Positions 1-63,586 of a stretch of DNA of 63,586 nucleotides are shown piece after piece. The notes under the pieces were generated by a model. It had not been told where the DNA came from and did not search any database. It was given only the letters and a program-made list of their open reading frames with translations. The stretch is from Bacillus sp. J37 (GTDB lineage: Bacteria > Bacillota > Bacilli > Bacillales > Bacillaceae). Positions within the stretch are counted from its first letter, which is position 1, and every line of letters starts with the position of its first letter. Location of the stretch: positions 1 through 63,586 of the forward strand of contig NZ_JAEK01000024.1 of NCBI RefSeq assembly GCF_000518865.1, given 5' to 3'. The translations under genes and the position numbers were made by a program.

Positions 1-101
1 ATTCCTCAAAACCGAAGGTTTTTCCGTAAAGATGTAGAGACAAAGTATACCTACTAGCCTGAGGCTTGGGAGAAGCATATCAAGGAACTTCTACTAAGAG
101 C

Positions 102-144
102 GCCACGTGTCCTGTGGCAACGTAGAAGTCAGCACATCCTGTGC
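102..144. repeat. Short palindromes with a TCCTG core
   Basis: Two adjacent inverted repeats: GCCAC/GTGGC at 102-106 and 114-118 around GTGTCCT, and GCACA/TGTGC at 132-144 around TCC. The reverse complement of the second (GCACAGGATGTGC) recurs at 50864-50876 inside a larger intergenic repeat, so this is probably the same dispersed family. The rest of 1-250 shows no gene I can support. Confidence 0.5.
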
Positions 145-250
145 AAGTAAGGAAACGCAGAGAAAGAAGACCGGAATGTGCGTAATTGGCATATGAGGAT
201 CTGAACGAACAAGTTGACGCGGAGATTCGCCGCTTATCGCAAGCCGAAAT

Positions 251-325
251 CCGAACGCGGAAGTAAAGCTTTTAGCGGCGATGGTAGTTAGTGGTTTCCC
301 CCTGTGGGAGTAGGACGTTGCCAAG
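251..325 (+). pseudogene. 3' fragment of 5S rRNA, degenerate
   Basis: Positions 251-325 match the 3' two thirds of a Bacillus 5S rRNA as I know it: CCGAAC.CGGAAG, then GCGATGGTAGTT, TTTCCCCCTGTG, GAGTAGGACG and a final GCCAAG. The 5' half is absent and replaced by unrelated sequence. Several helix positions are altered: the GGGGG that should pair with CCCCC now reads AGTGG. A functional 5S is therefore unlikely. In B. subtilis the ctsR operon follows an rRNA operon, so this is probably a remnant of a duplicated or recombined rrn end. Confidence 0.65.
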
Positions 326-535
326 TAAAAAGAGGAAGAAAAGATCAGTAGAGATATTGGTCCTTTTTTATGTGAATAAAACAAAAGCCGAAGTTTCTTC
401 TGGAAATAACATTACACTTGTCCTTGTTATTTCAAAATATAAAAATCCTTATTTGAAAATAGAATATTTAAATGTAATTCCTAAATGCTTCTTTCAGAAA
501 TAAAAATTAAATAAAAAAATTTTCATTAAAAGTGT

Positions 536-566
536 TTGATGTCAAAAAAATGCGTATATATATAAT
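536..566 (+). promoter_or_regulatory. Possible SigA promoter of mgtC
   Basis: TTGATG at 536-541 is followed by TATAAT at 561-566 with a 19-nt spacer, or by TATATA at 559-564 with 17 nt. The region 327-535 is AT-rich and holds nothing else I can support. Confidence 0.35.
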
Positions 567-599
567 AAAATATGTTTTATCTAACTGGGAGAAATGCAT

Positions 600-1298
600 A
601 TGGAGTTGTGGGGATATATTGATCAAGATACATATACTATGTTTTTTCGAATCTTTATTGCTGCAATCCTATGTGGATTTATAGGGTTAGAGCGTGAATT
701 TAAGAGTCATCCTGCTGGTTTTAGAACTCATTTATTAGTCGGGATTGGTTCGTGCTTAATGATGATTTTATCACTTTATGGATTTGAAGATTATCTAAAA
801 AATCATGACAACAGTCAGTTTGATCCAGCTAGAATTCCTTCCTATGTTATAAGTGGTATTGGATTTCTTGGTGGAGGAACCATATTAGTGAAAGGAGCTA
901 CAGTAAGAGGTCTAACGACTGCGGCTTCTATTTGGATTGTTGCAGGTTTAGGGTTGATTATTGGCTCTGGTATGTATATTTTAGCTGCGTTCACAACGAT
1001 TATTGTTTTAATGTGTTTAATTTTCTTAAATAGACTAGAAGAATATATGAGCGCGAAAAAGACGCGCAGGAAAATGAAAGTCGTTTTGAATTCAAACCGA
1101 TCTACAGTGGATGAAGTGATTGAAAAGTTAACATCGTATAAAATAAAAACAAATAAAGTTTTCATGACTTCTTGTAAAAAAGATAGAGATGAAAAAGTTA
1201 CCTTTTATTATCAATTTGATGTAGAAGTTGACGCTACCCAGCATGGAATTCTTGAAAAGGTTCTTATTGATATAAATGAAGTAGAAAAAATATATTAA
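600..1298 (+). CDS. MgtC/SapB family membrane protein
   Basis: Inner-membrane protein of the MgtC/SapB family, linked in other bacteria to growth at low magnesium and modulation of membrane ATPases. It has hydrophobic helices through about residue 150, the family signature PSYVISGIGFLGGGTI in the middle, and a soluble C-terminal domain of about 80 residues resembling an ACT-like fold. I prefer the ATG at 600 because GGGAG at 587-591 sits 8 nt upstream; an in-frame ATG at 594 is only 2 nt from it. It stands alone between the rRNA remnant and the ctsR promoter. Family assignment is firm, physiological role is not. Confidence 0.85.
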   Translation: MELWGYIDQDTYTMFFRIFIAAILCGFIGLEREFKSHPAGFRTHLLVGIGSCLMMILSLYGFEDYLKNHDNSQFDPARIPSYVISGIGFLGGGTILVKGATVRGLTTAASIWIVAGLGLIIGSGMYILAAFTTIIVLMCLIFLNRLEEYMSAKKTRRKMKVVLNSNRSTVDEVIEKLTSYKIKTNKVFMTSCKKDRDEKVTFYYQFDVEVDATQHGILEKVLIDINEVEKIY

Positions 1299-1349
1299 AA
1301 AGGTTTTACAAGCATCAAATTTGGCAATATTTAATATGAAACAGAAGAG

Positions 1350-1378
1350 TTGAAAAATTTTTCTGTTCGTTTTATAGT
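1350..1378 (+). promoter_or_regulatory. SigA promoter of the ctsR-clpC operon
   Basis: TTGAAA (1350-1355), 17-nt spacer, TATAGT (1373-1378). The predicted start near 1385 lies at the edge of the CtsR operator, so bound repressor would block polymerase. Confidence 0.8.
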
Positions 1379-1386
1379 TAGATTAT

Positions 1387-1403
1387 AGTCAAATATAGTC
1401 AAA
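1387..1403 (+). promoter_or_regulatory. CtsR operator (tandem heptads)
   Basis: Direct repeat AGTCAAA-TAT-AGTCAAA at 1387-1403, which fits the established CtsR box RGTCAAA-NAN-RGTCAAA exactly. A partial third repeat (GTCAG) follows. It lies just upstream of ctsR and supports autoregulation of the operon. Confidence 0.9.
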
Positions 1404-1423
1404 GTCAGTGAGGGGGAGGTTGA

Positions 1424-1885
1424 GTGAGAAATATTTCAGACATTATTGAACAGTACTTAAAGAGTGTGCTGGACAGTAATGGAAAAGAAATTGTTGAAAT
1501 AAAGCGCAGTGAAATTGCAGATCGATTTCAATGTGTGCCTTCACAGATAAACTATGTTATTAATACAAGATTTACAATTGAAAGAGGTTACGTGGTTGAA
1601 AGTAAACGAGGTGGTGGGGGATATATCCGGATTATTAAAGTTCGTGCTGATAATCAAGCCCATCTGCTGGAACAGATTTTACGATTAATTAACCAGAGGC
1701 TATCACAGGCTGCTGCTGAAGATATTATCGGAAGATTAGTCACCGAAGAAGTTATTTCTTCTCGTGAAGCAAAACTTATGTTAAGTGTTATTGATCGTTC
1801 TGTTTTATATATTGAACTTCCCCATCGGGATGAATTAAGGGCAAGAATGGTTAAAGCCATGTTAACTTCATTGAAATATAAGTGA
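1424..1885 (+). CDS. ctsR: Transcriptional repressor CtsR
   Basis: Dimeric repressor of class III heat-shock genes (clpC operon, clpP, clpE). The 153 residues match the usual length. An N-terminal winged helix-turn-helix carries the glycine-rich wing RGGGGYIRI near residues 62-70, the tip known to act as the heat sensor in the family. The C-terminal helical region dimerises and is the target of McsB phosphorylation. GTG start, preceded by GGGGGAGG. First gene of ctsR-mcsA-mcsB-clpC, with its own operator just upstream. Confidence 0.95.
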   Translation: MRNISDIIEQYLKSVLDSNGKEIVEIKRSEIADRFQCVPSQINYVINTRFTIERGYVVESKRGGGGYIRIIKVRADNQAHLLEQILRLINQRLSQAAAEDIIGRLVTEEVISSREAKLMLSVIDRSVLYIELPHRDELRARMVKAMLTSLKYK

Positions 1886-1900
1886 AAGTAGGGGAGACGG

Positions 1901-2452
1901 ATGATTTGCCAGGAATGTAACGAAAGACCGGCAACGTTTCACTTTACAAAAGTGATTAATGGTGAAAAAACAGAAGTCCATATTTGTGAACATTGTGCAA
2001 AACAAAATAGTGATCTTTTTATGTTTAATACAAATACAGGTTTTTCATTGAATAATTTATTAACAGGCCTACTCAATATGGACCACGGTATTGCAAAGTC
2101 GGAAGAGCAAAATGTTTTTAAAACAGAAGAACTCCCACAATGTGACCGTTGTAAGATGACGTTTCACCAATTTAAAAAAGTAGGAAGATTTGGCTGCTCT
2201 AACTGTTACTCTACATTTAAACATTATATAACTCCAATTCTTAAAAGGGTTCATGGTGGCAATACAGTTCATACTGGAAAAATACCTAAAAGAATTGGCG
2301 GCGATCTTCATGTTAGGAAAGAAATTGAACAATTAAAAAGTCAAATTCATACCTACATTGTTCAAGAAGAGTTTGAACAGGCGGCTAAAGCCAGAGATCA
2401 AATTAGGTTGCTTGAAAAGAAATTAAGCAGCTCTAATGAGGAGGGATCATAA
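1901..2452 (+). CDS. mcsA: McsA, zinc-finger activator of the arginine kinase McsB
   Basis: McsA binds and activates McsB and so controls CtsR activity and protein-arginine phosphorylation. Two zinc-binding cysteine pairs are visible at the N-terminus (C3/C6 and C29/C32) and two more CxxC pairs in the middle (CDRC and CSNC). A UVR-like helical motif ([20 protein letters not shown]) closes the protein. The 183-residue length is normal. It lies 15 nt after ctsR and 2 nt before mcsB, so translation is probably coupled. Confidence 0.95.
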
Positions 2453-2454
2453 GT

Positions 2455-3552
2455 ATGTCACTCCAAAACTTTATGAATAAAGCAATGAGTGCCTGGATGA
2501 GTCAAGAAGGTCCTGATTCAGATATTGTGTTAAGCAGTCGAATTCGTTTAGCTCGAAATATTGAAAAGTATAAATTTCCAACACTTTCTACAAATGAAGA
2601 GTTACAAGATGTTCTAAATTTCTTTGAACACACATATGCAAATAAAACATTCCAAAATATTGGTCATTTGGAACTTCTAAAAATGAATGAGCTGCAACCA
2701 ATTCAAAAGAGGGTGTTAGTAGAGAAGCATTTAATTAGTCCTAATCTTGCTGAACATTCCATTTATGGAGGTTGTTTACTTTCGGAAAATGAAGAAGTAA
2801 GCATTATGCTGAATGAAGAAGATCATATTCGAATTCAGTGTTTATTTCCGGGGTTACAGCTTGGAGAGGCATTGAGTATGGCCAACCAATTGGATGACTG
2901 GATTGAAGAAGAAGTGAATTATGCGTTTGATGAACAAAGAGGTTATTTAACGAGTTGTCCTACAAATGTAGGAACAGGTCTTAGAGCATCAGTCATGATG
3001 CATCTGCCTGCTCTTGTTTTAACGCAAAAAATCAATCGCATTATTCCGGCGATTAATCAATTAGGATTAGTTGTTAGAGGAATTTATGGTGAGGGTAGCG
3101 AAGCTATAGGGAATCTCTTTCAAATCTCAAATCAAATTACACTTGGCAAATCTGAAAAAGATATTGTCGAGGATTTGATTAGTGTTGTTCAACAATTGAT
3201 TGACCAAGAAAGATCAACTCGTGAAGCCCTTTATCAGTCCTCTCATACCCAACTGGAGGATCGGGTTTACCGTTCGTTTGGAACCTTAGCTTACAGTCGG
3301 ATTATCGAATCAAATGAAACAGCGAAATGTTTGTCTGATGTTCGACTTGGAATTGATTTGGGTATTATTAAAGACATATCCAGAACGATCCTAAACGAAC
3401 TTATGATTTTAACTCAACCAGGATTTTTACAGCAGTATTTTGGTGGACCATTACGTCCTAATGAAAGAGATATTCGACGGGCAGCACTCATTAGAGAGCG
3501 TCTAAATCTAGAAATGGATCGTAATAAACGGATGGAGGATGATGAATCATGA
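2455..3552 (+). CDS. mcsB: Protein arginine kinase McsB
   Basis: Phosphorylates arginine residues on CtsR and on damaged proteins, marking them for ClpCP. It has the ATP:guanido phosphotransferase fold: the phosphate-binding [13 protein letters not shown] starts near residue 23, and the catalytic-loop cysteine is C168 in [13 protein letters not shown]. The C-terminal RDIRRA region corresponds to the phosphoarginine-binding allosteric site of the family. 365 residues, full length. Its stop overlaps the clpC start (ATGA). Confidence 0.95.
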
Positions 3553-5996
3553 TGTTTGGAAGATTTACAGAGCGCGCTCAAAAGGTATTAGCATTAGCAC
3601 AAGAAGAAGCGGTTCGATTAGGACATAATAATATTGGAACAGAGCATATTTTATTAGGTCTTGTAAGCGAAGGAGAAGGAATTGCAGCTAAAGCTTTGTT
3701 AGCATTAGGGCTAGGCCCTGATAAAATTCAAAAAGAAGTAGAAGGCTTAATCGGAAGAGGTCAAGATGCATCACAAACAATCCACTATACACCAAGAGCA
3801 AAAAAGGTCATTGAGTTATCAATGGATGAAGCGAGAAAGCTGGGGCACTCCTATGTTGGAACAGAACATATTCTTCTAGGTCTTATCCGTGAAGGAGAAG
3901 GAGTAGCAGCAAGAGTACTTAATAATTTAGGAGTAAGTCTAAATAAAGCGAGACAGCAGGTCCTACAATTACTAGGAAGTAATGAGTCCTCAGCAAATCA
4001 TCAGGGCGGAGGCATTACAAATGCCAATACACCAACTTTGGATAGCTTAGCTCGGGATTTAACAGCTATTGCTAGAGAAGGCAGCTTAGATCCGGTAATT
4101 GGAAGAAGCAAAGAAATACAACGTGTGATTGAAGTGTTAAGTAGACGTACTAAGAATAACCCGGTATTAATTGGTGAGCCTGGAGTAGGTAAAACAGCTA
4201 TCGCAGAAGGCTTAGCCCAACAGATTGTACAAAATGAGGTTCCTGAGATTTTAAGAGATAAACGTGTAATGACTTTGGATATGGGAACAGTTGTTGCAGG
4301 TACAAAATACCGAGGCGAATTTGAAGATCGTCTTAAAAAGGTAATGGACGAAATCCGCCAAGCAGGAAACATTATTCTTTTCATTGATGAATTACACACA
4401 TTAATTGGTGCCGGTGGAGCAGAAGGTGCTATAGATGCTTCGAATATCTTAAAACCTTCATTAGCAAGAGGCGAGTTGCAATGTATTGGGGCAACAACGC
4501 TTGATGAATATAGAAAATATATTGAAAAGGATGCAGCGTTAGAGCGTAGATTCCAACCGATACAAGTAGATGAACCGACTGTTGATGAAAGTGTTCAGAT
4601 CTTAAAAGGATTACGTGACCGTTATGAGGCGCATCACAGAGTATCGATTACTGATGAGGCAATTGATGCAGCTGTAAAATTATCAGATCGCTACATTTCA
4701 GACCGTTTTCTACCTGATAAAGCAATTGATTTAATTGATGAAGCAGGATCAAAAGTACGCTTGCGTTCTTTTACTACACCTCCGAATCTAAAAGAATTGG
4801 AATTAAAACTTGAAGAAATTCGCAAGGAAAAAGATGCATCTGTTCAAAGTCAGGAATTTGAAAAAGCAGCATCTTTACGCGATACAGAACAACGTCTCCG
4901 CGAACAATTAGAGGAAACGAAGAAGACATGGAAAGAAAAGCAAGGTCAGGAAAACACTGAAGTAACGGTAGAAGATATCGCAATGGTTGTTTCTAGCTGG
5001 ACCGGTGTTCCTGTTTCCAAATTAGCTCAAACAGAAACCGATAAACTTCTTAATATGGAAAGTTTACTGCATTCTAGAGTTGTTGGTCAGGAAGAAGCTG
5101 TTGTGGCTGTTGCAAAAGCAGTTCGACGTGCTCGTGCAGGATTAAAGGATCCTAAACGTCCGATTGGTTCATTCATTTTCCTGGGGCCTACAGGTGTCGG
5201 AAAAACCGAGCTTGCAAGAGCGTTAGCTGAATCTATCTTTGGTGATGAGGATGCTATGATCCGTATTGATATGTCAGAATATATGGAGAAACATTCTACT
5301 TCTCGCTTAGTTGGTTCACCTCCAGGGTATGTTGGATATGATGAAGGTGGTCAGTTAACAGAGAAAGTAAGAAGAAAACCTTATTCAGTTGTTCTTTTAG
5401 ATGAAATTGAAAAGGCGCATCCTGATGTATTTAATATCCTGCTGCAAGTGTTGGAAGATGGACGATTAACAGATTCAAAAGGACGTACAGTAGACTTTAG
5501 AAATACCATCTTAATTATGACCTCCAATGTTGGAGCAAGTGAGTTAAAACGAAATAAATACGTTGGATTTAATGTGCAGGATGAAACACAAAATTACAAG
5601 GATATGAAGGATAAAGTCATGAATGAATTAAAACGTGCATTCAGACCTGAATTCATTAACCGCATCGATGAAATTATCGTGTTCCATTCTTTAGAGAAGA
5701 AACATTTAAAAGAAATCGTTTCGTTAATGTCAGACCAATTAACCAAACGACTAAAAGAACAAGATTTATCACTGGAGCTAACAGAGTCGGCTAAGGAGAA
5801 AATTGCTGACGAAGGTATTGATTTAGAGTATGGAGCAAGACCGTTACGTCGTTCTATTCAGAAAAATGTTGAAGACCGTCTTTCTGAAGAACTATTAAAA
5901 GGGACAATTAATAAAGGTCAGAAAATTATTTTAGATGTTGAAAATGGCGAATTTGTTGTCAAAACCGATGAGAAAGAAGAAGTAAAGGCAAATTAA
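3549..5996 (+). CDS. clpC: AAA+ unfoldase ClpC
   Basis: Hsp100 chaperone that unfolds substrates, including phosphoarginine-tagged proteins, for ClpP. The N-terminal domain holds two Clp-N repeats (each with [15 protein letters not shown], roughly residues 25-145). The first ATPase has Walker A GEPGVGKT (about residue 208). A coiled-coil/UVR middle region near 410-460 binds the McsB/MecA type of adaptor. The second ATPase has GPTGVGKT (about 545). KYVGF is the likely ClpP-docking loop. 815 residues, complete. Last gene of the operon, before a strong terminator. Confidence 0.97.
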
Positions 5997-6010
5997 CATA
6001 TGAAAAAAGT

Positions 6011-6047
6011 TGAGGCACATTTTCTGTTGTGTGCCTCACTTTATTTT
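6011..6047 (+). terminator. Rho-independent terminator after clpC
   Basis: TGAGGCACA (6011-6019) pairs perfectly with TGTGCCTCA (6030-6038), followed by CTTTATTTTT. It closes the ctsR operon. Confidence 0.9.
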
Positions 6048-6188
6048 TAGTTGAGAATCAAATCCACTTACATATTCCAACACATGTTAAAATTAAAAAA
6101 TGGACATTTATCCCCAAACGATTTGTTTGTATTTACTATCATAATTTGCTCGTCTACTTGCTAACCTTAATAAGAGAGGAATATTTGA

Positions 6189-7565
6189 ATGGCGAAATCA
6201 AAGGTGAAATTTATTTGTCAATCCTGTGGTTATGAATCACCAAAATGGATGGGAAAATGCCCAGGCTGCGGTGAATGGAATAAGATGACAGAAGAAGTAC
6301 TAAAGTCTGCATCACCTCGTAGGGCAGTGTTTGCTCATTCTAACCAAACTGTACAAAAACCCTCCCCCATAACAACAATCGAAACAACCCAAGAACCAAG
6401 AATATTTACAAATTTAAAAGAATTTAACCGTGTGTTAGGCAGTGGTATTGTGAAAGGATCTCTAGTGCTGATTGGTGGAGACCCTGGAATTGGAAAATCG
6501 ACATTGTTACTACAAGTATCTTCCCAGTTGGCAGATAACGGGAATGATGTTTTATATATTTCTGGCGAGGAATCGGTAAAACAAACAAAATTAAGAGCGG
6601 ATCGTTTAGGAGTAAAGTCAAATAAATTACTAGTCTTATCAGAAACAGATCTGAGCTTTATTTCAAAAGCTATTGAAGATACGAATCCATCCTTTGTAGT
6701 AGTAGATTCTATACAGACTGTCTACCATAGCGAAATAAGTTCTGCACCAGGAAGTGTATCACAGGTAAGGGAATCAACTGCAGAATTAATGAGAATCGCC
6801 AAAACAAAAGGTATTGCGATTTTCATTGTGGGCCATGTTACAAAAGAGGGATCAATAGCAGGGCCAAGATTACTTGAACATATGGTTGATACTGTTTTGT
6901 ATTTTGAAGGAGAAAGACATCACACATATAGAATTCTTCGCGCAGTGAAAAACCGCTTTGGATCTACAAATGAAATGGGTATTTTTGAGATGAAGGAAGC
7001 TGGTTTAGAAGAAGTTCTGAATCCTTCTGAAATATTTCTTGAGGAGCGGTCAAAAGGTGCAGCAGGTTCAACCGTAGTTGCATCTATGGAAGGTACACGT
7101 TCTGTTTTAGTTGAAATACAGGCACTAATATCTCCAACGAGTTTTGGAAATCCACGAAGAATGGCTACAGGTATAGATCATAATCGGGTACCATTGTTAA
7201 TGGCTGTATTAGAAAAACGTGTAGGTCTTTTATTGCAAAATCAAGATGCTTATCTAAAAGTTGCCGGTGGCGTAAAACTAGATGAACCTGCTATTGATTT
7301 AGCTGTTGCTGTAAGTATTGCATCAAGCTTTAAAGATGCACCACCAAAACCGACAGACGTAATTATTGGTGAAGTAGGATTAACAGGTGAAGTTCGAAGA
7401 GTATCAAGAATTGAACAGAGAGTAATCGAGGCAGCTAAGCTTGGATTTAAGAGAGCAATTATTCCAGAAGCAAATATTGGAGGATGGAATCCACCGGAAG
7501 ACATTGAAATAATTGGGGTTAAAAATGTAGCAGAGGCTCTCCAAAAAACCTTAGGAGGATCGTAA
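6189..7565 (+). CDS. radA: DNA repair protein RadA/Sms
   Basis: Branch-migration helicase acting with RecA in recombination and natural transformation. An N-terminal C4 zinc finger uses C10, C13, C24 and C27. The RecA-like ATPase has Walker [11 protein letters not shown], and the RadA-specific KNRFG motif follows in the middle. The C-terminal third is Lon-protease-like but structural rather than proteolytic. 458 residues, the normal length. It ends directly against disA, a linkage conserved in Bacillus where RadA limits DisA activity. Confidence 0.96.
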
Positions 7566-8645
7566 ATGACAGACATAGAGAGTAAGTCGGGTGAAAAGAC
7601 ATTAAACGAAATTTTACAGTTTGTTGCACCAGGGACACCTATAAGAGAGGGAATTGAAAATGTCCTTCGTGCAAAAACAGGTGGTTTAATTGTCGTTGGT
7701 CATAATGAGAAAGTAAAAAAGGTTATTGATGGCGGTTTTGCAATAGGGTGTGCTTTTTCATCGGCTCATTTATATGAACTAGCAAAAATGGACGGAGCAA
7801 TTATTTTAAGTGATTCCGGTAACAAAATTATGTATGCAAATGCACAACTGGTCCCCGACTCTTCAATTTATTCTTCGGAAACAGGAATGAGGCACAGAAC
7901 CGCAGAGCGTGTTGCGAAACAGACTGGTAATTTAGTAATTGCAATCTCTCAAAGAAGGAATGTCATTACGTTGTATCATGGAGAGCTTAGATATGCACTG
8001 CGTGAAATTGGTGTCATTTTAACAAAGGCAAATCAGGCTATTCAGACATTGGAAAAATACAAAATAGTCCTTGATCAATCCATTTTAACATTAGGTGCTT
8101 TAGAGCTCGAAGAACTCGTTACCTTTAAAGAAGTACTACAAGTGCTTCACCGTTTTGAGATGGTCTTGAGAATTAAAGATGAAATTATTGACTATGTGAA
8201 TGAATTGGGAGCAGAGGGGCATTTGATAAGGCTGCAGTTAGCGGAACTTCTTACAGGTGTAGAAGAGGAAGCAGCACTGTTAATTAAGGATTATGCCCAA
8301 GACAAATCAGTTGATCCTTACCCTATTATCCAACAGCTTCAAGATCTATCCAGCTTTGAGCTTTTGGAAGATGCAGTTCTTTTCAAATTACTTGGTTATT
8401 CTTCTTTTACGAATGTAGATAGTCCTGTTATTTCGAGAGGTTATCGTATTTTAAATAAAATTCCGCGACTACCCACGATAATTATTGAAAATTTAGTGAC
8501 AACATATAAAAATTTGAAACTTATTATGGGCGCATCCGTAGAACAGTTAGATGAAGTGGAAGGGATAGGTGAGGTAAGGGCAAAGAAAATCAAACAGGGT
8601 TTAAAAAGATTGCAAGATCAGCTTCTCATTGATCGTCATATATAA
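7566..8645 (+). CDS. disA: DNA integrity scanning diadenylate cyclase DisA
   Basis: Makes cyclic di-AMP from two ATP and slows at branched DNA, delaying sporulation when DNA is damaged. The N-terminal DAC domain carries the catalytic DGA (D76-A78) and the ATP-contacting RHR (R109-R111) motif. A helical spine follows, and the C-terminal helix-hairpin-helix ([16 protein letters not shown]) binds DNA. 359 residues. The ATG abuts the radA stop, with the Shine-Dalgarno AGGAGG inside the end of radA. Confidence 0.96.
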
Positions 8646-8835
8646 GAAGATTTCATGAAATTTTTCATATTTTTGTTTTAATTACTGAAAAATAGGGTAT
8701 ATTAAAATTGTTTTTATTGTGTGTATTTAGTTCAACATTACAAGCTTGTATCAATCTATTTACAAATTTTAGATAACTATTTCACAAGCTTCAGAATTAG
8801 GATAAAGTAGTATTAACTCAGAGGGAGGTGAAGGT

Positions 8836-9933
8836 ATGTTAATTAAACGCATAATCCAATTGCTATTTCTAAGTATCGGTGGAATGTTGGGAATTCTTTT
8901 TATACCGGAGCTACTTGAATTAATGAATATGCAGGACATACCTTTTATTAACACGCCTTATACATTAGCAGTAATAGGTGCAATTATATTTTTTATCGCA
9001 ACGTTTTGGTTAGTTGATTATGTTGTAAACTGGATTAAAGTATTAGAAGAGGCTGTTGTTAGGGCACCTGTAACTGATGTACTGTTTGGTAGTTTAGGAT
9101 TAATCTTTGGTCTTATAGTTGCTTTTCTTATTGTTATTCCTTTAAAAGATATCCAATACCAGGTATTTAACACCATCATTCCAATCTTTTTAACGTTATT
9201 ATTAGGATATTTAGGGTTCCAGGTCGGTTTTAAGAAAAGAGACGAACTTATTAATTTATTCTCTGCTCCAAATCGTATTGGAAAGAAAAAAGGCGGACCT
9301 GATGAAGAAGTAGAAAATGAGGATAAAAAGTTAAAAATTTTGGACACAAGTGTCATCATTGATGGAAGAATTGCTGATATTTGTCAAACAGGGTTTTTGG
9401 AAGGAACGATTGTTATTCCTCAGTTTGTTTTAGAGGAGCTCCAGCATATTGCCGATTCATCTGATGTATTAAAGAGAAATCGCGGTAGAAGAGGATTGGA
9501 TATTCTGAATAGAATTCAAAAAGAACTTTCAATAAATGTAGAGATTTATGAAGGTGATTTTGAAGAAATTCAAGAGGTAGACAGTAAATTGGTTAAATTG
9601 GCTAAGCTTACATCGGGTGTTGTCGTAACCAATGATTTTAATTTAAATAAAGTATGTGAACTTCAAAAAGTTGCTGTATTAAATATTAATGATTTAGCAA
9701 ATGCTGTTAAGCCGGTTGTATTGCCTGGAGAGGAAATGAATGTTCAGGTTATCAAAGATGGTAAGGAACATAATCAGGGTATTGCTTATCTTGATGATGG
9801 AACGATGATCGTTGTTGAGGAAGGCCGTAATTATATTGGCAAACATATTGATGTATTAGTAACGAGTGTTCTTCAGACGTCAGCTGGAAGAATGATCTTT
9901 GCCAAGCCCAAGCTTTTAGAAAAAGCACTGTAA
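8836..9933 (+). CDS. yacL: PIN/TRAM-domain membrane protein YacL
   Basis: Membrane-anchored putative RNase. Four hydrophobic segments fill about the first 130 residues. A PIN domain follows, with the acidic residues expected for metal binding ([21 protein letters not shown]). A TRAM-like RNA-binding domain lies at the C-terminus (about 300-360). 365 residues, the usual length. GGGAGG precedes the ATG. It sits between disA and ispD as in B. subtilis. Catalysis is inferred from the residues; cellular targets are unknown. Confidence 0.9.
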
Positions 9934-9946
9934 TTGTATAAAAATG

Positions 9947-9985
9947 GGGTCAGGTTCCGGGCAAAAGGAACCTGGCCCTTTGTTT
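9947..9985 (+). terminator. Terminator after yacL
   Basis: A 12-bp stem (9947-9958 with 9967-9978, one T-G wobble; core CAGGTTCC/GGAACCTG), an 8-nt loop, then TTTGTTTTAT. Separates yacL from ispD. A degenerate look-alike (GGGGACAG..GGTTCC) follows near 10026-10053 without a good stem. Confidence 0.85.
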
Positions 9986-10086
9986 TATATATTTTATTAT
10001 TCTATTAGAAAGTATAAAATGGAATGGGGACAGATAAAGATATTAGGGTTCCGAAAACCACATATGTTCCAATAACGTAAAATTGA

Positions 10087-11273
<1,187 letters not shown>

Positions 11274-11397
11274 ATAGTTTAATTATTTTTGTGTCTTATC
11301 ATCTTTGGTGATAAAATGAATTCGGATCTAACTATGATGTGAACGATAAGGTATTTTACATATAGGATTTTACAGAGAAATAACGGAGGTAGAAAAA

Positions 11398-12855
11398 ATG
11401 ATAAATGAAGTTAGAGTGCGTTATGCCCCAAGTCCAACGGGACATTTGCATATTGGTAACGCAAGAACAGCATTATTTAATTATTTGTTTGCAAAAAATC
11501 AAGGCGGTAAGTTCATCATCCGAATTGAAGATACAGATAAGAAACGAAATATTGCTGGTGGAGAGGAAAGCCAGCTTAAGTACTTGAGATGGCTTGGAAT
11601 TGATTGGGATGAAAGTGTTGATGTGGGTGGAGAGTATGGTCCATATCGCCAATCAGAAAGAAATGACATCTATAAAAAATATTATGAAGAGCTGCTGGAA
11701 AAAGGATTGGCTTATAAATGTTATTGCACGGAAGAAGAATTAGAAAAAGAGCGTGAAGAACAAATTTCACGTGGTGAAACGCCTATGTATTCCGGTAAGC
11801 ATGCAAACCTGACAGTTGAAGAGCAAAAGGAATTAGAAGCAAAAGGCTTAAAGGCAAGTATACGTTTTAGAGTCCCGGCTAATAAGGAATATCGTTTTTA
11901 TGATATGGTCAAAGGAGACATCTCCTTTGAATCTGAAGGCATGGGTGATTTTGTTATTGTGAAGAAAGATGGAACACCAACTTATAACTTTGCTGTTGCT
12001 GTTGATGACCATCTTATGAAAATCTCTCATGTTCTTAGAGGTGAAGATCATATTTCAAATACTCCAAAGCAAATGATGATCTATGAAGCTTTTGGATGGG
12101 AAATCCCTATTTTTGGTCATATGACATTAATTGTGAATGAAAGCCGTAAGAAGTTAAGTAAGCGTGATGAATCGATTATTCAGTTCATTGAGCAGTATGA
12201 GGAACTGGGCTACTTGCCAGATGCGTTATTTAATTTTATTTCTTTACTAGGATGGTCACCAGTAGGAGAAGAAGAAGTATTTACAAAGAATCAGCTTATT
12301 GAAATATTTGATGCAACTCGGTTGTCAAAATCACCGGCTGTATTTGATACACAAAAATTAGCATGGATGAATAATCAATATATTAAACAACTTGAGGTAG
12401 AAAACCTTATTCCACTTGCATTACCGCATTTAGTGAAGGCAGGTAAAGTTCCTGAAGATATGAACAGTGAGGAAAAAGAAAGAACAAACCAGTTAATTGC
12501 TTTGTATCAAGATCAACTAAACTACGGAGCAGAAATAGTTCAATTAACTGAACTATTCTTCAAAGAAGAGATTAGCTATGATGAAGAAGCTAAACAAGTT
12601 CTTGAAGGAGAACAAGTTCCTGAGGTGCTAAAAGCTTTTCAGCATGAAATTAAGCATGCAGATGATTTTACAGCTGAGACAATTAAAGGTTTAATTAAGG
12701 CTGTACAAAAAACATCAGGTCAGAAAGGCAAAAATTTGTTTATGCCAATACGTGTTGCAACAACAGGGCAAACACATGGACCTGATTTGCCAAAATCTAT
12801 CGCAGTATTAGGAAAAGATACTGTCCTAACAAGAATAAAAAATATTATTAGTTAA
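11398..12855 (+). CDS. gltX: Glutamate--tRNA ligase
   Basis: Class I aminoacyl-tRNA synthetase charging tRNA-Glu; in Bacillus it also makes Glu-tRNA-Gln for later amidation. The HIGH motif is HIGN in [12 protein letters not shown] (near residue 11), and the KMSKS equivalent is KLSKR (near residue 250). The zinc-like motif region CYCTEEE is visible. 485 residues, complete. GGAGG precedes the ATG. First gene of the conserved gltX-cysE-cysS group, but the downstream genes have their own promoter and T-box. Confidence 0.96.
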
Positions 12856-12880
12856 CATTTAGATAAAAATGTAATATAGT
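12852..12880 (+). promoter_or_regulatory. SigA promoter for cysE-cysS
   Basis: TTAACA (12852-12857), 17-nt spacer, TATAGT (12875-12880). The -35 box overlaps the gltX stop codon. Transcription would begin near 12887, at the start of the T-box leader. Confidence 0.7.
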
Positions 12881-12886
12881 AGGGTT

Positions 12887-13155
12887 AACTATATTTAAAG
12901 CGTTGATAAGGAGAGTAGAGTTTTATTTCCTTCTTAGAGAGAACCCTCAGAGGCTGGAAGGGGTTTAAGAGAAATAATTCTTGAAATGCACCTTTGAGTC
13001 TTTTACTAAACGTCCTTTTAAGCGACTAGTAAGTAAAAGCGTGTCGCTCTACGTTACAGAGCTAAAGTTGAGGTGAGAGGAAATACGTCTTTTACCTAAA
13101 CAGAGTGGAACCGCGCATCAAAGCGTCTCTGTCATTGTACAGAGGCGCTTTTTTA
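12887..13155 (+). ncRNA. Cysteine T-box leader with terminator
   Basis: tRNA-sensing riboswitch. The T-box sequence AGAGTGGAACCGCG lies at 13102-13115, including the TGGAACC that would pair with uncharged tRNA. The intrinsic terminator is a 12-bp stem at 13121-13132 and 13139-13150 with one T-G wobble, then T6. The likely specifier is TGC at 12987-12989, in the standard context GAA-codon-ACC, so it should read tRNA-Cys. This matches the cysE-cysS genes it controls: uncharged tRNA-Cys would favour read-through. Confidence 0.92.
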
Positions 13156-13206
13156 TATTTTAAAAGGGCAAATCCGTTAAACAGTTGGGGATTGGGGGTA
13201 AAACCA

Positions 13207-13902
13207 GTGTTAAAAATGATGAAGGAAGACGTTGATATTGTTTTCGAGCAAGATCCTGCAGCAAGAAGTTATTTTGAAGTTATCTTGACTTATTCAGGGC
13301 TACATGCCATTTGGAGTCATCGTATTGCACATGCATTGTATAAAAGGAAGCTCTTCTTCTTAGCGAGAGCTGTCTCTCAAATAAGTAGATTTTTTACAGG
13401 AGTAGAAATTCATCCTGCAGCAAGAATTGGACGTCGTTTCTTTATCGACCATGGAATGGGAGTTGTTATCGGAGAAACATGTGAAATAGGAGATAATGTG
13501 ACTGTTTTTCAGGGAGTTACCTTAGGTGGGACCGGCAAGGAAAAGGGAAAGCGGCATCCAACCATTAAAGATCATGCCTTAATAGCAACGGGAGCAAAAG
13601 TGTTAGGGTCTATCACTGTCGGGGCATACTCTAAAATAGGAGCAGGTTCTGTTGTACTAAAAGATGTTCCCGATCATTCAACTGTTGTAGGTATACCTGG
13701 AAAAGTAGTGATTCAGAATGGAAGAAGAGTAGGTCAGGATTTAAACCATTGTGATCTTCCAGATCCAGTAGCAGACCGATTTAAAGAACTTGAAACGGAA
13801 TTGGCTAATTTGAGATATGAAGTACAACAATTTAAGAAAGGAACGAGTGAACATGACAATAAAGTTGTACAATACGCTAACGAGACAAAAAGAAACATTT
13901 GA
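13207..13902 (+). CDS. cysE: Serine O-acetyltransferase CysE
   Basis: Transfers acetyl from acetyl-CoA to serine, the committed step of cysteine synthesis. Left-handed beta-helix hexapeptide repeats are evident from about residue 75 to 180, with the catalytic region [16 protein letters not shown] choose the GTG at 13207 (231 residues): GGGGGT at 13194-13199 gives a 7-nt spacing, and the N-terminus then matches relatives. A longer reading frame runs back through the T-box terminator and is not credible. Overlaps cysS by 50 nt. Confidence 0.94.
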
Positions 13903-15250
13903 GCCTCTTGAAGCAGGGAAAGTGAAAATGTATGTTTGCGGTCCGACTGTCTATAACTATATTCATATAGGGAACGCCAGACCGGCAATTGTCTATGATA
14001 CCGTTAGGAGATATTTAGAGTATCGAGGATATGAAGTAACGTTTATTTCAAACTTTACTGATGTCGATGATAAATTAATAAAAGCAGCAAATGAGCTTGG
14101 AGAAGATGTGCCAACAATAGCAGATCGATTTATTGATGCTTATTACGAGGATGTTTCAGCACTAGGATGCAAACGTGCTACGATTCATCCACGTGTGACA
14201 GAAAACATTGATATTATTATTGATTTTATTCAAGCGCTAATTGATAAAGGATATGCATACGAAGCGGGTGGAGATGTCTATTATAAAACCCGTGAATTCA
14301 AGGAGTATGGTAAGCTTTCTCATCAATCAATTGAGGAGTTGCGCCTTGGAAATCGAATTGAGGTTGGCGATAAAAAACAAGATGCATTGGATTTTGTACT
14401 CTGGAAAGCGGCGAAAGAAGGAGAAATTTCCTGGGAAAGTCCTTGGGGACATGGAAGACCCGGTTGGCATATTGAGTGCTCTGCTATGGCGAAGAAATAT
14501 CTGGGAGATACTATAGACATTCATGCTGGTGGTCAGGATCTAACTTTTCCACACCATGAGAACGAAATAGCTCAGTCAGAAGCAGTAACGGGAAAACTAT
14601 TTTCAAAGTACTGGATGCATAACGGCTACATTAATATCAATAACGAAAAGATGTCTAAATCACTGGGTAACTTTGTATTAGTGCACGATATCATTAAGGA
14701 AATTGATCCACAGATTGTTCGATTCTTTATGCTATCTGTACACTACAGACACCCAATTAATTTTTCTCAAGAGTTACTTGAAAGTACAGAAAATGCTTTT
14801 GAAAGATTATCAACATCTTATGGTAATCTTAAACATCGCAAAAATAGCAGCAATAATCTAACGGAAAATGACCAAGAGTGGCTTGATAAAATCAACTCCT
14901 ATAAAGAACAATTTATTAAAGAAATGGATGATGATTTTAATACAGCAAATGCGATTTCGGTTTTATTCGATCTGTCTAAACAAGCTAATTATTACATGCA
15001 GGAACTAAATACATCAGAAGAGGTTATCCAAGCTTTTCTTGATCAATTCGACACGCTTGGAAATGTTTTAGGGGTAACATTTAGTACTACTGACCTGTTG
15101 GATGAAGAAATTGAACTAATGATTGACCAGCGCATTCAAGCTAGAAAGGATCGTAATTTTGCATTAGCAGATGAATTACGTGATAAATTAAAAGACTTAA
15201 ACATCATATTAGAGGATACTCCTCAAGGAACAAGATGGAAGCGTAATTGA
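13853..15250 (+). CDS. cysS: Cysteine--tRNA ligase
   Basis: Class I synthetase charging tRNA-Cys. The HIGH motif is in [11 protein letters not shown], the KMSKS motif is [10 protein letters not shown], and zinc ligands are expected from the cysteine in CGPTVY and the CSAM and HHENE segments. 465 residues. The ATG at 13853 lies inside the cysE coding end, with GAAAGGA 10 nt upstream; starts further upstream would lengthen the overlap and lack a site. Co-transcribed with cysE under the T-box, coupling synthesis and charging of cysteine. Confidence 0.95.
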
Positions 15251-15310
15251 TTACACGATGAAATATTAGGGAATAAAGATATTAGCAAGGAAGTGGCAGA
15301 GGAATTGTTC

Positions 15311-15506
15311 TAACCAAGGCGCTTGCAGTTTAGTTTGCGTTTAGGGAATTATGAAATCACTGAACTGTGGATAAGCGCAAGACATCCAGCTCCAGCGCCT
15401 AGCCCCTCGAGGTCATAAGTCACAAATGAATAGAAGACAAAGAACGTCTTCTATTCATTTGCGTCTTATTTGCCTGAGGCTAACCAAGGCGCTTGCGCTT
15501 TAGTTT
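15311..15506. repeat. Intergenic repeat, copy 1, with long hairpin
   Basis: Bounded by direct repeats TAACCAAGGCGCTTGC at 15311-15326 and 15481-15496. Inside is a perfect 16-bp inverted repeat, 15423-15438 with 15446-15461, around a 7-nt loop (AAAGAAC). The segment CCAGCTCCAGCGCCTAGCCC is shared in diverged form with copy 2 at 50826-51027. No coding capacity. It fills the cysS-mrnC gap; whether it acts as a transcript end is unclear because no U-tract follows. Confidence 0.8.
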
Positions 15507-15537
15507 TACTCTGCTATTTTAAGAAAAGAGGACCAAT

Positions 15538-15963
15538 ATGTTTTTAGATGTTAAGACAATTAAAGACTCTAAGCATTTAAATAGCCTGGCTTTGGCATAT
15601 ATTGGAGATGCTGTTTTTGAAATTTATGTGAGACATTATCTCTTATCAAAAGGAACGATTCGCCCAAACCAGCTGCATAATCAAGCGAAAAAATTTGTGT
15701 CAGCAAAGGCACAAGCAAGTGTACTGCACCATTTCTATTCTCAGGAAATTTTCTCCGAAGAGGAACAAGGTGTTTTAAGACGTGGAAGAAATGCAAAATC
15801 GGGGACAATTCCTAAAAATACGAATGTTCAAACATATCGATACAGTACTTCTTTTGAGGCACTTATCGGATACTTATATTTAGAAAAAAAACATGAACGT
15901 CTTGAGGAATTGATTCAGCAATCCTTTGAATTTGTTGATGGTGAAAAGGAGGGGTTATCATGA
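15538..15963 (+). CDS. mrnC: Mini-ribonuclease III
   Basis: Removes the flanks of 23S rRNA precursor. It is an RNase III catalytic domain with no double-stranded RNA-binding domain, hence only 141 residues. The signature appears as SLALAYIGDAVFEIYVRHYLL near residues 17-37, with the acidic residues of the active site, and ALIGYLYLE near the C-terminus. Overlaps rlmB by 4 nt (ATGA). Confidence 0.93.
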   Translation: MFLDVKTIKDSKHLNSLALAYIGDAVFEIYVRHYLLSKGTIRPNQLHNQAKKFVSAKAQASVLHHFYSQEIFSEEEQGVLRRGRNAKSGTIPKNTNVQTYRYSTSFEALIGYLYLEKKHERLEELIQQSFEFVDGEKEGLS

Positions 15964-16703
15964 GTGAAGATTTCATTATAGGTCGGAACCCTGTTATTGA
16001 AGTGCTAAAATCCTCACGGGATATTAATAAAATTTGGGTGGCTGAAAACTCTTTAAAAGGACAAGCACAGCAAATTACAAAGCTGGCAAAAGAAAGAGGA
16101 ATCACGATTAATTTTGTACCAAAAAAGAAAATTGATCAGATGGTAGAAGGAAATCATCAGGGCGTTATTGCACAAGTTGCTGCTTATGAGTATGTTCATG
16201 TTGATGATATATTGAATGTTGCAGAACAGCGTGGAGAATTACCGTTTCTATTGCTCTTAGATGAAATAGAAGATCCTCATAACTTAGGGTCTATTATGAG
16301 AACCGCAGATGCTGTTGGTGCACATGGGATTGTCATTCCCAAGCGTAGAGCAGTAGGGCTCACAGCAACAGTTGCGAAATCATCAACAGGGGCAATCGAA
16401 TATATACCTGTAGCAAGAGTAACAAATATGGCAAGAACGATCGATGAGTTAAAGGAAAAGGGAGTATGGATTGTAGGGACAGATGCGAAAGGTGCAGATG
16501 ATTATCGAAACCTTGATGGTAAGATGTCCTTAGCTCTGATAATTGGGAGTGAAGGTAAAGGAATTGGCCGGTTAATCAAGGAGAAATGCGACTTTCTTAT
16601 TAAAATGCCGATGGTTGGCCATGTTACATCACTGAATGCATCTGTTGCAGCCAGTCTTTTAATGTATGAGGTATACAGAAAGCGATTCCCTCTAGGGGAG
16701 TAG
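15960..16703 (+). CDS. rlmB: 23S rRNA (guanosine-2'-O-)-methyltransferase RlmB
   Basis: SpoU/TrmH-family SPOUT enzyme that 2'-O-methylates 23S rRNA. An N-terminal substrate-binding domain covers about residues 1-75. SPOUT motif 1 is EDPHNLGSIMRTADAVG, motif 2 is IGSEGKGI, and motif 3 is MVGHVTSLNASVAASLLMYE. 247 residues, normal. Translationally coupled to mrnC and 6 nt before rae1. It could instead modify another 2'-O position, since paralogues are hard to separate by motif. Confidence 0.9.
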   Translation: MSEDFIIGRNPVIEVLKSSRDINKIWVAENSLKGQAQQITKLAKERGITINFVPKKKIDQMVEGNHQGVIAQVAAYEYVHVDDILNVAEQRGELPFLLLLDEIEDPHNLGSIMRTADAVGAHGIVIPKRRAVGLTATVAKSSTGAIEYIPVARVTNMARTIDELKEKGVWIVGTDAKGADDYRNLDGKMSLALIIGSEGKGIGRLIKEKCDFLIKMPMVGHVTSLNASVAASLLMYEVYRKRFPLGE

Positions 16704-16709
16704 TGAAAA

Positions 16710-17219
16710 ATGGATATCCTTTTAGTGGATGGATATAACATTATTGGTGCTTGGCCAGACTTACAAAAGCTTAAGAAAAATGGTTTGGCAGAAGCACGGG
16801 ATCTATTAATTGAAAAAATGGCTGAATATCAGGCATATACGGGATTTAGGGTAATGATCGTTTTTGATGCCCATATGGTAAAAGGAATTGAGAAAAAACA
16901 AAAAAATTACCGTGTAGAGGTAATTTTTACGCGCGAAAATGAAACAGCGGATGAAAGAATTGAAAAGCTGGCTATTTCATTAAGCAACATAAAAACACAG
17001 GTTCATGTAGCAACTTCAGATTTCACTGAACAATGGGCTATATTTGGACAGGGAGCATTGAGGAAATCTGCCAGGGAACTTTTAAATGAAATGAATTCAA
17101 TTGAAAATAGAATACAACATAAAGTGAAGAAAATTGAGCAAAAGAGGCCTGCATCAAAAATCGCCATTCCGGAGGATGTAATGGAAAAACTGGAGAAGTG
17201 GCGTAGGGGTGATGTATAA
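16710..17219 (+). CDS. rae1: NYN-domain ribosome-associated endoribonuclease Rae1
   Basis: Homologue of B. subtilis YacP/Rae1, which cleaves mRNA in the ribosomal A site. NYN/PIN-like fold: N-terminal ILLVDGYNIIGAWP with the first catalytic aspartate, VIFDAH in the middle, then EVIFTRENETADERIE and VATSDFTEQW carrying the remaining acidic residues. 169 residues. Last of the mrnC-rlmB-rae1 set; sigH has its own promoter downstream. Confidence 0.92.
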   Translation: MDILLVDGYNIIGAWPDLQKLKKNGLAEARDLLIEKMAEYQAYTGFRVMIVFDAHMVKGIEKKQKNYRVEVIFTRENETADERIEKLAISLSNIKTQVHVATSDFTEQWAIFGQGALRKSARELLNEMNSIENRIQHKVKKIEQKRPASKIAIPEDVMEKLEKWRRGDV

Positions 17220-17294
17220 GTGTATTTTAGTATATGATGTTGCAAGTCAGTCTGTTGTGCCAGCTTCATGAGATGCTTGCACTTTCGAACTTGG

Positions 17295-17324
17295 TTGACG
17301 CTTACAAAATGAATACTGTATACT
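17295..17324 (+). promoter_or_regulatory. SigA-type promoter of sigH
   Basis: TTGACG (17295-17300), 18-nt spacer, TATACT (17319-17324). In B. subtilis sigH is transcribed from a SigA promoter repressed by AbrB; no specific AbrB site can be read from sequence alone. Confidence 0.75.
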
Positions 17325-17357
17325 ATTGTTATCTTGCGTGCGGTCGGGGGGATCGGC

Positions 17358-18014
17358 TTGAATTCACCAATCAACAAAGATAATGTCAGCAGGGAAGAAT
17401 TAGATTTATTGGAAGATGAAAAATTGGTTGAACTTGTTCACGATGGGGACAGTGAGGCACTCGACTTCTTGATTACAAAGTACCGTAATTTTGTTCGGGC
17501 GAAGGCAAGATCATATTTTCTTATTGGCGCGGATCGTGAGGATATTATCCAGGAAGGAATGATTGGTTTATACAAAGCAATTCGGGACTTCAAGGAGGAC
17601 AAGCTTACTTCTTTTAAAGCGTTTGCCGAGTTATGCATTACAAGGCAAATTATTACCGCAATCAAAACGGCAACTCGCCAAAAGCACATTCCACTAAATT
17701 CCTATGTTTCATTGGACAAGCCTATATATGATGAAGAGTCCGATCGGACACTTATGGATGTTATTACCGGTGCTAAGGTAATGGATCCTGAAGAACTCAT
17801 TATTAACCAAGAAGAGTTTGACGATATTGAGGTGAAAATGGGAGAATTATTAAGTGATCTCGAGCGTAAAGTTTTAGCTTTGTATTTGGATGGCAGATCT
17901 TATCATGAAATTTCGGAAGAATTGAATCGTCATGTGAAATCAATTGATAATGCGCTGCAACGAGTAAAAAGAAAGCTGGAGCGCTACTTAGAATTAAGAG
18001 AGATTAGTTTATAA
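17358..18014 (+). CDS. sigH: RNA polymerase sigma factor SigH
   Basis: Transition-state and early sporulation sigma factor, 218 residues with the TTG start at 17358. That start is chosen because GGGGGGA lies 6 nt upstream and the length matches B. subtilis. Region 2 holds the core-binding and -10 recognition helices (KARSYFLIGADREDIIQEGMIGL). Region 4 carries the -35 helix-turn-helix (LDGRSYHEISEELNRHVKSIDNAL). It links this chromosome region to Spo0A-phosphorelay input, as does kbaA further on. Confidence 0.95.
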   Translation: MNSPINKDNVSREELDLLEDEKLVELVHDGDSEALDFLITKYRNFVRAKARSYFLIGADREDIIQEGMIGLYKAIRDFKEDKLTSFKAFAELCITRQIITAIKTATRQKHIPLNSYVSLDKPIYDEESDRTLMDVITGAKVMDPEELIINQEEFDDIEVKMGELLSDLERKVLALYLDGRSYHEISEELNRHVKSIDNALQRVKRKLERYLELREISL

Positions 18015-18042
18015 CTAGAAGATAGGTCGTTTTTATCGTTTA

Positions 18043-18071
18043 TTGACGAAAAAAATTTACTATGATACAGT
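18043..18071 (+). promoter_or_regulatory. Possible promoter for rpmG-secE
   Basis: TTGACG (18043-18048), 17-nt spacer, TACAGT (18066-18071). The -35 is good and the -10 matches at four of six positions. Confidence 0.5.
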
Positions 18072-18104
18072 TTTAAAGAATATAAAGTTGCGGTAGGTGA
18101 CGAC

Positions 18105-18254
18105 ATGCGAAAAAAGATCATTATGGCATGCACATCTTGTGGAAGTCGAAATTATACAACAATGAAAAACATAACTAGTTCAAACGACCGATTAGACGTC
18201 AAAAAGTTTTGCAAAGTATGTAATTCGCATACAAACCACCGTGAAACAAAATAG
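18105..18254 (+). CDS. rpmG: 50S ribosomal protein L33, zinc-binding form
   Basis: 49-residue basic protein of the large subunit. It keeps both CxxC pairs (C9/C12 and C36/C39), so it is the zinc-containing type rather than the zinc-independent paralogue. ATG at 18105, TAG at 18252-18254; GGTAGGTGA upstream supplies a moderate ribosome site. Lies before secE, the usual Bacillus position for one of the L33 copies. Confidence 0.93.
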
Positions 18255-18307
18255 CCCTTATTTTATTTCTTACACGAAGTTTCCCTATTATTCCTGGAGG
18301 TAGCTCA

Positions 18308-18490
18308 ATGCAACGTTTAATTAGTTTTTTCCGAGATGTTACTCGTGAAATGAAAAAGGTTAGTTGGCCTAAAGGTAAAGAGCTAACAAAGTATACAATT
18401 ACGGTTGTTTCAACTGTGACGTTTGTTGCAGTGTTCTTTGCGGTTATTGACCTAGGTATTTCTTCTTTAATTCGTTTGTTTTTTGAATAA
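18308..18490 (+). CDS. secE: Preprotein translocase subunit SecE
   Basis: Essential single-spanning partner of SecY in the Sec translocon. 60 residues: an amphipathic N-terminal helix with the conserved VxWPKGKEL turn (residues 18-26), then one membrane helix (about 30-55). CTGGAGG precedes the ATG. The short form is typical of Gram-positive bacteria. secY lies about 26 kb downstream in the spc operon. Confidence 0.95.
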   Translation: MQRLISFFRDVTREMKKVSWPKGKELTKYTITVVSTVTFVAVFFAVIDLGISSLIRLFFE

Positions 18491-18504
18491 CAAATGGAAA
18501 ATCG

Positions 18505-18513
18505 TGCTATAAT
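18505..18513 (+). promoter_or_regulatory. Extended -10 promoter in the secE-nusG gap
   Basis: TGC-TATAAT (18505-18513) is a perfect extended -10 element. The -35 is poor (TTGAAT at 18483-18488, 19-nt spacer). Initiation near 18520 would reach the terminator hairpin at 18537 within about 20 nt. Confidence 0.5.
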
Positions 18514-18536
18514 AGAAAATATTAATCTTTGTCTGC

Positions 18537-18559
18537 AAAACCCGTTAAACGGGTTTTTT
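18537..18559 (+). terminator. Terminator between secE and nusG
   Basis: AAAACCCG (18537-18544) pairs with CGGGTTTT (18550-18557) around TTAAA, followed by more T residues. It could end rpmG-secE transcripts or attenuate transcripts from the promoter just upstream. Confidence 0.8.
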
Positions 18560-18597
18560 CATTGTATAAAAAAGTAATAACATTTGTTTAACTTTGA

Positions 18598-18618
18598 CCA
18601 AGGCGCTAGCGCTTTTGG
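18598..18618. repeat. Fragment of the intergenic repeat edge
   Basis: CCAAGGCGCTAGCGCTTTTG resembles the CCAAGGCGCTTGCGCTTTAG edge of the larger repeats at 15484-15504 and 51007-51027. Here the core GCGCTAGCGC is a perfect palindrome. Confidence 0.6.
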
Positions 18619-18656
18619 ACTAAACAAGAGTGAAATAGATTATTTTAACCTATTGT

Positions 18657-18680
18657 GGGGAGGGAAGGACAAGTTGTCCT
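18657..18680 (+). promoter_or_regulatory. nusG ribosome-binding site followed by an inverted repeat
   Basis: The only good Shine-Dalgarno (GGGGAGGG, 18657-18664) lies 22 nt before the nusG ATG at 18687, too far for normal initiation. Between them AGGACA (18666-18671) can pair with TGTCCT (18675-18680). Folding would bring the site to about 7 nt effective spacing. An out-of-frame ATG at 18682 opens an 8-codon reading frame overlapping the start. Confidence 0.55.
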
Positions 18681-18686
18681 GATGCT

Positions 18687-19220
18687 ATGGAAAAGAATTG
18701 GTATGTAGTGCACACTTATTCAGGCTATGAAAATAAAGTGAAAGCAAATCTTGAAAAGCGTGTAGAATCGATGGGTATGGAAGATAAAATTTTCCGTGTT
18801 GTTGTGCCTGAAGAGGAAGAAACAGATTTTAAGGACGGTAAGAAAAAGGTTGTAAAGAAAAAGGTATTCCCTGGTTATGTGTTAGTTGAAATTGTTATGA
18901 CTGACGATTCCTGGTATGTTGTTAGAAATACACCGGGTGTAACAGGATTTGTCGGTTCTGCCGGTCATGGATCAAAACCAACACCACTATTACCTGATGA
19001 AGTAAGTTTTATTTTAAAACGTATGGGTATGGATGAGCGTCGGGTGGAATTTGATTTTGAGTTAAAGGAAACAGTAAAAGTAACAGAAGGACCGTTTGCT
19101 AACTTTACAGGATCAATTGAAGAAATTGACCATGACAAGAATAAACTAAAAGTTCTTGTTAATATGTTTGGCCGTGAAACACCGGTAGAATTAGATTTTG
19201 CGCAGGTTGATAAATTATAA
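18687..19220 (+). CDS. nusG: Transcription termination/antitermination factor NusG
   Basis: Binds the clamp of RNA polymerase; in Bacillus it promotes pausing at T-rich non-template sequences and couples transcription to translation. NGN domain at about residues 1-110 (WYVVHTYSGYENKVKANL, FPGYVLVEI), KOW domain at about 125-177 (VTEGPFANFTGSIEEID). 177 residues, the standard size. No in-frame start nearer the upstream Shine-Dalgarno exists. Confidence 0.96.
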   Translation: MEKNWYVVHTYSGYENKVKANLEKRVESMGMEDKIFRVVVPEEEETDFKDGKKKVVKKKVFPGYVLVEIVMTDDSWYVVRNTPGVTGFVGSAGHGSKPTPLLPDEVSFILKRMGMDERRVEFDFELKETVKVTEGPFANFTGSIEEIDHDKNKLKVLVNMFGRETPVELDFAQVDKL

Positions 19221-19231
19221 TCTGAAAAAAC

Positions 19232-19260
19232 TTGAAATCATTTACGAAAAGTGGTAATAT
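19232..19260 (+). promoter_or_regulatory. SigA promoter of rplK-rplA
   Basis: TTGAAA (19232-19237), 17-nt spacer, TAATAT (19255-19260). The leader that follows (about 19268-19450) contains a perfect AACTCA/TGAGTT hairpin near 19341-19355 but no T-tract. Confidence 0.7.
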
Positions 19261-19450
19261 TTCATAGGTCAGTATGTCTCAATGGTTTGGGATATAATTT
19301 TGATCAGAAATATTCATTTCTGTATGTATAAGGGTAGGTAAACTCAATGTGAGTTGCCCTAATTTTACCGTTTAATTGAGATTGAATGGTTAGATGAGTG
19401 GGAGGGTTTTAACCCATTTACCACATCACGGACTTAAGGAGGTGTGTCTC

Positions 19451-19876
19451 GTGGCTAAAAAAGTAATTAAAATTGTAAAATTGCAAATTCCTGCAGCGAA
19501 AGCTAATCCAGCACCACCAGTTGGTCCTGCATTAGGTCAAGCTGGTGTTAATATCATGGGATTCTGTAAAGAGTTTAACGCTCGTACAGCTGATCAAGCT
19601 GGTTTAATCATTCCAGTTGAAATCACGGTATTCGAGGACCGTTCATTTACATTTATTACGAAAACTCCACCTGCTGCTGTATTACTTAAGAAAGCAGCTG
19701 GAATTGAGTCTGGTTCTGGTGAGCCAAACCGTAATAAAGTAGCGACTGTTAAACGTGACAAAGTACGTGAAATCGCTGAAACAAAAATGCCTGATTTAAA
19801 CGCAGCAAGCGTTGAATCAGCAATGCGTATGGTTGAAGGTACTGCACGTAGTATGGGTATCGTTATCGAAGACTAA
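19451..19876 (+). CDS. rplK: 50S ribosomal protein L11
   Basis: Part of the GTPase-associated centre together with the L10-L12 stalk; needed for the stringent response through RelA. 141 residues from the GTG at 19451, preceded by AAGGAGGTG. The N-terminal domain contains the proline-rich [17 protein letters not shown] that thiostrepton-type drugs contact. The C-terminal domain binds 23S rRNA. A longer frame opening upstream lacks a ribosome site and is rejected. Confidence 0.96.
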
Positions 19877-19904
19877 TATTGAATTAGTCTGGTATGTTTT
19901 AGGG

Positions 19905-19938
19905 GGTTGCGAGTTTGCTTAAAAACAAGTTCGCAACC
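19905..19938 (+). promoter_or_regulatory. Hairpin before rplA, possible L1 autoregulatory site
   Basis: GGTTGCGA (19905-19912) pairs with TCGCAACC (19931-19938), extended by an inner TTG/CAA. It lies between rplK and the rplA ribosome site. Ribosomal protein L1 represses its operon by binding mRNA in other bacteria; assigning that function here is inference. Confidence 0.4.
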
Positions 19939-19987
19939 TTTATTCGTGGGAGGTTATTCCGCTAAAACCACTAAGGAGGAAATAAAA

Positions 19988-20686
19988 ATGGCTAAAAAAG
20001 GTAAAAAGTTTTTAGAAGCTGCTAAACTTGTAGACCGTGCTAAATTTTACCCGGTACAAGAAGCAGTTGAACTAGTGAAAAAAACTAGTGTAGCAAAATT
20101 TGATGCGACTGTAGAAGTTGCTTTCCGTTTAGGAGTAGACCCTAAGAAAGCTGACCAACAAATCCGTGGAGCAGTAGTACTTCCAAATGGTACTGGTAAA
20201 ACTCAACGTGTGTTAGTTTTTGCTAAAGGTGAAAAAGCGAAAGAAGCTGAAGCAGCTGGAGCTGACTATGTAGGAGATGCTGATTACATCAACAAGATCC
20301 AACAAGGTTGGTTTGAATTTGACGTAATCGTAGCTACACCTGACATGATGGGTGAAGTTGGTAAATTAGGTCGTGTATTAGGGCCAAAAGGTTTAATGCC
20401 AAACCCTAAAACTGGTACAGTTACATTTGATGTAACAAAAGCTGTTAATGAAATCAAAGCTGGTAAAGTTGAATACCGTCTTGATAAAGCTGGTATCATC
20501 CACGTACCTATCGGAAAAGTTTCTTTTGAAGATAGCAAACTTGTTGAGAACTTCACAACAGTTTATGAAACTTTATTAAAAGCTAAGCCATCTGCAGCTA
20601 AAGGAACTTACATGAAGAGCGTAAATGCTACTTCTACTATGGGCCCTGGTGTGAAAGTAGATTCTTCTAGCTTCGCTGTAAAATAA
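19988..20686 (+). CDS. rplA: 50S ribosomal protein L1
   Basis: Builds the L1 stalk that guides E-site tRNA out of the ribosome; also a translational repressor of its own mRNA in several bacteria. 232 residues from the ATG at 19988, with AAGGAGG 9 nt upstream. The conserved segments [19 protein letters not shown] and [14 protein letters not shown] are present. Forms a transcription unit with rplK; rplJ has a separate promoter. Confidence 0.96.
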
Positions 20687-20692
20687 TAACTA

Positions 20693-20721
20693 TTGACTTC
20701 ATAAAGAAGTTTATATATAAT
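20693..20721 (+). promoter_or_regulatory. Strong SigA promoter of rplJ-rplL
   Basis: TTGACT (20693-20698), 17-nt spacer, perfect TATAAT (20716-20721). Start predicted near 20728, giving a leader of about 190 nt. Confidence 0.85.
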
Positions 20722-20727
20722 TATCAA

Positions 20728-20866
20728 TGTTGTTTAAATGAATATCGCTATACCGTAGACAGTAGGTGCAATCAGCTTAAATATCCTACCGAGGTGTATT
20801 TACGAATAAAGCATGTTTTGCTTATTGTATATACAAAACCTCCATGTCTATCGTGGAGGTTTTTTA
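20728..20866 (+). ncRNA. Ribosomal protein L10 leader with attenuator
   Basis: Autoregulatory leader of the Firmicute rplJ operon. The characteristic CCGTAGACAGTAGGTGC is at about 20755-20771, followed by the AAATATCCTACCGAGGTG arm. A terminator follows: AAAACCTCCA (20835-20844) pairs with TGGAGGTTTT (20854-20863), then TT. Excess L10(L12)4 is expected to stabilise the terminating form. Confidence 0.85.
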
Positions 20867-20919
20867 ATGACCAACACCGAACGGTACTAGTGTTACATGA
20901 ATCTACAGGAGGTGTAACA

Positions 20920-21420
20920 ATGAGCGCAATTATCGAACAAAAGAAACAGATCGTAGATGAGATTTCTACTAAGTTCCGTGAAAGCAAGTCTACAATCGTT
21001 GTAGATTACCGTGGACTAACTGTTAGTGAAGTAACTGAATTACGTAAGCAATTACGTGAAGCTGGAATTGACTTCAAAGTTTACAAAAACACAATGACTC
21101 GCCGTGCTGTTGAGCAAGCTGAGATTGCTGGTCTTAACGATGTTTTGACTGGACCTAACGCTATTGCTTTCAGTAATGAGGACGTTGTTGCCCCAGCAAA
21201 AATCATTAACGATTTTGCTAAAAAGCACGAAGCTCTTGAAATCAAAGCTGGTGTTATCGAAGGTAATGTTGCATCTGTTGAAGAAGTGAAAGCTCTTGCT
21301 GAACTTCCATCACGCGAAGGCTTACTTTCTATGTTGCTTAGCGTTCTTCAAGCTCCTATTCGTAACTTTGCTCTTGCTACTAAAGCAGTTGCAGATCAAA
21401 AAGAAGAACAAGGTGCTTAA
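20920..21420 (+). CDS. rplJ: 50S ribosomal protein L10
   Basis: Base of the L10-L12 stalk that recruits translation factors. 166 residues from the ATG at 20920, with AGGAGGTG 7 nt upstream. The N-terminal rRNA-binding domain contains [23 protein letters not shown]; the C-terminal helix ([18 protein letters not shown]) binds L12 dimers. The longer upstream frame runs through the leader terminator and is not used. Confidence 0.96.
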
Positions 21421-21485
21421 TCTGAACGAAGTTGCATGTGCATGACAATAAAACTATTAATTGAAAAATCAAGGAGGAAATTATA

Positions 21486-21845
21486 ATGACTCAAGAACAA
21501 ATCATTGAAGCAGTTAAAAATATGACTGTTTTAGAATTAAACGACTTAGTTAAAGCAATCGAAGAAGAGTTTGGTGTAACTGCTGCAGCTCCTGTAGCTG
21601 TTGCTGCTGCTGGTGGCGAAGCTGCTGCAGAACAAACTGAATTTGACGTAGTACTTGCAAGTGCTGGCGGACAAAAAATCAAAGTTATCAAAGTTGTACG
21701 TGAAGCTACTGGTCTTGGCTTAAAAGAAGCTAAAGAAGTAGTTGATAATGCTCCAAAAGCAATCAAAGAAGGCGTAACTAAAGAAGAAGCTGAAGAATTA
21801 AAAGCTAAACTTGAAGAAGTTGGCGCTTCTGTAGAAGTTAAGTAA
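21486..21845 (+). CDS. rplL: 50S ribosomal protein L7/L12
   Basis: Multicopy stalk protein that stimulates factor GTPases. 119 residues: an N-terminal dimerisation domain (to about 30), an alanine-rich hinge ([18 protein letters not shown]), and a globular C-terminal domain with [29 protein letters not shown] precedes the ATG. Separated from rplJ by 65 nt. Confidence 0.97.
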
Positions 21846-21858
21846 TTAATATAAATAT

Positions 21859-21890
21859 AAAAAGCTCGCCGTCAAAGGCGGGCTTTTTAT
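21859..21890 (+). terminator. Terminator after rplL
   Basis: AAAAAGCTCGCC pairs with GGCGGGCTTTTT (one T-G wobble) around GTCAAA, followed by an AT-rich tail. Confidence 0.9.
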
Positions 21891-21963
21891 ATATCAAAAA
21901 ATTATTTTGTATAAAATGACTTTATTTTGTAAATCCTATACTTCTGAAAGAGGAGGAACTAAC

Positions 21964-22563
21964 ATGAGTGATCATTATTATTCAGAAAAGCCTACTGTAC
22001 AAAGTGAACGGAAGACTTGGTCGTTTACGTTAAGAGGTCACCTCTTTACATTTCAAAGTGATCGTGGGGTGTTTTCAAAAAATGAAGTGGACTTTGGTTC
22101 CCGTCTTTTAATAGAATCATTTGATCTTCCTGAAATTGAAGGGAATATCTTAGATGTAGGATGTGGGTATGGTCCGATTGGTCTTGCGATCGCGAAGCAT
22201 TTTAACAGACATGTAGATATGATTGATATTAATGAGCGTGCAGTGGAATTAGCGAAAGATAATGCAGAATTAAATAAGGTTGAGAATGTAGAAGTTTTTC
22301 AAAGTAATCTATTTGAGAACATACAAGATGATACATATGCATCTATTTTAACAAATCCACCAATACGTGCTGGTAAAAATGTTGTTCATCAGATTTTTGA
22401 AAGAAGTTATGTTCATTTATCAGATGGGGGAGAGCTGTGGATTGTGATTCAAAAAAAGCAGGGAGCTCCTTCGGCTATCGATAAGTTAAACGAATTATTT
22501 TCTGAAGTTGATGTTGTAGAGAAGAAAAAAGGCTATTATATCATTAAAGCTAAAAAATGTTGA
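21964..22563 (+). CDS. ybxB: Class I SAM-dependent methyltransferase (YbxB family)
   Basis: RsmC-like small-domain methyltransferase. SAM-binding motif I is LDVGCGYGPIG (about residues 63-73), and the catalytic motif IV is NPPI where RsmC-type guanine N2 enzymes usually have NPPF or NPPY. 199 residues from the ATG at 21964, with GAGGAGG upstream; upstream in-frame ATGs lack sites. Conserved between rplL and rpoB in Bacillus. rRNA is the probable substrate, but the exact base is not established. Confidence 0.85.
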   Translation: MSDHYYSEKPTVQSERKTWSFTLRGHLFTFQSDRGVFSKNEVDFGSRLLIESFDLPEIEGNILDVGCGYGPIGLAIAKHFNRHVDMIDINERAVELAKDNAELNKVENVEVFQSNLFENIQDDTYASILTNPPIRAGKNVVHQIFERSYVHLSDGGELWIVIQKKQGAPSAIDKLNELFSEVDVVEKKKGYYIIKAKKC

Positions 22564-22588
22564 CTCCAAATTCCTGTTGTGTTAGTAT
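22560..22588 (+). promoter_or_regulatory. Probable promoter upstream of rpoB
   Basis: TTGACT (22560-22565) overlaps the ybxB stop; 17 nt later TAGTAT (22583-22588). The leader to 22918 is over 300 nt. It contains CTATCT/AGATAG pairing near 22620-22660 followed by CTTTTT, a possible attenuator, and an AAGAGAA/TTCTCTT stem at 22814-22841. No gene is visible in the gap. Confidence 0.55.
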
Positions 22589-22918
22589 TATAAAATGCCA
22601 ATATATAATTTCCATAACTATCTATTTTTTGAGGAAAATGATGTATAAAAGATAGCTTTTTGGAGATACTTATAAAATCAAAAGTACGTTTAAATTGTGG
22701 TTTTCTTACTAGAAACCCTTTTTATTTTTTGTTTTTTCCTTGCGTCTGTACTAGAATTTCCTATGTTTTTATTTCAGATATTTTATTGGTAGTATATTAA
22801 GATATTATGTTTAAAGAGAATGATCTTATGTGAGTTCTCTTATTCGTCTGTCTAAAAAAAAGGTATACATAATGGTACGACGCAAAACCTATTACGCTTG
22901 ATTTGAGGGGTGAATGAG

Positions 22919-25900
22919 TTGACAGGTCAACTAGTTCAGTATGGACGACACCGCCAACGCAGAAGTTATGCACGCATTAGTGAAGTGTTAGAATTACCAA
23001 ATCTTATTGAGATTCAAACCTCTTCCTATCAGTGGTTTCTTGATGAGGGCTTGAGAGAAATGTTCCAGGATATTTCTCCTATTGAGGATTTCACTGGTAA
23101 CCTCTCGCTAGAGTTTATTGATTATAGCTTGGGAGATCCTAAGTATCCTGTAGAGGAATCAAAAGAACGCGATGTTACCTACTCAGCGCCATTACGTGTG
23201 AAGGTGCGTTTGATTAACAAGGAAACTGGTGAAGTAAAAGATCAGGATGTCTTTATGGGAGATTTTCCTCTCATGACAGAAACAGGTACATTTGTGATTA
23301 ATGGAGCAGAGCGCGTTATCGTGTCTCAATTGGTCCGTTCACCAAGTGTTTATTACAGTGGTAAAGTAGACAAAAATGGTAAAAAAGGCTTTACTGCGAC
23401 TGTTATCCCAAACCGTGGAGCATGGTTAGAATACGAAACAGATGCGAAAGATGTTGTTTATGTACGTATTGATCGTACGCGTAAATTACCAGTGACTGTC
23501 TTGTTACGTGCTCTTGGGTTTGGCTCTGATCAAGAAATCACCGACTTACTGGGTGAAAATGAGTACTTACGTAATACTCTTGATAAGGATAATACGGAAA
23601 GTACAGAGAAGGCTCTGCTTGAAATCTATGAGCGTCTTCGTCCAGGTGAGCCACCAACTGTGGATAATGCCAAGAGTTTGTTAGATTCAAGATTTTTCGA
23701 TCCAAAGCGCTATGATCTAGCAAATGTAGGTCGCTATAAAATTAATAAAAAGCTTCACATTAAGAATCGTCTTTTCAACCAAAGATTAGCTGAAACGCTT
23801 GTAGACCCTGAAACAGGTGAGATTATTGCAGAAAAAGGCGCAATGATTGACAGAAGAACGCTTGATCGTATTCTTCCAAACTTGGAGAGTGGTGTAGGGT
23901 TTAAAAAAGAACAACCATCAGGCGGCGTTGTTGAAGAAGAAGTAACGATTCAGTCTATCAAGATTTATGCGCCAAATGACCCAGATGGTGAAAAGGTCAT
24001 TAATGTATTAGGTAATGCATATGTAGAAGAGGCAGTTAAAAACATTACTGTTGCTGATATTTTAGCTTCTATCAGTTACTTCTTTAACCTATTACATGGT
24101 GTAGGTGATACAGATGATATCGACCATCTAGGAAATCGCCGATTACGTTCTGTTGGTGAGTTATTACAAAACCAATTCAGAATTGGTTTATCAAGAATGG
24201 AACGTGTAGTTCGTGAGAGAATGTCTATTCAGGATACGAACACAATCACGCCACAACAATTAATTAATATTCGCCCGGTTATAGCGTCTATTAAGGAATT
24301 CTTTGGAAGCTCTCAATTATCTCAGTTCATGGATCAAACAAATCCTTTAGCTGAGTTAACTCATAAACGTCGTTTATCAGCACTTGGACCGGGTGGTTTA
24401 ACTCGTGAACGTGCAGGTTTCGAAGTTCGTGACGTTCACTACTCTCACTATGGTCGTATGTGTCCAATTGAGACACCTGAGGGTCCGAACATCGGATTAA
24501 TCAACTCACTTTCTTCATATGCAAAAGTTAATCGTTTCGGTTTCATTGAAACTCCGTATCGTAGAGTTGACCCTGAAACAGGAAAAGTAACATCAAGAAT
24601 CGATTACTTAACAGCTGATGAAGAGGATAACTATGTTGTTGCCCAAGCAAACGCAAGACTAGCTGATGATGGATCATTTATCGATGATGATATCGTTGCT
24701 CGTTTCCGTGGGGAGAATACGGTTGTTAATAAAGATCGTATCGACTACATGGATGTTTCTCCTAAGCAGGTCGTTTCTGCAGCAACAGCTTGTATTCCAT
24801 TCTTGGAAAATGATGACTCAAACCGTGCATTAATGGGTGCGAACATGCAACGTCAAGCAGTACCATTAATGAATCCTGAAGCTCCAATTGTTGGAACAGG
24901 TATGGAATATGTTTCTGGTAAAGATTCAGGAGCAGCTGTTATCTGTAAATATCCTGGTATTGTAGAGCGTGTGGAAGCGAAAAATGTATGGGTTCGTCGT
25001 TATGAAGAAGTGGATGGTCAAAAGGTAAAAGGTAATCTAGATAAATATAGCATGTTGAAATTTATCCGATCGAACCAAGGTACTTGTTACAACCAACGCC
25101 CGATCGTTAGTGAAGGTGATGAAGTAGTAAAAGGTGAAATCCTTGCGGATGGACCGTCTATGGAAAAAGGTGAACTTGCATTAGGAAGAAACGTAATGGT
25201 TGCCTTCATGACATGGGATGGTTATAACTATGAGGATGCTATCATCATGAGTGAAAGACTTGTAAAAGATGATGTATACACTTCTATACACATTGAAGAA
25301 TATGAGTCTGAGTCTCGTGATACAAAACTAGGACCTGAAGAAATTACACGTGATATCCCGAACGTTGGGGAAGATGCTCTAAGAAACTTAGATGAGCGTG
25401 GAATTATTCGTATCGGCGCAGAAGTAAAAGACGGAGATCTACTAGTAGGGAAAGTTACTCCTAAAGGTGTAACTGAACTAACAGCAGAAGAAAGACTTTT
25501 ACATGCAATCTTCGGAGAAAAAGCTCGTGAAGTACGTGATACTTCATTACGTGTACCACATGGTGGAGAAGGAATCATCTTAGATGTTAAAGTATTTAAC
25601 CGTGAAGATGGTGATGAATTACCACCAGGTGTTAACCAATTAGTCCGTGTATATATTGTCCAAAAGCGTAAAATCTCTGAAGGAGATAAGATGGCGGGAC
25701 GACATGGTAACAAAGGGGTTATCTCACGTATTCTTCCTGAGGAAGATATGCCGTACTTACCAGATGGAACACCTGTGGATATCATGTTAAATCCATTAGG
25801 GGTACCTTCTCGTATGAATATCGGTCAGGTATTAGAGTTGCATTTAGGTATGGCTGCTCGCAGATTAGGCATTCATGTTGCATCACCAGTATTTGATGGT

Positions 25901-26497
25901 GCTCGTGAGGAAGATGTATGGTCAACATTAGAAGAAGCTGGGATGGCACGTGATGCAAAAACAGTTCTTTATGATGGACGTACAGGTGAACCATTCGATA
26001 ACCGTGTATCTGTAGGGATCATGTACATGATCAAACTTGCTCACATGGTTGATGACAAGTTACATGCTCGTTCAACTGGACCATACTCACTAGTTACACA
26101 ACAACCACTGGGTGGTAAAGCACAGTTTGGTGGTCAGCGTTTCGGTGAGATGGAGGTATGGGCACTTGAAGCATACGGTGCTGCATATACTTTACAAGAG
26201 ATCTTAACCGTGAAATCTGATGATGTTGTTGGTCGTGTAAAAACATATGAAGCGATCGTAAAAGGTGAGAATGTACCAGAACCGGGTGTTCCTGAGTCAT
26301 TTAAAGTATTAATTAAAGAACTTCAAAGCTTAGGTATGGATGTTAAAATGCTCTCAAGTGATGAGCAGGAAATAGAAATGAGAGACCTTGATGATGATGA
26401 AGATACACAACAAGCAGAAGGTCTTTCCGTTAATGAAACAGTAGAACCTGAGCCTGAAGTTGAGGAATTGGAAAAAGATACTGTAGCGAAAGAATAA
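22919..26497 (+). CDS. rpoB: RNA polymerase subunit beta
   Basis: Catalytic-core subunit, 1192 residues from the TTG at 22919, matching the usual Bacillus N-terminus ([20 protein letters not shown]). GAGGGG provides an 8-nt spacing; the in-frame GTG at 22910 falls within that site. The rifampicin pocket reads [29 protein letters not shown] around residues 465-495 with no obvious resistance change. The C-terminus ends in an acidic tail ([12 protein letters not shown]), common in Bacillus. Confidence 0.97.
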
Positions 26498-26531
26498 TGT
26501 TGTGATAGTTGCCTAACATGATGTGATAAAC

Positions 26532-26557
26532 GAACGGGGAGAATTATCTCTCCGTTC
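26532..26557 (+). other. Intercistronic hairpin between rpoB and rpoC
   Basis: GAACGGGGAGA (26532-26542) pairs with TCTCTCCGTTC (26547-26557), 11 bp with one G-T wobble and loop ATTA. No T-tract follows, so it is more likely an mRNA stability or processing element than a terminator. Confidence 0.6.
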
Positions 26558-26671
26558 ATAAAATTTCACCTCTAGGTACATACAATTTTCCGTTTGTGAT
26601 AGATCTTAAAAATTCAATAAATAGCACTTAAATTAGGGTATAACCTGAAGACGAAAAGGGAGGTAGGCCCC

Positions 26672-29600
26672 TTGATAGATGTAAATAATTTTGAATATAT
26701 GAGCATCGGCTTGGCTTCACCTGACAAGATTCGCTCTTGGTCCTTTGGTGAAGTTAAGAAACCAGAAACAATCAATTACCGTACATTGAAGCCAGAGAAG
26801 GATGGTCTATTTTGTGAACGCATATTTGGACCAACAAAAGACTGGGAATGTCATTGTGGTAAATATAAAAGAGTTCGTTACAAAGGTGTAGTTTGTGATC
26901 GCTGTGGTGTAGAAGTAACTCGCGCAAAAGTTCGTCGTGAAAGAATGGGACACATTGAGCTTGCTGCTCCTGTATCTCATATCTGGTATTTTAAAGGTAT
27001 TCCTAGCCGTATGGGATTAGTATTAGATATGTCTCCACGTGCGCTTGAGGAAGTCATTTATTTTGCTTCTTACGTGACGACTGACACAGGGGATACTCCA
27101 CTAGAGAAGAAACAACTTCTATCTGAAAAAGAATATAGAGCTTACCGTGAAAAGTACGGTAACACTTTCCAAGCAGCAATGGGTGCTGAAGCTATTAAAA
27201 AGCTTTTATCAGATATTGACCTTGATAAAGAAGTTGATTCATTAAAAGAAGAACTAAAAACAGCACAAGGACAACGGAGAACACGTGCAATTAAGCGATT
27301 GGAAGTTCTTGAAGCTTTCCGTAACTCCGGTAATGACCCATCTTGGATGATCCTAGATGTGCTACCTGTTATTCCACCTGAACTACGTCCAATGGTACAG
27401 CTTGATGGCGGACGTTTTGCAACATCCGACCTGAACGATCTATATAGACGTGTTATTAACCGTAATAACCGTTTGAAACGATTATTAGATCTTGGCGCAC
27501 CTAGCATTATTGTGCAAAATGAAAAACGTATGCTTCAGGAAGCAGTGGATGCGTTGATTGATAATGGTCGTCGTGGTCGTCCTGTAACAGGACCAGGTAA
27601 TCGTCCTTTAAAATCACTTTCTCATATGCTTAAAGGAAAACAAGGGCGTTTCCGTCAAAACCTATTGGGAAAACGTGTTGACTATTCAGGACGTTCGGTT
27701 ATCGTCGTTGGTCCTAACCTAAAAATGTACCAATGCGGATTACCAAAAGAGATGGCTCTGGAGCTTTTCAAGCCGTTTGTTATGAAAGAGCTAGTAGAAA
27801 AAGGATTAGCTCATAACATAAAGAGTGCGAAACGAAAAATTGAGAGAGTACAACCGGAAGTATGGGATGTTTTAGAGTCAGTTATTAAAGAACATCCAGT
27901 ATTACTTAACCGTGCCCCTACTCTTCATAGATTAGGAATTCAAGCTTTTGAGCCAACACTAGTAGAAGGTCGTGCAATTCGTCTCCACCCTCTTGTATGT
28001 ACTGCATATAATGCTGACTTTGATGGTGACCAAATGGCTGTTCACGTTCCACTTTCTGCAGAAGCTCAAGCTGAAGCACGTATTCTAATGCTAGCTGCAC
28101 AAAACATCCTTAATCCTAAGGATGGAAAACCGGTAGTTACACCTTCTCAGGATATGGTTCTAGGTAACTATTACTTAACTCTTGAGCGTGCGGGTGCAAT
28201 TGGTGAAGGAATGATCTTTAAAGATACAGATGAAGCATTGCTTGCTTATCAAAACGGATATGTACACTTACATACACGTGTTGCTGTTCAGGCATCTTCA
28301 TTAAACAAACAAGCGTTTACTGAAGAACAAAATAAAATGCTTCTTGTCACAACAGTTGGTAAGTTGATTTTTAATGAAATCTTACCTGAATCTTTCCCAT
28401 ACATGAATGAGCCAACAAAGGAAAACATTGAGGAAAAAACTCCTGAAAAGTATTTTGTTGATCCAACTGTTAATGTAAAAGAGCATGTTTCAGCGCTAGA
28501 AGAGATCTCTCCGTTCAAGAAGGGAATTCTAGGTAAAATCATTGCTGAAATCTTTAAGAAATTCCATATTACTGAGACATCTAAAATGCTTGATCGCATG
28601 AAGAATCTCGGCTTTAGATATTCAACAAAAGCAGGTATTACCGTTGGTGTATCTGATATCATAGTTCTAAAAGAAAAACAAGAAATCATTAGTGAAGCAC
28701 AGACAAAGGTTGATAATGTATTAAAGCAGTTCCGAAGAGGTTTAATTACTGAAGACGAACGATATGAACGTGTTATCTCCATTTGGAGTGCAGCTAAAGA
28801 TAATATCCAAGGCAAGCTGATGGCGTCTCTTAATAAGCGTAACCCAATCTTCATGATGAGTGATTCAGGTGCCCGTGGTAACGCATCTAACTTTACTCAG
28901 CTAGCTGGTATGCGTGGTCTTATGGCCAACCCGGCTGGACGTATTATTGAGTTACCAATTAAGTCTAGTTTCCGTGAAGGATTAACCGTATTAGAGTACT
29001 TCATCTCTACACACGGTGCCCGTAAAGGTCTTGCGGATACAGCCCTTAAAACAGCTGACTCAGGTTACTTAACTCGTCGACTTGTTGATGTTGCGCAAGA
29101 TGTTATCATACGTGATGATGATTGCGGAACAGATCGTGGTATCTTGGCTGAGGCAATTAGAGAAGGTACTGAAATTATCGAGAAGTTAGATGAACGTCTA
29201 ATTGGACGTTATTGCCGTAAGGCTGTAAAGCATCCTGAAACAGGTGCAGTTCTTGTAGACGAAAATGAGCTAATTACTGAGGATATTGCAGTTGAAATTA
29301 TCAACGCTGGCATTGATAAAGTTTGGATCCGTTCTGCATTTACATGTAACACCAGACATGGTGTATGTAAAAAATGTTACGGAAGAAACCTTGCAACTGG
29401 TAGTGAAGTAGAAGTTGGGGAAGCAGTGGGTATTATCGCTGCTCAATCAATCGGTGAACCTGGTACGCAGTTAACAATGCGAACATTCCATACGGGTGGG
29501 GTTGCCGGAGATGATATCACTCAAGGTTTACCTCGTATTCAGGAGTTATTTGAAGCTAGAAACCCTAAAGGTCAAGCGATTATTTCTGAAATTAGTGGTG

Positions 29601-30271
29601 TTGTAGCTGAGATCAATGAAGTACGTGATAAACAACAAGAGATTGTCATCCAGGGTGAAGTAGAATCCCGTTCTTATACAGCACCTTATAATGCAAGACT
29701 TAAGGTTACTCAAGGCGATAAAATCGAGAGTGGTCAAGTCTTAACAGAAGGTTCTATTGATCCTAAAGAATTACTAAAAGTGAAGGATTTACAAGCAGTT
29801 CAACAGTATCTGTTACGTGAAGTTCAAAAGGTATACCGTATGCAAGGGGTAGAAATTGGTGATAAACACGTAGAAGTTATGGTACGACAAATGCTTCGGA
29901 AAGTCCGTGTTATGGATGCAGGTGATACAGACGTATTACCAGGTACTTTATTGGATGTTCATCAGTTCACTGATGCGAATAAACAAGTCCTGTTAGACGG
30001 AAAACGTCCTGCAACAGGTCGCCCTGTATTACTTGGTATTACAAAAGCATCTCTAGAAACAGATTCCTTCTTATCTGCAGCATCATTCCAAGAAACAACT
30101 CGAGTTCTTACAGATGCAGCAATTAAAGGAAAACGCGATGAATTACTCGGTCTTAAAGAGAATGTTATCATTGGTAAACTTGTTCCTGCGGGTACTGGTA
30201 TGCCGAGATATCGTCAAGCAGAGCCAATTGCAAAGGTTGAACAAACTGAGGAAGTTGTTTCTGTTGATTAA
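26672..30271 (+). CDS. rpoC: RNA polymerase subunit beta'
   Basis: Carries the catalytic magnesium site [12 protein letters not shown] (about residue 450). The N-terminal zinc ribbon is [20 protein letters not shown] (about 60-78), and a second zinc site includes [13 protein letters not shown] near 890. 1199 residues, the same size as B. subtilis. TTG start at 26672, with GGGAGG at an 8-nt spacing. The trigger loop region ([11 protein letters not shown]) is intact. Confidence 0.97.
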
Positions 30272-30292
30272 GATCTAAAATCACTACTGTAG

Positions 30293-30319
30293 CTCATTGA
30301 GGGAATTTCCCTCAATGAG
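30293..30319 (+). terminator. Strong hairpin after rpoC
   Basis: CTCATTGAGGGA (30293-30304) pairs with TCCCTCAATGAG (30308-30319), a 12-bp perfect stem with a 3-nt loop. The downstream sequence (TGATTTAACT) is only weakly T-rich, so termination may be partial. Confidence 0.5.
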
Positions 30320-30377
30320 TGATTTAACTAATTAGATAAACATGCAGAAAAAGGTAATAAAGTTTTTTTAATGCGTG

Positions 30378-30406
30378 TTGACATCTATCATGTTCAATGT
30401 TACTAT
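30378..30406 (+). promoter_or_regulatory. SigA promoter of rplGB-rpsL-rpsG-fusA
   Basis: TTGACA (30378-30383), 17-nt spacer, TACTAT (30401-30406). Perfect -35 and correct spacing. Confidence 0.8.
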
Positions 30407-30454
30407 ATTCAAGGTGCTCAATCTTAAACCTGTTGCTTTGGAGGATATTTGATT

Positions 30455-31227
<773 letters not shown>

Positions 31228-31243
31228 TAAACATTTAAAATAA

Positions 31244-31741
<498 letters not shown>

Positions 31742-31794
31742 TCAATACACTTTAAATACACTAAATTTTCCTATAAGGAAGGAGAAATTACCCA

Positions 31795-33873
31795 ATGGCA
31801 AGAGAGTTCTCCTTAGCAAATACACGTAATATTGGGATCATGGCTCACATTGATGCTGGTAAAACAACAACAACTGAGCGTGTACTTTATTACACTGGTC
31901 GTATTCATAAAATTGGTGAAACTCATGAAGGTGCATCACAGATGGACTGGATGGAGCAAGAACAAGAGCGTGGAATCACGATCACATCTGCTGCAACAAC
32001 TGCACAGTGGAAAGGACATCGTGTAAACATCATCGATACTCCGGGACACGTAGACTTCACAGTAGAGGTTGAACGTTCACTGCGTGTACTTGATGGTGCT
32101 GTAGCAGTACTTGATGCTCAATCAGGTGTTGAGCCTCAAACGGAAACAGTTTGGCGTCAAGCTACAACTTATGGAGTACCACGTGTTGTGTTCGTTAATA
32201 AAATGGACAAAATCGGTGCGGACTTCCTATATTCTGTGAAAACATTACATGAACGCCTTCAAGCGAATGCTCACCCAATCCAATTACCAATTGGTGCAGA
32301 AGATCAATTCGAAGGTATCATTGACTTAGTTGAAATGAATGCTACGTTCTATGGTAATGACTTAGGAACTGATATCCAAGTGGGAGAAATTCCTGAAGAA
32401 TACCAAGATCAAGCAAATGAATACCGAGAAAGCTTAGTAGAAGCAGTAGCTGAACTTGATGAAGAATTAATGGAAAAATACCTTGGTGGTGAAGAAATCA
32501 CTAACGAAGAGCTAAAAGCAGCAATTCGTAAAGGTACATGTAGCGTTGATTTCTATCCAGTTATCTGTGGATCAGCTTTCAAAAACAAAGGTGTTCAAAA
32601 AATGCTAGATGCTGTTATTGACTATCTTCCATCACCATTAGATGTACCTGCTATTAAAGGTATCGTTCCTGATACAGATGAAGAAGTTACTCGCGAATCT
32701 AGCGACGAAGGTCCGTTTGCTGCTTTAGCATTTAAAGTAATGACAGACCCTTACGTTGGTAAACTTACATTCTTCCGCGTTTACTCTGGTACATTAAGTT
32801 CTGGATCTTATATCCAAAACTCAACGAAAGGGAAACGTGAACGTGTAGGTCGTATCCTTCAAATGCACGCTAACAGCCGTGAAGAAATCTCTGAGGTTCA
32901 CTCAGGAGATATCGCAGCAGCTGTAGGTTTGAAAGATACAACAACTGGTGATACTCTGTGTGATGACAAAAACCTTGTTATCCTTGAGTCTATGGAATTC
33001 CCAGAACCAGTTATCCAACTTTCTGTTGAACCAAAATCTAAAGCAGACCAAGACAAAATGACAACTGCTTTACAAAAACTTCAAGAAGAAGATCCAACTT
33101 TCAGAGCACATACTGATGCAGAAACTGGTCAAACAATTATTGCTGGTATGGGTGAGCTTCACTTAGATATTCTAGTTGATCGTATGAAACGTGAATTCAA
33201 AGTAGAAGCAAACGTTGGTGCACCTCAGGTTGCATATCGTGAAACATTCCGCCAAGGCGCTAAAGTCGAAGGTAAATTCGCTCGTCAATCTGGTGGACGT
33301 GGACAATTTGGACACGTGTGGATCGAATTCGAACCGAATGAAGAAGGTAAAGGTTTTGAGTTCGAAAACAAAATCGTTGGTGGGGTAGTACCTCGTGAAT
33401 ACGTACCTGCTGTTCAAGCTGGTCTTGAAGATGCAATGCAAAACGGTGTATTAGCTGGTTATCCATTAGTTGATGTTAAAGCAGCATTAGTTGATGGTTC
33501 TTACCATGATGTTGACTCAAGTGAAATGGCGTTTAAAGTTGCTGCTTCATTAGCACTTAAAAATGCTGTATCAAAATGTAGCCCTGTAATTCTCGAGCCT
33601 GTTATGAAAGTTGAAGTAGTAGTTCCTGAAGAATACATGGGTGATATTATGGGCCAAGTTACAGCACGTCGTGGACGCGTTGAAGGTATGGAAGCTCGTG
33701 GGAATGCGCAAGTTGTTCGTGCGATGATTCCACTTTCTGAAATGTTTGGTTATGCTACTGCATTACGTTCAAGTACTCAAGGTCGTGGTGTCTTCACTAT
33801 GCACTTTGATCACTATGAAGAAGTACCAAAATCAGTTTCAGAAGAAATTATCAAAAAAAATAAAGGTGAGTAA
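31795..33873 (+). CDS. fusA: Elongation factor G
   Basis: Translocase GTPase, 692 residues. G motifs are AHIDAGKT (G1), RGITI (G2), DTPGH (G3) and NKMD (G4). Domain IV carries the conserved loop region ([16 protein letters not shown]) that enters the decoding site. AAGGAGG precedes the ATG. Part of the str operon. Confidence 0.97.
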
Positions 33874-33915
33874 TTGATTTTTACCCCTTTTATGAAGTAT
33901 AACTACTTATGTGAG

Positions 33916-33944
33916 AACAGAAAGTGAGAATCTCGCTTTCTGTT
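33916..33944 (+). other. Intercistronic hairpin between fusA and tuf
   Basis: A 13-bp stem (33916-33928 with 33932-33944, one T-G wobble, loop AAT), core AACAGAAAG/CTTTCTGTT. No T-tract follows. May shape mRNA stability and the higher expression of tuf. Confidence 0.6.
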
Positions 33945-33990
33945 ACATATATTATCCTAAAAAATACAATCTCTAAGGAGGATTTTTAGA

Positions 33991-35181
33991 ATGGCTAAAG
34001 AAAAATTCGACCGTTCCAAAACGCATGCTAATATCGGTACTATCGGACACGTTGACCATGGTAAAACAACTTTAACAGCTGCAATTACAACTGTACTAGC
34101 TAAACGTAGTGGTAAAGGTGCTGCTATGGCTTATGATATGATTGACGCTGCTCCAGAAGAGCGTGAGCGTGGAATCACAATCTCAACTGCACACGTTGAG
34201 TATGAAACTGAAACTCGTCACTACGCACACGTTGACTGCCCAGGACATGCTGACTATGTTAAAAACATGATCACTGGTGCTGCACAAATGGATGGCGGTA
34301 TCTTAGTAGTATCTGCTGCTGACGGCCCAATGCCACAAACTCGTGAGCACATCCTTTTATCTCGTCAAGTAGGTGTACCTTACCTTGTTGTATTCTTAAA
34401 CAAATGTGACATGGTAGATGACGAAGAATTACTAGAATTAGTTGAGATGGAAGTTCGTGACTTACTTTCTGAGTACGATTTCCCTGGTGACGATGTACCT
34501 GTAGTTAAAGGTTCTGCTCTTAAAGCTCTTGAAGGAGAAGCTGAGTGGGAAGAAAAAATCGTTGAACTTATGAATGCTGTTGATGAGTATATCCCAACTC
34601 CAACACGTGACACTGACAAACCTTTCATGATGCCAGTTGAGGATGTATTCTCAATCACTGGTCGTGGAACAGTTGCTACTGGTCGTGTTGAGCGTGGACA
34701 AGTTAAAGTTGGAGACGTAATCGACATCATCGGTTTAACTGAAGAGCCAAAATCAACTACTGTAACAGGTGTTGAAATGTTCCGTAAGCTTCTTGATTAT
34801 GCTGAAGCTGGTGATAACATTGGTGCATTATTACGTGGTGTTGCACGTGATGACATCCAACGTGGACAAGTACTTGCTAAACCAGGTACAATCACTCCAC
34901 ACACAAAGTTCAAAGCAGAAGTTTACGTTTTATCTAAAGAAGAAGGTGGACGTCACACTCCATTCTTCACTAACTACCGTCCTCAGTTCTACTTCCGTAC
35001 AACTGATGTAACTGGTATCTGTCAACTTCCTGAAGGCGTAGAAATGGTTATGCCTGGAGATAACGTTGAAATGACTGTTGAGCTTATCGCTCCAATCGCG
35101 ATTGAAGAAGGTACTAAATTCTCAATCCGTGAAGGTGGACGTACTGTAGGCGCAGGCGTTGTAGCAACTATTCAAGAATAA
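33991..35181 (+). CDS. tuf: Elongation factor Tu
   Basis: Delivers aminoacyl-tRNA to the A site. 396 residues. G1 is [10 protein letters not shown]2 RGITI, G3 DCPGH, G4 NKCD. Domains II and III follow with the expected [18 protein letters not shown] segment. Strong AAGGAGG. Codon use is strongly biased, as in highly expressed genes. Confidence 0.98.
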
Positions 35182-35196
35182 TTAGATAAAGTTAAT

Positions 35197-35230
35197 AAAA
35201 GACGAGCGATTTTGCTCGTCTTTTTTGTTT
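35197..35230 (+). terminator. Terminator after tuf
   Basis: AAAAGACGAGC pairs with GCTCGTCTTTT (11 bp) around GATTTT, followed by a long T-tract. From here to about 35450 the DNA is AT-rich and shows no gene. Confidence 0.92.
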
Positions 35231-35452
35231 TTTCTTCTATATATTAGACTTATTTTGTAGCTGAAAATTAATTAGTTGCTTCTATATAAATATAAAACAA
35301 ATGAATTGTTTTACTGATGATTCCATTTTCTACTAATAAAATAATCCCCCTTACTAAGACGTGGAATAAAGAAATAAGAACTTAACTTTAATTTGATCAG
35401 GCAAATTTAAATCTACAGGAAAAAGTTACAGATTAAACCATCATTGATATTC

Positions 35453-35481
35453 TTGATATTCGTAAATAATCTATGTATAAT
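35453..35481 (+). promoter_or_regulatory. S10 operon promoter P1
   Basis: TTGATA (35453-35458), 17-nt spacer, perfect TATAAT (35476-35481). Confidence 0.82.
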
Positions 35482-35523
35482 ATGAAAAGTGCGTGAGAGT
35501 AATAGGTTTTTTAAAATTTATTC

Positions 35524-35552
35524 TTGCATCTATTATAGGTTTTATGTATAAT
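35524..35552 (+). promoter_or_regulatory. S10 operon promoter P2
   Basis: TTGCAT (35524-35529), 17-nt spacer, perfect TATAAT (35547-35552). It lies 71 nt downstream of P1. The leader from about 35560 to 35686 contains a stem ACACACG(G)CC / GGCGTGTGT near 35599-35627, before the rpsJ ribosome site. Confidence 0.78.
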
Positions 35553-35554
35553 AG

Positions 35555-35995
<441 letters not shown>

Positions 35996-36037
35996 TTCTT
36001 AAAATAAATAAGAAAAGACTATTAGGAGGTGTGACTC

Positions 36038-36667
36038 ATGACCAAAGGAATCTTAGGAAGAAAAATTGGTATGACGCAAGTATTTGCAGAAAACGGTGAT
36101 CTAATTCCGGTAACTGTTATCGAAGCTGCTCCAAACGTTGTTCTTCAAAAGAAAACTGTTGAAACTGATGGGTATAACGCAGTTCAATTAGGTTTTGAAG
36201 ACAAACGTGAAAAGTTATCGAACAAACCTGAAAAAGGCCACGTTGCGAAAGCTGATACTGCACCTAAGCGCTTCGTTAAAGAACTTCGTGAAGCAAGCTT
36301 AGAGCAAATCGAAGTTGGTCAAGAAGTCAAAGTTGATATTTTCACAGCAGGTGAAACTGTAGATGTAACAGGGATTTCTAAAGGGAAAGGTTTCCAAGGT
36401 GCTATCAAACGCCACGGACAATCTCGTGGACCTATGTCCCACGGTTCTCGTTACCATCGTCGCCCAGGTTCTATGGGACCTGTAGCACCTAACCGTGTAT
36501 TCAAAAACAAATTATTGCCTGGTCGTATGGGTGGAGAACGTATTACAGTTCAAAACTTAGAGATTGTTAAAGTAGATGCAGAACGCAACCTACTATTAAT
36601 CAAAGGAAACGTTCCAGGACCTAAAAAAGCCCTAATCACTGTGAAAAGCGCAGTTAAATCTAAATAA
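36038..36667 (+). CDS. rplC: 50S ribosomal protein L3
   Basis: Early assembly protein near the peptidyl-transferase centre. 209 residues, with the central extension containing [23 protein letters not shown] that reaches into rRNA, followed by [17 protein letters not shown] precedes the ATG. Confidence 0.97.
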
Positions 36668-36694
36668 TTTCACTAGGAAAGGAGGAATTGGGTA

Positions 36695-37318
36695 ATGCCG
36701 AAAGTAGCATTATTAAACCAAGCTGGATCAAATGTTGGAGAAATCGAACTAAATGACTCTGTGTTTGGTATTGAACCTAATCAGCATGTATTATTTGAAG
36801 CGGTTATCATGCAAAGAGCTTCCTTACGTCAAGGAACTCACAAAGTAAAAAATCGTTCTGAAGTAGCAGGCGGAGGTCGTAAACCTTGGCGCCAAAAGGG
36901 TACTGGTCGTGCTCGTCAAGGATCTATCCGTTCTCCACAATGGCGCGGCGGTGGAATCGTATTCGGACCAACTCCACGTTCATATGCATATAAATTACCT
37001 AAAAAAGTACGCCGTTTAGCTATCAAATCAGCTTTATCATCTAAAGTAGTTGACAACAGCGTTGTTGTATTAGAAGACTTAGCTCTTAACGCACCTAAAA
37101 CAAAAGAAATGGCTTCAGTATTAAAAGGTCTTTCTGTTGAGAAAAAAGCGTTAATCGTTACAGCTGACAACAACGAAAATGTTGCATTATCAGCACGTAA
37201 TATCCCTGGAGTAACTGTAGTTACTGCAAATGGTGTTAACGTACTTGATGTACTAAACCATGATAAATTGATTATGACGAAAGCAGCGGTGCAAAAAGTA
37301 GAGGAGGTGCTTGCATAA
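36695..37318 (+). CDS. rplD: 50S ribosomal protein L4
   Basis: Lines the exit tunnel. 207 residues; the extended loop [20 protein letters not shown] contains positions where macrolide-resistance changes occur in other species, and it looks wild type. In gammaproteobacteria L4 represses the S10 operon; no equivalent site is evident here. Stop and rplW start share one base (TAATG). Confidence 0.97.
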
Positions 37319-37605
37319 TGAAAGATCCTCGTGATATTATTAAGCGCCCCGTAATCACTGAACGTTCAACTGATTTAATGTCAGAGAAAAAATACACGTT
37401 TGAAGTTGATGTTAAGGCTAATAAAACTGAAGTTAAAGATGCGATCGAATCAATCTTTGGTGTAAAAGTTGAAAAAGTAAACATCATGAATTACAAAGGT
37501 AAATTCAAACGCGTTGGTCGTTACAGCGGTTTAACTAACCGTCGTCGTAAAGCGATCATTAAGCTTACAACTGATAGCAAAGAAATCGAATTATTCGAAG
37601 TATAA
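37318..37605 (+). CDS. rplW: 50S ribosomal protein L23
   Basis: Tunnel-exit protein that docks trigger factor and SRP. 95 residues. Conserved [15 protein letters not shown] start, and the [14 protein letters not shown] loop in the second half. Shares one base with the rplD stop, with its ribosome site GAGGAGGTG inside rplD. Confidence 0.97.
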
Positions 37606-37614
37606 TTTTAATAG

Positions 37615-38799
<1,185 letters not shown>

Positions 38800-38816
38800 T
38801 GAGAGGAGGCATTTAA

Positions 38817-39161
38817 ATGCAACAATCTAAAGCTGTCGCAAGAACAGTTCGTATTGCTCCTCGTAAAGCTCGTTTAGTTCTAGATCTTATTCGAGGTAAG
38901 CAAGTAGGTGAAGCAGTGGCGATTTTAAATCACACACCAAAGGCTGCTTCTCCAATCATAGACAAAGTTTTAAAATCAGCAGTGGCAAACGCTGAGCATA
39001 ACTATGAAATGGACATTAATAGCTTAGTTGTATCTGAAGCTTATGCAAACGAAGGTCCAACTCTTAAACGTTTCCGTCCACGCGCTATGGGTCGTGCAAG
39101 TGCTATTAATAAGCGCACAAGCCACATCACAATCATCTTAACAGAAAAGAAGGAGGGATAA
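38817..39161 (+). CDS. rplV: 50S ribosomal protein L22
   Basis: Exit-tunnel protein, 114 residues. The tunnel beta-hairpin includes [18 protein letters not shown], the site of macrolide-resistance changes elsewhere, without obvious alteration. Ribosome site GAGAGGAGG. 3 nt before rpsC. Confidence 0.97.
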
Positions 39162-39164
39162 TCC

Positions 39165-40735
<1,571 letters not shown>

Positions 40736-40774
40736 TATTGTTCGGATAGTTAATTCCGAAGGGAGGTAACATAA

Positions 40775-41143
<369 letters not shown>

Positions 41144-41180
41144 TAAATTTCGATTGCCTTACTAAGGAGGTGCAACGAGG

Positions 41181-41492
41181 ATGCATGTTAAAAAAGGTGA
41201 TAAAGTAATGGTTATCTCTGGTAAGGATAAAGGTAAACAAGGCGTTGTTCTTGCTTCTTATCCTAAAAAAGATCGTGTACTTGTAGAAGGTATTAATATC
41301 GTGAAAAAACACGCTAAGCCATCTCAAGTTAACCCACAAGGTGGAATCTTAAACCAAGAGGCACCTATCCATGTATCAAATGTTATGCCACTTGATCCTA
41401 AATCTGGTGAACCGACTCGTGTTGGTTATAAAGTGGTAGACGGTAAAAAGGTACGTGTAGCAAAAAAATCTGGTGAAACTTTAGATAAATAG
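41181..41492 (+). CDS. rplX: 50S ribosomal protein L24
   Basis: Assembly initiator of the 50S subunit. 103 residues with an N-terminal KOW motif ([20 protein letters not shown]). AAGGAGG upstream. Confidence 0.97.
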
Positions 41493-41516
41493 TAAATCAG
41501 GAAGGGAGGTATATAG

Positions 41517-42056
41517 ATGAACCGCCTTAAAGAAAAGTATCAAAGTGAAATCACTCCTTCATTAATGAAGAAGTTCTCATACAAATCAGTAATGCAAGCT
41601 CCAAAATTAGAGAAAATCGTTATCAACATGGGTGTTGGTGATGCAGTTTCAAACTCAAAAGCATTAGATGTAGCTGTTGAAGAGTTAACTCAAATCACTG
41701 GTCAAAAACCTGTTGTAACTAAAGCAAAAAAATCAATCGCGGGCTTCCGTCTTCGTGAAGGTATGCCAATCGGTGCAAAAGTTACACTTCGCGGTGAGCG
41801 TATGTACCAATTCTTAGATAAATTAATCTCTGTTTCATTACCACGTGTACGTGACTTCCGTGGGGTATCAAAGAAATCTTTTGATGGCCGTGGAAACTAC
41901 ACTCTAGGTGTGAAAGAGCAATTAATCTTCCCTGAGATTGATTATGATAAAGTAAACAAAGTTCGCGGTATGGATATCGTTATCGTAACTACTGCGAATA
42001 CTGATGAAGAAGCACGCGAACTATTAACATCGTTCGGCATGCCGTTCCAAAAATAA
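41517..42056 (+). CDS. rplE: 50S ribosomal protein L5
   Basis: Binds 5S rRNA and the P-site tRNA. 179 residues; conserved [11 protein letters not shown], the [18 protein letters not shown] loop, and the C-terminal [21 protein letters not shown] upstream. Confidence 0.97.
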
Positions 42057-42696
<640 letters not shown>

Positions 42697-42726
42697 AAAG
42701 TTTAAAAAAGAATGGAGGTGTAATGA

Positions 42727-43266
42727 ATGTCTCGTATTGGTAAGAAAATACTTGAAATCCCTGCTGATGTTACGATTAACATCGCTGAGGATAATACTGT
42801 AACAGTTAAAGGACCTAAAGGTGAATTAACTCGTACATTCAGCCCTGATATGAAAATCGTTATTGAAGATAATGTATTAACAGTTGTTCGTCCTTCAGAT
42901 GTAAAGGAGCACCGTGCATTACACGGAACTACTCGTAGTCTATTAGGTAACATGGTTGAAGGTGTTTCTAAAGGATTTGAAAGAGGTTTAGAACTTATCG
43001 GTGTTGGTTACCGTGCTTCAAAATCAGGTAACAAATTAGTCCTAAACGTAGGTTACTCTCACCCTGTTGAAATCACACCTGAATCCGGTATTGAAATCGA
43101 AGTACCATCACAAACAAAAGTTCTTGTAAAAGGAACTGATAAAGAGCGTGTTGGTGCAATTGCAGCTAACATTCGTGACGTTCGTCCACCAGAGCCTTAT
43201 AAAGGTAAAGGTATTCGCTATGAAGGCGAACATGTGCGTCGTAAAGAAGGTAAAACTGCGAAGTAA
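42727..43266 (+). CDS. rplF: 50S ribosomal protein L6
   Basis: Base of the L12 stalk region. 179 residues, two similar domains. Start [15 protein letters not shown], conserved [19 protein letters not shown], and C-terminal [20 protein letters not shown] upstream. Confidence 0.97.
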
Positions 43267-43299
43267 TATCGCCTAGATGATAAGAAAGGAGTGACCTAA

Positions 43300-43662
43300 A
43301 TGATTACTAAAGCTGATAAAAATGTTGTACGTAAAAAAAGACATGCTCGTGTCCGTGCTAAATTAGAAGGCACTGCAGTTCGTCCTCGTCTAAACGTATA
43401 TCGTTCTAACCAACACATTTACGCTCAAGTAATTGATGATTCGAATTCTGTTACTTTAGTAAGTGCATCTACTTTAGATAAAGATCTTAATTTAGATTCT
43501 AAAAGCAATGTTGATGCTGCTCAAAAGGTTGGAGAATTAGTAGCTAAACGTGCTATCGAAAAAGGCGTTAAAACAGTTGTATTTGATCGCGGGGGTTATT
43601 TATACCATGGTCGTGTTAAAGCTCTAGCTGAAGCTGCTCGCGAGGCTGGACTTGAATTTTAA
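43300..43662 (+). CDS. rplR: 50S ribosomal protein L18
   Basis: 5S rRNA-binding protein of the central protuberance. 120 residues; [20 protein letters not shown] and the C-terminal [28 protein letters not shown] upstream. Confidence 0.97.
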
Positions 43663-43682
43663 TTGCAAAAGGAGGGACATAA

Positions 43683-44186
<504 letters not shown>

Positions 44187-44198
44187 GGAGGGAAAACA

Positions 44199-44381
44199 AT
44201 GGCGAATAAGTTAGAAATTACCCTCACTCGCAGTGTGATTGGTCGTCCTGAAGACCAACGTATTACTGTTAAAACACTTGGTCTTAAAAAGTTACATCAA
44301 ACTGTAGTCCAAGAAGATAATCCTGCGATTCGCGGTATGATTAATAAAGTTGCTCACTTAGTTACAGTTAAAGAACAATAA
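44199..44381 (+). CDS. rpmD: 50S ribosomal protein L30
   Basis: Small large-subunit protein; 60 residues. [18 protein letters not shown] start, and [17 protein letters not shown] at the core. AAGGAGG upstream. Confidence 0.96.
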
Positions 44382-44412
44382 TAGAAATATAAATAAATAA
44401 GGAGGTGTCCCG

Positions 44413-44853
44413 ATGAAACTTCATGAGTTGAAACCAGCAGAAGGTTCACGTAAAACACGTAATCGTGTTGGTCGTGGTATCGGTTCTGGTAACGGTAAAA
44501 CAGCTGGTAAAGGTCATAAAGGACAAAATGCTCGTTCTGGTGGTGGAGTTCGTCCAGGATTTGAAGGTGGTCAAACTCCTTTGTTCCAACGCTTACCTAA
44601 ACGTGGATTTACGAACATTAACCGCAAGGACTTTGCAATTGTTAACCTTGATGTCCTAAATCGTTTTGAAGATGGCACAGAGGTTACTCCAGAATTATTA
44701 CTTGAAACAGGTGTTGTAAGTAATGTTAAGTCTGGTGTTAAAATCCTTGGTAACGGTCAGTTAGAGAAAAAACTTACTGTAAAAGCTAACAAGTTCTCTG
44801 CTTCTGCTAAAGAAGCAATTGAATCTGCTGGCGGTACAGCTGAGGTGATCTAA
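44413..44853 (+). CDS. rplO: 50S ribosomal protein L15
   Basis: Late assembly protein; 146 residues. Glycine-rich basic N-terminus ([19 protein letters not shown]) and [15 protein letters not shown]. Shares one base with secY (TAATG), so the two are coupled. Confidence 0.96.
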
Positions 44854-46145
44854 TGTTTAAAACAATCTCCAATTTTATGCGCGTGGGTGATATTAGAAGT
44901 AAGATCATATTCACCCTTTTAATGTTAGTTGTATTTCGTATTGGAACGTTCATTCCTGTGCCAAATGTTAATGCTGATGTATTAAGAGCTCAGGATGAAC
45001 TAAATGTATTCGGAATTCTTAATACCTTCGGTGGTGGTGCACTTTTTAATTTCTCTATTCTCGCAATGGGGATTATGCCGTACATCACAGCTTCGATCAT
45101 CGTTCAACTTTTACAGATGGATGTTGTCCCGAAGTTTACTGAATGGTCTAAACAAGGTGATGTTGGGCGACGTAAGCTTGCTCAATTTACAAGATACTTT
45201 ACGATAATATTAGGTTTCATCCAGGCGTTAGGTATGTCCTATGGATTTAACACCCAGTCAGGTGGGATGTTAATTGAAAATCCAGGTATAGGCACATACT
45301 TATTAATTGCGATTGTCTTAACTGCTGGTACAGCATTCTTGATGTGGTTAGGAGAACAAATCACCTCTAAGGGTGTTGGTAATGGGATTTCCATTATCAT
45401 TTTTGCAGGGATTGCAGCTGGAATCCCCTCAACTGTTAACCAAATTTATGCACAACAATTTGAAGATGCAGGTGACCAATTATTTATTAAAATAGTGACG
45501 GTTGCCATTCTATTATTAGCAATTTTAGCTGTTGTGGTTGGAGTCATCTTTATTCAACAAGCACTTCGTAAAATACCAATTCAATATGCAAAAGGATCCA
45601 GTAATAAAAATATGGGTGGAGGACATACAACTCACCTCCCTTTAAAAGTGAATCCTGCCGGTGTAATTCCTGTTATCTTTGCAGTGTCTTTTATTATTAC
45701 ACCACCAACAATTGCAGCATTCTTTGGTCCAAACGATGTCACAGATTGGATTCAGAAAACCTTTGACTACACTCAGCCTGTAGGTATGATTGTCTACATC
45801 GCTTTAATACTTGCTTTCACATACTTCTATACATTTGTTCAAGTTAACCCTGAACAAATGGCTGAAAACTTGAAGAAACAAGGCGGTTATATTCCTGGAA
45901 TCCGTCCGGGAAAAAGCACGCAGGAATATGTTACAAAGGTATTATATCGTTTAACTTTTGTTGGTTCTCTTTTCTTAGCAGCTATAGCTGTTCTTCCTGT
46001 TTTCTTTATTAAATTTGCTGACCTGCCTCAATCTGCTCAGATTGGTGGAACAAGTTTACTTATCGTTGTGGGCGTTGCCTTAGAGACGATGAAGCAGCTT
46101 GAAAGTCAGTTAGTGAAACGTCATTATAAAGGCTTTATTAAATAA
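44853..46145 (+). CDS. secY: Preprotein translocase subunit SecY
   Basis: Channel of the Sec translocon; 430 residues with about ten hydrophobic segments. Signature stretches include GGGALFNFSILAMGIMPYI, the loop KGSSNKNMGGGHTTHLPLKVN, and a C-terminal cytoplasmic tail ending QLVKRHYKGFIK. Works with SecE (18308). A 7-bp ATGGGAA/TTCCCAT hairpin follows at 46153-46170, before adk. Confidence 0.97.
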   Translation: MFKTISNFMRVGDIRSKIIFTLLMLVVFRIGTFIPVPNVNADVLRAQDELNVFGILNTFGGGALFNFSILAMGIMPYITASIIVQLLQMDVVPKFTEWSKQGDVGRRKLAQFTRYFTIILGFIQALGMSYGFNTQSGGMLIENPGIGTYLLIAIVLTAGTAFLMWLGEQITSKGVGNGISIIIFAGIAAGIPSTVNQIYAQQFEDAGDQLFIKIVTVAILLLAILAVVVGVIFIQQALRKIPIQYAKGSSNKNMGGGHTTHLPLKVNPAGVIPVIFAVSFIITPPTIAAFFGPNDVTDWIQKTFDYTQPVGMIVYIALILAFTYFYTFVQVNPEQMAENLKKQGGYIPGIRPGKSTQEYVTKVLYRLTFVGSLFLAAIAVLPVFFIKFADLPQSAQIGGTSLLIVVGVALETMKQLESQLVKRHYKGFIK

Positions 46146-46179
46146 TGAGGATATGGGAAATCCTTCCCATTCCCTCTAA

Positions 46180-47600
<1,421 letters not shown>

Positions 47601-47602
47601 AT

Positions 47603-47900
47603 GAAGGTGACATTACTTATTTTAGATCGGGACTTCCATTCCTGGTGTGTATATGCTTGTCTAGCACCGACTGGATGAGCTATAATATATGCGCCAATTG
47701 AAAAGGAATTCGTTTTTTTGACGGAGAAAAGCGAAAGTTTCTCTCTCTGATTAAAGGGATGCTCATCATCAAGAATTACTAATTAGCGTATCTCCAGAAG
47801 TTCAGACAGTATAATGGAAACATGTCGTATGACAAATGGAAGTTTGTCGATGAGCAAGTTACTGATTTGAAGAAGGGAGAACAGTTCAATGGCAAAAGAC
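47603..47900 (+). pseudogene. Decayed KOW-domain RNA-binding protein gene (ybzG-like)
   Basis: In Bacillus a small KOW-domain protein gene normally lies between map and infA. Here pieces resembling it appear in order but in three frames: FFDGEKRKF at 47714-47740, ISVSPEVQ at 47782-47805, ETCRMTNG at 47817-47840, and [13 protein letters not shown] at 47840-47878. The first and last share a frame but are split by stops. Stops, two frame changes and an apparent small deletion near 47840 make a working product unlikely. Assignment rests on my recollection of the family; sequencing error cannot explain all changes. Confidence 0.6.
47657..47686 (+). promoter_or_regulatory. Possible promoter upstream of infA
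   Basis: TTGTCT (47657-47662), 18-nt spacer, perfect TATAAT (47681-47686), inside the decayed gene. It could now drive infA and the alpha operon. Confidence 0.55.
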
Positions 47901-48107
47901 GATGTAATTGAAGTTGAAGGAACTGTTATTGAAACATTACCAAATGCAATGTTTAAGGTAGAACTAGAGAACGGTCATACGGTTTTAGCGCATGTATCCG
48001 GAAAGATTCGCATGCATTTCATTCGTATTTTACCAGGAGACAAAGTTACGGTAGAATTATCTCCATATGATTTAACTCGTGGCAGAATTACGTACCGTTT
48101 TAAATAA
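47889..48107 (+). CDS. infA: Translation initiation factor IF-1
   Basis: A-site blocking initiation factor; 72 residues, OB-fold. [22 protein letters not shown] start and [19 protein letters not shown] core. GAAGGGAG upstream, within the remnant of the broken neighbour. Confidence 0.97.
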
Positions 48108-48128
48108 TTTAGCACTCCGTACTACTAA

Positions 48129-48257
<129 letters not shown>

Positions 48258-48264
48258 TTTATAA

Positions 48265-48645
<381 letters not shown>

Positions 48646-48661
48646 GGTAAAAGGAGGTTAA

Positions 48662-49057
<396 letters not shown>

Positions 49058-49073
49058 ATTTTCTGTATAGATT

Positions 49074-49102
49074 TTGTATCCCTGTCAATAATGGGTTATG
49101 AT
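49074..49102 (+). promoter_or_regulatory. Possible internal promoter for rpoA
   Basis: TTGTAT (49074-49079), 17-nt spacer, TATGAT (49097-49102), in the 180-nt rpsK-rpoA gap. Confidence 0.5.
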
Positions 49103-49237
49103 ACAGTATATAAGTTCTAGCAGAATTCACTCTGTTGTTGTGCACATTCGGGAACTTTTGAATGGGGAATTTCGGTTAGACGCTAGTTTAATGATTTGTC
49201 TAGCCGGGGTTTCGACGTTTTGAAGGAGGGTTTATAG

Positions 49238-50182
49238 ATGATAGAAATTGAAAAACCAAAAATCGAAACGGTTGAAATCAGCGATGATGCCAAATATGGT
49301 AAATTCGTCGTCGAGCCACTTGAGCGTGGATATGGTACAACTTTGGGTAACTCCTTACGTCGTATCCTTTTATCCTCACTCCCTGGTGCCGCTGTAACAT
49401 CGATCCAAATAGATGGCGTACTTCATGAGTTTTCAACGATCGAAGGTGTTGTTGAAGATGTTACTTCGATTATCTTAAACATTAAAAAGCTTGCTCTTAA
49501 AATCTATTCAGATGAAGAAAAGACGCTAGAAATTGATGTTCAAGGCGAAGGTAGTGTTACTGCATCAGATATTACTCATGATAGTGATGTAGAAATTCTG
49601 AATCCAGATCTTCATATCGCTACTCTTGCTTCAGATGCAAGCTTCAGAATGAGGCTTACGGCTAAGCGTGGACGTGGTTACACTCCAGCTGATTCAAATA
49701 AAAGAGAGGACCAACCTATTGGTGTTATCCCGATCGATTCGATCTTTACTCCAGTTTCACGTGTTTCCTACCAAGTAGAAAAAACCCGTGTTGGTCAAGT
49801 TGCTAATTATGATAAGCTGACTCTTGATGTTTGGACAGATGGAAGTACAGGCCCTAAAGAGGCGATTGCTCTTGGTTCAAAGATCCTAACTGAACACTTA
49901 AATATTTTTGTAGGGCTTACTGATGAAGCTCAGAATGCAGAAATTATGGTGGAAAAAGAAGAGGATCAGAAAGAAAAAGTTCTAGAGATGACGATTGAAG
50001 AATTAGATCTATCTGTTCGTTCTTACAACTGTTTAAAACGTGCCGGTATTAATACCGTACAAGAGCTTGCTCATAAAACAGAAGAAGACATGATGAAAGT
50101 TCGTAATCTTGGTCGTAAATCTTTAGAAGAAGTTAAGGCGAAATTAGAAGAACTAGGTTTAGGTCTTCGAAAAGACGACTGA
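49238..50182 (+). CDS. rpoA: RNA polymerase subunit alpha
   Basis: Dimeric assembly platform of RNA polymerase; 314 residues. N-terminal domain with [22 protein letters not shown]-terminal domain from about 245 with [22 protein letters not shown], contacting UP elements and activators such as Spx. GAAGGAGG precedes the ATG. Confidence 0.97.
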
Positions 50183-50185
50183 TGA

Positions 50186-50204
50186 CTAGTTTGTAATAAA
50201 CTAG
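50186..50204 (+). other. Hairpin between rpoA and rplQ
   Basis: CTAGTTT (50186-50192) pairs with AAACTAG (50198-50204), followed by CGTTTTCG. AT-rich and short, with no clean T-tract; partial attenuation at most. Confidence 0.35.
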
Positions 50205-50292
50205 CGTTTTCGTATGCTATCATTAGAGAATAGCTTTCAGCCTATAAATCCATGAAATAACATTCATTATTTAATGAAGGAGGGGACATCTC

Positions 50293-50688
50293 ATGTCATA
50301 CAGAAAATTAGGCCGTACTAGTGCGGGTCGTAAAGCTATGCTTCGTGACCTAACTACTGATCTAATCATCAGTGAGCGTATCGAAACTACTGAAGCTCGT
50401 GCGAAAGAATTACGTTCAACTGTTGAAAAGATGATTACACTAGGTAAGCGCGGTGACCTTCATGCACGTCGTTTGGCTGCATCATATGTACGTAACGAAG
50501 TTGCTGAGGTTGTATCTGTTACAACTGAAGAAGGTAAAACTAAGGATAAACCTAAATATGCTTTAGAAAAACTTTTCAGTGATATCGCTCCACGTTACGA
50601 AGACCGTCAAGGTGGTTACACTCGTATTATGAAACTTGGACCTCGTCGCGGAGACGGTGCTCCAATGGTCATCATTGAATTAGTTTAA
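50293..50688 (+). CDS. rplQ: 50S ribosomal protein L17
   Basis: Tunnel-exit protein ending the superoperon. 131 residues, slightly longer than the 120 I recall for B. subtilis, from an insertion rich in charged residues ([15 protein letters not shown]) near 80-95. Start [27 protein letters not shown] upstream. Confidence 0.96.
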
Positions 50689-50700
50689 TATATTTATCAC

Positions 50701-50742
50701 AAGGGCGTGACAGTTTCATAACTGGATCAATGCCCTTTTTTT
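50701..50742 (+). terminator. Terminator of the ribosomal superoperon
   Basis: AAGGGC (50701-50706) pairs with GCCCTT (50732-50737), continued inward by TGA/TCA and a CAGTT/AACTG stem, followed by T residues. Confidence 0.88.
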
Positions 50743-50825
50743 ATATGATCATATAGTTTGAAAATCTTTTACTATAGTCTGATCAAGGAGATTTCACTTT
50801 TGTTATAGCTTTGGCATTTAAAATT

Positions 50826-51027
50826 TTTAAACTTTGGCTATGCGCACGACATCCAGCTTCGAAGCACAGGATGTGCAAGTGCAGTAAGTGCGACAGGACG
50901 TCGCGTATTTTGGCTGCCAGCGCCTGGCCCCTCTAGGGGCCTAGTCACAATGAATTGAAGACAAAGAACGTCTTCTATTCATCTGCGCCTTATTTGCCCA
51001 AGGCTATCAAGGCGCTTGCGCTTTAGT
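50826..51027. repeat. Intergenic repeat, copy 2
   Basis: Shares with copy 1 (15311-15506) the blocks ACATCCAGCT, CCAGCGCCT, GAAGACAAAGAACGTCTTCT and CAAGGCGCTTGCGCTTTAGT. The hairpin TGAATTGAAGAC/GTCTTCTATTCA (50950-50980) has one mismatch here. Extra palindromes are present: GCACAGGATGTGC (50864-50876), GCGAC/GTCGC around AGGAC (50889-50903), and GGCCCC/GGGGCC (50926-50941). No gene in the rplQ-ecfA1 gap. Confidence 0.8.
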
Positions 51028-51058
51028 TATTAGCAAGAAAGATTAGGAGAGACGAGAA

Positions 51059-51898
51059 ATGAGTGAGACAATCATCAGTGTGGAAAACATTACTTTTCAT
51101 TATGATCAAACAGCTCCTCCTGCATTAGATGATGTTTCTATACAAGTTAAAAAGGGAGAATGGCTTGCGATCGTTGGACATAATGGTTCAGGTAAATCCA
51201 CATTAGCAAGAATTTTAAATGGACTTTATCTACCTGACACAGGAAAAATCAACGTGTGCGGAATTGAGTTAACGCAAGACACTGTGTGGGATGTTCGTAA
51301 ACACGTAGGTATGGTCTTTCAGAATCCGGATAACCAATTTGTTGGAACTACTGTAAAAGATGATGTAGCATTCGGTTTAGAGAATAATGGAGTTAAAAGA
51401 GAAGAAATGGTAAAAAAAATTGATTGGGCGACTAAAAAGGTAAGAATGGATCAGTTTCTAGAACATGAGCCACATCACCTTTCAGGAGGGCAAAAGCAAC
51501 GTGTAGCGATAGCTAGTGTAATCGCTGTTCAGCCTGATATTATTATCCTGGATGAAGCTACATCAATGTTAGATCCTATCGGTAGAGAAGAAGTTATCCA
51601 AACAGTCCGTGAGCTGAAAGAACAAAGTGACTTGACTGTTATCTCGATTACCCATGATTTAGAAGAGGCCTCAAAGGCTGATAGAATAATTGTCATGAAT
51701 GGTGGAAAAAAATTCACAGAAGGTAATCCTGATGAAATTTTCCATTTAGATGATCAGTTGGTCAAAATTGGGTTAGATTTACCATTTCCACTTCAATTAA
51801 GCAAACGGCTAAGAGAAGCCGGTATACCTATTAAGGATCATCATTTAACTGAGGAAGGGTTGGTGGAAGAGCTATGGACATTACATTTAAAAATGTAG
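51059..51898 (+). CDS. ecfA1: ECF transporter ATPase EcfA1
   Basis: ATP-binding subunit of the shared energy-coupling module for vitamin and metal uptake. 279 residues. Walker A GHNGSGKST (about 40-48), Q-loop FQNPDNQFVG, signature LSGGQKQR, Walker B IIILDEATSML, switch histidine in SITHDL. Overlaps ecfA2 by 25 nt. Confidence 0.95.
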   Translation: MSETIISVENITFHYDQTAPPALDDVSIQVKKGEWLAIVGHNGSGKSTLARILNGLYLPDTGKINVCGIELTQDTVWDVRKHVGMVFQNPDNQFVGTTVKDDVAFGLENNGVKREEMVKKIDWATKKVRMDQFLEHEPHHLSGGQKQRVAIASVIAVQPDIIILDEATSMLDPIGREEVIQTVRELKEQSDLTVISITHDLEEASKADRIIVMNGGKKFTEGNPDEIFHLDDQLVKIGLDLPFPLQLSKRLREAGIPIKDHHLTEEGLVEELWTLHLKM

Positions 51899-52740
51899 AG
51901 CACCGATATCAGGCTCGGACACCATTTGAAAAATTAGCGTTATATGATGTGAATTTATCCGTTAAAAAGGGGTCTTATGTATCTATTATTGGGCACACTG
52001 GTTCTGGTAAGTCAACAATACTTCAACATTTAAATGGATTGTTAAAGCCAACAGAAGGATCTATTCAAATTGGAGACCACGTTATTGAGGCAGGTAAAAA
52101 ACAAAAGAATTTAAAAGAAGTGAGAAGACTAGTAGGAATTGTCTTTCAATTTCCGGAGCATCAACTGTTTGAAGAAACGGTTGAGAAGGATATTGCGTTT
52201 GGACCGATGAACTTTGGTGTTAATGAGAAGGATGCATATGAAAGAGCAAGAGAGTCTTTACAACTTGTTGGTTTACCAGAATCAATACTTCAGAAATCAC
52301 CGTTTGACTTAAGTGGTGGCCAAATGAGAAGAGTAGCCATTGCCGGTGTTTTAGCAATGGGTCCTGAAGTGCTTGTATTGGATGAACCAACAGCAGGATT
52401 GGATCCTAAAGGTCGAAAAGAAATGATGGATTTATTTTATCGTCTCAAAGAAGAGAGAAATCTTACAATTATCCTGGTCACTCATAGTATGGAAGATGCT
52501 GCAAAATATGCTGATGAAATGATAGTCATGCATAAAGGCACGATTGCTATGCGAGGTACCCCTAGAGAAATCTTTAGCCAAGGTGAAAAGTTAACTTCTT
52601 ACGGATTGGATTTGCCTGAAACTGTTAAATTTCAACAAAAGCTAAAGGATAAAGGGTTGGCTTTTGAGGAAATCCCACTCACTCTAGATGAGGCTGTTAT
52701 GCAAATAAAAGCTCTTATGAAAGAGGAGGATCATCTATGA
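51874..52740 (+). CDS. ecfA2: ECF transporter ATPase EcfA2
   Basis: Second ATPase of the heterodimer. 288 residues. Walker A GHTGSGKST, Q-loop FQFPEHQLFEETV, signature LSGGQMRR, Walker B VLVLDEPTAGLD. Overlaps both neighbours (25 nt with ecfA1, 4 nt with ecfT), so stoichiometry is probably set by coupling. Confidence 0.95.
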   Translation: MDITFKNVEHRYQARTPFEKLALYDVNLSVKKGSYVSIIGHTGSGKSTILQHLNGLLKPTEGSIQIGDHVIEAGKKQKNLKEVRRLVGIVFQFPEHQLFEETVEKDIAFGPMNFGVNEKDAYERARESLQLVGLPESILQKSPFDLSGGQMRRVAIAGVLAMGPEVLVLDEPTAGLDPKGRKEMMDLFYRLKEERNLTIILVTHSMEDAAKYADEMIVMHKGTIAMRGTPREIFSQGEKLTSYGLDLPETVKFQQKLKDKGLAFEEIPLTLDEAVMQIKALMKEEDHL

Positions 52741-53534
52741 TGAATAGTATGATAATCGGGAAATATGTACCAGGTAATTCTCCTGTTCATAGAATGGATC
52801 CCAGAGCGAAGTTATTAATGATATTCGCTTTTGTCTTTATCGTTTTTTTAGCTAATAATTTACTCACGTATATTCTTTTAGGTATCTACACATTAATGAT
52901 CATACTTATGACAAAGTTACCTATTCAATTTTTAATTAGAGGGCTAAGGCCTGTTTTGTGGGTAATTCTCTTTACTTTCCTTTTACATCTATTCGTAACG
53001 AAGGAAGGGAATGTATTGCTTGATCTGGGTTTTATGAAAATTTATGAAGAGGGATTGATTCAGGGAATTTATATATCTCTTCGTTTCTTTTATCTTATAT
53101 TAATTACCACGATCTTAACGCTAACCACAACACCTATTGAAATTACAGATGGGATGGAGAGCCTATTAGGACCTCTGAAAAAAATGAGATTACCTGTACA
53201 TGAGCTTGCTTTAATGATGTCCATCTCGTTAAGATTTATCCCAACCTTAATGGAAGAAACAGATAAAATCTTAAAAGCACAAATGGCTAGAGGCGTAGAC
53301 TTCACTGGAGGTCCTATAAAGGATCGATTTAAGGCCATAGTACCATTACTTGTTCCACTCTTTATCAGCGCATTTAAGCGTGCAGAAGAGCTTGCTACAG
53401 CTATGGAGGCACGGGGATACAGAGGGGGAGAAGGAAGAACGAAGCTTAGACAATTACACTGGAGCCTTATAGACACAGTATTCCTTATTTTATTAGTCGT
53501 ATTAGGGCTGGCTTTACTATATTTGCGTACGTAG
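52737..53534 (+). CDS. ecfT: ECF transporter transmembrane subunit EcfT
   Basis: Membrane scaffold linking the two ATPases to interchangeable substrate-binding S subunits. 265 residues with hydrophobic segments in the first 140 and near the C-terminus. Both coupling-helix motifs are present: MARGVDF (about 182) and MEARGYRGG (about 222). No S subunit gene lies here, consistent with a group II shared module. Confidence 0.94.
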   Translation: MMNSMIIGKYVPGNSPVHRMDPRAKLLMIFAFVFIVFLANNLLTYILLGIYTLMIILMTKLPIQFLIRGLRPVLWVILFTFLLHLFVTKEGNVLLDLGFMKIYEEGLIQGIYISLRFFYLILITTILTLTTTPIEITDGMESLLGPLKKMRLPVHELALMMSISLRFIPTLMEETDKILKAQMARGVDFTGGPIKDRFKAIVPLLVPLFISAFKRAEELATAMEARGYRGGEGRTKLRQLHWSLIDTVFLILLVVLGLALLYLRT

Positions 53535-53544
53535 GAGTAAAAGA

Positions 53545-54285
53545 ATGAGGGTTAAATGTATTGTTTCTTATGATGGCACACACTTTAGCGGCTATCAAGT
53601 TCAACCGAATAAAAGGACAGTACAAAGTGAAATAGAGGCTGTTCTAACGAAGCTTCATAAAGGCCAATCAGTGAAAGTACATGCTTCCGGTAGAACAGAT
53701 GCAAATGTACATGCACTAGGACAGGTTATTCACTTTGACACAACATTAACAATTCCTCCTGAAAAGTGGCCATATGCCATGAATAGTCTATTACCAAATG
53801 ATATTGTCATTTTAGAAGCTGAGTATGTTGCAGATCACTTTCATTCGCGATTTAATGCTAGAAAAAAGGAATATCGTTATAAAATCTCAACACAAAACAT
53901 ACCCAATGTATTTAAAAGAGATTATACCTACCATTTTCCTTATCCTTTAGATGTAGAATCAATGAAAAAGGCTTGTCATCACCTCTGTGGTACACATGAT
54001 TTTACTAGTTTTTGTGTTGCGAAAACCGAAGTAGAGGACAAAGTTAGAACGATTTATTCGATAGATTTAATTGAAGAGGAAACAGACATTACTTTTTGTT
54101 TTACAGGAAATGGTTTCCTCTATAATATGGTCCGAATATTAACGGGAACATTATTAGAAGTAGGCCAAGGAAAAAAAACACCTGATCAAATCCCTTTTAT
54201 ACTTGAAGGGAAGGATCGATCCCTAAGTGGTAAAACAGTACCGGGTCATGGGTTATATTTATGGAAAGTTTATTATGACAACTAA
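53545..54285 (+). CDS. truA: tRNA pseudouridine(38-40) synthase TruA
   Basis: Isomerises uridines 38-40 in tRNA anticodon arms. 246 residues. Catalytic aspartate D52 in ASGRTDANVHA; SRFNARKKEYRY and the C-terminal GNGFLYNMVRILTGTLLEVG are also diagnostic. 10 nt after ecfT; last gene before the separate rplM promoter. Confidence 0.96.
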   Translation: MRVKCIVSYDGTHFSGYQVQPNKRTVQSEIEAVLTKLHKGQSVKVHASGRTDANVHALGQVIHFDTTLTIPPEKWPYAMNSLLPNDIVILEAEYVADHFHSRFNARKKEYRYKISTQNIPNVFKRDYTYHFPYPLDVESMKKACHHLCGTHDFTSFCVAKTEVEDKVRTIYSIDLIEEETDITFCFTGNGFLYNMVRILTGTLLEVGQGKKTPDQIPFILEGKDRSLSGKTVPGHGLYLWKVYYDN

Positions 54286-54303
54286 ACCAGGTGTAACATT
54301 CCC

Positions 54304-54332
54304 TTGACATTAGGTTCTATACAGTATATCAT
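54304..54332 (+). promoter_or_regulatory. SigA promoter of rplM-rpsI
   Basis: TTGACA (54304-54309), 17-nt spacer, TATCAT (54327-54332). Confidence 0.8.
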
Positions 54333-54348
54333 ATCTAATGGTATGTAT

Positions 54349-54876
<528 letters not shown>

Positions 54877-54897
54877 TTATAAGAGGAGGTTATTAAT

Positions 54898-55290
54898 TTG
54901 GCACAGGTTCAATATTACGGTACAGGCCGTCGTAAAAGCTCAGTAGCACGTGTACGTTTAGTACCAGGCGAAGGTCGTATTGTTGTAAATAGTCGTGATA
55001 TTAAAGATTATATCCCATCAGCAGCATTAATCGAAGATATTAAACAACCATTAAACTTAACTGAAAATGCAGGTAGCTATGATGTACTTGTAAATGTTTC
55101 AGGTGGTGGATATGCAGGTCAAGCAGGCGCTATCCGTCATGGTATCTCTCGTGCTTTATTAGAAGCAGATCCAGAATACCGTGCATCACTTAAGCGCGCT
55201 GGTCTATTAACTCGTGACTCTCGTATGAAAGAACGTAAGAAATACGGACTTAAAGGCGCTCGTCGTGCACCTCAGTTCTCAAAACGTTAA
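54898..55290 (+). CDS. rpsI: 30S ribosomal protein S9
   Basis: Head protein whose C-terminal tail (RRAPQFSKR) touches P-site tRNA. 130 residues from the TTG at 54898 (AGAGGAGG upstream). [20 protein letters not shown] start. Co-transcribed with rplM. Confidence 0.96.
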
Positions 55291-55305
55291 TTTTACGTTT
55301 CAAAG

Positions 55306-55338
55306 GCTCTCAAGCTATATGCTTGGGAGCTTTTTTTA
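55306..55338 (+). terminator. Terminator after rpsI
   Basis: GCTCTCAAGC (55306-55315) pairs with GCTTGGGAGC (55321-55330), one wobble, loop TATAT, then a run of T. The next 240 nt before asnA are AT-rich with no clear promoter or T-box. Confidence 0.92.
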
Positions 55339-55576
55339 TTAATAAATTTCTCCATTAGTTAATCTTACAGTAACTTCATAGCGCTACAATTATTGAACTA
55401 TGTACACGACTTTTGTCTTTAAGCAAGAAATCTATAAGAAACAAACCTCCAAAATTATTCTTCATTATCTGTTTTAAAAACAAAATAGGCTAATAGTTAG
55501 TTTACTTTAATGGGTGACATTCATACTTTAAATTAGTCAAGACCCTAGAAATTGAAACTGGAGGCTTTTAATAAGA

Positions 55577-56590
55577 ATGAGTAAAACGTTTATTTCCCTA
55601 AAAGATTATAAAAAGATATTGAATCTAATTGAAACGGAAAAGGCTATAAAAAAGTTAAAAGATCATTTTGAAATGTATTTATCAGAATCACTAAATTTAA
55701 TTAAGATTTCAGCTCCGCTAATGGTAAGAGAAGGCCGAGGAATAAATGATAATTTAAATGGCGTAGAGAGGATTGTCTCTTTCGATGCAGCGGATTTTGG
55801 AAAAAGTAGAATAGAAATTGTCCAATCATTGGCCAAGTGGAAAAGAGTTGCGATTGGACGTTATGGCTTCAAGGTAGGTGAGGGTCTATATACAAATATG
55901 AATGCAATAAGAAGAGATGAACGGTTGGATCATCTTCATTCTTTGTACGTAGACCAATGGGATTGGGAAAAGGCGATTAGCCAGGAGGAACGAAATGAGG
56001 GAATGTTAAAACAAGAAGTAAACAAAATTTACGGTGTCATAAAACAAACAGAACTTTATATGTATGAACAATATTCGGAACTTCAACCAACGCTTCCTAA
56101 AGAAATTGTATTTATTACTACACAGGAGCTCGAACAACATTACCCTCATTTATCACCAAAGGAAAGAGAAAATGAAATTGCTAAAGAACAAGGTGCTGTA
56201 TTTATTATGGAAATTGGAGGTACTCTGCCATCCGGTGAAAAGCATGATGGACGATCTCCAGATTATGACGACTGGACATTAAATGGGGATATCATCCTTT
56301 GGAATCCTATATTAAATAGCGCATTTGAGGTATCATCCATGGGGATTAGAGTTGATCGAAAAGCACTTTTGAGACAATTAAGAGCTTCAAATTGTGAAGA
56401 ACGTAAAGCACTTGAATACCACCAAGCGATTCTGAATGGAAAACTTCCTTTTACTATTGGTGGAGGAATCGGACAGTCACGGTTGTGTATGTTCCTTTTA
56501 AAAAAGGCACATATTGGGGAGGTTCAAGCTTCAGTATGGAGTGAAGAAATAATCAAAGAATGTATAGAAAGAAATATTTCCTTGCTATGA
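55577..56590 (+). CDS. asnA: Aspartate--ammonia ligase (asparagine synthetase A)
   Basis: Makes asparagine from aspartate, ammonia and ATP; related to class II aminoacyl-tRNA synthetase catalytic domains. 337 residues, full length. Recognisable segments are APLMVREGRGINDNLNGVER, the WDWEK region, and the C-terminal LPFTIGGGIGQSRLCMFLL. GGAGG upstream. It stands alone, and its position after rpsI is not the B. subtilis arrangement, so it is probably part of a local insertion. Confidence 0.95.
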   Translation: MSKTFISLKDYKKILNLIETEKAIKKLKDHFEMYLSESLNLIKISAPLMVREGRGINDNLNGVERIVSFDAADFGKSRIEIVQSLAKWKRVAIGRYGFKVGEGLYTNMNAIRRDERLDHLHSLYVDQWDWEKAISQEERNEGMLKQEVNKIYGVIKQTELYMYEQYSELQPTLPKEIVFITTQELEQHYPHLSPKERENEIAKEQGAVFIMEIGGTLPSGEKHDGRSPDYDDWTLNGDIILWNPILNSAFEVSSMGIRVDRKALLRQLRASNCEERKALEYHQAILNGKLPFTIGGGIGQSRLCMFLLKKAHIGEVQASVWSEEIIKECIERNISLL

Positions 56591-56613
56591 AAAAATGTTG
56601 ATATTTTAGTATA

Positions 56614-56637
56614 AAAAAAGACATCAAGAGATGTCCC
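56614..56637 (-). terminator. Terminator between asnA and the minus-strand genes
   Basis: GACATC (56620-56625) pairs with GATGTC (56630-56635), loop AAGA. On the minus strand it is followed by T7, so it should terminate the minus-strand cluster; on the plus strand the tail is weaker. Confidence 0.75.
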
Positions 56638-56638
56638 T

Positions 56639-56941
56639 TTAATTTTTTCTACCACTATTTGCTTCATTATACGGTTCTTCTGTTTCTTTGCTTTTTTCAT
56701 CGTGAGTTGGATGTGCCCCAGGATCCTGTCTAGGTAAGTCTTCATGGAAATTGCGATCTTCATACACAAAATTGCTATAGAATTGTTGTCCGTGTTTCCA
56801 TGGAGTGTCCTTATTCTTTACAGGTTCTGTTTTTCCTTCAGGTGATCCGAAAGGACCTTCCGGATACTCCTCTGCAGTTAAAAAGGTTCTTTGAGTCTCA
56901 ACATTTGAAAAGTCAGTATAAAATTCATCTTCGTTTCTCAA
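56639..56941 (-). CDS. Small conserved hydrophilic protein, function unknown
   Basis: 100 residues, hydrophilic and rich in acidic residues, proline, glycine and histidine, with no membrane segment or signal peptide. Segments such as TDFSNVETQR, PEGPFGSP and LPRQDPGAHPTHDE look conserved-type, but I cannot name a function. It resembles Bacillus proteins annotated only as cytosolic protein. TTG start at 56941, with AAAGGAG 9 nt upstream on the minus strand. First gene before the convergent terminator with asnA. Confidence 0.7.
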   Translation of the reverse strand: MRNEDEFYTDFSNVETQRTFLTAEEYPEGPFGSPEGKTEPVKNKDTPWKHGQQFYSNFVYEDRNFHEDLPRQDPGAHPTHDEKSKETEEPYNEANSGRKN

Positions 56942-56992
56942 GATTAATTACTCCTTTTAAAGTAGTGTGTCATCTTCATAATTTGACCAATT

Positions 56993-57295
56993 CTATAGTG
57001 AACGCAAAGCTTCATCCAATCCTTTATACCCATTCACATCTTTTGAGTTAGGCTCATCTGTTTCAACTGTCCATTCATTATTAGCAGCTAACAGCTGACC
57101 ACTTTCATTTTTTAAGTATGGGGTATGTACCATAAAGGTTTTTCCATCTTTTCTTATTGTATATCCCATATGGTATTGATCCTTTTGTCCTTGTTCTTCA
57201 AAAACACCGATATCTTCAATATCATATTTACTTATTAATGGTTGAAAAGCCTTTTGAAGATCATTTATTACTTCATCACGATTACTATATTTCAT
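56993..57295 (-). CDS. DUF5634-type small protein
   Basis: 100 residues from the ATG at 57295 (MKYSNRDEVINDLQKAF), with AAAGGA 11 nt upstream. An in-frame start at 57373 would add 26 basic residues and has a poorer site. Features are EDIGVFEEQGQKDQYHMGYT, then RKDGKTFMVHTPY and ETDEPNSKDVNGYKGLDEAL. It resembles a Bacillus family listed as DUF5634 as far as I recall; no function is known. Follows the UDG-fold gene closely, probably co-transcribed. Confidence 0.65.
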   Translation of the reverse strand: MKYSNRDEVINDLQKAFQPLISKYDIEDIGVFEEQGQKDQYHMGYTIRKDGKTFMVHTPYLKNESGQLLAANNEWTVETDEPNSKDVNGYKGLDEALRSL

Positions 57296-57377
57296 TTTTG
57301 AAAACGTCCTTTCCAATTGTTTTTTCTTAATATGCCTATCAAGCTGTTTTTTCATCATAAAAAGAAAAAGCATCTTG

Positions 57378-58130
57378 TTAAGAATTTCTTTCCCATTTAT
57401 AAATGATAGATGAAAATAAGTTTTTATTCTGATTAAATTGTCTTATTCGATGACCGTTTGCACCAGATGGGTGTGGAAATCCGAACAGATATACATGCTT
57501 GGTAAGGATTCCGCTTTTGAGAATATGTTGTAAAATCTCTTCAACCATTCTTCCTAAAGGGATAACCAGAGCACTATTTTTTATTTGATTTAACTCATCT
57601 ACAAACTCCCCATAGGCATATGTTGTTAAAAGTGGAGACTGCTTTACTTTGGGCTTATGTCCTGTATAGTTTTTATTTTGAAAAAACACAGGGTATTTTA
57701 TAACAGATGTTGTATGGATAAGATCTCTATTTACATCAAACAAAGAAGCGGCGTCTGGTATATGAAGTACTTGAGAAATATTAATTTGGTCAAGCATATC
57801 AACCAAGTTTTTCCTCATTGTTCCTGAAAAACTCGCGGCTCTTTTTGTTTGTTCTAAGATGTAATCGAGTGGAAGATTTTGTTTTAAAGCTAAGTATTGT
57901 TTTATTTGTTCAAAGGCTACCTTCATTTGGTGCCAGCCTGGAGTAATTCCAACTATGATGAGTTTTGCTTGATCATTTACATATTCATTATGCGGTGAGT
58001 AATACATGGATAATGCATTTTCACTTGCAATTAAAAATGTATCTGTTAATAAATCCTGTTTTGTCAATGGTTTTGTAATATCAAGTAATTGTATAGCGGG
58101 TAAAAAAGTTTGAAGTTTTGCTTCTTTCAT
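57378..58130 (-). CDS. Uracil-DNA glycosylase-fold protein
   Basis: 250 residues from the ATG at 58130 (TAGGAG 9-10 nt upstream; a TTG at 58133 is the alternative). Two motifs of the UDG superfamily are spaced correctly: motif A IIVGITPGW (about residues 58-66), like the GINPG of MUG/TDG enzymes, and motif B HPSGANGHR (220-228), like HPSPLS/NPSGLS. Between them the sequence is unfamiliar. A base-excision role is inference; other superfamily members bind DNA without cleaving. Upstream gene of a three-gene minus-strand group. Confidence 0.65.
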   Translation of the reverse strand: MKEAKLQTFLPAIQLLDITKPLTKQDLLTDTFLIASENALSMYYSPHNEYVNDQAKLIIVGITPGWHQMKVAFEQIKQYLALKQNLPLDYILEQTKRAASFSGTMRKNLVDMLDQINISQVLHIPDAASLFDVNRDLIHTTSVIKYPVFFQNKNYTGHKPKVKQSPLLTTYAYGEFVDELNQIKNSALVIPLGRMVEEILQHILKSGILTKHVYLFGFPHPSGANGHRIRQFNQNKNLFSSIIYKWERNS

Positions 58131-58375
58131 CAATTTCCGCTCCTAATATAAATAATGTGTGTTTAATTTTTATTCTAAAGGTGTTTTTTATTACACCTCA
58201 TTTTTTTGGAAAGTGATTTTTAATTTAACCAATAACGTTTAATAACGTTCATTTCTTGGGAAATATTTTTATTTCTCAACTAGACCAATTCTTCTTATCT
58301 AGATGAAATTGGAAGACATTTAACGAATGATAAAAAAGGACTGATAAACAATAGATAGAAAGGGAGGTATAGACA

Positions 58376-58813
58376 TTGACTGAGATCATTTCTTTAAAGC
58401 AAAAGAGACACCAAAAGGAATTAAAATATGAAAGAAAAATGCTCAAAGAATTAAATTTAACAGAGATTAAGGCCAAAATAGATCATTGTTTTAGAAGCTT
58501 TGAAGGAAAATTCAAAAAGACGATCATTGAAGACGGGTGTATTGACTTTGCAATAGAGGCATTTTTGCTAGGAGCAAAATATAGTCGCTTTGGTTATTAT
58601 GGAGAATCGATGCAGTCTGCAAATAAACGTTGTCAGTTTGAAGAAAAAAGGTTAATTGATGATTTCTTTGACTATTTAATGAATTGGGGAAAAATAAAAG
58701 AAGGCGAATTGTCTATTGAAGAACTTTTTTTAGCGTGTGAGTATTTTATCCATTCGTGGTGGGAACAGGGCTATACAAAGGGTGAAAAACGATATAAATT
58801 GAGACTACATTAA
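58376..58813 (+). CDS. ybaK: YbaK family protein (DUF2521)
   Basis: 145 residues of unknown function, conserved between the ribosomal region and cwlD in Bacillus. Highly charged N-terminal helix, then DFAIEAFLLGAKYSRFGYYGESMQ and the C-terminal ACEYFIHSWWEQGYTKGEKR. TTG start at 58376 with GGGAGG 8 nt upstream. Not related to the Cys-tRNA deacylase that shares the YbaK name in E. coli. Confidence 0.85.
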   Translation: MTEIISLKQKRHQKELKYERKMLKELNLTEIKAKIDHCFRSFEGKFKKTIIEDGCIDFAIEAFLLGAKYSRFGYYGESMQSANKRCQFEEKRLIDDFFDYLMNWGKIKEGELSIEELFLACEYFIHSWWEQGYTKGEKRYKLRLH

Positions 58814-58897
58814 TAGTAATGAAAACCCACGGAACTTTATCATATTCCTTCCGGTTGTCCCATATATTTAACCTGAGGACGAGCAGGAGGGAATGAG

Positions 58898-59611
58898 ATG
58901 AAGAAAAAAATAAAATGGGTGGCTTTTATAAGTGGCTTTATTGTGTTATTAATTTTATTTCAATGGCAATTTACGAACAATAATTCATGGGATTCTTGGA
59001 ACTTACCACTTACAGGAAAAGTTATATATATCGATCCAGGTCATGGTGGCCCGGATGGTGGGGCTGTTGGTAATAATTCTTTAGAAAAGGATATCTCATT
59101 AAGTATTTCGTTAATCATAAGAGATTATCTTCAAGAGCAAGGGGCACTTGTATTACTAACTCGAGAAGAGGATGTAGATCTTGCAGATGAGGATACAAAA
59201 GGATATAGCAGACGAAAAGGAGAAGATTTAAAAAAACGGGTAAATATCATTAATGAGTCTGAGGCTGATTTATTTTTAAGTATCCACCTTAATGCTATTC
59301 CCTCAGCAAGATGGAGTGGGGCACAAACGTTCTATAGCGGGAGATATATTGAAAATGAACATGTTGCAAAATTTATTCAAGATGAGCTAAGAAGAAATCT
59401 CGAGAATACAACTAGAGTTGCAAAACCTATAGATGGTGTTTACCTGCTTAAAAATGTTGAAAAGCCGGGCGCTTTAGTTGAAGTTGGCTTTTTGTCTAAT
59501 CCAAATGAGGAAGAGCTGCTTTCTACAAAGGTATATCAAGAGAAGGTTGCTGCATCCATCTATAATGGAGTTTTAAGATATTTTTCAAATGAGAAAAATC
59601 CACCCGAGTGA
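58898..59611 (+). CDS. cwlD: N-acetylmuramoyl-L-alanine amidase CwlD
   Basis: Cleaves peptide side chains during spore cortex synthesis, the first step to muramic delta-lactam needed for germination. 237 residues. N-terminal signal/membrane helix (about 5-24), then an Amidase_3 domain with zinc ligands H49 (IDPGHGGPDGG) and E63, SIHLNA, and the catalytic glutamate in VEVGFLSN. Works with a PdaA-type deacetylase. GGAGG upstream; expected sporulation-specific control, though no clean SigG/SigE site could be assigned. Confidence 0.95.
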   Translation: MKKKIKWVAFISGFIVLLILFQWQFTNNNSWDSWNLPLTGKVIYIDPGHGGPDGGAVGNNSLEKDISLSISLIIRDYLQEQGALVLLTREEDVDLADEDTKGYSRRKGEDLKKRVNIINESEADLFLSIHLNAIPSARWSGAQTFYSGRYIENEHVAKFIQDELRRNLENTTRVAKPIDGVYLLKNVEKPGALVEVGFLSNPNEEELLSTKVYQEKVAASIYNGVLRYFSNEKNPPE

Positions 59612-59689
59612 AGCAATCACTGATATTCTGTCTTTAAATTAAAATATGGTATACTAATGAAAACGACTTCATGATAAGGGTGGAATAGT

Positions 59690-60751
59690 ATGCTAAAAGA
59701 AGAAGCACTGCGCACAGTAATTGGACAACTCAAAGATCCTTTCTTACATATATCATTAGAAGAGTTAAAAGCCATAGAAGAAATTAAAATTAAGCAAGAG
59801 AAAAAACACGTTAGTTTAAGAATAAGTATCTCAAAAATAAACACTCCAGAGCAACTACAGTTACAACAGCATATCGTTGCATTAGTAAAAGAAGAAGGTG
59901 CTGAATCAGTAGGTCTTCGCTTTCAGGAGCTGCCTCAGGAGACAATTGCATCCTATTATGATACAAACGAAGATAAATCAAATTCTTTATTATCACCCGG
60001 GAACAAAACAACGTTTGTTGCAATTGCCAGTGGAAAAGGTGGCGTTGGTAAATCAACAGTATCAGTAAATTTAGCTGTAGCTTTAGCACGCCTAGGTAAA
60101 AAAGTTGGTCTGATTGATGCAGATATTTACGGATTTAGTGTTCCTGATATGATGGGGATCACGAAACGTCCGGAAGTTATAGGAGAAAAAATCATTCCAG
60201 TTGAACGTTTTGGCGTCAAAGTTATATCAATGGGGTTCTTTGTTGAAGATAATGCCCCAGTCATTTGGAGAGGTCCAATGTTGGGGAAGATGTTAAATAA
60301 CTTCTTTTCCGAAGTTGAATGGGGAGATCTTGACTATCTTCTTTTAGATTTACCTCCGGGAACTGGTGATGTTGCTTTAGATGTGCACTCTATGCTGCCT
60401 GCTTGTAAAGAGATTATTGTCTCCACACCACATCCAACTGCTGCTTTTGTAGCGGCTAGAGCTGGGGCTATGGCGCTTCAAACAGACCATGAAATCATTG
60501 GAGTTGTAGAAAACATGGCCTATTTTGAAAGTGCAAAAACCGGGGAGAAGGAATATGTATTTGGCCGAGGCGGAGGAGAAAAGCTAGCTGAAGAACTAAG
60601 AGTACCTTTACTAGGAAAAATCCCTTTACAACAGCCTGATTGGAATGATGATGATTTCGCACCTTCTGTATATGCTGCAGATCATCCGATTGGAAAAATA
60701 TATTCAGATATCGGACAGGAATTCACAAAGATAGTACCTGTCAAAGCATAA
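59690..60751 (+). CDS. salA: Mrp/NBP35-type ATPase SalA
   Basis: 353 residues. The N-terminal DUF59/MIP18-like domain covers about 1-85, and the P-loop GKGGVGKST lies near 120. In B. subtilis SalA represses scoC and so raises exoprotease expression. The C-terminal CPxC pair that holds the iron-sulfur cluster in typical Mrp/ApbC proteins is absent: the region reads ENMAYFESAKTGEKEYVFG. This favours the regulatory SalA role over cluster carriage. Located between cwlD and gerD. Confidence 0.9.
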   Translation: MLKEEALRTVIGQLKDPFLHISLEELKAIEEIKIKQEKKHVSLRISISKINTPEQLQLQQHIVALVKEEGAESVGLRFQELPQETIASYYDTNEDKSNSLLSPGNKTTFVAIASGKGGVGKSTVSVNLAVALARLGKKVGLIDADIYGFSVPDMMGITKRPEVIGEKIIPVERFGVKVISMGFFVEDNAPVIWRGPMLGKMLNNFFSEVEWGDLDYLLLDLPPGTGDVALDVHSMLPACKEIIVSTPHPTAAFVAARAGAMALQTDHEIIGVVENMAYFESAKTGEKEYVFGRGGGEKLAEELRVPLLGKIPLQQPDWNDDDFAPSVYAADHPIGKIYSDIGQEFTKIVPVKA

Positions 60752-60780
60752 AAAGCGCCCAAGGCGCTTTTTATATTTTT
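60750..60780. terminator. Bidirectional terminator salA/gerD
   Basis: AAAAAGCGCC (60750-60759) pairs with GGCGCTTTTT (60763-60772), loop CAA, with T-tracts on both strands between convergent genes. The salA stop codon lies at its edge. Confidence 0.9.
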
Positions 60781-60795
60781 GCAAGGATGTAGGTG

Positions 60796-61428
60796 TTAAC
60801 TTCCCCCACCTGCACCCTGTTCTTGACCGCCGCCACTGCCTTGATCTTTTTCTTGGCCTTGTTGGCTGCCACCTGATTGTTGCCCAGCTTCTTCAGCTGC
60901 TTTTAAAAGAGTCTCCTGAATTTTCACTTTGTAAAGTGGACTTGATAATGTCTCCATTACAATGTCTTGTAAATGTTTTCTGAATTCCTGGCTTTTTGCT
61001 GCCTCGAGCATACTCTTTTCCATTTCAGGATCTTTCAACACATCTACTAGCATCTTTTGATACTCAGGATCAGTCATTAATCCTTTAATTACTTTTTCAT
61101 GTTCATCTTTAATGCTTGTTGCGAAGCTTTCGACAAACTTAGGATCCTCAAAAACCTTTTTCCAAAATTCTGCACCCTTGTCTGATGTCATCGTTGTTTC
61201 AATTGTTTCTTTGACGACATTTTGATCCATGATTAGGACTTGCTTCATTTCTTCGTCTTTCATTACTTCCTGTAATGCTTTTTTACCATCATCTGTTTTG
61301 AGAATATCGACAACCATTTTCTTTGTTTCTTCATAGTCCATTTGTGTTCCGGATTCTTCCCTTGGAGCACAGGCGGATAATGCCAAAATACAAACAATGA
61401 GAGTCATGAGGAGCAAGTATCTCTTCAT
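60796..61428 (-). CDS. gerD: Spore germination lipoprotein GerD
   Basis: 210 residues from the ATG at 61428, with AAGGAG upstream; the TTG at 61449 falls before that site. Lipobox LSAC with the lipidated cysteine at C20. The mature part is helical and charged, ending in a Gly/Gln/Ser-rich tail. GerD clusters germinant receptors in the spore inner membrane. Convergent with salA and divergent from kbaA. Confidence 0.92.
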   Translation of the reverse strand: MKRYLLLMTLIVCILALSACAPREESGTQMDYEETKKMVVDILKTDDGKKALQEVMKDEEMKQVLIMDQNVVKETIETTMTSDKGAEFWKKVFEDPKFVESFATSIKDEHEKVIKGLMTDPEYQKMLVDVLKDPEMEKSMLEAAKSQEFRKHLQDIVMETLSSPLYKVKIQETLLKAAEEAGQQSGGSQQGQEKDQGSGGGQEQGAGGGS

Positions 61429-61560
61429 GGTAATCCTAGCTCCTTTCAATATTTACTTACTAGTTATATTTTGATTTAGAAAAGAGAATTTATACGAGGG
61501 AAATAGCATTCATATGGCTTTTTTTTAAAAGGATTGGTAAAATCAAAAAGGAGTAATGTG

Positions 61561-62187
61561 ATGGAGGATGTAAACGTGAACAGTAGAAATTGGGTACGGT
61601 TGTTTTTAAGCACGCTGCTTGTTGGAGGATTAACAACAGGTGTAATTGGATTTCTTCTTAAGTGGGCAGAATATAAGGATTTATTTTTGAACTTTGATAT
61701 CATTGAGATACTCTCAGTTTTATTTTGGTTATTTGGTGTAGGACTTATATTTAGTGTCATCAGTCAGATGGGCTTTTTTGCTTACTTAACGGTTCATCGA
61801 TTTGGACTTGGGATATTTAAGTCAGCTTCGCTTTGGAATTTTGCTCAAATCATCCTTATCCTCTTTGTCCTATTTGATTTGGCCTATTTCCGTTTTCAAT
61901 TATTCGCTAATGAAGGAGACACCTATATTTCGTACATATTTTTGGCCATTTATGTGCTTATATTTGGATTGATTGTTGCGTTCTTTAAAAGAAAAGATAC
62001 AAATAAGGGGGCATTTGTTCCAGCCTTATTCTTTATGATTGTTGTCACTGTTATTGAGTGGTTCCCTGCTCTGCGTGTAAATCAAGAGGACTGGTTATTG
62101 TTAATGCTGATTCCTTTGCAAGTATGTAACGCATATCAATTAATCATGTTGCCTAGATTCACCCAAACAAAAAAGAGTCAGCGCTAA
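61561..62187 (+). CDS. kbaA: KinB-signalling membrane protein KbaA
   Basis: Integral membrane protein needed for KinB kinase activity in the sporulation phosphorelay. 208 residues, about six hydrophobic segments. Two starts compete: ATG at 61561 (AAGGAG, 7 nt) and GTG at 61576 (GGAGG, 8 nt), the latter giving MNSRNWVRLF, closer to the B. subtilis N-terminus. I give the ATG but cannot decide. No enzymatic motif. Confidence 0.9.
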   Translation: MEDVNVNSRNWVRLFLSTLLVGGLTTGVIGFLLKWAEYKDLFLNFDIIEILSVLFWLFGVGLIFSVISQMGFFAYLTVHRFGLGIFKSASLWNFAQIILILFVLFDLAYFRFQLFANEGDTYISYIFLAIYVLIFGLIVAFFKRKDTNKGAFVPALFFMIVVTVIEWFPALRVNQEDWLLLMLIPLQVCNAYQLIMLPRFTQTKKSQR

Positions 62188-62201
62188 GCTGCTCTTTTTT
62201 T
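62171..62201. terminator. Bidirectional terminator kbaA/pdaB
   Basis: AAAAGAG-T-CAGC (62171-62182) pairs with GCTG-CTCTTTT (62188-62198), loop GCTAA containing part of the kbaA stop. T-tracts on both strands, between convergent genes. Confidence 0.88.
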
Positions 62202-62278
62202 ACAGGTAAGGAAGTTTAACTTTTATGAGTTAGTTCCATATAGCATCGGCTGTCTATTGCTATCTGGCATATGCTATT

Positions 62279-63043
62279 TTATTTCACTTCAGAAGACTTT
62301 GTTTCAGCATTTGCAATAAGTTCATCGACTGTCACATTTTGAAGCCCTTTACTTCTAATTTCTTTAATAATTGTTGGTAATGCTTGAGCTGTTTGTTTTG
62401 CGGAGTCTGATGCATGTAGAAGAACGATGTCTCCACCTTTAATAGTAGATGTCGTATTTTTTATTATTTCTTCTACACCGGGATTTTGCCAATCGTCAGA
62501 GTCTACGCTGTAATGAACAACAGTCAACCCCTGTTGATCTGCAATTTTAAGTACATCTTTATTAAATCCTCCACTAGGTGGTCGGAGTAAAGTGATGTCC
62601 TTCATTCCTAACTGTGTAAAAACCTCCTTAGCCAGTGCAAGGTCTTTTCTAACTTCGTTCGGTTCTAAATCCCGATAATCTTCATAATTGTATCCCATGC
62701 TTCCAATTTGGTGACCATCTTCTTGGATCCGTTTTACAACATCTGGATGTCTTTCAGCCCAAGAAGCAGATAAAAAGAATGTAGCATTATTTATGTTCTG
62801 CTTTTTTAATGTGTCCAAAACAGTTGCTGCTTTTGCATCTCCCCAACTAATATCAAAAGTTAAAGCAATTTCTTTGTTCTTTGTTTCACCTCTATAAACT
62901 GCTTTTGGGCCTTCAGATGTTGAAAACACAGGATAGTTCAAAGTGTTCTCTACAAATAGGATACCTGCTGTAAAAAAAGCAGCTAGCATAATGAGTGCAA
63001 GTTGTTTAATTTTCTTCATATGAATGACATGAAATTGATTCAT
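62279..63043 (-). CDS. pdaB: Polysaccharide deacetylase PdaB
   Basis: Sporulation NodB-family deacetylase needed for spore stability. 254 residues from the ATG at 63043, with AAGGGGGAT upstream; the N-terminus ([15 protein letters not shown]) then matches relatives, and a longer upstream reading is rejected. A membrane/signal helix spans about 11-32. Motif 1 is TFDISWGD (D64 and D69), followed by SMGYNYEDY and RPPSGGFN. Spacing to kbaA and gerD is as in B. subtilis. Confidence 0.94.
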
Positions 63044-63153
63044 TACGATCCCCCTTAAAACAGCATACTCTTGAGACAAGTCTATGCTTGGACTTCAATT
63101 AAAATGATTAAAAATCCAAATAAATAGAAAGAATGTAAGGGGAGGTTTACAAA

Positions 63154-63333
63154 ATGATTTATTACCTGTTGCATGAAAAAGAGAGAATTGAACTTGAAAG
63201 CATAATTAGTCGTGAGATTAAGGAAGTTCACCAACTTATAGGAACTATTGATAGTTCCGATTGGGTAAAAAGAAGAGCTCTTCAAGAAAGAATAAATGTT
63301 TTATTTAGTATCAAAAAAAAAATTGAAAATTAG
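63154..63333 (+). CDS. 59-residue protein of unknown function
   Basis: Short charged helical protein (MIYYLLHEKERIELES start) with no signal or cysteine. GGGGAGG lies 7 nt before the ATG at 63154, a strong ribosome site. The TAG stop is at 63331-63333, immediately before the first rRNA promoter. I do not recognise it; coding potential rests on the ribosome site and helical composition. Confidence 0.6.
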   Translation: MIYYLLHEKERIELESIISREIKEVHQLIGTIDSSDWVKRRALQERINVLFSIKKKIEN

Positions 63334-63334
63334 G

Positions 63335-63363
63335 TTGACCTTAGAAATTAAAGGTGTTATATT
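63335..63363 (+). promoter_or_regulatory. rRNA operon promoter P1
   Basis: TTGACC (63335-63340), 17-nt spacer, TATATT (63358-63363). Predicted +1 is G at 63371, within GTCGCT. Confidence 0.85.
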
Positions 63364-63422
63364 AATAAACGTCGCTGTGGAGCGACTAGAGAAACTTCTT
63401 TAAAAAATAATAAAAAAAGAAG

Positions 63423-63451
63423 TTGACACGTGAATCACCAAGTGTTATATT
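63423..63451 (+). promoter_or_regulatory. rRNA operon promoter P2
   Basis: TTGACA (63423-63428), 17-nt spacer, TATATT (63446-63451). Predicted +1 is G at 63458, again GTCGCT. Same flanking GTGTTATATTAATAA as P1. Confidence 0.88.
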
Positions 63452-63586
63452 AATAAGGTCGCTTCTGAGAGAGCGACAAACAAAATGATCTTTGAAAACT
63501 AAACAAAACCAAGCGTGCCAACGTTAATTTCGATTAACAAAAACGTACTATATAGTACAAATTTTTATGAGCTATATCAAACACTT
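63452..63586 (+). other. rRNA leader; 16S rRNA expected just past the window end
   Basis: ATCTTTGAAAACTAAACAAA near 63486 and the AGCTATATCAAACACTT end match what precedes Bacillus 16S genes. The 16S sequence itself (GAGAGTTTGATC) is not reached. Confidence 0.85.

Follow-up and report, generated by a model that had tools for sequence, protein, structure and literature searches.

A pseudogene of oapB between map and infA retains a conserved 3' element, a candidate leader RNA of infA

What remains between map and infA in the ribosomal operon of the soil bacterium Bacillus sp. J37, and why is one part of it kept while the rest decays? The window analysed is the whole stretch of 63,586 nucleotides, to which all coordinates refer. 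Its closest named loci by Map protein are those of Metabacillus niabensis (99%) and M. halosaccharovorans (98%), and the genus below means Metabacillus. Loci are designated L and genomes G.

The two flanking genes are intact, and the gap between them measures 288 bp, vs 305-353 bp in the loci counted as intact. The functional frame of OapB (about 100 amino acids with a KOW motif) is absent from this gap, the longest plus-strand ORF being of 29 amino acids. The following features were distinguished:

46854..47600, + strand: map, methionine aminopeptidase, intact (Pfam PF00557, E 8.8e-59)
47889..48107, + strand: infA, initiation factor IF1, intact (Pfam PF01176, E 8.6e-30)
47601..47888, + strand: oapB/ybzG fossil (KOW, L14e-like, OLE-associated protein B), from alignment with intact oapB and gap lengths
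47702..47779, + strand: fossil piece with FFDGEKRKF (47714-47740), profile positions 38-48, 5.6 bits (hmmsearch)
47755..47814, + strand: fossil piece with ISVSPEVQ, profile positions 55-70, stop included, 5.5 bits (hmmsearch)
47787..47867 (end computed from length), + strand: fossil piece with ETCRMTNG, profile positions 69-84, 10.6 bits (hmmsearch)
47783..47911, + strand: fourth fossil piece, profile positions 77-106, stop included, 19.3 bits (hmmsearch; overlap geometry)

A preliminary description of this DNA had reported four peptide pieces of one small protein, in order and in three frames, and all of them are present. Searched separately, not joined, against the OapB profile, as that description had proposed, the pieces matched in gene order, and neither their summed score nor their top score was reached in 200 shuffles of the region in two-base blocks (best shuffled piece 4.2 bits). 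The frame of the fourth piece (47783..47911) extends past the infA start, like many living oapB genes. Pfam scanning of two open fossil pieces (47601-47678 and 47822-47911) returned no family. A six-frame search of the genome, a draft of 96 contigs, gave no OapB match at E <= 0.001 and missed at this threshold the window's fossil itself; no second copy was found, and an oapB paralogue elsewhere in the genome was rejected on this result. By sequence comparison, the feature is an oapB (ybzG) pseudogene. It represents the KOW gene of the map-infA position, dead here and intact in other genera of the family, which agrees with its first identification.

Intact oapB was defined by length alone, as a frame of at least 98 amino acids. 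Among the 138 loci examined, 6 of them without a readable map-infA junction, 70 carry a frame of 100-116 amino acids between map and infA, and in all 70 the oapB stop lies between -4 and +23 of the infA start, a geometry of translational coupling. The intact gene at this place in L020 matches PDB 7k9b, OLE-associated protein B (E 2.4e-34), and weakly resembles archaeal/eukaryotic L14e; two intact genes scored under the cut-off of the L14e model and gave 20.1 and 24.5 bits with the Pfam KOW motif (cut-off 22.3). A 2009 re-annotation describes ybzG as L14e-like (PMC2885750), and YbzG is renamed OapB in papers on OLE (PMC9723947, PMC12054373).

Every readable map-infA junction of the genus is broken (20 of 20 in 21 genomes, G020 having no readable junction), with gaps of 112-308 bp. 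Sequencing error was therefore rejected in favour of an old fossil, the near-identical named loci L040 and L041 being broken as well. OLE RNA (RF01071) was not found in the 21 genomes of the genus; among 60 relatives, 18 have it. Across 249 sampled genomes of the order, all 147 with OLE have a strong OapB match, and the 102 without it comprise 24 with a strong match, 10 with a weak or broken one and 68 with none; the strong/weak cut was set by us, ten matches at E 2.5e-22 or weaker being counted as broken, and the OLE searches used stricter filters, with which weak matches can be lost. The co-distribution is significant (Fisher 1.5e-43, relatedness not being corrected for), and within this sample loss of oapB is confined to genomes where OLE RNA was not found. 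The OLE/OapB correlation has been published (PMC11332333); that paper also describes OapB occurring without OLE and, in reduced gut clades, OLE occurring without OapB.

Nine members of genus g16 were sampled: OLE and oapB occur together in six, oapB alone in two, and in the ninth, G275, OLE is absent and oapB is reduced to a remnant. This last loss is recent, as the other sampled members of its genus have oapB. Since no OLE-positive genome lacks a strong OapB match (0 of 147) and 24 of the 102 OLE-negative ones keep one, the g16 pattern pointing the same way, it seems that OLE is lost first and that oapB dies later, an order that bears on the role of OapB where OLE is absent. The tree of losses was built from 102 of 110 loci, eight duplicates being dropped, and rooted on Exiguobacterium; it requires 14 losses of oapB if loss is irreversible, and 10 changes under parsimony without that assumption. 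The loss had at first been described as unusual. This was not borne out: with about 14 events among 102 loci, confined to genomes without detected OLE, loss of oapB is ordinary.

Three side observations concern these loci. Despite the dead oapB and OLE RNA not being found, the window holds an intact frame of 84 amino acids between rpoC and rpsL (30449-30703), which we take from its position to be ybxF (oapC, L7Ae-like). A second conserved stretch in the fossil, at 47605-47617 (AAGGTGACAT), is shorter and less strict than the element described below. It lies right after map and is likely the old oapB ribosome-binding site; most of the 20 genus fossils retain it, although no long frame follows it. 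Locus L052, titled Chryseobacterium sp. ISL-80, has a Bacillaceae-type ribosomal operon and falls in a clade with Cytobacillus oceanisediminis and Mesobacillus loci, so that the record is probably mislabelled or contaminated.

The fossil decays unevenly, as a sliding divergence profile computed along the gap also indicates, and its 3' end holds the following feature:

47787..47891, + strand: conserved element, candidate leader with a possible RNA hairpin covering the infA Shine-Dalgarno sequence (covariance model, rate tests)

The covariance model of this element gave one match in the window's genome (116.6 bits, E 2.1e-24; the window's sequence is in the model). Matches, one in each genome, were obtained in 161 of the 249 genomes, with the same stricter filters under which weak matches can be lost; in living genes they also reflect the coding sequence.

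Six near-duplicates among the 20 genus loci were set aside, and rates over all pairs were computed for the other 14, with block limits drawn after the alignment was seen. The two halves of the element differ by 0.104 and 0.050, the map yardsticks in the same loci being 0.473 at fourfold sites and 0.062 at codon positions 1+2. Divergence reaches 0.358 with 38% gaps in the 5' part of the fossil, 0.288 with 18% gaps in the 45 nt preceding the element, and a p-distance of 0.455 with 39% gaps in the apical loop between its halves. Five subclades were then represented by one pair each, the block limits again being drawn on the known alignment. Apart from the Shine-Dalgarno sequence, the arms had changed at 14 of 364 sites (11 of the 14 changes coming from L005-L009 alone, a pair in which the 5' arm shows small shifts), vs 84 of 778 in the upstream fossil (P 5.8e-5) and 129 of 517 at map fourfold sites (P 3e-19). 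The upstream fossil is itself slower than map fourfold sites in these close pairs (0.108 vs 0.250, P 4e-11), which makes the neutral yardstick imperfect.

Living oapB genes were examined for synonymous constraint using 46 of the 70 intact genes (95% identity filter), the expected codon identity being taken from map of the same species. In 13 genes of nearby genera, picked by eye as near, codon identity is 1.44-1.61 times that expected in both halves of the element. The gene start is raised as well, at 1.55; the apical loop stands at 0.95 and codon columns 16-63 at 0.72-1.27. The signal does not extend over the whole order: for the 5' half, Halobacillus-type genes give 1.07-1.28 and the far group 0.95-1.13, and constraint in both sets is limited to the end near the ribosome-binding site.

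Of nine aligned fossil groups, eight retain the 5' arm, with an identity of 0.81-1.00, the upstream part being kept at 0.00-0.95 with an identity of 0.50-0.65; the arm alignment fails in Ectobacillus (0.00), where the arm is visible by eye. The 60-64-bp gap of two Ectobacillus species consists of little beyond the two arms and the ribosome-binding site, and in G275 nearly everything upstream of the element is deleted and the element spared. By our reading of the alignments, the element is kept in eight of the 14 loss lineages; the six without it are five of Mesobacillus/Cytobacillus type and one Exiguobacterium. By these rates, the element is under nucleotide-level constraint beyond neutral, in dead genes and in near living ones, and because the gene is dead, the pattern in the fossil is not due to the protein.

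The element is predicted to fold into a long hairpin with these parts:

47791..47795, + strand: UCUCC, 5' half of the closing stem (folding; present in 20/20 genus loci)
47801..47811, + strand: 5' arm of the middle stem, UUCAGACAGUA (folding)
47830..47849, + strand: inner stem UGACAAA / UUUGUCG, with an apical loop varying in length and letters between species (folding)
47859..47871, + strand: 3' arm of the middle stem, UUACUGAUUUGAA (folding)
47875..47880, + strand: infA Shine-Dalgarno GGGAGA, 3' half of the closing stem (folding, Shine-Dalgarno pairing)

In this prediction, GGAGA (47876-47880) of the infA Shine-Dalgarno sequence pairs with UCUCC, UUCAGAaCAGUA pairs with UUACUGauUUGAA, and UGACAAA/UUUGUC forms the inner stem, whose loop is the variable segment between the conserved halves. 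All 39 elements examined have a fold energy under the mean of 200 shuffles, with z <= -2 in 28 of them and -3.07 in the window (L001); these elements were chosen for holding TCTCC, so that invariance of the closing stem among them is partly by choice, which does not apply to the 20 genus loci with UCUCC. Of the 13 near living genes, nine have a lower fold energy than at least 55 of their 60 synonymous recodings; seven of nine Halobacillus-type genes fold no better than their recodings, and two do.

The predicted pairing of the Shine-Dalgarno sequence is 0.80 (4 of 5 bases) in each of the 15 genus loci given. Among the 13 near living genes it reaches at least 0.80 in 11, the exceptions being L026 (0.46) and L127 (0.40). 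Judged for single loci, this pairing rarely exceeds the controls and is not significant. With 60 shuffles per locus, the cases in which no more than 3 shuffles paired as highly were two of the 15 genus loci, three of the 13 near living genes and none among nine other fossils or four Priestia/Ectobacillus fossils; this run covered one Halobacillus-type locus, ten others of that group and the far group being outside it. With 60 synonymous recodings, the same held for 1 of the 13 near genes. Compensatory evolution of the stems was rejected, none of 23 pairs changing on both sides; the covariation score was reached by 367 of 500 shuffles and the percentage paired by 480 of 500. Covariation does not support the fold, the arms being too conserved for such a test. 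As drawn, 98% of cells pair, vs 24-46% when the structure is slid, a control that favours a structure derived from the same sequences. The hairpin is a prediction from folding.

Mesobacillus-type fossils lack the element, with a Shine-Dalgarno pairing of 0.49 vs 0.54 in shuffles, and an equivalent hairpin first seen there by eye was dropped, not being the predicted fold. One of them, L070, covers the Shine-Dalgarno sequence with a different stem (1.00; 0 of 60 shuffles as high). Another observation concerns L054 (Metabacillus mangrovi) and L051 (Bacillus sp. SJS), a loss lineage apart from the window's genus, in whose leader the outer arms are kept but two unrelated hairpins stand in place of the inner one.

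The conserved block might instead be DNA rather than RNA, namely a promoter or protein-binding site for infA with the TATAAT at 47810-47815 as its -10. The hexamer at this place is TATAAT, TATAGT or TATATT in 19 of the 20 genus fossils and TATAGA in L028, and Mesobacillus-type fossils have a TATAAT elsewhere in the gap. Against this, the scan gives no plus-strand -35 for this hexamer, four intact relatives have TATAAG, TATATA, TATAAA or TATTAA at its place, Ectobacillus and Priestia are without TATAAT though the flanking arm is kept, and two conserved halves around a variable loop would be left unexplained; we regard such a site as unlikely. The promoter core that the preliminary description had placed inside the gene is another one, TATAAT at 47681-47686 with TTGTCT 18 bp upstream. 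That hexamer is present, but its reading as a new promoter did not hold: it is kept only in L001-L003 (98% identical) and not in the 94%-identical L004, and promoter-like sites over 2.4 kb are as numerous as by chance (10 vs 7.7 +/- 3.0 in shuffles). A sigma-70 promoter at 47681 was rejected on its lack of conservation. As an observation on another group, Mesobacillus/Cytobacillus-type fossils (L048, L049, L052, L053, L055, L057-L059, L062, L099) hold a different oapB remnant, the KOW region, and share an extended -10-like TGATATAAT or TGTTATAAT; they may have turned another part of the dead oapB into a promoter.

Simple decay of oapB, in which the conserved 3' part would reflect recent death and the needs of the infA ribosome-binding site, is disfavoured by the rates and appears quite improbable. 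It would account for the last ~20 nt, which are that ribosome-binding site, and it gains from the recent loss in at least one genome elsewhere (G275) and from the slowness of the upstream fossil relative to fourfold sites in close pairs. It is at odds with a 5' part that has reached 36% difference and 38% gaps in the genus with arms near 5-10%, and with the few changes in the arms of the five close pairs even when the Shine-Dalgarno sequence is set aside. Conservation moreover sets in about 100 nt before the start codon and lies on both sides of a loop that changes fast, and near living genes show synonymous constraint over these segments.

A conserved micro-ORF or leader peptide overlapping infA, keeping translational coupling after the death of oapB, is a very unlikely reading: a frame of 26-79 amino acids running into infA is the longest in 11 of 20 genus loci, but the gaps of L009, L016 and L017 have no frame above 18 amino acids, and element lengths differ by non-multiples of three, so that no single frame spans both halves. 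An antisense promoter on the minus strand (TTGTCA from 47835, TATACT to 47808), giving an RNA against map/oapB, has both hexamers in the conserved 5' half and is among the two best matches of the 2.4-kb scan (10 of 12), but we give it hardly any credence, as it leaves the 3' half and the UCUCC..UUCAG arm unexplained, its hexamers are lost in L051/L054/L124 while the arms stay, and the number of promoter-like sites is near chance.

The explanation that we favour is an oapB pseudogene with a persisting nested translational leader of infA, to which we assign a probability of roughly 0.6. Under this explanation, oapB would have died once the lineage no longer needed it for the OLE RNP. The 3' third of the gene would have had a second job as RNA, forming a long imperfect hairpin closed by UCUCC/GGAGA over the infA Shine-Dalgarno sequence and holding infA translation down. 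In species with a living oapB, its frame runs through the predicted hairpin to the infA start, and ribosomes finishing oapB may open it, so that synthesis of IF1 would be coupled to the message upstream. Once oapB was dead, the protein constraint would have gone and the RNA element stayed, possibly as a stand-alone leader setting infA translation via its own folding or some binder. Coupling would not be the only use of the element, because it persists after the upstream gene has died. Control of infA by the element is what we infer from its position and predicted fold. For the wider proposal, an undescribed leader RNA of infA (IF1) that evolved inside the oapB coding sequence, outlived the gene in some eight independent losses and regulates IF1 synthesis across a section of the Bacillaceae and relatives, we see about even chances.

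If the element controls infA, the ribosomal operon of these bacteria has an extra control point for IF1; on the wider proposal, decay of the surrounding protein gene would have brought a functional RNA to light. Searches for bacterial leaders mostly look at intergenic DNA; a leader nested in a gene is easily missed, and here gene death exposes the element. An Rfam search over 47601-47888 gave no match at E <= 1 and none at gathering score, nor was any found in five relatives. A literature search, largely outside subscription journals, found no title or abstract describing such an infA leader.

The window holds the following matches at Rfam gathering score:

78-145: Bacillaceae-1 RNA
12894-13133: T-box
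20735-20874: L10 leader
35569-35674: S10-type leader
54340-54398: L13 leader

A sub-threshold match to the alpha-operon ribosome-binding site (RF00140; 48208-48312, 35.2 bits vs a gathering score of 38, E 2.4e-6) was also noted; it spans the rpmJ end and the rpsM start, and much of its score seems to come from the latter.

Three known systems are comparable. OapB/YbzG (PDB 7k9b and others) shares with the fossil the map-infA position of the intact gene and the order in which the fossil pieces match its profile; the window's genus differs in that its copies are broken and its genomes gave no OLE RNA match. The Firmicutes ribosomal-protein leaders (Rfam L10, L13 and S10-type), all three in the window and in the same gene cluster as the element, resemble it in being conserved, probably structured and directly upstream of a translation gene; the element differs in lying outside the Rfam families and, in relatives, inside a protein-coding gene rather than in intergenic DNA. 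Hairpins located inside an upstream gene and covering the downstream Shine-Dalgarno sequence are a general mechanism of translational coupling. The likeness here is that the Shine-Dalgarno sequence is predicted to pair with upstream coding sequence and that the upstream stop lies at the downstream start; the difference is that the element persists after the death of the upstream gene.
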